DNA from: Candidatus Sulfopaludibacter sp. SbA3
GTDB taxonomy: Bacteria > Acidobacteriota > Vicinamibacteria > Vicinamibacterales > UBA2999
Reading direction: 5' to 3'
Assembly (NCBI GenBank): GCA_945876205.1
Contig: CAMCNL010000010.1
Coordinates: 1 to 33,250 of the forward strand
Length of the DNA: 33,250 bases
Positions within the stretch are counted from its first letter, which is position 1. Each line of letters starts with the position of its first letter. The position numbers and the translations under genes are program-made. Positions 1 through 33,250 of this stretch are shown here, one piece after another. The notes beneath the pieces are model-generated. The model worked only from the letters and a program-made list of their open reading frames with translations, was not told the origin of the DNA and made no database searches.

Positions 1-2
1 TC

Positions 3-1319
3 CGTCCGCTCGTCCGCCTGGCCGGTCCGGTCGTCATGGCCGAGATCGGCTGGATGAGCATGGGCATCGTCGATACGCTGATGGTGGGGCCGCTGGGTGC
101 GGCGGCCATCGGCGCGACGGGAATGAGCAGCGCTGTGTTCACGGCGCTCGCGATCTTCGGCATGGGATTGAACCTCGGCCTCGATGCGCTGGTGTCACAG
201 GCGTTCGGCGCACGGCGGATCGAGGAGTGCGTCAGGTGGCTGCACCACGGCATCGCGCTCGCGTGTCTCGTGGCGCCGGTGGTCATGGCGCTGACGTGGG
301 TCGCCTTTGCCACGGTGGACTGGTGGGGACTGCACCCGGAGATCCGCGTGCTGGTCGCGAGCTACCTGCGCGTGATCTCGCTCGGCGCCTTTCCGCTGCT
401 GCTCTACTCGGCGATGCGTCGATACCTGCAGGGCCGGCACATCGTGCGGCCGGTGATGGTGGCCCTGATCACCGCCAATGTCGTCAACGCGGCCGCCAAC
501 TGGGTGCTGATTTACGGCCGGCTCGGCATGCCCGCGCTGGGCGTCGAGGGCTCCGCGTGGGCAACCTCGATCGCGCGGCTGTACATGGCGCTCTTCCTGC
601 TCGCGACCATCTACCGGGTGCACCGGCACGATCCCGAGCATCCCCGCATTCCCTTCATCATCGATGTCGCGCGGCTGAAGCGGCTCATCACCATTGGCTT
701 TCCGGCGGCGTCACAAATCACGCTGGAAGTGGGCGTCTTCGCCGCCGCGACGATGCTCGCGGGACGACTGGATCCGATCGCATCGGCGTCGAACCAGATC
801 GCGCTCAATGTCGTCAGCACGGCCTTCATGGTGCCGCTCGGCCTGGCATCGGCCGCGGCGGTGCGCGTCGGCCACGCGATCGGCGCCGGCGATCCGCACC
901 GCGCGGTGCAGACCGGCTGGACGGCGCTCGCGCTCGGAGCCGCGGTGATGGTGGCCATCGCCGTCGTGCTCTTCGCCTGGCCTGAGCCGCTCCTGCGGAG
1001 CTTTACCAGCGACGCGCGCGTCATCGACATCGGCATGCGGCTGCTGGCGATTGCCGCCGCATTTCAGTTGTTCGACGGAACGCAGGCCGTGGCGACAGGG
1101 GTGCTGCGCGGCCTCGGCGAGACCCGCATGCCGATGATCGTCAACGTCATCGGACACTGGGTGTTCGGCCTGCCGATCGGCTACGCGCTGTGCTTCGTCT
1201 TCGGCTGGGGCGTGATCGGGCTGTGGGTGGGACTCTCGATCGGACTCGTCATCGCCGGCATGGCACTCACGGTGGAGTGGGCACGCCGGACGAGACAGAT
1301 CCTCGCTATTTCTTCGTAG
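3..1319 (+). CDS. MATE family efflux transporter (5' end cut by window)
   Basis: Inner-membrane exporter of the MATE family, which moves cationic drugs or metabolites out of the cell using a Na+ or H+ gradient. The reading frame is open from the first bases of the window, and the residues before the first ATG (RPLVRLAGPVV at 3-35) match the usual first MATE helix, followed by the GIVDTLMVG motif. The gene therefore starts upstream and the ATG at 36 is internal. About 12 hydrophobic helices and two pseudo-symmetric halves are apparent, and the second half has the typical GLGETRMP segment. About 440 residues are present, against roughly 450 for the family. The 3' end overlaps the convergent DsbA-like gene by 14 bases. 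The substrate cannot be told from sequence. Confidence 0.9.
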   Translation, partial: RPLVRLAGPVVMAEIGWMSMGIVDTLMVGPLGAAAIGATGMSSAVFTALAIFGMGLNLGLDALVSQAFGARRIEECVRWLHHGIALACLVAPVVMALTWVAFATVDWWGLHPEIRVLVASYLRVISLGAFPLLLYSAMRRYLQGRHIVRPVMVALITANVVNAAANWVLIYGRLGMPALGVEGSAWATSIARLYMALFLLATIYRVHRHDPEHPRIPFIIDVARLKRLITIGFPAASQITLEVGVFAAATMLAGRLDPIASASNQIALNVVSTAFMVPLGLASAAAVRVGHAIGAGDPHRAVQTGWTALALGAAVMVAIAVVLFAWPEPLLRSFTSDARVIDIGMRLLAIAAAFQLFDGTQAVATGVLRGLGETRMPMIVNVIGHWVFGLPIGYALCFVFGWGVIGLWVGLSIGLVIAGMALTVEWARRTRQILAISS

Positions 1320-2343
1320 CGCGCTCCAGCTCTTCGTCGATGATCGAGACGAAGGTTTCGTAAGGCTGCGCGCCCGCGATCAGCCGGCCGTTGATGAAGA
1401 GCGCCGGCGTCGACTGGACGCCCAGGCCGGTGCCGACGCCCATCTGCTCCTGCACGCGGTCGCTGTATTTCGCCGTGTCGAGACAGGCATTGAACTTCGC
1501 CGCATCGAGACCGGCGTCGGCCGCGTACTTCTTCAGGAACTCGGGCTGCAGCGCCTGCTGGTTCGTGAACAGGCGGTCGTGGTATTCCCAGAACTTGCCC
1601 TGCTCGCGCGCGCAGTTGCCGGCTTCGGCTGCCTTGAACGCCTGCGGATGGATTGAGGTGAGCGGAAAATCCTTCCAGACGATCCGCACGCGGTCGCCGT
1701 ATTTCTCGCGCACCTGCTTGAGCGTCGGCACCACGCGCTGGCAGAACGGGCACTGGAAATCCGAGAACTCGACGATCGTCACCGGCGCATTCGCCGGTCC
1801 GGTCACCGCGTCGTCGGCGCCGACGGCCACCTGCGTGCGTGGCGCATCCATGAGCAGGCGGATCGGAGGACCAGCCTTGCGTAATTCCGCGATCACGGCC
1901 TGCTGCGCGCTCGTGCGCTGCTGCTGGTCGAGATACTGGCGGATCGACGGGGAGACGTCCGCGAGCGCCCGGCCCTGCATCTGTCCCTGGTTCTGCTCGT
2001 AGAACGTGACGATGTCGGCGTCGGTCACCGGCTTGATGCGCTTGCCGACCTCGGCCTGCATGTACTGCTCGGCGGTCACGCCTCTCGTCTTGGCGGCCTG
2101 CTGGATCACGCTGTCGGCGATGATCTCGTCGAGTGCGTCCTTCCGGCCGTCGTACATCGCCTGCAGCGCCTGCGCATGCGGCCCGGGGGCCGACTTCTGC
2201 CAGTGCTCGTCAAGCTCCTTGACGGTGATCGTGCGCTCGCCAACGCGGGCGGCGGCATCCGTTCCGGCCGTGGACGTCTGCTGCGCCGGCGCTGAGCACG
2301 CGAGCGCCAGCACGAGAGCCGCGGCGATGGACAAAACGCGCAT
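1306..2343 (-). CDS. Periplasmic DsbA-like thioredoxin-fold protein with SurA-like N-terminal domain
   Basis: Secreted protein-folding factor. With the ATG at 2343 it has 345 residues. A signal peptide covers about 1-20 (cleavage near SAPA/QQ; a cysteine at 16 makes a lipoprotein possible, though the lipobox is weak). A helical SurA-N-like region covers about 30-155. A DsbA-type thioredoxin domain follows from about 175, with active site C198-P-F-C201 and the cis-proline segment STPALFING. CPxC is typical of disulfide oxidases or isomerases rather than cytoplasmic thioredoxins. ATGs at 2355 and 2352 are in frame; the one at 2355 forms an ATGA overlap with the stop of the upstream ABM gene, so translation is probably coupled. 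I prefer 2343 because it gives a clean signal peptide. Redox partner unknown. Confidence 0.85.
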   Translation of the reverse strand: MRVLSIAAALVLALACSAPAQQTSTAGTDAAARVGERTITVKELDEHWQKSAPGPHAQALQAMYDGRKDALDEIIADSVIQQAAKTRGVTAEQYMQAEVGKRIKPVTDADIVTFYEQNQGQMQGRALADVSPSIRQYLDQQQRTSAQQAVIAELRKAGPPIRLLMDAPRTQVAVGADDAVTGPANAPVTIVEFSDFQCPFCQRVVPTLKQVREKYGDRVRIVWKDFPLTSIHPQAFKAAEAGNCAREQGKFWEYHDRLFTNQQALQPEFLKKYAADAGLDAAKFNACLDTAKYSDRVQEQMGVGTGLGVQSTPALFINGRLIAGAQPYETFVSIIDEELERATKK

Positions 2344-2351
2344 GTCGGCCA

Positions 2352-2645
2352 TCATACAATGTGGTAACGCCGGATGTCCGGCGGCACGTCCACGAGCGGC
2401 TCCACGTCCGCAATGGCGGTCTTCAGGTGCGTGGTTTCGCCGTGCCGGTCGACCTCCTGGTCGCTGCCCCACCGCTCCACAAAACAGAACTCACGCGGCT
2501 CCAGCGGGTTGAACAACAGGTCGTATTGGTAGCAGCCGAGCTCGCGGCGCGTCGGCGCGATGAGCGCCGTCAGCACGGTCTTGAGCGCCTCTTCCTTGCC
2601 GGGCTTGGCGATAAAGCGAGCGACAACATGAACGCTAGCAGACAT
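2352..2645 (-). CDS. ABM-family (putative quinol) monooxygenase
   Basis: Small 97-residue protein of the antibiotic biosynthesis monooxygenase (ABM, YgiN-like) ferredoxin-fold family, probably a cytoplasmic dimer. The conserved beginning VARFIAKPGKEE, the central GCYQYDLLFNP and the FVERW strand are all visible, and the length is normal for the family. Members oxidise quinols or aromatic polyketides without cofactor or metal, but many are of unknown role. It lies upstream of the DsbA-like gene and overlaps it by a few bases, so the two are probably co-transcribed. The stretch upstream of its ATG consists of a heptamer repeat with no recognisable Shine-Dalgarno sequence. Confidence 0.8.
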   Translation of the reverse strand: MSASVHVVARFIAKPGKEEALKTVLTALIAPTRRELGCYQYDLLFNPLEPREFCFVERWGSDQEVDRHGETTHLKTAIADVEPLVDVPPDIRRYHIV

Positions 2646-2646
2646 A

Positions 2647-2701
2647 GTTCTCAGTTCTGGGTTCCAGATTCCGGGTTCGGGTTCTAAGTTCCGGGTTCAG
2701 G
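2647..2701. repeat. GTTCNGG heptamer tandem array, about 8 units
   Basis: The whole gap between the ABM and TonB-receptor genes is a head-to-tail array of degenerate heptamers. Units begin at 2647, 2654, 2661, 2668, 2675 (6 bases only), 2681, 2688 and 2695, with consensus GTTCCGG. The last unit covers the TGA stop codon (2697-2699) of the minus-strand receptor gene. Shorter versions occur at 13269 and 19295. Confidence 0.85.
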
Positions 2702-4889
2702 GCAAGAATACGCGGACGCCGATGCGGACGCTTCTGGGCCAGCCGATCGTGCGCAGCGGGGTCCGTCCCACATCGTAGTCTGTGTCGAACAGATTTTCGA
2801 CGGCCGCGAACAGGTGCAGGCCACGCCTCAGCTGCTGGCTGGCCGACGCGTCAAATACGGTAAATCCTTCGAGGTTGAACACGTTGAGGTCATCGTCGAA
2901 CTGTGCGCCGATGACACGACTCTGCACGGAGCCGGTAAATCCGCGCGGATCCACGTAGGTGACGGTCCCGCCGAGCTGAAACGACGGCACCTGGGGCACG
3001 CGGTTTCCCTCGAGCGCGGGCTGAAACGGCGTGTTGGCGAACGTGGCGCGGGTGGCCACCGCCAGGGCGTCAATCGTCCACCGGGGATGCAGGCGAAGGT
3101 CCGCCTCGAACTCGACGCCGGTCGCGTGCACGGAGTCGGTGTTCTGGCGCTGTCGCGTGATCGCCGCACCGATCTGGCTGATCGTGACATTGGTAATCGC
3201 GTTGTCGAGCTCGTTGGCAAACGCCGTCACGCGCGCCGACACGCCGCGCTTCGACCACAGGATCCCGCCTTCGACGCCCGTCAGACGCTCGGGATTCAGC
3301 TCGGGATTCGGGTTGGTGACGATGCTGCCGACGCTGAAGCCGCGATGCAGCTCGTTGAGCGTCGGCGTGCGATGGCCGCGGTAGACGGAGGCATGGACCG
3401 ACGTCGCATCGGAGGCGCGCCAGCCAAGCGACGCGCGCGGGCTGATGAACGTCGCCGAGTGTTCGGGCAGTGCCGTGTTCGGCGTTGAATTCCAGAAGTC
3501 GGTGCGCACGCCGAGTACGACGGTCAGGCTTTCGTGAGGCGCGGCGCTGATGCGTCCGAACACCGCACTGTCCTTCTCGGTGCCACCGGCGAGGAACGGG
3601 CCGGACTGCACGCCGAGCGTCGAGTAGCGGAACTCTTCGACCGTCGACGTAGTGCGCTTGGTGTCGGCGCCGACGAGCAACACGTTCGATCCCCAGCCGC
3701 GCGTCCACTGCGCCGACGCGTTGCCGAAGTCGCTCGGCAGCGTCTGCTCGAGCGTCAACCGCTCGGTGTTCCGCCCCGCCAGCACCGCGCTGAACGTCTG
3801 GTGATACGACTGCGTGCCGATGGCGCCGCGAACGATCCACGCACCGCTCGCTGCCGCGCCGCCCGCCTCGCCTGAGCCCTGCGTCCACTTGGTGGAGTTG
3901 ACGGTCAGCGGCGTGCCGTTGCCGCGGTCCTCCTTGTACAAGCTCAGTCTCGCCGCGGCGTGCCACGGTCCGGGGTTGTATCCCCCGCCGAAGAAGCCGG
4001 TCGTGTAGTCGCTGTCCGCTTCGACGTCGACGGCCCCCCGCGATTCTTCGCCGACGACCGGAACGCCGTCGGTGCGGAGCCATTCGCCGGCGGCGTCGTA
4101 ATTCCACCCACGACGCTGCGCGCCGCCAAAGCCCGAGAACTTTGCCGTGCCGTGCGAGCCCGCCTCGGTCGTCGCGCGCAGGCGCGTGCGTCCCGGCGCG
4201 AACGTCAGCACCTGCACCACGCCGCCGAGCGCGTCGGCGCCATACAGATCGCCGGTCGCGCCGCGCACGACCTCGACGCGCTCGATGGCCGCGAGCGGCA
4301 CGCGGTTCCAGTAGACCCAGCTGCCGAACGCGTCGTTCAGCGGCACGCCGTCGGCGAGGACCAGCGTTCGGCTCGCGCCCGAGCCCGACACGCCGCGTAG
4401 CGTCACGCCCTGCGTGGTGGGATTCGAGACCCGCGATGACGATCGGCGGAACAGGCTGAAGCCTGGCGTCCCTCGCAGCGCATCATCGAGCGATCCCGCC
4501 GCCGACGTCAGCAACTCCGCGGCGGTGACCACCGTCGTCGCAGTCGGCGTCGAGAGCCGCTCCGCGCCACGGGACGCGGTGACGACGATGTCGTCGGTGA
4601 TGGAGGCTGGATACAGGACGAGCCGCACGCCGTCGGTCGTGCCGGCGACCGTCAGGACCGCGGGCGCGAACCCGCGAGCGGTCGCCCGCACGACGGCTTC
4701 ACCGTCGGGGGCGTCGGCGAGGTCAAAGGTGCCCGAGTCGCTGGTCATGACCGACGCGGTGCCGGCGGTGACGGTGGCTCCCGGGACGGGCGCCCCGGAC
4801 GCGTCGACGACGCTTCCCGCGACGCGGGAAGCCGCATCCGCCGCGGAGGACAGGACAAAGCAGAAAATGACAACGAATACCGCGCGCAT
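2697..4889 (-). CDS. TonB-dependent outer-membrane receptor
   Basis: Ligand-gated outer-membrane barrel powered by TonB-ExbBD, 730 residues from the ATG at 4889. A signal peptide (residues 1-19, ending SSAADA) is followed by a carboxypeptidase-regulatory-like beta domain to about 90, a TonB box (DDIVVTASR), a plug domain of about 120 residues with LRGVSGSGASRTLVLADGVP and the IERVEVVRG motif, and a barrel ending in VRIGVRVFLP. The TonB box and following TTVVTAAEL resemble BtuB, so a corrinoid or siderophore ligand is possible but unproven. I saw no cobalamin riboswitch in the 62-base leader. A TTG at 4931 would extend the frame but place 14 residues before the signal peptide, so I rejected it. 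Confidence 0.9.
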   Translation of the reverse strand: MRAVFVVIFCFVLSSAADAASRVAGSVVDASGAPVPGATVTAGTASVMTSDSGTFDLADAPDGEAVVRATARGFAPAVLTVAGTTDGVRLVLYPASITDDIVVTASRGAERLSTPTATTVVTAAELLTSAAGSLDDALRGTPGFSLFRRSSSRVSNPTTQGVTLRGVSGSGASRTLVLADGVPLNDAFGSWVYWNRVPLAAIERVEVVRGATGDLYGADALGGVVQVLTFAPGRTRLRATTEAGSHGTAKFSGFGGAQRRGWNYDAAGEWLRTDGVPVVGEESRGAVDVEADSDYTTGFFGGGYNPGPWHAAARLSLYKEDRGNGTPLTVNSTKWTQGSGEAGGAAASGAWIVRGAIGTQSYHQTFSAVLAGRNTERLTLEQTLPSDFGNASAQWTRGWGSNVLLVGADTKRTTSTVEEFRYSTLGVQSGPFLAGGTEKDSAVFGRISAAPHESLTVVLGVRTDFWNSTPNTALPEHSATFISPRASLGWRASDATSVHASVYRGHRTPTLNELHRGFSVGSIVTNPNPELNPERLTGVEGGILWSKRGVSARVTAFANELDNAITNVTISQIGAAITRQRQNTDSVHATGVEFEADLRLHPRWTIDALAVATRATFANTPFQPALEGNRVPQVPSFQLGGTVTYVDPRGFTGSVQSRVIGAQFDDDLNVFNLEGFTVFDASASQQLRRGLHLFAAVENLFDTDYDVGRTPLRTIGWPRSVRIGVRVFLP

Positions 4890-4951
4890 CGGTCCGAATC
4901 TTACCGCCAACAGGTTTACTCCGTGGAACAATCGTTGCTAAGCTCGAAGTT

Positions 4952-5851
4952 ATGCGTCCTTTGCTCGTTTCCGGACTCCTTCTGCTCACGGCTGTCGTGG
5001 CCTCCACGCAGGAGCCGACGTTCAAGTCGAGCACCCGTATCGTCCCGGTCATCACCACCGTGACCGACGCGCAGGGGCGGCTGGTGCCGAATCTCGAACG
5101 CGAAGAGTTCACGATCCTCGATAACGGCAAGCCGCAGGACATCACCTTCTTCCAGAACGACGTTCAGCCGTTTACTGTCGTCGTGATGCTCGATTACAGC
5201 GCCAGCATGACCGCGAATCTCGACCTGCTGAAGAACGCCACGGAGCAGTTCCTCCTGCGCCTGCTGCCCGCCGACCGCGGGCAGGTCGGTTCCTTCAGCG
5301 ACAAGATCCAGTTCAGTGGCACGTTCACCAACAACCGCGACGATCTGATTTTCGCGCTGAACGATCTGCAGTTCGGCAACCCGACACGCCTCTACGATGC
5401 GATGGACGCGAGCATGGACATGCTCAAGGACGTTGACGGACGCAAGGTCGTCCTGATCTTCACCGACGGCGACGACACCTCCAGCCGCACCGGCTTTGGC
5501 CAGGTGCTCGATCACGCCCGCGATGACGAAGTGATGATCTATGCGATCGGCCTGGAGTCGGAGTATTTCAACGGGCAGCGGATGGTGCGCTCGCGTCCCG
5601 CCGGTTCGCTGAAGCGGCTCGCCGAGGAGACCGGCGGCGGCTACTTCGAGTTGAAGAAGACCGACGACCTGTCGCCGACGTTCAGCCGGGTCGCGCAGGA
5701 GCTGCACAGCCAGTACACGCTCGGGTTCACGCCGGCGGTGCTCGACGGCAAGGAACACAAGCTGCTGGTGCGCATGAAGCAGCCGGGGATGAACGGCCGC
5801 GCGCGGCGCTCGTACGTCGCCGCCTCCGACCGCCTGACGAGCACCCAGTAG
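4952..5851 (+). CDS. Secreted VWA-domain protein, acidobacterial VWFA-related family
   Basis: Exported 299-residue protein with a signal peptide (1 to about 19), a short beta domain (VTDAQGRLVPNLEREEF, typical of this family) and a von Willebrand A domain. The metal-ion-dependent adhesion site is intact: D81-x-S83-x-S85, a threonine in NPTRLYDAMD and aspartate in FTDGDD. The C-terminal beta region carries the SQYTLGFTP motif that marks the acidobacterial VWFA-related family. Such proteins probably bind other proteins in the periplasm or at the surface; the partner is unknown. It is transcribed divergently from the TonB receptor and is followed by a hairpin and the cyaY homologue. Two further members occur at 26237 and 27144. 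Confidence 0.88.
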   Translation: MRPLLVSGLLLLTAVVASTQEPTFKSSTRIVPVITTVTDAQGRLVPNLEREEFTILDNGKPQDITFFQNDVQPFTVVVMLDYSASMTANLDLLKNATEQFLLRLLPADRGQVGSFSDKIQFSGTFTNNRDDLIFALNDLQFGNPTRLYDAMDASMDMLKDVDGRKVVLIFTDGDDTSSRTGFGQVLDHARDDEVMIYAIGLESEYFNGQRMVRSRPAGSLKRLAEETGGGYFELKKTDDLSPTFSRVAQELHSQYTLGFTPAVLDGKEHKLLVRMKQPGMNGRARRSYVAASDRLTSTQ

Positions 5852-5873
5852 GGCGGGTCCTTTCGGACCCGCC
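5852..5873 (+). repeat. GGCGGGTCC palindrome (hairpin) before cyaY
   Basis: A perfect 9-base inverted repeat (GGCGGGTCC, loop TTTC, GGACCCGCC) begins directly after the VWA stop codon and ends 8 bases before the cyaY start. There is no T-tract, so it is not a classical intrinsic terminator. Related palindromes with the same TAGGGCGGGTC lead-in occur at 24538-24594. Confidence 0.8.
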
Positions 5874-5881
5874 GGCACACA

Positions 5882-6190
5882 ATGACCGAACAAGAGTTTC
5901 GAATCGAATCCGATCGCGCGATCGAAGACGCGCGGCGCGCGCTGATGCCGCTGGCCGATGAGCTCAATTTCGAAATCGAGCTGCAGAACGGCGTGATGCA
6001 GGTCGTCTTCGAGGAGCCCGCGCCCGTCAAGTTCGTCATCAGTCCCAACGCCCCCGTGCGCCAGCTCTGGGTGTCGGCGATGTCACGCAGCTTCAAGCTG
6101 CCGTGGTCACCCGAGGCGTCCGCATTCGCGCTCGAAGGCGAATCGCTCGTCCCTCTCCTCGAACGCCTCATCCGGCAGCAACTCGCGTAA
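5882..6190 (+). CDS. cyaY: Frataxin-like iron-binding protein CyaY
   Basis: Probable frataxin, 102 residues (E. coli CyaY has 106), expected to bind iron and regulate cysteine-desulfurase-driven Fe-S cluster assembly in the cytoplasm. The N-terminal helix is acidic (E3, E5, E9, D11, E15, D16), as in the frataxin iron-binding ridge. The central sheet shows LQNGVMQVVFEE then FVISPNAPVRQLWVSA, which lines up with the CyaY segment containing NRQEPLHQVWLA, including the conserved Gln-x-Trp. The C-terminal helix LVPLLERLIRQQL also fits. No isc or suf gene is adjacent. No Shine-Dalgarno is visible because the palindrome occupies the leader. The call rests on motif memory rather than a profile search. 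Confidence 0.8.
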   Translation: MTEQEFRIESDRAIEDARRALMPLADELNFEIELQNGVMQVVFEEPAPVKFVISPNAPVRQLWVSAMSRSFKLPWSPEASAFALEGESLVPLLERLIRQQLA

Positions 6191-6208
6191 CCTCGAACAT
6201 CTGCGGCG

Positions 6209-8362
6209 ATGCGCACCGTTCGGTTTCCACTCCTCGCACTTGTCCTCGTCGCCGCATCCACCGGCGACGCGCATGCGCAGGTCGACATCGCCGCGATTCG
6301 CGCGACCAAGACCATCGCGGCGATCAGGATCGACGAGCCGATCGTGATCGACGGAGCGCTCACCGAGCCAGCGTGGGCGCGAGCCCAGGTGGGCCGTGAG
6401 TTCTACCAGCAGGAGCCCGACGCCGGCGTGCCGACGACCGAGCCGAGCGAAATCCGCTTTCTCTACGATGACGACGCGCTCTATTTCGCCGGCACCTTCT
6501 TCGACAGCGACCCGCGCGGCCCGATCGTCGACGAGCTGAAGCGCGATTTCGAGGGGCGCAACGGCGACATCGTCGGCCTCAGCCTCGACACGTTCGGCGA
6601 CTACACCGCCTACAACTTCAATCTCAACGCGGCCGGCGCGCTGCGCGACACGCAGTCGCACGAAGACGGGCGCCAGTTCAACGCCAACTGGGACGGAGTC
6701 TGGACGGCGCGCACGACGCGCTTCGACGACAGGTGGATCGTCGAGGCGATGATTCCGTTCAAGACGATGCGCTTCCCCGAGTCGGAAGAGCAGGACTGGG
6801 CGATGAACGTCTTCCGGTTGATCCGCCGCAAGAACGAGTTCACCTATTGGTCGCCGCAACCGAGACAGTTCAGCAACTACAAGATCTCGTACGGCGGGCG
6901 GCTGACCGGCATCCGCAACGTGCGGTCCGGGCGCAACATTCAGATCAAGCCGTTTCTCACGGGTGCGTTCTCGAACCTGAGGTTTCCCACCGTCGATCGC
7001 AAGTGGGACGGCGACGGCGGCATCGACGCCAAGGTCGGGATCGGTACGTCGCTCGCGCTCGACATGACGGTGCATACCGACTTCTCGCAGGTCGAGGCCG
7101 ACGAGCAGCAGATCAACCTGACGCGCTTCTCATTGTTCTTCCCCGAGAAGCGCGAATTTTTTCTTGAAAACCAGGGCGCGTTCCGCATTGGCGATTTGAC
7201 GGGCCGCACGCTGATTCCGTTCTTCAGCCGGCGCATCGGCCTGTCGCCGGCCGGCGAGCCGATTCCGATCTTCGGCGGCGCGCGGCTGACGGGACGCCAG
7301 GGCGATTACACGGTTGGCCTGCTCAACATCCAGACCGAGGGCATCAACGGACTGCCCGGCGACAACTTCACGACGCTGCGCACCGCGCGCAACTTCGGCG
7401 GATCGTCGGTGGGCGGGTTCTACCTCGGTCGCGAAGCCTCTGGCGCCGCCGGACACAACCGTGTCGCTGGCGGCGACGTCCACCTGACGTTCCGGCGGAC
7501 GATGGATTTCAACGCCTTCGCGATGGGCAGCACGACGACCGGCGGCCAGAGCGGCGCCGCGGGACGCGCGGCGTTCAGCCTGGCCGAGCGCCGCTATTCC
7601 GTCGACCTCGCCTACACCAACATCGCACCGGAGTTTCGCAACGATCTCGGATTCATCGCGCGCGGTGATATCGGACTCTTGCTGTGGGACACGGCGTACT
7701 ACATTCGATCGACCCGGCCCGACAGCCGATGGCGGCAGGTCGCGTTCGGCACGCACGGCGAGCGATTCGATGACAGCGGTCACACCGCGCTCAACAGCGA
7801 GTGGCTGAGCGGATACGTGCGGCAGGATTTCTCCGACAGCGGCATCCTGAACACGAGTGTCGACTCGTACTACGAGCGGTTGACGCAGCCCTTTGCCGTC
7901 AGCCGCGGCGTGTCGATTCCGGTCGGGGAGTATCGCTTCGCGCAGGTGAAGAGCCGGTACAGCTCGAATCCCAGCCGGCCGCTGGCGTTCAGCGCAGACG
8001 TGAACGCGGGCGAGTTCTACTCGGGGACGATTCGCGGATTTGCTGGCAGCGTGCGGTGGAGGCTGAATGCCAACCTGGCGGCGTCAACGGCCTTCGAGAC
8101 CAACGACGTCAGCCTGCCGCAGGGGGCGTTCGACACGCAGCTCGCGAGGTTCAGGGTCGACTACTCGTTCAACACGCGGATGTTCCTGAACACCTTCGTG
8201 CAATACAACAGCGCGACGTCGAGCTGGCTCACCAACATCCGCTATCGATTCATCTATCGTCCGCTCAGCGATTTCTATCTCGTCTACAACGACACGAGGT
8301 CCGCTGGCAGAAGGGGCCAGCGGACCGTCGCGTTCAAACACACGTTGATGCTGGCGTTCTAA
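6209..8362 (+). CDS. CBM9-like / DUF5916 outer-membrane protein
   Basis: Exported 717-residue protein. It has a signal peptide (1-24, ending DAHAQ), an N-terminal carbohydrate-binding-family-9-like domain (about 37-215, with PIVIDGALTEPAWARA and the YNFNLNAAGALRD segment), and a long beta-rich DUF5916 region with DFSQVEADEQQINLTRFSLFFPEKREFF split across its start. The region ends in alternating hydrophobic strands and a terminal phenylalanine (LMLAF), as expected for an outer-membrane barrel. Function in this family is not established; CBM9 suggests glycan contact, but many DUF5916 proteins are called only outer-membrane proteins. It starts 18 bases after cyaY. Its stop overlaps the stop of the convergent OmpA gene by 4 bases. 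Confidence 0.85.
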   Translation: MRTVRFPLLALVLVAASTGDAHAQVDIAAIRATKTIAAIRIDEPIVIDGALTEPAWARAQVGREFYQQEPDAGVPTTEPSEIRFLYDDDALYFAGTFFDSDPRGPIVDELKRDFEGRNGDIVGLSLDTFGDYTAYNFNLNAAGALRDTQSHEDGRQFNANWDGVWTARTTRFDDRWIVEAMIPFKTMRFPESEEQDWAMNVFRLIRRKNEFTYWSPQPRQFSNYKISYGGRLTGIRNVRSGRNIQIKPFLTGAFSNLRFPTVDRKWDGDGGIDAKVGIGTSLALDMTVHTDFSQVEADEQQINLTRFSLFFPEKREFFLENQGAFRIGDLTGRTLIPFFSRRIGLSPAGEPIPIFGGARLTGRQGDYTVGLLNIQTEGINGLPGDNFTTLRTARNFGGSSVGGFYLGREASGAAGHNRVAGGDVHLTFRRTMDFNAFAMGSTTTGGQSGAAGRAAFSLAERRYSVDLAYTNIAPEFRNDLGFIARGDIGLLLWDTAYYIRSTRPDSRWRQVAFGTHGERFDDSGHTALNSEWLSGYVRQDFSDSGILNTSVDSYYERLTQPFAVSRGVSIPVGEYRFAQVKSRYSSNPSRPLAFSADVNAGEFYSGTIRGFAGSVRWRLNANLAASTAFETNDVSLPQGAFDTQLARFRVDYSFNTRMFLNTFVQYNSATSSWLTNIRYRFIYRPLSDFYLVYNDTRSAGRRGQRTVAFKHTLMLAF

Positions 8363-9936
8363 CGCCGGCCGATGATGTCGCCGGAGACGACCAGCTCGAC
8401 TCGCCGATTCTGCTGCCGTCCCGACGCCGTATCGTTGGTCGCCACGGGCTTGCTTTCGCCGAAGCCCGCCGTGCCCACCGTCTCCGCCATGATCTTGTTG
8501 GTGATGAGATACGCGCGCACCGCGTCCGCGCGGCGCTCTGACAGCGACTGGTTGGAGGCATCCGACCCGACGCTGTCGGTGTGACCTTCAACCTCGAGCC
8601 GCAGGCCCACCTGCGACGCGAGAATGCCGGAGACGCGCGCCAGCTTCTCACGCGCACCCGCCTTCAGGTTCGCACTGCCCGTATCGAACAGGACGTCCGA
8701 CAGGTTGATGATCAAGCCGCGCGCCGTCTCGCGCGTGTCGAGGACGACGTTGAGCTGCACGCGAAGCCGCTCTCGCAGCGCGGCCTTTTCCTGCTCGGCC
8801 TGGTTCGCGACGTTCTGCGCCTGCTGGGTCTTCGCTTCGGCCTCACGCTGCGCCGCCTCGGCTGCCATGCGCGCGGCATCCGCGGTGGCCGCGCCACGCT
8901 CGGCTGCCAGGCGTGCGGCATCCGCATCGGCGGTTCCGCGCTCGGCGGCATTACGCGCTGCCAGTGCCGAGGCTGTATCGAGCTCCGCCTGACGGCGGCG
9001 CGCCGCCTCGTCCTTCGCGGTGTTCAGCGCGGCTCGTTCACGAGCCGCCGCCTGCGCGCGCTGCTCGGCGATGAATCCCTCTTCCTGCTTCTGCAGGGCG
9101 ATAATCCGTGCGTCTTCCGCGGTCTGCGCCGCCTGGCGTGCCGGCATCATGATCGCGTTGTTGCCGCGCTTGTTGGTCCGGGCCAGTTCGGCCGCCGCCA
9201 GTTGCTGTGCAGCCTTGTTGTAGGTCTCGGTCGCGAAGCGATCGGCGCCGGCGAGGCGTGACAGCTCCACGGCGTTTCTCGCTTCGGCGAGGTCCAGCGT
9301 TGCGCCGGGCTCGAGCGCCTTGCTCTTCAGCGCCGAGGCGTCCTGGTTCATCAGGTAGGAGCCGCGCTTGAGCAGCTCGTACTTCGCGCTGACGACTTCA
9401 AACGATCCCTTGGTCTCGTCACGAATCACGTTCTCGATGACGACGACGTCGCTGGGCTGCGTGACCGCGAAATACGGTTCCGCCGTGACCAGCAATCCAA
9501 ACGCCTGCAACTGCGTCGTCACCGACACCTTCGCGTCGTCGTTATTGACCTGGACTTCTCCGAGGTTGACGGCGCGTCCTTCGGGCGTGATCGCCCACAG
9601 GACATAGGTGAGGTACTCGCGTCCGAAACGTTGCGCCGGCTCGAGGTTATTGAAGCGGGCGTCGATCTTCATGTAGCCCTGCTCACCAGAGACCGTGGCG
9701 TGACCCTCGGCCTTCGGCAGGAGCGTGGTGCCCGCGAAGTCGATCTTGGTGTCGCCCTGACGGGGCCGGTAGTTGATCGCGGAGAGCGTGCGGCCGACGA
9801 CGATCACCCTGAACACGGGCAAGCCGTCTGCAGGGACCACGTTCTGCTGCGTCGGATTTGCGACCGGCTGGGCGAATGCGACGCCGGTTGAAAGAAGACC
9901 GGTCGCGAGAAGTACTGCGGCGGTTCGCGTGAACAT
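8359..9936 (-). CDS. OmpA-family peptidoglycan-associated protein with alanine-rich coiled coil
   Basis: Periplasmic or outer-membrane-anchored protein of 525 residues from the ATG at 9936. A signal peptide (1-22, ending GVAFAQ) is followed by a beta-rich N-terminal region and a DUF4398-like helical segment (about 205-275). A long Ala/Arg/Glu coiled coil with internal repeats of the type AARLAAERGAA follows to about 395. The C-terminal OmpA domain has GHTDSVGS, NQSLSERRADAV and NRRVELVVSG, the residues that hold diaminopimelate in peptidoglycan. It therefore probably links envelope layers. The frame stays open up to 10179, but the signal peptide fixes the start at 9936. The region 9937-10064 upstream holds no gene. 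Confidence 0.87.
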   Translation of the reverse strand: MFTRTAAVLLATGLLSTGVAFAQPVANPTQQNVVPADGLPVFRVIVVGRTLSAINYRPRQGDTKIDFAGTTLLPKAEGHATVSGEQGYMKIDARFNNLEPAQRFGREYLTYVLWAITPEGRAVNLGEVQVNNDDAKVSVTTQLQAFGLLVTAEPYFAVTQPSDVVVIENVIRDETKGSFEVVSAKYELLKRGSYLMNQDASALKSKALEPGATLDLAEARNAVELSRLAGADRFATETYNKAAQQLAAAELARTNKRGNNAIMMPARQAAQTAEDARIIALQKQEEGFIAEQRAQAAARERAALNTAKDEAARRRQAELDTASALAARNAAERGTADADAARLAAERGAATADAARMAAEAAQREAEAKTQQAQNVANQAEQEKAALRERLRVQLNVVLDTRETARGLIINLSDVLFDTGSANLKAGAREKLARVSGILASQVGLRLEVEGHTDSVGSDASNQSLSERRADAVRAYLITNKIMAETVGTAGFGESKPVATNDTASGRQQNRRVELVVSGDIIGRR

Positions 9937-10051
9937 CAAAAGCACCTGCTTCAAGGAGGGATTCTCGTCTAGCGCGCCGAATGGCGCAGCGAGGAATGTG
10001 TGTGACTGTACTCGGCCCGGTGCGCGGCCGGTGTTCAATGCAGCACAGAAC

Positions 10052-10070
10052 AGCTGAGCGTCGCTCAGCT
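10052..10070 (-). terminator. Hairpin at the 3' end of the frameshifted gene
   Basis: A perfect 8-base inverted repeat, AGCTGAGC and GCTCAGCT with a 3-base loop, overlaps the TGA stop (10065-10067) of the minus-strand gene. Downstream on that strand there is only a weak T-containing stretch (GTTCTGT), so terminator activity is uncertain. Confidence 0.4.
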
Positions 10071-10635
10071 CGGCCGTATCTCGCGTGCCGTCGGCTGAAA
10101 GCATTGCCGGCCGGCACCGTACGTCCAGAAGCTCGAGATCTGAAGCTCGCGTGGCTCGGCTGTTTCGAACACCGCGCACACCTCAAATTTCGCGTCGTCG
10201 AGCGGACGATAGCCGTACGGCTCGCCGGTCACCGGATCGTTCGCGCTGATACGGATGCCCGCATCAGCCGATAGCTCATCGAGCGTGGCTGGCAGCCGCC
10301 CCTGCCGCGTCCAGTGCAGATTCACGGCGCGTTCGATCTGCTGGAGGTCCTCGACCCGGCGGCGATCGAGGCGATTGACTCGTTCCTCGGCAGGCGACCG
10401 GAGCATCATCAGTCCACCGGCAATGCCGGCAATGACGAGGACGATCGCAAAGGCGGCAAGGGGCCGGCGCTCGGAGAGGTAATAGCCACACGTCGTAGCC
10501 GCGAGCACGGCCACCGTTGCTGATCTGTTCTTCGGGCCATCCCGCGCGGCGCAGCGCATCTTCGATCTGCGCCGGCGGCAGGCCTCGAGCGAGCGATTCC
10601 TTTACGAACGCGGAGAGCTCATCGCTGATGGCCAT
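10065..10635 (-). pseudogene. Small membrane protein with pseudopilin-like C-terminus, apparently frameshifted
   Basis: Two reading frames together make one plausible protein. The first, from the ATG at 10635, begins MAISDELSAFVKESLARG and continues PAQIEDALRRAGWPEEQI, a short helical domain seen at the N-terminus of bacterial membrane proteins. At about 10473-10480 the sense must move by one base: frame 1 reads GYDVWLLPL, frame 2 continues ERRPLAAFAIVLVIAG, a transmembrane helix. The C-terminal half (DLQQIERAVNLHW, RQGRLPATLDEL, DPVTGEPYGYRPLDD) resembles the C-terminus of type II secretion pseudopilins. One extra C explains the break; it could be a real mutation or a sequencing error. A separate start at 10559 is possible but gives an unnatural N-terminus. 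Confidence 0.65.
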
Positions 10636-10730
10636 GGGCAACGGTGACAGAAAGTGCGGAACGAGGCTCGTCGCGAGTCTATACGTTGTCTGCCCGGCCC
10701 TCCTGCTGGGCTGCTGCGATGGCGAATACT

Positions 10731-10736
10731 AGGAGA
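10731..10736 (+). promoter_or_regulatory. Shine-Dalgarno deciding a GTG start
   Basis: AGGAGA lies about 10 bases before GTG at 10746. No comparable site precedes the ATG at 10767 or the earlier in-frame starts, so it supports 10746 as the start of the outer-membrane receptor. Confidence 0.6.
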
Positions 10737-10745
10737 GCGGATACC

Positions 10746-13190
10746 GTGACGTCATCTTTGATTCTTATGCGGGTTCTCGTTGTCTTTACCATCTTCCTGT
10801 CCCTTCCGGCCCTGGTTTGCGCCCAGGGAACCGCCATTCTTTCCGGCCGCGTACTCGACATGCAGGGCGACGCACCGATCGGTTTTGCGACCATTGCCGT
10901 CGAAAGCCCCACCGCGGCAGCCGGATCGCCGCCCATCGGGGGGGCGCTGGCCGGCGAGAACGGCCGCTTCGTCATACAAGGCCTGTCGCCGGGCCAGTAT
11001 CGAGTCCGGATCACGTTTCCCGGCTTCCTCGAGGCGGAGGCGGACGTGGTCGTCAGTCCCCTGAACCAGACCTACGACCTGGGAGATATCCGCCTTCCGC
11101 GAATCAAGGGCTTCGAGGAACGGATCACGGTCACCGCCGAGACCATCCGCGCCGCCGGCCTCGACACGCAGGTGTTCAGTGTCGGTGACGGACCGATCCA
11201 GTCGACTGGCACCATGCTCGACGCGCTGAAGAACGTCCCGGGTGTGACGGTCGATCAGGAGGGAAAGGTCTCTCTGCGCGGCAGCGACAAGGTCGCCATT
11301 CTGATCGATGGGCGGCAGTCGAGCCTCACCGGATTCGGGACTCAGCGCGGGCTGGACAGCGTGTCGGCGGCCAACATCGAGGCGATTGAGATCATCAACA
11401 ACCCCTCTGCACGCTTCGACGCCGCAGGCATGGCGGGCATCATCAACATCATTTACAAGAAGGAACGGCAGCTTGGCTGGTCCGGCGATGTCGGCTTTGG
11501 GCTGGGCGTCGGCCAGTTCACCAAGCAGCGGCGCGACCTTCCGACCGATCTGGGCAGCTTCTCGAACAACGAGAAAGTGATCCCGAGCCTGAGCCTGAAC
11601 TACCGCACGCCGCGGACGCGCACGTTCATACAGGGAGATCTGCTGCTCCAGGACCGGTTGCCGAACAATGAGTTCACCACGCGCTTCTATGACGATGGCC
11701 GCGTGATTGAGTCCCAGGTGCCGGAAAACCGCGAGCAGTATGTCTACACCGTTCGAGGCGGGTCCGACGTTACTCTGAACGACGCGAACACCATCACCAT
11801 CTCGGGCGTCCACAATTACGAGCACCACATCGACGTCGCCCAGGTGCCGTTCATCCTCCAGGCGACGGGACAGCGCGAGCGATTCTGGTTCTGGCGCGAG
11901 GACGAGGGGACCGGGTTCACCAACGGCAACGTCGATCTGACGCACAAGTTCGGCGCGCCCGGCCACGAGCTGGGTGTCAACCTGCAGTTCACTCGGGGGA
12001 AGGAAGACGAGGCGTACTTCCTGAACGAGGAATCGCCGATCCGGATCGGCACCGACGACACCCACATCATCGCCATCGAAAACACGCTGCCGCTCAGCGT
12101 CGACTACACGCGGCCGCTGCCGACCGGCCGCCTGGAGCTCGGCACCAAGTTGCAGCGCCGCTGGATCCCGGTCACCTACACCGTGCGGCGCGGCGTCCAG
12201 AGTGTGATCTACCCGGGCCTCGGGGATTTCTCGGACTGGAACGAGAACATCTTCGCCGGCTACGCCAACCTCGTGCGCATTACGCCGCGCTACACGCTCG
12301 AGGGCGGACTCCGGCTCGAGGACACGCAGGTCTCCTACACGATTCCCACCGAGAACATCTATTACCCGGGGAGCGACAAGTACGACTATTTCGGGGTGTT
12401 CCCGAGCTTGAAGCTCACCCTGAACCTGGCGAGCACCAACCGGATCACCACGGCTTTCAACCGGCGCGTCGACCGTCCAGGGGAACCGGAGCTCCGCATC
12501 TTCCCGAAGTACGACGATCCGGAGATTCTGAAAGTGGGTAATCCGTTCCTGCGGCCCCAGTTCACCAACGCCTACGAAGTGGGATTCTCGCGATCATGGG
12601 TCGGGGGCACGGGCAGCGCCGCCGTCTACCACCGCGACGTCAGCGATGCGTTCCTGCGGATCTTCGCGATCGACGACTCGAATCCCAGCTACGACATCGT
12701 CAACCGCATCTTCGAGAACGCCGGCAACTTCCGCCAGACCGGCGTGCAGTTGACCGCATCGCAGCAGATCGTTCGCCCCTGGCGGATGACCGGCAGCGTG
12801 AACTGGTTCCAGAACGACATCGAGGCGCTCGAGACAATGCTGTTCTTCCCGACGAGACGGCCGTTCACGCTGTCCGCCTCGAAGGACCACACCTGGGACA
12901 TGACGCTCAACAACCGTTTCGTCCTGCCTCGGGGGCTCGAGTTTCAGGCGAACTACATCCGCTACGCGTCGCGGAATGTGCCGCAGGGGCGCGAACGCCC
13001 CCGGTCGTCGCTCGACTTCTCCGCCAAGCAGCCGTTGATGAACGAGAGGGCCGAGCTCGTCTTCACCTTTACCGACATCTTCAACGACTTCGCGCTCCAG
13101 CACGACATCACCGGCAGCGGCTTTACGGCGCTCTACCAGAATTTCCTGGAGACGCAGGTCGCCACCCTGGGACTGCGATTCCGATTCTGA
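10746..13190 (+). CDS. TonB-dependent receptor-like outer-membrane protein (OMP_b-brl family)
   Basis: Outer-membrane protein of 814 residues from the GTG at 10746. A signal peptide ends at LVCAQ (about residue 27). A carboxypeptidase-regulatory-like domain follows (GRVLDMQGDAPIGFATIAV ... GRFVIQGLSPGQYRVRI), then a plug domain (MLDALKNVPGVTVDQEGKVSLRG, IEIINNPSARFDAAGMAGIINI) and a long beta barrel closing with LGLRFRF. The plug with INNPSARFDAAG is typical of the 'outer membrane protein beta-barrel' receptors common in Bacteroidota and Acidobacteriota. The TonB box is not obvious; GFEERITVTAETI is the best candidate. The ligand is unknown. It is divergent from the frameshifted gene; 10636-10745 should hold both promoters. 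ATG at 10767 is an alternative start. Confidence 0.88.
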   Translation: MTSSLILMRVLVVFTIFLSLPALVCAQGTAILSGRVLDMQGDAPIGFATIAVESPTAAAGSPPIGGALAGENGRFVIQGLSPGQYRVRITFPGFLEAEADVVVSPLNQTYDLGDIRLPRIKGFEERITVTAETIRAAGLDTQVFSVGDGPIQSTGTMLDALKNVPGVTVDQEGKVSLRGSDKVAILIDGRQSSLTGFGTQRGLDSVSAANIEAIEIINNPSARFDAAGMAGIINIIYKKERQLGWSGDVGFGLGVGQFTKQRRDLPTDLGSFSNNEKVIPSLSLNYRTPRTRTFIQGDLLLQDRLPNNEFTTRFYDDGRVIESQVPENREQYVYTVRGGSDVTLNDANTITISGVHNYEHHIDVAQVPFILQATGQRERFWFWREDEGTGFTNGNVDLTHKFGAPGHELGVNLQFTRGKEDEAYFLNEESPIRIGTDDTHIIAIENTLPLSVDYTRPLPTGRLELGTKLQRRWIPVTYTVRRGVQSVIYPGLGDFSDWNENIFAGYANLVRITPRYTLEGGLRLEDTQVSYTIPTENIYYPGSDKYDYFGVFPSLKLTLNLASTNRITTAFNRRVDRPGEPELRIFPKYDDPEILKVGNPFLRPQFTNAYEVGFSRSWVGGTGSAAVYHRDVSDAFLRIFAIDDSNPSYDIVNRIFENAGNFRQTGVQLTASQQIVRPWRMTGSVNWFQNDIEALETMLFFPTRRPFTLSASKDHTWDMTLNNRFVLPRGLEFQANYIRYASRNVPQGRERPRSSLDFSAKQPLMNERAELVFTFTDIFNDFALQHDITGSGFTALYQNFLETQVATLGLRFRF

Positions 13191-13268
13191 ACGGCGATTG
13201 AATCTGAACTGGAACTCTCACATCAGGCCCGGCGAGTAGATCTCGCCCGGTGACGTAGGCGCTTGCGA

Positions 13269-13282
13269 GTTCCGGGTTCCGA
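13269..13282. repeat. Short GTTCCGG heptamer repeat (2 units)
   Basis: GTTCCGG then GTTCCGA in tandem, with a further GTTCACC one base out of phase. This is the same family as the arrays at 2647 and 19295. It lies between the receptor gene and tRNA-Glu. Confidence 0.6.
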
Positions 13283-13287
13283 GGTTC

Positions 13288-13306
13288 ACCGCGCCTTCGG
13301 CGCGGT
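13288..13306 (-). terminator. GC-rich hairpin directly after tRNA-Glu
   Basis: ACCGCGCC and GGCGCGGT form a perfect 8-base stem with a 3-base loop, immediately beyond the CCA end of the minus-strand tRNA. There is no T-run. It may serve as a terminator or 3' processing signal for the tRNA, or end the convergent receptor transcript. Confidence 0.45.
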
Positions 13307-13381
13307 TGGTACCGGTACGGGGATTCGAACCCCGGTTCCATGGTTGAGAACCATGTGTCCTAACCCCTAGACGATACCGGC
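13307..13381 (-). tRNA. tRNA-Glu (anticodon CTC), CCA encoded
   Basis: Read on the minus strand, a 75-base cloverleaf folds. The acceptor is GCCGGTA with TACCGGT (G1 opposite U72 is a wobble), the D arm contains TAGGGGTTA, the anticodon stem is CATGG/CCATG with loop TTCTCAA giving anticodon CTC, and the T arm is CGGGG-TTCGAAT-CCCCG. The discriminator is A, followed by encoded CCA. CTC reads GAG, so this is tRNA-Glu. Glutamyl-tRNA(Glu) is also the substrate of HemA, encoded at 28941. Confidence 0.95.
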
Positions 13382-13402
13382 GTGGGGGGCTGTAGCCTTT
13401 GA

Positions 13403-13431
13403 ATGTTATCCCCTGCCTGCGGATGAGTAAA
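13403..13431 (-). promoter_or_regulatory. Predicted sigma70-type promoter of tRNA-Glu
   Basis: On the minus strand TTTACT (13426-13431) and TAACAT (13403-13408) are separated by 17 bases, with four matches each to the -35 and -10 consensus, and lie about 22 bases before the tRNA 5' end. This is a pattern match only. Confidence 0.4.
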
Positions 13432-13468
13432 GCCCAGCCGCGAAAGGTGCGGGGGGTATCATGGCTTG

Positions 13469-14857
13469 ATGCGCGGCCTTATCAAGTTCCTCCTGATCTT
13501 TCTCATTCTCGCCGCCGTCGCCGGCGGTGCCGCCTGGGTGTGGGCCGGCCGCTCGGAAGGTCCGGCGATCCAGATCCGCCAGCCGGAGCGCTTTGTGGGC
13601 CAGGCGACGCAGCTCGACATGCTGGTCGACTCGCCGGGCGGGAAGTTTTCGCGGCTCGACGTGACCGTCGAACAGGGGGGCAACACCTATCCCGTCTTCA
13701 ACCTCGCGCAACCCAGCCAGGGCGGCGTGCGCCAGGAATCGGCCGACCGGCTCTTCGTCATGCGGCCGATCGGCAAGCGCGATATTCCGCAACTGAAGTC
13801 CGGTCCCGCGCGCATCGTGGTGCGCGCCGCGCGGCCGGTGATGTTCGGGCTTCGCAACATCGAATCGAGCATGACGAAAGACGTGCAAGTGCAGCTCGAA
13901 CCGCCGCGCGTCTCGGTGCTGTCGACGCTGCACTACGTCAACCACGGGGGCGCGGAGTTCGTCGTCTACCGCGCGACACCCGCGAACATCGAGTCGGGGA
14001 TCCGCGTGGGCGACCGCACGTATCCGGGCTTTCCGGCGTCAGGCGCCGGCATCACGGCCGATGACTCAACCAAGGTCGCGTTCTTCGCGTTGCTCCACGA
14101 TCAGGATCTGAATACCCCCGTCACCGTCTATGCGAAGGACGAGGCAGGCAACCAGGCATCGGCGGCGCTCGATGTCCAGGCGTTTCCAAAGCCGTTCGGG
14201 CGCAGCCGGATCCCGATTGACGATCGCTTCCTGCAGCATGTGGTTCCGCAGATCGCCGCCGCGACGACCGACATGGAGTTGCCGACCGGACCGCAGGATC
14301 TGCTCCCGTCCTTCCTCAAGATCAACGGCGAGCTGCGCCGGCGCAATTCCCAGACGGCCGAGGATCTCGCCAAGAAGACCGCTCCGCAGATGCTCTGGAA
14401 GGATGCGTTCCAGGCGCTCGGCAACGCCTCGGTCGAAGCGAAGTTCGCGGACAACCGCACCTACGTGTACCAGGGCAAGGACGTCGATCAGCAGGTGCAC
14501 CTCGGCTTCGACCTCGCCGTCACGCAACACATTCCGGTGCTGGCCGCCAACCGCGCCGTCGTGATGCATGCCGGAGACCTCGGCATCTTCGGCAACTGCG
14601 TCATTCTCGATCACGGCCTGGGGGTGCAGTCGCTCTACGGGCACCTGTCGTCCATCGACGTGAAGGCGGGCGACACGGTCGAGAAGGGGCAGACGCTGGG
14701 ACGCAGCGGCACCACCGGCCTGGCGGCCGGCGATCACCTGCACTTCACCATGATGGTCAACGGGCATCCGGTCAACCCGGTCGAATGGTGGGACACGAAG
14801 TGGATGCAGGATCGTGTTTTCCGCAAGATCACCGAGGCCGGCGGCCAGGTGCCATAA
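13469..14857 (+). CDS. M23 (LytM-type) peptidoglycan endopeptidase, membrane-anchored
   Basis: Metallopeptidase of 462 residues expected to cut peptidoglycan cross-bridges in the periplasm. One N-terminal transmembrane helix (about 5-26) anchors a large beta-rich domain of unknown class. The C-terminal M23 domain (about 340-445) holds the zinc ligands H344-x3-D348 (in VHLGFDLA) and H-L-H at 423-425, with the LYGHLS and GDTVEKGQTLGRSGTTG segments typical of the family. All key residues are present, so it should be active. The ATG at 13469 is preferred over a TTG one codon earlier. The next gene starts 22 bases downstream. Confidence 0.9.
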   Translation: MRGLIKFLLIFLILAAVAGGAAWVWAGRSEGPAIQIRQPERFVGQATQLDMLVDSPGGKFSRLDVTVEQGGNTYPVFNLAQPSQGGVRQESADRLFVMRPIGKRDIPQLKSGPARIVVRAARPVMFGLRNIESSMTKDVQVQLEPPRVSVLSTLHYVNHGGAEFVVYRATPANIESGIRVGDRTYPGFPASGAGITADDSTKVAFFALLHDQDLNTPVTVYAKDEAGNQASAALDVQAFPKPFGRSRIPIDDRFLQHVVPQIAAATTDMELPTGPQDLLPSFLKINGELRRRNSQTAEDLAKKTAPQMLWKDAFQALGNASVEAKFADNRTYVYQGKDVDQQVHLGFDLAVTQHIPVLAANRAVVMHAGDLGIFGNCVILDHGLGVQSLYGHLSSIDVKAGDTVEKGQTLGRSGTTGLAAGDHLHFTMMVNGHPVNPVEWWDTKWMQDRVFRKITEAGGQVP

Positions 14858-14879
14858 TTCAAGGTTGGAGAGACATTCG

Positions 14880-15665
14880 ATGTCAGGACGATTCAGTATC
14901 CGCTGCCTGTCGGCAGCCATGACCGTTGCCCTGCTCACGGCCGCGTGCGGCGGTGGCCAGCCGGATTCCTCGACGCCCGCCGCGACCGGCGCCCCCGCGA
15001 CACCGCCGACCACGATTGAGTCGGCGACGGCGGCCACGGTGACGGGCAAGATCTCGTTTGCCGGCACCGCGCCTGCGGCCGCACCGATCAAGATGACCTC
15101 GGACCCGAACTGCGCGCAGCCGGGCGCACCACCGGCGACCACCGAAGCGTTCCTCGTCGGCAGCGGCGGCGAGCTGCAGAACGTGTTCGTCTACGTCAAG
15201 GATGGCCTGGGTAATCGCACGTTTGCGGCGCCCTCCACGCCCGTCGTGCTCAACCAGCAAGGCTGTCACTACCTCCCGCACGTCCTCGGCATCCAGGTGG
15301 GTCAGCCGCTCGAGATCAGGAATGACGATGCGACGCTGCACAACGTACATGCGCTCGCGACGCAGAACGCCGAGTTCAACCAGGGGCAGCCGCTCAAGGG
15401 GATGAAGAACATTCACACCTTCACCACGAAGGAAGTGATGGTGCCGTTCAAGTGTGACGTGCACGGCTGGATGAACTCGTTCGTCGGTGTCCTCGACCAT
15501 CCGTTCTTCGCCGTCACCGGCGCCGACGGCTCGTTCGCGCTCAAGGGCCTGCCGCCTGGCACGTACACGATCGAAGCGTGGCACGAGAAGCTCGGGACGC
15601 AGACCCAGATGGTCACCGTCGGCGAGAAGGAAACGAAGGACGTCGCCATGACGTTCAAGCTCTAA
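14880..15665 (+). CDS. Cupredoxin-like lipoprotein with regulatory-like C-terminal domain
   Basis: Exported protein of 261 residues with a lipoprotein-type signal (LLTAACGGG). A Ser/Thr/Pro/Ala-rich linker is followed by a cupredoxin-like beta domain. The probable type 1 copper ligands are H154 (in NDDATLHNVH), C192, H195 and M198 (C-D-V-H-G-W-M). The last 60 residues (GSFALKGLPPGTYTIEAWHE) form a carboxypeptidase-regulatory-like domain. A Shine-Dalgarno GGAG at 14867-14870 supports this ATG. It stands 16 bases before heme A synthase, so electron transfer to, or copper delivery for, cytochrome oxidase is a reasonable inference. It is not a canonical plastocyanin, and redox activity is untested. 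Confidence 0.8.
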   Translation: MSGRFSIRCLSAAMTVALLTAACGGGQPDSSTPAATGAPATPPTTIESATAATVTGKISFAGTAPAAAPIKMTSDPNCAQPGAPPATTEAFLVGSGGELQNVFVYVKDGLGNRTFAAPSTPVVLNQQGCHYLPHVLGIQVGQPLEIRNDDATLHNVHALATQNAEFNQGQPLKGMKNIHTFTTKEVMVPFKCDVHGWMNSFVGVLDHPFFAVTGADGSFALKGLPPGTYTIEAWHEKLGTQTQMVTVGEKETKDVAMTFKL

Positions 15666-15681
15666 CGTGTCATAGCGGGGA

Positions 15682-16644
15682 ATGTTGCTGTACCTGTTCG
15701 CGCTGCTCGTCGCGACCTCGACCGCCGTGCTGATCTTTGCTGGCGGTCTCGTCACGAGCACCGGGTCGGGACTCTCCGTGCCGGACTGGCCGACGACCTA
15801 CGGCTGGTTCATGTTCACGTTTCCGCTCGACAAGATGGTCGGCGGCATCCGCTATGAGCACACCCACCGCCTGATTGCCAGCACGGTCGGATTTCTCATC
15901 GTCATTCTCGCCGTGTGGCTGTGGCGGGCAGAGCCGCGCGCCTGGGTGCGGCGGATGGGATACGTGGCGCTCGCCGCGGTCGTGACGCAGGGCATCCTCG
16001 GCGGTATCACCGTGCTGTGGTACCTCCCCGATCTCGTATCGATTGCGCATGCGGGACTCGCGCAGCTCGTCTTCTGCCTGACGATTTCCATCGCCCTGGT
16101 ACTGTCACCAGGATGGAAATCAGCCTACGAGCCATCGCGGGCCGTAAAGGCCCGCGCCGCATACAACGGTGACCCTGTCCTGCAGCGGATCGCGCTGGCG
16201 ACGACGATCCTCATCTACGTGCAGATTCTCGCCGGCGCGACGATGAGGCACACCGACGCGGGGCTGGCGATTCCCGATTTCCCGTTCGCGTTTGGACGCC
16301 TGATTCCGCCGGTGTGGGACGCGAAGATCGCCATTCATTTCGCGCATCGCGTGGGCGCGCTGATCGTCGCCTCGATGGTCATCGCCACCACGGGGCACGC
16401 CCTCTACCATCACGGGCGGCGTGGTGAGCTTCGGCGTCCATCGATCCTGCTGCTCGCCCTGGTCGCTGTGCAGATCACCCTGGGAGCGCTGACCGTGCTC
16501 AGCGGCAAGCAGTTCATCATCAACTCGCTGCACGTCGTGACCGGTGCGGCGGTCTTCGGGACATCGCTGGTGCTGACGCTCCGCGCTCACCGTCCCAGGT
16601 TTGCATTCGACGCGGCGCCCCGGGCGTACGGGAGCGCGGCATGA
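15682..16644 (+). CDS. ctaA: Heme A synthase (COX15/CtaA)
   Basis: Eight-helix inner-membrane enzyme that oxidises the heme O methyl group to a formyl, giving heme A for cytochrome aa3-type oxidases. It has 320 residues. The first loop has GGLVTSTGSGLSVPDWPTTYGW, and heme-ligand histidines lie in RYEHTHRLIAS and in the second-half FAHRVGALIV; ATMRHTDAGLAIPDFP is the other family signature. The first loop has no cysteine pair, unlike Bacillus CtaA. It ends in an ATGA overlap with ctaB. Two palindromes occupy the loop coding residues about 135-159, described separately. Confidence 0.93.
   Translation: MLLYLFALLVATSTAVLIFAGGLVTSTGSGLSVPDWPTTYGWFMFTFPLDKMVGGIRYEHTHRLIASTVGFLIVILAVWLWRAEPRAWVRRMGYVALAAVVTQGILGGITVLWYLPDLVSIAHAGLAQLVFCLTISIALVLSPGWKSAYEPSRAVKARAAYNGDPVLQRIALATTILIYVQILAGATMRHTDAGLAIPDFPFAFGRLIPPVWDAKIAIHFAHRVGALIVASMVIATTGHALYHHGRRGELRRPSILLLALVAVQITLGALTVLSGKQFIINSLHVVTGAAVFGTSLVLTLRAHRPRFAFDAAPRAYGSAA
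16084..16156 (+). repeat. Two adjacent palindromes inside the ctaA coding sequence
   Basis: The first is ATTTCCATC (16084-16092) paired with GATGGAAAT (16112-16120), with inner CTGGT/ACCAG, making a 14-base stem with one 3-base bulge. The second is CGCGGGCC (16136-16143) paired with GGCCCGCG (16149-16156), loop GTAAA. Both lie in frame, in codons for a loop between helices. The second resembles the GGCGGGTCC palindromes in form. Confidence 0.75.
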
Positions 16645-17543
16645 AGCCGGCGGCGCACGCGGCCAGCGTCCCAGTGGCCACCACCGGCGGCCCTGGCGAT
16701 TTCGTCGAGCTCACCAAGCCGCGCCTCAACATGCTCGTGATCATCACGACGCTGGGGGGCGTCTACCTTGGGTCGCCGTCGGGCGTTCCATTCGCTCTGC
16801 TCCTTCACACGCTCGTCGGCACCGCGCTCGTGGCCGGCGGCGCGGCGGCGCTCAACCAGGTATGGGAGCGCGAAACCGATTCGCTGATGCGCCGCACGCG
16901 CAATCGTCCGCTGCCCGGCGGACGTCTTGGCGTCGCCGAGGCCACGGCGTTCGGATCCCTTCTGTCGGTAGCCGGATTGGTAGAGCTCGCGGTCGCGGTC
17001 AACCCGCTCTGCTCGGCCGTCGCAGCGCTGACGCTGGTGAGCTACGTGTTCGTCTACACGCCGCTGAAGCGGCGCACCTCGCTGGCAACGCTCGTCGGCG
17101 CAATTCCTGGAGCGCTGCCGCCGGTCATCGGCTGGACTGCGGCGACGGGATCGGTGACGCTCCCGGCCGTCGTGCTGTTCGGGATCGTCTTCATGTGGCA
17201 GATGCCGCACTTCCTGGCGATCGCGTGGCTCTATCGCGACGACTATGCGGCCGCCGGAATTCCGCTGCTGCCGGTGCTCGAACCCGACGGCCGGCGCACC
17301 GGACAGCAGGCGTTTCTCTATGCCGCCGTGCTCTGGCCCGTGAGCCTGCTGCCCGCCGGCGTCGGACTCTCCGGCCTGCCGTACAGCATCGTCGCCACCG
17401 TGCTCGGCTTCCTGCTGATCGGCCTGGCCGCGGCGTTCGCTCGCGAGCGCTCGATGCTCGCGGCCCGCCGCCTCTTCCTCTTCTCGATCATCTACCTGCC
17501 GCTGCTCTGGACCGCTCTGATCATCGATCGCCTGTTTCTCTAG
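16641..17543 (+). CDS. ctaB: Protoheme IX farnesyltransferase (heme O synthase)
   Basis: Integral membrane UbiA-family prenyltransferase of 300 residues that attaches farnesyl to heme B, making heme O, the substrate of the preceding enzyme. Motifs are FVELTKPRLNML, the Mg-diphosphate site N-x3-E-x3-D in ALNQVWERETDSLMRRT (the first Asp is Glu, as in many homologues), YTPLKRRT and MWQMPHFLAIAWLYRDDY. Its ATG overlaps the stop of ctaA, so translation is coupled. About nine hydrophobic helices are seen. Length is normal. Confidence 0.95.
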   Translation: MKPAAHAASVPVATTGGPGDFVELTKPRLNMLVIITTLGGVYLGSPSGVPFALLLHTLVGTALVAGGAAALNQVWERETDSLMRRTRNRPLPGGRLGVAEATAFGSLLSVAGLVELAVAVNPLCSAVAALTLVSYVFVYTPLKRRTSLATLVGAIPGALPPVIGWTAATGSVTLPAVVLFGIVFMWQMPHFLAIAWLYRDDYAAAGIPLLPVLEPDGRRTGQQAFLYAAVLWPVSLLPAGVGLSGLPYSIVATVLGFLLIGLAAAFARERSMLAARRLFLFSIIYLPLLWTALIIDRLFL

Positions 17544-17575
17544 AACGCCCATCGGCACCCCCGCCTGCCACCATC

Positions 17576-17992
17576 ATGGAAATCTCTGACCTGCCGGCGG
17601 TGAACGCGACGCTCAACGGTATCTCCGCGATCTTTCTCGCGACCGGTTACGTCTTCATCCGGCGCGGCGATGCGACCCTGCACAAGCGCTGCATGCTGGC
17701 GGCGCTGACGTCATCCGTGTTGTTTCTGACCTCCTACGTGACCTACCACCTGAACACGGGATCGCGGCCGTTCCCGGGGACGGGCGCCGTGCGCGTCGTA
17801 TACTTCACCATCCTGATCAGCCACGTGTTGCTGGCGATCGCGATCGTCCCGCTCGCGCTGATGACGGCGTCGCGCGGACTCCGGGCGCAGTACGAACGCC
17901 ACGTTCGAATCGCGCGGTGGACGCTGCCTCTCTGGCTCTACGTGTCGGTGACCGGTGTCGTCATCTACCTGATGCTCTACCAGCTCTATTGA
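17576..17992 (+). CDS. DUF420 membrane protein
   Basis: Inner-membrane protein of 138 residues with four predicted helices, starting MEISDLPAVNATLNG. It contains the DUF420 features: LHKRCMLAALTSS, YVTYHLNTGSRPFPG and the RIARWTLPLWLYVSVTGVV segment. The charged and histidine residues at helix ends (H34 region, Y-H-L-N) are conserved in the family. DUF420 genes are usually found with cytochrome oxidase and heme O/A synthesis genes, and here it follows ctaB by 32 bases. An assembly role (copper or heme handling) is inferred from this context only. Confidence 0.85.
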   Translation: MEISDLPAVNATLNGISAIFLATGYVFIRRGDATLHKRCMLAALTSSVLFLTSYVTYHLNTGSRPFPGTGAVRVVYFTILISHVLLAIAIVPLALMTASRGLRAQYERHVRIARWTLPLWLYVSVTGVVIYLMLYQLY

Positions 17993-17996
17993 CGCC

Positions 17997-19295
17997 ATGT
18001 ATCCCCGTGCCTGCCGGAATGCGGCGACGCTCTTCATCGTCCTCTGGACGCTGAACGCCTCCGTCGTCTCCGCGCAGCCAGGACCCGACCTCTTCGAAAA
18101 CCTCGAATCACTGCAGAGCATCCCCGCGCCCGCGCCGATGCTGGTGAGTCCGCGCCTCTTTGCCGCGTACGGCGCGCTGATCGCCGCGTCGATGTTGAGC
18201 ATCCTGTATCTCTACCGGGGCCGCGCGTTCATCGTCTACTGGATCGGCAGCTGGCTCCTGATCGCCGCATCGCTGATGCTGCTCGGCCAGGGTTATCCGG
18301 ACGTGCGGTTCGGGAGCGTGATGCTCGGGCTCGCGCACCTGCTCGGCGTCTGGTCGGCCGGGCTCACCCTGCTCGGCGCCGAAGCGTTCCCGGACGCCCC
18401 GCTGCGGTGGAACGCGCCCGTCCGCGTCGCGGCGATCACCGCTGTCTGGTTTCTGGCGTCGCCGTTTCTGCTGCCGCTGAGGTTCGTGCTGATGACGGGA
18501 CCGGCGGCCGCGGCCATTCTCTTCGGATGGTCTGCCCTGCGATACTTGCGCCTCACCGCCCGCACACGCTCCATCGGCACGGCCCTGATCGGCGCGGGCC
18601 TGGCGCTGATGACCGCTTCCAACGCCGCGGCGGCTGGCGTCGTGCTCAATCTCGATTGGGGTACGGAGACCTTCAATCACCTGCTTGGCTTCAACATCGT
18701 CATCAACATGTTCGTCGCGCTGGGCATGCACGTGCTCGTGTTCGAGGACATGACCGCCGAGTTGCGCCGGACCAACCGGAGCCTGGCGGCCGCCAACCAG
18801 GAAGTGCAGCGGCTGGCGATCACCGATCCGCTCACCGGCTGCCACAACCGGCGGTTCTTCGACGAGATCGAGCGCCGCGAGATGCAGCGGCACCGCCGCT
18901 ACGGAGCGCCGATCTCGGTCGTGTTCGTCGACGTCAATCATTTCAAGCGTCTCAACGACACGCGCGGACATGACGTCGGCGATCAGATCCTGAGGATGCT
19001 CGGCACCCTGCTCCGCACGCAGGTGCGCGAATCCGACTTCGTGATCCGGTGGGGTGGCGACGAGTTTCTGCTGTTGCTGACCTGCGGCGTGGACGAGGCC
19101 GAACGCAAGGCGGAGGAGCTGAAGCTGGCCTTCGAACGCCAGCGCGAGGAGGCGAACCTGCCTGTCGGCGTCGGGTTGAGCGTAGGCGTCGCCGCCGTCC
19201 CCGGGGAGGCTGGCACGCTGACCGACGCCATCCGCATCGCCGACGGCCTGATGTACCGCAACAAGCTCGACAACAAAGCACAGCCCGGTTCTTAG
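17997..19295 (+). CDS. Membrane-bound diguanylate cyclase (GGDEF)
   Basis: Makes cyclic di-GMP from two GTP. The protein has 432 residues: a signal-like first segment ending VVSAQ, then about seven transmembrane helices (50-250) that may act as a sensor, a short coiled coil (ELRRTNRSLAAANQEVQRL) and a GGDEF domain from about 275. The active site is exactly GGDEF at 353-357. The product-inhibition site RESD (R344-D347) stands five residues before it, so the enzyme should be active and feedback-inhibited. The gene begins 4 bases after the DUF420 stop and is probably read from the same transcript. The signal sensed is unknown. Confidence 0.92.
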   Translation: MYPRACRNAATLFIVLWTLNASVVSAQPGPDLFENLESLQSIPAPAPMLVSPRLFAAYGALIAASMLSILYLYRGRAFIVYWIGSWLLIAASLMLLGQGYPDVRFGSVMLGLAHLLGVWSAGLTLLGAEAFPDAPLRWNAPVRVAAITAVWFLASPFLLPLRFVLMTGPAAAAILFGWSALRYLRLTARTRSIGTALIGAGLALMTASNAAAAGVVLNLDWGTETFNHLLGFNIVINMFVALGMHVLVFEDMTAELRRTNRSLAAANQEVQRLAITDPLTGCHNRRFFDEIERREMQRHRRYGAPISVVFVDVNHFKRLNDTRGHDVGDQILRMLGTLLRTQVRESDFVIRWGGDEFLLLLTCGVDEAERKAEELKLAFERQREEANLPVGVGLSVGVAAVPGEAGTLTDAIRIADGLMYRNKLDNKAQPGS

Positions 19296-19331
19296 TTCAG
19301 GGTTCCTGGTTCCGGAATCAACCGAACCCTG
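19295..19331. repeat. GTTCNGG heptamers (3 units) with an overlapping hairpin
   Basis: Three exact-length units, GTTCAGG, GTTCCTG and GTTCCGG, start at the last base of the GGDEF stop codon. The same DNA forms a hairpin: CAGGGTTC (19298-19305) with GAACCCTG (19324-19331) and an inner GGTT/AACC pair. There is no T-tract. Confidence 0.75.
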
Positions 19332-19371
19332 CGATAAGATAGAGCCCGCGCATTTGAGGGGGACCCACGCA

Positions 19372-20034
19372 ATGCTACGTGTCTATCTCGTTGCACTTGC
19401 CGTGCTTACGCTCGCGCTTGCCGGAGCGGCCGAGGCGCAGACCGGACGCGTGTCCGGCGTCGTCAAAGACACCGCCGGCAAGCCGATCAAGGGCGCGACC
19501 GTCAGAGCCATCAATCCCGAGGCGTCGCCCCGCGAGTTCACTTCCACCACCGACGAAAAGGGCCGCTTCGCGATGCTCGGTCTTCGCACGACGGCGACCT
19601 GGCACTTCGTTGCCGAGGCGCCCGGGTTTTTCCTCAGCGAGGGTGACGCCGTCATCCGCAGCCAGCCGGGCCCGCCCTTCGATTTCACGATGCGCCGCGA
19701 CCCGGGTCCACTCGCGGGCGCGCTCGTCAAGGACATCCAGGAGCAACTCGCCTCCGCCAACGCCCTCCGCGACGACGGCCGGTTCGACCAGGCGATCACC
19801 GCGTATCAATCGATCCAGACGAAGAATCCGAAGCTCACGACGTTGAACCTCGTCATCGCCGGCACCTACCGGGACAAGGCCGAGCGCGAAAACGATCCCG
19901 CCGCGCGGGTGGCGCTGCTCGAGAAAGCCGTGAACGCCTACGCCGACCTGCTCAGGGACGACTCCACCAACGAGCGCGCGAAGACCGAGATGGCCGTCGT
20001 CAGCACGCGTCTTCAAGATCTGAAGAAGAACTAG
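19372..20034 (+). CDS. Secreted carboxypeptidase-regulatory-like / TPR-like protein
   Basis: Exported protein of 220 residues. The signal peptide ends AAEAQ (about residue 23). Residues about 24-110 form a carboxypeptidase-regulatory-like beta domain (VSGVVKDTAGKPIKGATVRAINPE, ... EKGRFAMLGL), and the remainder is helical with tetratricopeptide character (ANALRDDGRFDQAITAYQSIQTKNP). GAGGGGGA at 19356-19363 is a good ribosome site for the ATG at 19372. It stands 4 bases before the sulfatase-like/TPR gene. No enzymatic motif is seen; a periplasmic binding or scaffold role is a guess. Confidence 0.75.
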   Translation: MLRVYLVALAVLTLALAGAAEAQTGRVSGVVKDTAGKPIKGATVRAINPEASPREFTSTTDEKGRFAMLGLRTTATWHFVAEAPGFFLSEGDAVIRSQPGPPFDFTMRRDPGPLAGALVKDIQEQLASANALRDDGRFDQAITAYQSIQTKNPKLTTLNLVIAGTYRDKAERENDPAARVALLEKAVNAYADLLRDDSTNERAKTEMAVVSTRLQDLKKN

Positions 20035-20038
20035 CGTC

Positions 20039-21985
20039 GTGCCGACTCGCCGTCCCGCCCCCGTCCGCCGCTGGCAGGCCACCGTCATCGTCGTCCTGTT
20101 CTTCGTGGCGGTGGCGGGCGCCGCTCTCGCCGGATGGCTGTACGCGCGGGAATCGCCGCCGCATCAGGGTCCGCTCCTCGTCATCTCGATCGACGGCCTG
20201 AGCGCGGCGCGGCTGTCGGCCTACGGCGCCGCCCGTTCCGACACGCCAGCCATCGACGCGCTCGCCGCGGATGCAATCGTGTTCGATCGCGCGTACTCGC
20301 ATTCACCGCAGACGCTTCCCGCGCACGCCTCACTCCTCTCGGGGAAGCTCCCGTTCGAGCACGGCGTCCGCGATGACGCGGGCTTCGTGCTGGCCGACAG
20401 CGAACGGACGCTGGCGGAGCTGCTGCGTAATCGCGGGTTCGCGACCGGCGCCGCGGTCTCGTCATTTCTGCTGCGGCGTCAAACGGGAGTGGCGCAGGGA
20501 TTCGCGTTCTTCGATGCCGACCTGCCCGAGGTGGAAGACGCCCTGACACCGCCGCTCGAGCGCGACGGCGCGCTGACAGCGGACGCCGCGGAACGGTGGC
20601 TGCGCACCCAGGGCGGGCAGCGGTTCTTCCTGTTCATCGAGGTCAATGCGTCCGCCGCGGAAACCGTCGTCGCACGTCTCGTGCAGACGCTGAAGCAGCG
20701 CGACATCTACGATAGCGCCACCATCCTGCTGACCGCCGATCACGGTGACTCGGGGTCACTCGTGTCGCTCGATGAAGCCTCACTCCGCGTGCCGCTCATC
20801 ATCAAGCAGCCGCGCCTCGACGGCGCCGGGCGACGAATTGCCGCGCCGGTTCAGCTCATCGACATCCTGCCGACGCTGCTGGATCTCGTGCGCGCGCCGA
20901 TTCCATCCGGCCTCCGCGGGCGGTCGCTGCGGCCGGTGCTCGACAACGAGGACGCCGTGCTCGTCGACCAGCCGCTCTATGCCGAGTCGCTGGTGGCGCG
21001 CTACAGGGTTGGCGGACGCCCCGTCTACGCGCTGACGCGCGGACAGTATCGCTACGTGCGCGGCGATCACAACGCGCTCTACGACCTCAGCCAGCCGGCG
21101 GCGGCTCCACTGGAACCGACGACGCCCGAAGATGCACGTCTGAGCACAGAGCTGGATCGACTTCTCGAAGGCACCACGATCCAGCTGCCAGGCGACATTC
21201 CGGCGGCTGACGAAGACCGCTATGCCGCCATCGGCTACATGAAGGGCGCACGGCTTGCGCACGCCGATGCCCCCACCATCGATCCGTTCGGCAACGAGAC
21301 GCTCATCCAGGGTCACCGCGCCGCGGTCAAGCTTGCCGGGGAGCAGAATTACGCCGCCGCGATCGATCGGATGCGCGACATCGCGAGGGCGCACGCGGAT
21401 CTTCCCGTCGTTCAGTACCAGCTGGGAACGCTGCTCGCGCGGACCGTGCGGCTCGACGAGGCAGCGATGGCGTTTCGCGCCGCGGCCAGACTCAATCCCG
21501 ACGTCTCCGATGCACCGGCGGCGCTGGCGCGCATCCTGATGCGTGCGCGGCAGTACGAGCAGGCGAGAGATCGGGCTGCGCTCGCCGTCGCACTCGCGGA
21601 GCGCGAGAACCCGGTTGCCCGCGCACTGGCGCACGAAGTCGCGGCCCGCGTCGCCCTCGCGCGGCACGACGCGGAGGAGGCGACGGCGCATGCCGAAGGG
21701 GCGCACGCGGCGGATCCATCGCTGCCGATGCCGCAGTTCGTGCGGGGCCGGCTGCTGTTCGACGAAGGCAATTACGAGGGGGCGCTCGCCGCGTTCGAAG
21801 AGGCCGCTACGGCGCTCGAAGCGGGCGGCGCCCCGCTCGAAGAGCTGCAGCAATATCTCGGCGAGTCACTCGTGAAGCTGGAGCGCCCCGCCGAAGCCGA
21901 GATGCATTTCAAGGAAGAACAGCGGAACTTCCCGCCGGGCCTCAGCGTGGCGGCGGCGCGTACGTCGTCGACGTATCCACGCTGA
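20039..21985 (+). CDS. Sulfatase-fold domain with C-terminal TPR, probably non-catalytic
   Basis: Protein of 648 residues with an N-terminal transmembrane helix (about 13-36), an alkaline-phosphatase/sulfatase-superfamily domain (about 44-300) and a TPR-rich C-terminus (about 425-630). The superfamily pattern is clear: LLVISIDGLSAARLSAYG, SHSPQTLPAHASLLSG, ILLTADHGDSG, LRVPLIIKQP. The sulfatase C/S-x-P-x-R nucleophile signature is absent (TLPAH), and the usual segments between FFLF and TADHG and directly after TADHG, which supply metal-binding histidines, appear missing. It is therefore probably a divergent phosphodiesterase or a dead scaffold. Start is GTG. Its 3' end overlaps the convergent gene by 44 bases. 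Confidence 0.8.
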   Translation: MPTRRPAPVRRWQATVIVVLFFVAVAGAALAGWLYARESPPHQGPLLVISIDGLSAARLSAYGAARSDTPAIDALAADAIVFDRAYSHSPQTLPAHASLLSGKLPFEHGVRDDAGFVLADSERTLAELLRNRGFATGAAVSSFLLRRQTGVAQGFAFFDADLPEVEDALTPPLERDGALTADAAERWLRTQGGQRFFLFIEVNASAAETVVARLVQTLKQRDIYDSATILLTADHGDSGSLVSLDEASLRVPLIIKQPRLDGAGRRIAAPVQLIDILPTLLDLVRAPIPSGLRGRSLRPVLDNEDAVLVDQPLYAESLVARYRVGGRPVYALTRGQYRYVRGDHNALYDLSQPAAAPLEPTTPEDARLSTELDRLLEGTTIQLPGDIPAADEDRYAAIGYMKGARLAHADAPTIDPFGNETLIQGHRAAVKLAGEQNYAAAIDRMRDIARAHADLPVVQYQLGTLLARTVRLDEAAMAFRAAARLNPDVSDAPAALARILMRARQYEQARDRAALAVALAERENPVARALAHEVAARVALARHDAEEATAHAEGAHAADPSLPMPQFVRGRLLFDEGNYEGALAAFEEAATALEAGGAPLEELQQYLGESLVKLERPAEAEMHFKEEQRNFPPGLSVAAARTSSTYPR

Positions 21986-22805
21986 ACTTGCGGTAGTTGG
22001 AAAACTCCGAGACACCGCGGAGGCGCAGGCGGCGCACGAGCGCCACGCGCGCACTTGCGGTCCACGTCACCTTCGCCGGCAGCCACACCTCGTTATTGAC
22101 CTTGCGACGTTCGTACGACGCGACCGTCCCCTTGTGCACACGGGCGAGCAGGCCAAGGCCGAACGACAGGGTGTCGATGGCTTCGATCTCCACGCGCACC
22201 AGCTCGTAGTCTGACTCGCTGATCCACGCGCGCGCCTTGAAGTGCCGCATGACCTTGCCGTCCCTGGTCAGCGGCTTGACGCCCGCCTTCGGGGTGAGCG
22301 CCGCCACGATCGTGTCGTGCCCCTCGATCGCCTCGCGTCCCACCATTCGGATGTCGTAGACGCGAAACAGGTCGTCAACGGCCGCGGAGTACTCACGCCG
22401 CGCCTTGTCTTCTTCGCGCGCGACTGACTGCCGCTGCGACGGCGTCGCCGTCGAGGCGACCTGCCGCCCATACGCCTCGACGCGCTTCTGCCGCGCGCGG
22501 TCCTGTTTCGCCAGTTGGTCCGGCGGCACCCGCCTGCCGTCTTCCTCGACCTGGCGTCGATATCGATCCTCGCTAGGCAGCCCGGGGTAGACCTCGAAGA
22601 CCTTGACCGATTCGTCCCGTGTCCGGCCCGAGCCGTCCAGCTTCTGCTCGACGCGCCGCTCCGTGAAGCTGTAGCCGCTCTGGCGTTCCTCGTCGGTCGC
22701 GAGGTGCGCCTTCACCTGCGCGGCAAACGTCTCGTAGTCGGGGAGGGGGCGCTCCTGCGCGGCAGGAATCGCAGCGACGAGAAGAAGGAGGCAGATGACG
22801 CGCAT
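21942..22805 (-). CDS. Secreted protein, LolA/outer-membrane-lipoprotein-sorting-like
   Basis: Not firmly recognised. It has 287 residues, with a signal peptide ending IPAAQ (about 16). A charged helical region (about 85-150, rich in Arg, Gln, Glu) is followed by alternating beta strands (HDTIVAALTPKAG, ARAWISESDYELVRVEIEA, EVWLPAKVTW) that resemble the half-barrel of LolA-type or lipoprotein-sorting proteins. The ATG at 22805 follows the flippase-like gene's stop by one base, so the two are translationally coupled. The last 44 bases overlap the convergent TPR gene. A role in lipid or lipoprotein transport would suit the neighbouring flippase-like protein but is inference. Confidence 0.65.
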   Translation of the reverse strand: MRVICLLLLVAAIPAAQERPLPDYETFAAQVKAHLATDEERQSGYSFTERRVEQKLDGSGRTRDESVKVFEVYPGLPSEDRYRRQVEEDGRRVPPDQLAKQDRARQKRVEAYGRQVASTATPSQRQSVAREEDKARREYSAAVDDLFRVYDIRMVGREAIEGHDTIVAALTPKAGVKPLTRDGKVMRHFKARAWISESDYELVRVEIEAIDTLSFGLGLLARVHKGTVASYERRKVNNEVWLPAKVTWTASARVALVRRLRLRGVSEFSNYRKFSVDTSTTYAPPPR

Positions 22806-22806
22806 C

Positions 22807-23760
22807 CTACGGCCGTCCCCGGTGCGTGGCCACTAAGGTCAACCCGATGCCTGCCCAGAAGAGATTCCTGATCTTCCGCACGACCGCCAGCGCCACGCCG
22901 GCAACCGGGTTGACGGCCAGTACCGGCGCGAGGGCGCCGGACAGCGCTTCGTCCACGCCAATCCTGAACGGCACGAACTTGAATGCGACCGTCACCACGC
23001 GGTTCAGCGCCTCGAAGACGATCGCCTGCGCGAGGGTTGGACTGCGGTCGCCCAGGAGCCAACCCAGCGTCAGGTAGACCTCGGCGACCGCGAGCGTGTG
23101 AAAACCAAGGTCAAGCCCGAAGACACGCCACAGGCGTCCGGGATGGCCCGCTGAAAATCCCAGCACGGACTGCCGCACGGTCGCGAGCTTCTCGCGCCAC
23201 TTCGGACGCGGGCCGCGCGCTTCATCCCACGTACCGCGCAACACGCGGAACGCCACGGCGGCGCCCACGACTGCTCCTGCCAGCGCCGCGATCACAAACC
23301 CTCGCAGTGTCGAAGGCAACGGCATCGCGATCAGCATGACCACGAGGCCGACCACGATCATCGCGATGACCGACGCCGCGTAGACGAGATTCTCGACGGC
23401 CAGCGACGACACGGATTCGCGCGTCGCCAGGTGATGTCGTGTGAGGAGAACCTTGGTGGGCTCGCTCGCGAGCAGTCCGAGCGGTGTGATGCTGCCGACG
23501 GCGTCGCCGGCGAGGAATGCGCGCAGTGCCTGGCCGCGGCTGAGGCGAGTGCCCGGCGGCAGGCACAGCCGCCAGCACTCGGCGCGGATGAGGAATCGGG
23601 CGCCGGCCAGCGCCAGGATGACCACGAAGCCCCACCCGACGCGCCGGACCCCCTGCAGGATCGCGGCGCCGCCTACGCTCCGTACCGCGTAGGCGAAGAG
23701 CGCCGCGCCCGCGAGCGTCCCGACGACCGTGACGATGCGCCGGTCGGCCCGCAGGCTCAT
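22807..23760 (-). CDS. Flippase-like / lysylphosphatidylglycerol-synthase TM-region membrane protein
   Basis: Inner-membrane protein of 317 residues from the ATG at 23760, with about eight hydrophobic helices. It shows the LPG-synthase-TM (UPF0104, AglD-like) pattern: FLIRAECWRLCLPPG, ALRAFLAGDAVGSITPLG, SEPTKVLLTRH and FVPFRIGVDEALSGAL. Only the membrane part is present; there is no cytosolic aminoacyl-transferase domain, so aminoacylation of lipid is not expected and lipid or polyprenol translocation is more likely. It lies 26 bases after atpF and is coupled to the LolA-like gene. The reading frame is open far upstream over atpF, but that is an out-of-frame shadow. Confidence 0.82.
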   Translation of the reverse strand: MSLRADRRIVTVVGTLAGAALFAYAVRSVGGAAILQGVRRVGWGFVVILALAGARFLIRAECWRLCLPPGTRLSRGQALRAFLAGDAVGSITPLGLLASEPTKVLLTRHHLATRESVSSLAVENLVYAASVIAMIVVGLVVMLIAMPLPSTLRGFVIAALAGAVVGAAVAFRVLRGTWDEARGPRPKWREKLATVRQSVLGFSAGHPGRLWRVFGLDLGFHTLAVAEVYLTLGWLLGDRSPTLAQAIVFEALNRVVTVAFKFVPFRIGVDEALSGALAPVLAVNPVAGVALAVVRKIRNLFWAGIGLTLVATHRGRP

Positions 23761-23786
23761 ACGGTGGCCCTGCGTCTGTGGCGTCT

Positions 23787-24287
23787 TCAGTGACGCTGTG
23801 TGTCGAGCTGACCGATCGTCTCGTCGATCAACCGTTGGTTGTCTTCCTTCGTGAGGTTGCGCTGAATGAGCTTCGACGCAATCGCCACCGACAGGTCGAC
23901 GGCTTCCTGGCGAATCTGCTGCAGCGCACGCGCCGTCTCCATCTCGATCTGGCGCTCGGCGCTCTTCACGAGGTTGGTGGCTTCGGCCCGCGCCTTCTGC
24001 TTCAGTTCTTCCCTGAGCCGTTCCGCGTCGGCGCGCGTGCTGGCGACGATCGCCTCCGCCTCGGTACGCGCCGTCCCGAGGATGCGCTTCGACTCCTGGT
24101 GGATCTGTTCCAGTTCCTGCCTGGCGCGCCGGGCATCGTCGAGCGACTTCCGGATCGATTCCTGGCGCTTGTCGAGCGCCTCGAGCAGCGGACCCCACGC
24201 GAACTTCGCGAGCAGCGCCAGCAGCACCAGGAAGGTGACGATGGTCCAGATGAACAGTCCCGGATCTGGCTGGACGAGCGGATTCAT
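23787..24287 (-). CDS. atpF: ATP synthase F0 subunit b
   Basis: Peripheral-stalk subunit of 166 residues. One N-terminal membrane helix (about 10-30, LFIWTIVTFLVLLALLAKFAW) is followed by a long charged helix of dimer type (KRQESIRKSLDDARRARQELEQ ... split at 20 residues), as in all b subunits; the C-terminal end binds the delta subunit. Length is typical. It follows atpE by 5 bases. The delta gene (atpH) that usually comes next is absent; the flippase-like gene follows instead. No second b or b' gene is seen in the window. Confidence 0.93.
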   Translation of the reverse strand: MNPLVQPDPGLFIWTIVTFLVLLALLAKFAWGPLLEALDKRQESIRKSLDDARRARQELEQIHQESKRILGTARTEAEAIVASTRADAERLREELKQKARAEATNLVKSAERQIEMETARALQQIRQEAVDLSVAIASKLIQRNLTKEDNQRLIDETIGQLDTQRH

Positions 24288-24292
24288 GACCC

Positions 24293-24523
24293 TTACTTCA
24301 GCAGCACGATGAGCAGCGCGAACACTTCGGCGAGAATCGCCACGCCTTCGAGCAGGAACAGCGGAAGATTCACGGCGCCGGTGATCGCACCGACGGCGCT
24401 TGGCTGCCGCGCGACACTCTCGGCGAGGCTCGCCGCAAGCTTACCGATACCCAGTCCAGCGCCGATGACGACCAATCCCAGGCCGATGCCGGCACCCATA
24501 TACGCGAGCGCAAAACCTTCCAT
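24293..24523 (-). CDS. atpE: ATP synthase F0 subunit c
   Basis: Two-helix hairpin of 76 residues that forms the rotating proteolipid ring. Helix 1 is glycine-rich (GAGIGLGLVVIGAGLGIG), the loop is ARQP, and the ion-binding carboxylate is E59 (LFLLEGVAIL), placed 18 residues after the loop proline as in E. coli D61. The Na+-type residues (Gln in helix 1, Ser/Thr after the Glu) are missing, so proton coupling is inferred. TCCTCC at 24531-24536, i.e. GGAGGA on the minus strand, gives a strong ribosome site 7 bases before the ATG, in keeping with the need for many copies. Confidence 0.94.
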   Translation of the reverse strand: MEGFALAYMGAGIGLGLVVIGAGLGIGKLAASLAESVARQPSAVGAITGAVNLPLFLLEGVAILAEVFALLIVLLK

Positions 24524-24530
24524 TCGTCGT

Positions 24531-24536
24531 TCCTCC
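24531..24536 (-). promoter_or_regulatory. Strong Shine-Dalgarno of atpE
   Basis: GGAGGA on the minus strand, 7 bases before the atpE ATG. It is the strongest ribosome site seen in the F0 operon and fits the high copy number of subunit c. Confidence 0.7.
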
Positions 24537-24537
24537 G

Positions 24538-24594
24538 TAGGGCGGGTCGTTTCCTCACCCGCCGTTGTATAAAACGGGTCCGGGGGGACCCGCC
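24538..24594. repeat. Double GGCGGGTCC-type palindrome between atpB and atpE
   Basis: TAGGGCGGGTC leads into stem 1 (GGCGGGT 24541-24547 with ACCCGCC 24557-24563). An AT-rich spacer GTTGTATAAAA precedes stem 2 (CGGGTCC 24575-24581 with GGACCCG 24586-24592). The outer arms can also pair (GGCGGGTC with GACCCGCC), giving an alternative long hairpin. It fills most of the 80-base gap between atpB and atpE. Confidence 0.75.
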
Positions 24595-24603
24595 CGCGCC
24601 AAC

Positions 24604-25551
24604 TTAATGGTGCGCGTGAATGGCCATGCCGATGAACACGGCCGTGAGCAGTGTAAACACGTAGGCCTGCACCAGGACCACGATGATTTCGATTGCCGAG
24701 ATGCCGACTGCGAGGGGCACCGAGAAGACCAGGCCGACGCCCATGCCGACCGCCGCGCCGGCCATCTCCGTGAAGATGAACACGAACGACAGGATCGCGA
24801 GAATGGCGAGGTGCCCCCCCGTCATGTTGGCCGCAAGTCGCATCGTCAGCGCGAACGGCCGCACCAGCATCCCGAGGATTTCGATCGGGATCAGAACGAT
24901 GCCAAGCGCCGGCGAGACGCCGCCGGGCATGAGGTTCTTCCAGTGCTTCACGAAGCCGTGGGCCTTCGACCCGGCGACGATGATCGCGCCGAACGTGACC
25001 ATAGCGAGCGCCGCCGTGACGTTGAAGTTGGCGGTCGCGGTCGTGCCCCCGTGCGTCAGGCGCATGAGGAAGCTCTCGGGGTCGAGGTGCAGCACCGAAT
25101 GATTGAGCAGCCCGACGACGTCGAAAATTGGGATCAGGCCAATCGCGTTGGCGGCGAGGATGAAGACAAACAGCGTGAGCAGGAGCGGCGTCCAGGTGCG
25201 GACCCATTTCGCGCCGACGTTCGGCTGCACTACGGAGTCGCGCAGGTACTCGACCAGCGCCTCGATGCTGTTCATGAAGCGGCGCGGGATCATCTGTTCC
25301 TGGCGCAGGTAGCTGCGCACCGCCACCGTCACCACGAGGAAGACGGTCGCGGCCACCAACCACAGCATGAACACATGCTTGGTGACGGAGAAGTCGATGC
25401 CGAACAGCGTGGGGAGATGGATTAGAGGGTGGTCGAGCGGACTGTTGGACACGTGTCCGATGAGCAATTCGCCGGCGTTGAACCCCTCGGCAGCAGCCTC
25501 GTGGGCGCCCTGGGCGATGGCCTCATGGGCCTCTGGTTGCGCGAACATCAT
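24604..25551 (-). CDS. atpB: ATP synthase F0 subunit a
   Basis: Stator subunit that forms the two proton half-channels beside the c ring, 315 residues. Five to six helices are present. The essential arginine is R238 in LTMRLAANMTGGH, with the preceding FALTMR signature; N-terminal ELLIGHVSNSPLDHPLIHLP is the usual periplasmic start. The last helix (LVQAYVFTLLTAVFI) holds the conserved Gln. The start overlaps the stop of the AtpI-like gene (ATGA). A purine-rich leader (GGAAAAAGG) gives the ribosome site. Confidence 0.95.
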   Translation of the reverse strand: MMFAQPEAHEAIAQGAHEAAAEGFNAGELLIGHVSNSPLDHPLIHLPTLFGIDFSVTKHVFMLWLVAATVFLVVTVAVRSYLRQEQMIPRRFMNSIEALVEYLRDSVVQPNVGAKWVRTWTPLLLTLFVFILAANAIGLIPIFDVVGLLNHSVLHLDPESFLMRLTHGGTTATANFNVTAALAMVTFGAIIVAGSKAHGFVKHWKNLMPGGVSPALGIVLIPIEILGMLVRPFALTMRLAANMTGGHLAILAILSFVFIFTEMAGAAVGMGVGLVFSVPLAVGISAIEIIVVLVQAYVFTLLTAVFIGMAIHAHH

Positions 25552-25919
25552 CCTTTTTCCATCCCGCGAGCGAACAGGCGGCGCATGCAGAGCGCCTCGA
25601 TCACGTGCAGGGCGATGAAATAACTGGTGAAGCTGACCACGAACTCAATGGGCCGAACCGGCAGCACCTTGAGCATCACCACGACATAGGCCGCGAAGAA
25701 CACCATCTTCGCGGCAAACGCCTGAATCATCCGCGGCGTCAGGCGCTCCGGATGGCTGCCCGTAAACGTCCGCTCGACGAGCACCCAGGTGGCCACCGCG
25801 GCCACCAGCGGTCCGATCATCCCGAGCACGATTTCCCGATCGGCATCGATGTCCAGCAGGCGGGTCGCCGCGAGCGCCGACGCGATGCTCGCCATCGCCA
25901 TCCACCACGCTGGTTTCAT
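25548..25919 (-). CDS. ATP synthase subunit I-like membrane protein
   Basis: Membrane protein of 123 residues with about four helices, starting MKPAWWMAMASIAS. Position (between atpZ and atpB, overlapping both by ATGA) and topology fit AtpI, the helper thought to aid c-ring assembly and Mg2+ supply. Sequence conservation in AtpI is low and I see no diagnostic motif, so the name is from context. The longer frame reaching 26012 would overlap atpZ heavily and is rejected. Confidence 0.7.
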   Translation of the reverse strand: MKPAWWMAMASIASALAATRLLDIDADREIVLGMIGPLVAAVATWVLVERTFTGSHPERLTPRMIQAFAAKMVFFAAYVVVMLKVLPVRPIEFVVSFTSYFIALHVIEALCMRRLFARGMEKG

Positions 25920-26155
25920 TTGCGCCAGACGGCCCGGGCCAGCTGGTAAAAGCCGACGATCAAGCCAAGCGCGAGGCCGCCGAGCAGGAACCACGGCGAC
26001 GTGCCGCGCCACCGGTCGACGGCGAATCCGATGCCGCCGAGCAGGATAATGGCGCCAATCAGCGTGTAACTCGCCCCGGCGGCCGGGCCCGCCGTGACCA
26101 CCGTATCCTGGAAAACCTGGAGCGAACGAGCCAGGCCGCGCTTCTGATTGGGCAT
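25916..26155 (-). CDS. atpZ: AtpZ/AtpI family F0F1 ATPase accessory subunit
   Basis: Small protein of 79 residues with two membrane helices separated by a short charged turn (GIGFAVDRWRGTSPWFLLGG), which is the PF09527 (AtpZ, 'putative F0F1-ATPase subunit, Ca/Mg transporter') pattern. It is the first gene of the F0 operon, and its stop overlaps the AtpI-like start. Family members are proposed to assist assembly or magnesium uptake for ATP synthase. The start at 26155 is the only ATG giving normal length. Confidence 0.8.
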   Translation of the reverse strand: MPNQKRGLARSLQVFQDTVVTAGPAAGASYTLIGAIILLGGIGFAVDRWRGTSPWFLLGGLALGLIVGFYQLARAVWRK

Positions 26156-26176
26156 TTCTCGTGACGACAGCAAGCC

Positions 26177-26206
26177 AGTATACCGTCTTGTGAAATAGTT
26201 CACCAA
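26177..26206 (-). promoter_or_regulatory. Predicted promoter of the F0 operon
   Basis: On the minus strand TTGGTG (26201-26206) and TATACT (26177-26182, five of six to TATAAT) are spaced by 18 bases, about 21 bases before the atpZ start. This is a pattern match in the divergent gap shared with the VWA gene. Confidence 0.45.
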
Positions 26207-26236
26207 GCCCCGGCGAAGTACAATCTTTTCACAGAC

Positions 26237-27142
26237 ATGACGCGCCGACTGATCCTCACGGTGCTCCTCCCGGCGGCCGCCTTCTTCGTCGTGGCGGCGG
26301 GGTTCACAGCCCCCGATCTGCGGGCGCAGGCGGGCAACCGCGAGCGCACCGTCTACGTCAGCGCGCTCGATGACAAGGGCGAGTCGGTCGAAGGTCTCGG
26401 GCCGGGCGATTTCATCATCCGCGAGGACGGCCTGCGCCGCGAGGTGCTCCGCGTCTCCCGCGCGATCGAGCCGATCGATATCGCGCTGCTGGTCGACACC
26501 AGCGCATCCGCCAGCAATGCCATCGGCTCGATCCGCGACGGCATCAGGGGCTTCGTCGCGAAGATGGCGCCGCAGAACCAGATCGCGATCATCTCGCTCG
26601 CCGACCGTCCCACCGTCCTCGTCGATTACACCTCCGACGCGAAGCGCCTCGAGGACGGCGCCGGACGCCTGTTCTCCATGAGCAGCAGCGGGATGACCCT
26701 GCTTGACGCGATCGTCGAAACGTCGACCGGCCTGCGGAAGCGAGAGACGCCGCGTGCGGTGATCGTGTCGGTCATTACCGACGGCGTGGAATTCACCAAT
26801 CGCCACTACCGGGACGTGATTGCGGCGATGAACCAGGCAGGCGCGGCGCTGCACGCCCTGACCATTGGCGGGTTTTACTCGACCGACGACAACGCCGAGC
26901 GCGAGCGCGCGTTCGTCCTCGACATCGGCACCAAGGAGACCGGCGGTCAGCGCGTGACGCTGCTGGCCGATTCCGCGATCATCCCGGCGCTCGTCAAGCT
27001 TGCCCGCGAGCTCTCATCGCAGTACAAGGTCGTCTACGGACGGCCCGAGTCGCTGATCCCGTCCCAGAAGACCGAAATCACGTCTGGTCGTAAAGACGTG
27101 AAGATGCATGGTGCGCCGGCACGAGGCCAGACTGGAGCCTGA
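26237..27142 (+). CDS. Secreted VWA-domain protein
   Basis: Second VWA protein, 301 residues. The signal peptide ends LRAQA (about 31). A short beta segment (VSALDDKGESVEGLGPGDFII) precedes the VWA domain, with MIDAS residues D87-x-S89-x-S91, the threonine in SSGMTLLDAI and aspartate in ITDGVEF, so metal binding is expected. The C-terminal region keeps LSSQYKVVYGRPE but lacks the GYYAP-type ending of its neighbour. It is divergent from atpZ and followed by the next VWA gene with one base between stop and start. Function unknown; adhesion or complex assembly in the periplasm is typical. Confidence 0.86.
   Translation: MTRRLILTVLLPAAAFFVVAAGFTAPDLRAQAGNRERTVYVSALDDKGESVEGLGPGDFIIREDGLRREVLRVSRAIEPIDIALLVDTSASASNAIGSIRDGIRGFVAKMAPQNQIAIISLADRPTVLVDYTSDAKRLEDGAGRLFSMSSSGMTLLDAIVETSTGLRKRETPRAVIVSVITDGVEFTNRHYRDVIAAMNQAGAALHALTIGGFYSTDDNAERERAFVLDIGTKETGGQRVTLLADSAIIPALVKLARELSSQYKVVYGRPESLIPSQKTEITSGRKDVKMHGAPARGQTGA
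27134..27137 (+). promoter_or_regulatory. Shine-Dalgarno deciding a GTG start
   Basis: GGAG six bases before GTG at 27144 inside the end of the preceding gene. It decides this start over the GTG at 27153 and the longer frame from 27108. Confidence 0.6.
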
Positions 27143-27143
27143 C

Positions 27144-28115
27144 GTGAGACGTGTGATTCTGATCGCGGCGACCCTGCTCGCTTTCTTCGTCAGCGCGCCC
27201 ACGGCCCAGACACCGGCGTCGGCGACGCCTCCGACCCAGACTGCGCCGCAGCCAGCGGCGCCAAGCCGCCAGTCGCAGGTGTTCCGCGCCGCCGTCGACA
27301 TCGTGTCGCTCAACGTGACCGTCGTCGACGGCGCGCAACATTACGTCACCGACCTCGACCAGAATGACTTCACCGTGTTCGAAGACGGCGTGAAGCAGGA
27401 CCTCACCTTCTTCAATCGCCGCCAGCAGACGATCGCGATGTCGATGCTGCTCGACAGCAGCGCCAGCATGGAAGACAAGCTCTCGACGCTGCAGATCGCG
27501 GCGGTCAACTTCGTGAAGCGCCTGAAGCCGGCCGACCTCGCGCAGATCATCGACTTCGACAGCAGCGTCCAGATCCGCCAGCCGTTCACCTCGAACCAGA
27601 ACGAGCTCGAGTCGGCGATCCTCCAGACCTCCGCCGGCGGCTCCACGTCCCTTCACAACGCGATTTACATCTCGCTGAAGGAGCTGCGCAAGATCCGGGT
27701 GCAGTCGGAAGAAGACGTTCGCCGGCAGGCGCTCGTCGTCTTCTCAGACGGTGAAGACACCTCCAGCCTGGTCTCGTTCGACGAGGTGCTCGACCTCGCG
27801 AAACGCTCGGAGACGGCGATCTACACCATCGCGCTGCGCGGCACCGACACCCAGACCCGGGGCTTCCGCGAGGCGGAGTTCGTGATGCGCCAGCTCGCGC
27901 AAGAGACGGGCGGCCGCGCGTTCTTCCCGACGAAGGTTGAGGATCTCAACGGCGTCTACACGACGATCGCCGACGAGCTCGCCAGCCAGTACACGCTGGG
28001 CTACACGTCGCGCAACGCCAAGCGCGACGGCGCGTGGCGTCGTCTCGTCGTCCAGGTCGCGAAGCCGAGCGCCACGCCGCGGACGAAAAAGGGCTATTAC
28101 GCCCCCACGCGGTGA
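27144..28115 (+). CDS. Secreted VWA-domain protein, acidobacterial VWFA-related family
   Basis: Third VWA protein, 323 residues from the GTG at 27144. The signal peptide ends SAPTAQ (about 22), followed by a Pro/Ala/Thr-rich linker. The beta segment (VDIVSLNVTVVDGAQHYVTDL, DFTVFEDGVKQDLTFF) and the MIDAS (D104-x-S106-x-S108, SGGSTSLHNAI, FSDGEDTSS) are complete, and the C-terminus has SQYTLGYTSRN and GYYAPTR, both hallmarks of the family. It resembles the protein at 4952 more closely than its neighbour at 26237. Its stop overlaps the GTG start of the CcsA/HemX-like gene (GTGA), which couples it to the heme operon. Confidence 0.9.
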   Translation: MRRVILIAATLLAFFVSAPTAQTPASATPPTQTAPQPAAPSRQSQVFRAAVDIVSLNVTVVDGAQHYVTDLDQNDFTVFEDGVKQDLTFFNRRQQTIAMSMLLDSSASMEDKLSTLQIAAVNFVKRLKPADLAQIIDFDSSVQIRQPFTSNQNELESAILQTSAGGSTSLHNAIYISLKELRKIRVQSEEDVRRQALVVFSDGEDTSSLVSFDEVLDLAKRSETAIYTIALRGTDTQTRGFREAEFVMRQLAQETGGRAFFPTKVEDLNGVYTTIADELASQYTLGYTSRNAKRDGAWRRLVVQVAKPSATPRTKKGYYAPTR

Positions 28116-28939
28116 ACGTCCTCCCTCTCGTCCTCTACGCGATCGCGGGTGTCGCGTACGCCGTGCACTTCGCACGCCGCCAGCCGCAGGCCGGCCGCAC
28201 GGCGACGACGCTGCTGCTCTTCGCGGTGCTCGTCCACACCTTCGTCATCGGGATGCAGACGATGGAGGTGCGGCATGTGCCGTTTGCCAACCCGTCGCGC
28301 GCCATCTCGACGTTCGTGTGGCTGCTCACGCTCTCGTATCTCTATCTCGAGCTGACGACTGACGAACGCGCGATGGGCGTGTTTATCCTGCCGATCGTCA
28401 TCGGACTCCAGACGATACCCGCGATCTACCCGGGCGTCGAGAACGCCGACCCCGTCCTCGACAGTCCGTGGTTCTGGGTGCACGTGTCCTCGCTCCTCTT
28501 TGCCTACGCGAGCTTCGCGCTCGCGAGCGTGCTCGGCCTCACCTACGTGCTGCAGTTCAAGGAGATCAAGAAGAAGCACCTCGGCTACTTCTTCGCGCGG
28601 CTGCCCTCGCTGCAGATTCTCGACCTGATGAACTCGCGCGCCGTGACGGTGGGCTGGGTCTTCCTGACGGTTGGCGTCATCGTCGGGATAATCTGGACCG
28701 GCCAGGCACGCGTCACCTCACCGGACGACCCGAACCTGCAGGCGATGGCGTTGAACGATCCGAAGATCTTCGTCGCGTTGCTGACGTGGGCGGTCTACTC
28801 GTTCGCGCTGTTCGCCCGCCGGACGATGGGCTGGAGCGGAAAGCGGGCAGCGTGGCTCTCGCCGGTGGGGTTCGCCATCGTGCTGCTGAACTTCCTGCTG
28901 ATTAATTACTTCGTGACCACCAGCCACACGTTTAACTGA
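28112..28939 (+). CDS. CcsA/HemX-like cytochrome c assembly-family membrane protein
   Basis: Membrane protein of 275 residues with about eight helices, first gene of the heme operon. The family pattern is seen in WFWVHVSSLLFAYASFALAS and DPKIFVALLTWAVYSFAL. The tryptophan-rich WWD heme-handling motif that precedes the latter segment in true CcsA proteins is absent (TGQARVTSPDDPN stands there). That makes it closer to HemX/YpjD, proteins that neighbour hemA in Bacillus and may control HemA level. GTG start, overlapping the VWA stop. hemA follows one base after its stop. Confidence 0.8.
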   Translation: MNVLPLVLYAIAGVAYAVHFARRQPQAGRTATTLLLFAVLVHTFVIGMQTMEVRHVPFANPSRAISTFVWLLTLSYLYLELTTDERAMGVFILPIVIGLQTIPAIYPGVENADPVLDSPWFWVHVSSLLFAYASFALASVLGLTYVLQFKEIKKKHLGYFFARLPSLQILDLMNSRAVTVGWVFLTVGVIVGIIWTGQARVTSPDDPNLQAMALNDPKIFVALLTWAVYSFALFARRTMGWSGKRAAWLSPVGFAIVLLNFLLINYFVTTSHTFN

Positions 28940-28940
28940 G

Positions 28941-30269
28941 GTGCATCTCTTCCTTCTTGGCGTGAGCCACCGCACGGCGCCAGTCGATCTGCGCGAGCGT
29001 CTCGACTTTTCGAGCCGCGACCTCGGTGCGGCGGTCGAGGCGCTCTCGACCCGGCCGTCGGCTGCCGAGGCGGTGGTGCTCTCGACGTGCAACCGCTCGG
29101 AGATCTACGTCGCGAGCAGCGATCTGCCACGGGCGCATGAAGAGCTGATTGCCTTTCTGAGCGAGTACCACCAGTTGTCGCGCGCGGATTTTCAGCCGCA
29201 CCTGTTTTCCTACGATGACGCGGCGGCCGCGCGCCATCTGTTCAAGGTGGCGGCGGGTCTCGATTCCCTGGTCGTCGGCGAGCCGCAGATCCTCGGGCAG
29301 GTGAAGGATGCGTTTCAGGCGGCGGCGGATCGCCGCTGCACCGGGCCGCTTCTCAGCAAGCTGTTTCCCTGGGCGTTCGGCGTCGGCAAACGCGTCAGGA
29401 CGGAAACGGCCGTCGGCGAGGGCGCAGTCTCGGTGAGCTTCGCCGCCGTCTCGCTGGCGAAAAAAATCTTCGGACGCCTCGAAGGGCGCCACGTACTGCT
29501 CCTCGGCGCCGGTGAAATCAGCACGCTCACGGCGCAGCACCTGCGAGGCTGCGGCGTCGCGGAGATCGTCATTGCCAGCCGCACCACCGCGAACGCCGAG
29601 GCGCTGGCCGCCGAGGTCAGCGGCAGGGCGATTCCGTGGGAGGACATGACCGCCGCGCTCGGCCGGGCCGATATCGTCATCACCGCCACCGGCTCGGCGC
29701 GTCCGATCATCACCCGAAGCGACGTGGAGTCGGTCACACGCCGGCGCCGTAACTCGCCGCTCTTCATCATCGACATCGCCGTGCCGCGCGACGTCGATCC
29801 GTCGGTCAGCGAGATCGAGCAGGTGTTCCTCTACAACGTCGATGACCTGCAGGGCATCGTCCGCGAGAACCTCTCACGCCGGGGCGCCGAGATCCAGCAC
29901 GCGGAGGCGATCGTCGAGGAAGAGCTCTCGAGATTCACGACCTGGCAGCGGTCGCGCGCCACGATCCCGACGGTCGTTGCGCTGCGCGAGCGGCTCCACG
30001 AGATTCGCCGCACCGAACTGCAGCGTCTCGACGGCAAACTGGCGGGACTCCCGCCCGAAGCGCGCGCCCGGGTCGACGAGGTGACGCGCCTGATCGTCGA
30101 GAAGTTCCTGCTCGAACCGACCGAGCAGCTCAAGGCGCTGCCTGACGCAGAAACCCAGATGGCCTACACCGAAGCCGTGAATCGACTGTTCCGCTTGCGC
30201 GACGATTCGGCCAGCGACGCGGCCACAGACAATCCGCAGCCCACCCCCGGGGATCGCCGCGGCAAATAG
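28941..30269 (+). CDS. hemA: Glutamyl-tRNA reductase
   Basis: First committed step of C5-pathway heme synthesis: NADPH reduces glutamyl-tRNA(Glu) to glutamate-1-semialdehyde. It has 442 residues. The catalytic cysteine is C50 in VLSTCNRSEIY, with GVSHRTAPVDLRE at the start and GEPQILGQVKDAF after it. The NADPH fold shows LLLGAGEISTLTAQHL, and the C-terminal dimerisation helix is present. The tail beyond about 425 is polar and probably disordered. GTG start, one base after the HemX-like stop. Glutamate-1-semialdehyde aminomutase (hemL) is not in the window. Confidence 0.96.
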   Translation: MHLFLLGVSHRTAPVDLRERLDFSSRDLGAAVEALSTRPSAAEAVVLSTCNRSEIYVASSDLPRAHEELIAFLSEYHQLSRADFQPHLFSYDDAAAARHLFKVAAGLDSLVVGEPQILGQVKDAFQAAADRRCTGPLLSKLFPWAFGVGKRVRTETAVGEGAVSVSFAAVSLAKKIFGRLEGRHVLLLGAGEISTLTAQHLRGCGVAEIVIASRTTANAEALAAEVSGRAIPWEDMTAALGRADIVITATGSARPIITRSDVESVTRRRRNSPLFIIDIAVPRDVDPSVSEIEQVFLYNVDDLQGIVRENLSRRGAEIQHAEAIVEEELSRFTTWQRSRATIPTVVALRERLHEIRRTELQRLDGKLAGLPPEARARVDEVTRLIVEKFLLEPTEQLKALPDAETQMAYTEAVNRLFRLRDDSASDAATDNPQPTPGDRRGK

Positions 30270-30270
30270 C

Positions 30271-31239
30271 ATGGACACATTGAAACTCGGCACGCGCGGC
30301 AGCCAGCTCGCGCTGTTCCAGGCCGACGCCGTCGCCGGCCTGCTACGAGAGCGCGCGGACGTCGCGTGCGAGATCATCGTCATCAAGACGTCCGGCGATC
30401 GCCTCTCAGAGGCCGCGCTCTCGGAGATTGGCGGCAAGCGGCTGTTCGTGAAAGAGATCGAGGACGCCCTGCTCGACGGCACGATCGATCTCGCCGTGCA
30501 CAGCAGCAAGGACATGCCGGCGGTGCTGCCTGCCGGTCTCGCCATCGGCGCCGTGCTGCCGCGCGGGGATGCCCGCGATGCGATCGTTCTTCCGAGCGGC
30601 GAAGAGGCGCTGGCGCTCGACGATGTGGTGAGACGGCTTGGACGGGCGCCGCGCATCGGCACGAGCAGCGTCCGCCGCTCGGCGCAGCTCACGCGGATGT
30701 TTCCCGGCGCGAAGTTCCTTCCGATCCGCGGCAACCTCGACACGCGCCTCAGAAAACTCGACTCGGGCGACTTCGACGCGATCGTCCTGGCGGCGGCTGG
30801 GCTCAGGCGCCTGAAGTTCGATGCGCGGATTTCAACCGCGCTGCCGCCGGACACCTGCGTCCCCGCACCGGGCCAGGGGATCATCGCCGTGGAAATCCGG
30901 ATGGGCGACGAGCGGGTGCGCGAGCAGGTGGTGCGCATCACCGACCACGCCGCGGCGGCGGCACTTTCGGCTGAGCGTGCCCTCGTGACGCGGCTCGGCG
31001 GCGGGTGCCAGATGCCGATCGGCGGCTTCGCATCGGAGGTCGGCAGCGAGCTTCGGATGATCGCCATTGTCGTCGCCGTGGACGGTTCACGCGCGGCGCG
31101 CGCCGAAACGCGCGGGCCGATCGCAGACGCCGAGCGCGTCGGCATCGAGGCGGCCGAGCTGCTGCTGGCGCGCGGAGCAGGAGACATCCTGGCCGACGTG
31201 CAGCGGACGCAGGGCGCCGTGGAAGGCATCCAGCCGTGA
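30271..31239 (+). CDS. hemC: Porphobilinogen deaminase (hydroxymethylbilane synthase)
   Basis: Joins four porphobilinogen molecules into hydroxymethylbilane in the cytoplasm; 322 residues. Motifs: LGTRGSQLALFQAD, the catalytic aspartate D81 in HSSKDMP, TSSVRRSAQL, RGNLDTRLRKL and APGQGIIAVE. The dipyrromethane cofactor cysteine is C246 in LGGGCQMPIGG. The gene starts one base after the hemA stop and overlaps the next gene by GTGA. Confidence 0.97.
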   Translation: MDTLKLGTRGSQLALFQADAVAGLLRERADVACEIIVIKTSGDRLSEAALSEIGGKRLFVKEIEDALLDGTIDLAVHSSKDMPAVLPAGLAIGAVLPRGDARDAIVLPSGEEALALDDVVRRLGRAPRIGTSSVRRSAQLTRMFPGAKFLPIRGNLDTRLRKLDSGDFDAIVLAAAGLRRLKFDARISTALPPDTCVPAPGQGIIAVEIRMGDERVREQVVRITDHAAAAALSAERALVTRLGGGCQMPIGGFASEVGSELRMIAIVVAVDGSRAARAETRGPIADAERVGIEAAELLLARGAGDILADVQRTQGAVEGIQP

Positions 31240-32783
31240 GACAACGCGTCGTCTACCTGATCGGCACAGGTCCGGGCGATCCCGGACTGATTACCGTCAA
31301 CGGCCTGAACTGCCTGCGCGTCGCCGACGTCGTCGTCTACGACCATCTCGTGCCCCGTCGCCTCCTGCAGCATGCGCGCACCGGCGCCGAGCTGATCGAC
31401 GTCGGCACCGCCTCTCCCCAGGCGATGGCGCAGGAGGCGATCAGCTACCTGCTGGCAGACAAGGCCCGCGAAGGCAAGATCGTCGCCCGGCTCAAGTGGG
31501 GCGACCCGTTCGTGTTCGATCGAGGCGGTGAAGAAGCGCTCTACCTCCACGAGCAGGGCGTGGCCTTCGAAATCATTCCTGGAATCCCCGCCGGCGTCGC
31601 GGTGCCGGCCTACGCCGGCGTGCCGGTCACGTATCCGGGCGGCGGCGACACGCTGACGCTGGTACGCGGATTCGAGGACGAGAGCCGCACCGCGCCTGAC
31701 GTCGACTGGGCCAGCCTCGCGCGCCTCGAAGGCACGGTGGTCTGCTACGCGGGCGGACACCAGCTTCCGCGGATCCTCGAGGCAATGCGATCGCACGGCT
31801 GGCCGGCGGCCGGGCAGGCTGTGATCATCTACAACGGGACGCTCCCAAGCCAGGAGACGATCGCCGGCACGATCGAAGAGCTGCTCGCGGCGGTCCACGA
31901 GGCGCCGAGAAGGGCGGCGGCGGTGCTCGTCGTCGGCCGCGTCGCCGGCTTCAGGGAGCATCTGCGCTGGTACGACACGCGGCCCCTCTTCGGCCGCCGC
32001 GTGCTGGTGACGCGTCCGCGCGCGCAGGCCGCGGAGCTCGTCGATCGGCTCGCCGCGCTCGGCGCCGACTCGGTCGAGGCGCCGATGATCCGCATCGAAC
32101 CGCCCGATGACGTCGAGCCGCTGGCGCGGGCGGCCGCCACCGCGGACGCCTTCGACTGGATCGTCTTCAGCAGCGCCAACGCGGTCGAAGCGTTCATGAT
32201 GATGCTGCTCGATGGCACGCGTGATCTGCGAGCACTGAAGGGGCCGCGGCTGTGCGCCGTCGGCGCCGGCACTGCCGACGCGCTGGCGAAGTACGGCATC
32301 AAAGTGGACCTCGTGCCGAGGGAATTCCGCGCCGAGGGCGTGATGACGGCCATGGCCGAGCACGGGTCCCTGAAAGGCGCGCGCGTGCTGCTGCCAAGAG
32401 CCGACATCGGTCGCGAAGTCATCGCCAACGACCTGCGCGGCGTGGGTGCGGTGGTCACCGAGGTCACCGCGTACCGGACCGTGCTGCAGGACAGCCAGCG
32501 AGACGACGACCCGGACGTCTACAAGATGCTGCTCGAAGGACGCCTTGACGCGGTGACGTTCACGAGCGCCTCCGCCGTCCGCAACTTCGTGAGAATCTAC
32601 GGCGCCGACCAGGTGGCCGACCTGCTGAAGAGCACGGTCGTCGCGGTGATTGGACCGGTGACCGCCGACGCCGCGGCACAGCTCGGCATACCGGTCACCA
32701 TCCAACCCGCCAGCTACACCATCCACGCGCTGGTCGATGCAATCGCGGCGCACTTCGCAACGGCGAAGGCCACCAACGTTTAG
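31236..32783 (+). CDS. hemD: Fused SAM tetrapyrrole methylase (SUMT-like) and uroporphyrinogen-III synthase
   Basis: Two-domain protein of 515 residues. The first domain (1 to about 245) has the tetrapyrrole methylase fold: YLIGTGPGDPGLITVNG, VVVYDHLV, RLKWGDPFVFDRGGEE and IPGIPAGVAVPAYAGVPVTY. The second (about 250-515) is uroporphyrinogen-III synthase (GRRVLVTRPRAQAAELVDRL, WIVFSSANAVEAF, VTFTSASAVRNF), which closes hydroxymethylbilane to uroporphyrinogen III for heme. Such fusions are known in other bacteria, where the methylase sends uroporphyrinogen III to siroheme or cobalamin. Here the SUMT loops deviate (KWGDPFVFDRG for KGGDPFVFGRG; PVTY for PLTH), so methylase activity is uncertain. 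Start GTG overlaps the hemC stop. Confidence 0.92.
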   Translation: MRQRVVYLIGTGPGDPGLITVNGLNCLRVADVVVYDHLVPRRLLQHARTGAELIDVGTASPQAMAQEAISYLLADKAREGKIVARLKWGDPFVFDRGGEEALYLHEQGVAFEIIPGIPAGVAVPAYAGVPVTYPGGGDTLTLVRGFEDESRTAPDVDWASLARLEGTVVCYAGGHQLPRILEAMRSHGWPAAGQAVIIYNGTLPSQETIAGTIEELLAAVHEAPRRAAAVLVVGRVAGFREHLRWYDTRPLFGRRVLVTRPRAQAAELVDRLAALGADSVEAPMIRIEPPDDVEPLARAAATADAFDWIVFSSANAVEAFMMMLLDGTRDLRALKGPRLCAVGAGTADALAKYGIKVDLVPREFRAEGVMTAMAEHGSLKGARVLLPRADIGREVIANDLRGVGAVVTEVTAYRTVLQDSQRDDDPDVYKMLLEGRLDAVTFTSASAVRNFVRIYGADQVADLLKSTVVAVIGPVTADAAAQLGIPVTIQPASYTIHALVDAIAAHFATAKATNV

Positions 32784-32793
32784 CCACGACGAT

Positions 32794-32946
32794 CACGAAG
32801 AAGAAGCCACGAAGGCACGAAGATCAGGAAGAGACGAAAACCTTCGTGTTCTTCGTGCCCCTTCGTGGCGATGCCTGTTTGGCTTCGTGATCTTCGTGGC
32901 TTCTTCTTCGTGTGCGTCGTGGCTATTCGTCTTCGTGCCCTTCGTG
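32794..32946. repeat. CACGAAG / CTTCGTG inverted heptamer array
   Basis: Three CACGAAG units (32794, 32808, 32816) face eight exact CTTCGTG units (32842, 32851, 32861, 32883, 32892, 32906, 32931, 32940), so the left part can fold onto the right. Units are often 9-10 bases apart. The array begins just after the hemD stop (32783) and ends 14 bases before the hemB start. Confidence 0.85.
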
Positions 32947-32960
32947 GCAAGATCGGCTAC

Positions 32961-33250
32961 ATGGCAGTTCAAACCGCAACACGCCTGAACCTCGCGCGGC
33001 GGCCGCGCCGGCTTCGGCGCACCGATGCCATTCGCGGGATGGTGCGCGAGACGCACCTGACCGCCGACAGCTTCATCTATCCGCTGTTCGTGTGCGAGGG
33101 CCACGGCGTGCGCCGCGAGGTCTCCTCGATGCCGGGGGTCTACCAACTCTCGGTCGACGAAGCGGTCAAGGAAGCGACCGCCGCGAAGGCGGATGGCGTC
33201 CCGGCCGTCCTGCTCTTCGGACTGCCCGCCGACAAGGACGCGAATGGCAC
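32961..33250 (+). CDS. hemB: Delta-aminolevulinic acid dehydratase (3' end cut by window)
   Basis: Joins two aminolevulinate molecules into porphobilinogen, the substrate of HemC. Only the first 96 codons lie in the window. The start ATG at 32961 gives [20 protein letters not shown], then [24 protein letters not shown], and [32 protein letters not shown]; all fit the N-terminal part of HemB (the PLFV-EG, SMPGV and LFG-P--KD motifs). The catalytic lysines and metal site lie beyond the window. It is separated from hemD by the repeat array, so it may have its own promoter or differential expression. Confidence 0.92.

Follow-up and report, generated by a model that had tools for sequence, protein, structure and literature searches.

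What are two strong palindromes doing inside the gene for heme A synthase? The question is raised by a stretch of 33,250 nucleotides, here called the window, which is contig C10 of its own genome (G000; 4.06 Mb, 391 contigs, 97.65 % complete). A sequence-only reading had placed both palindromes in frame in ctaA, and that is where they are (Table 1). The answer is not the same for the two. Hairpin 2, the downstream palindrome, is very probably a mobile REP element of the GTAG superfamily, with a GCGG tag, that lies in frame in ctaA. Hairpin 1 is something else.

Table 1. Features of the window discussed in the text
Feature	Position	Strand	Remarks
ctaA, heme A synthase, 320 aa, host gene	15682–16644	+	PF02628 COX15-CtaA, E 2e-37, residues 6–294
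Hairpin 1	16083–16121	+	9 + 6 bp stem, 3-nt bulge, 6-nt loop; single copy, not an insertion
Probable REP element (hairpin 2)	16135–16162	+	Stem 16136–16143/16149–16156, loop 16144–16148, unpaired CCGCAT
Tag tetranucleotide GCGG	16157–16160	−	Columns kept in 42–46 of 47 copies
Second, GTAG-tagged palindrome	5848–5873	+	TAG is the stop of ORF 4952–5851; different repeat set
tRNA-Glu (anticodon CTC)	13307–13381	−	

Folding bears out the perfect 8-bp stem with a GTAAA loop that had been proposed at 16136–16156 (−20.4 kcal/mol with short flanks). As 114 of 1000 synonymous-codon shuffles fold equally well, the weight of hairpin 2 comes from its copies and not from its folding energy. The earlier reading had suggested a search of the genome for more of both palindromes. 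Blastn with 16070–16170 against the window's own genome gave, besides the window itself, 41 matches, all of them covering hairpin 2 with its flanks, and no second copy of hairpin 1. A pattern search for hairpin 2 that allowed up to three mismatches found 57 places, of which 10 are a palindrome read a second time, and none in the reversed control. A covariance model, used at a threshold of E 0.01, gave 52 matches in the same genome, and scored the window copy at 50.9 bits over 16135–16171. Relatives have matches too: 26 in G020, 14 in G026, five each in G019 and G027, three in G036, and one each in G025, G028 and G034, where a lone match with E close to 0.01 could be fortuitous. Thirty-four of the 43 genomes of the bacterial family have no match to the model. 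At order level, with E 1e-4, two of 149 genomes matched, the window's own and G026. An exact-pattern scan of 84,980 species genomes, among which records of the window's own genome or very near ones may be absent, gave five single matches in unrelated taxa, which we read as chance.

The copies also evolve as a paired structure would. The consensus of 47 of them is Y-CGCGG(A/G)CC-GTRAA-GGYCCGCG-CCGCATC, with conservation that starts one base 5' of the stem and fades about 35 bases on. Compensatory changes in the stem fill 31 double-change cells, a number reached in none of 500 shuffles; the inner six pairs alone account for 24, and a control with the register slid gives at most one. The copy finder required at least six of the eight stem pairs, which biases it to pairing; the blastn and pattern searches had no such rule. 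Two of the finder's 49 rows were dropped as the same palindrome on the other strand, and alignment A1 omits three of the 47 copies (both overlapping C155 copies, and C90 with its deviant tail). Five of the six reading frames through the consensus are open.

The loop of the family is GTRAA, and on one side CCGC stays unpaired; read on the minus strand, the unit is GAT-GCGG-stem-TTYAC-stem-A. Hairpins of the same type in G020 and G026 carry GTAG, GCAG, GTGG or GCGG at the same place, which ties the family to the GTAG-tagged REPs. The GCGG tag fits GYRG, not the canonical GTAG, and degeneration of GTAG to GYRG is described for REPs of this superfamily in the excerpted text of PMC3733652. Inverted dimers occur as four pairs in G000 (C105, C135, C155, C188) and as arrays at G020:C150; most G000 copies, including that in ctaA, are single. 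A transposase gene (RAYT) flanked by the repeats was seen in G020 and not found in the window's own genome. Other classes fit less well. CGTC REPs, which include RPE-4 and RPE-6, require CGTC with AT first and second pairs, and here the stem starts CG/GC beside a GCGG tag; MITEs span 70–300 bp with terminal inverted repeats of 15–30 bp, and conservation here stops about 35 bp from the left edge. Neither hairpin has a run of T after it, which makes an intrinsic terminator unlikely. An Rfam search of the window found nothing except one tRNA.

Hairpin 2 had also been likened to other palindromes in the window. There is indeed one built on GGCGGGTCC, GTAG-GGCGGGTCC-TTTC-GGACCCGCC (Table 1); its set, with 14 places in the genome at up to three mismatches and none in the reversed control, is a second REP set, distinct from hairpin 2, so that the kinship did not hold. 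Single GGCGGGTCC matches at 11757 and 24586 are only putative members of this GTAG-tagged set.

In the protein, the REP supplies codons 152–160 (S152–A160, about nine residues) of the linker between TM4 and TM5, and so lengthens the joint between two four-helix halves. The window CtaA is 67–75 % identical to its counterparts in 14 relatives, and ctaB (16641–17543) comes after it. The gene looks functional, since E59, H60, H62, H123, H222 and H284 are invariant in the alignment (A2) of 15 proteins, which leaves out more distant CtaA matches, a short G035 piece and the frame-broken ctaA of G019. In an AlphaFold model made from 15 input sequences (mean pLDDT 78.9), residues 153–160 fall below 50, between helices 117–141 and 165–190, and the REP peptide is the lowest-confidence internal stretch. 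From GW to a conserved D, the linker in the protein alignment has 18 residues in the window CtaA and 7–15 in most relatives; to the earlier reading's question whether the loop insert comes and goes among relatives, the answer for hairpin 2 is yes. L041 has a linker of 20 residues without the hairpin 2 palindrome, so REPs are, to judge from this alignment, not the sole source of linker length. The ctaA of G019 (L054, G019:C370) is broken in the same loop, with its frame lost and about 48 residues missing, and may be a pseudogene or an assembly fault.

Hairpin 1 had been described as a 14-base bulged stem at 16084–16120, which was near enough: it has 15 bp (−19.9 kcal/mol, z −3.9). It is the strongest palindrome of the window: with one bulge permitted, no other stem in the 33 kb is as long as 15 bp, a length reached in one of 40 dinucleotide shuffles. 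Its energy alone is unremarkable, as 169 places in the window fold as stably within 47 nt. The suggestion of a REP-like element tolerated inside the gene stands for hairpin 2, with its roughly 50 further copies, and falls for hairpin 1, which we reject as a repeat or insertion because it is single and all 15 CtaA proteins align gap-free across its codons. Nor is it a regular companion of the REPs: strong hairpins are rare beside them, with a stem of at least 13 bp in only two of 98 flanks. We lean toward chance or a template switch over a selected RNA element. A template switch (quasi-palindrome mutation), with GATGGAAATC as the arm that was copied back to give GATTTCCATC, is possible, though we would not bet on it. 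It would suit a single-copy hairpin of which one arm encodes the conserved GWK and the other is its exact reverse complement; but there is no congener among the compared genomes from which to read the ancestral state, and since CCATCGCC also occurs in L043 and L051, no event is needed for part of the match.

The window is not the only place where this ctaA loop holds such an element. G020 has a copy there (G020:C16:5094–5130, model E 0.0058), read in a frame other than that of G000 and followed by further repeat-like DNA. Given the different frames, the two insertions were probably independent. G026 has GGCGGGCCGTGAAGGCCC in its ctaA loop; as the model reports nothing there at E 0.01, this is at best a remnant. 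A single ancestral insertion, lost elsewhere and frame-shifted by small indels, strikes us as unlikely. The two elements do lie in the same loop, a few codons apart, and the tree of the 15 CtaA proteins with the loop removed is nearly a star, too poorly resolved to rule out one origin. Yet the three labelled carriers group in none of 200 bootstrap trees, G021, a member of G020's genus, lacks an insert in the loop, and the frames would still have to be reconciled.

We give less credence still to the idea that selection keeps both hairpins as a functional element of the ctaA mRNA, one that would make the ribosome pause or attract an RNase between the protein halves. What makes it worth weighing is that between TM4 and TM5 two strong stems follow each other at a distance of 14 nt and fold as a pair at −40.6 kcal/mol, matched by none of 200 shuffles, with hairpin 1 rarer than synonymous chance (16 of 1000 synonymous-codon shuffles fold as well). 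Inspected by eye, however, the folds of other ctaA loops have no equivalent pair, hairpin 2 is accounted for by copies in many unrelated genes and in both orientations, and the flanks of other REPs, as described above, seldom hold a second strong stem. That the palindrome merely happens to encode an ancestral, conserved part of CtaA can be practically dismissed: all relatives have a linker of some length, but in most it is one of 7–15 residues with no palindrome and no conserved sequence, and both the repeats elsewhere in the genome and the other frame of the G020 copy contradict it.

With hairpin 2 taken as a REP, its other addresses become of interest. A gene-context screen covered 90 copies (53 from G000, 23 of the 26 G020 model hits and all 14 from G026), with codon usage trained on 15 ORFs of the window. 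At least 16 of the 53 G000 copies are enclosed by ORFs, 14 in all, in which the same frame looks coding before and after the copy. All 14 have Pfam matches: CtaA, an RNA uracil methyltransferase (two copies), an amidohydrolase (an overlapping pair), GCV_T, COX3, HSP70, PMT, a glycosyltransferase, CTP_transf_1, an alanine-racemase-like protein, a transglutaminase, a cytochrome c, MurF and a pyridine nucleotide oxidoreductase. Twelve of the 16 copies sit inside the Pfam match of their ORF. In alignments to PDB entries, MurF, DapF and a GcvT-like protein have a gap at or close to the REP peptide (in the last shifted downstream), and for polyphosphate kinase the alignment begins after the peptide. 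For HSP70, solved structures gave no match at the very strict cut-off of E 1e-200. The HSP70 orthologues of L197–L200 are matched without a break, and direct reading finds L198, L199 and L200 without the REP peptide; the HSP70 gene of G020 (L201, G020:C121) has a cluster of different palindromic repeats in the very loop that holds the REP of G000. In alr, REPs lie at nearly the same place, in the same frame and before the IIAVVKANAYGHG motif, in both G000 (L159, G000:C86:9415) and G020 (L139, G020:C63:10154).

A tolerant loop would explain these same-gene coincidences as well as targeting would. More tentatively, and with the odds against it, we suggest that in this bacterial family different REP palindromes repeatedly enter the same housekeeping-gene loops in varied frames. 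The transposase would then generate variants of these loops, and single-stranded DNA exposed in the genes might guide it there; the cases behind this are ctaA in two or perhaps three genera, and the HSP70 gene and alr in two each. Genes of this kind seem to have received such an insertion more than once, and to have withstood it. In ctaA, the HSP70 gene and alr, where genera can be paired by filled and empty sites, tolerance versus steering is testable; the case adds a lineage where mobile palindromes often turn into coding sequence.

What would move such an element? A REP-associated tyrosine transposase (TnpA_REP/RAYT, an HUH enzyme) would recognise the tag and hairpin on single-stranded DNA, cut, and hand the element to new sites. 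Most surviving copies lie outside genes or at gene edges, and a minority sit in frame in protein loops, kept as short and probably neutral peptides, as we infer for that in CtaA. Nine of the 11 genomes searched have Y1 transposase loci, 23 in all. One of them, at G020:C150 (L178), is a REP-type tyrosine transposase gene with nine model matches around it, arranged GCGG-hairpin-A-hairpin-CCGC; the other 22 have none. Its protein has HVH and RYVLNNP, which we take to be the catalytic motifs, and it is our candidate for the enzyme that moves the hairpin 2 repeats. Tandem half units, a tag with one stem arm, also occur at G020:C150 beside the full REP dimers. The single Y1 gene found in the window's genome (L089, G000:C167:4748–5071) has no copy of the hairpin 2 family at its flanks; a cognate transposase was presumably present in this lineage, now or formerly. 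L089 is adjoined by a palindrome, AATGGGGTCTGACCCCATT, and Y1 genes in G034 and G036 have similar GGGGTCAGACCCC palindromes at their flanks. Against the REP explanation stand this unaccompanied gene, the long linker of L041, the G026 palindrome that the model does not report, and the tag itself, which is GCGG and not GTAG: a GCAG substrate of S. maltophilia was barely cut, according to the excerpted text of PMC8266576. The same excerpts have a Marinomonas GTGG substrate cut at CC, which suggests by analogy that CC may be the cleavage site for a GCGG guide. The candidate transposase and its GCGG tag offer a test case for how the tag sets the cleavage site.

The literature searched has no description of this GCGG-tagged family, of the candidate transposase or of repeated occupation of the same loops, and no paper connecting Vicinamibacter with REPs. 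Among known systems, the TnpA_REP enzymes of E. coli, S. maltophilia and Marinomonas likewise have a tag and a single-stranded hairpin as substrate, and a perfect 8-bp stem is shared by the S. maltophilia REP; those systems use GTAG, unlike the GCGG of hairpin 2 (excerpts of PMC8266576). In REPINs, as excerpted from PMC3116915, an inverted REP pair is the mobile unit. Such pairs exist at G020:C150 and on C105 of G000, but most G000 copies, the ctaA one among them, are single. The Rickettsia palindromic elements described in the excerpted text of PMC3733652 are also palindromes in frame within working genes; by that description alone they are set apart, RPE-4 and RPE-6 being CGTC-tagged and RPE-1 longer. 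The closest likeness is to the GTAG-superfamily REPs and RAYTs of Di Nocera et al. (2013), which in the same excerpts are tagged palindromes of 20–40 bp with compensated stems, inverted dimers, some in-frame genic copies (in one case two species share roughly the insertion site within a gene) and a repeat-flanked transposase gene. From these the present family differs in its GCGG tag, within their GYRG, in its 5-nt loop and its host lineage, and in the roughly 30 % of screened copies that lie in frame in genes.
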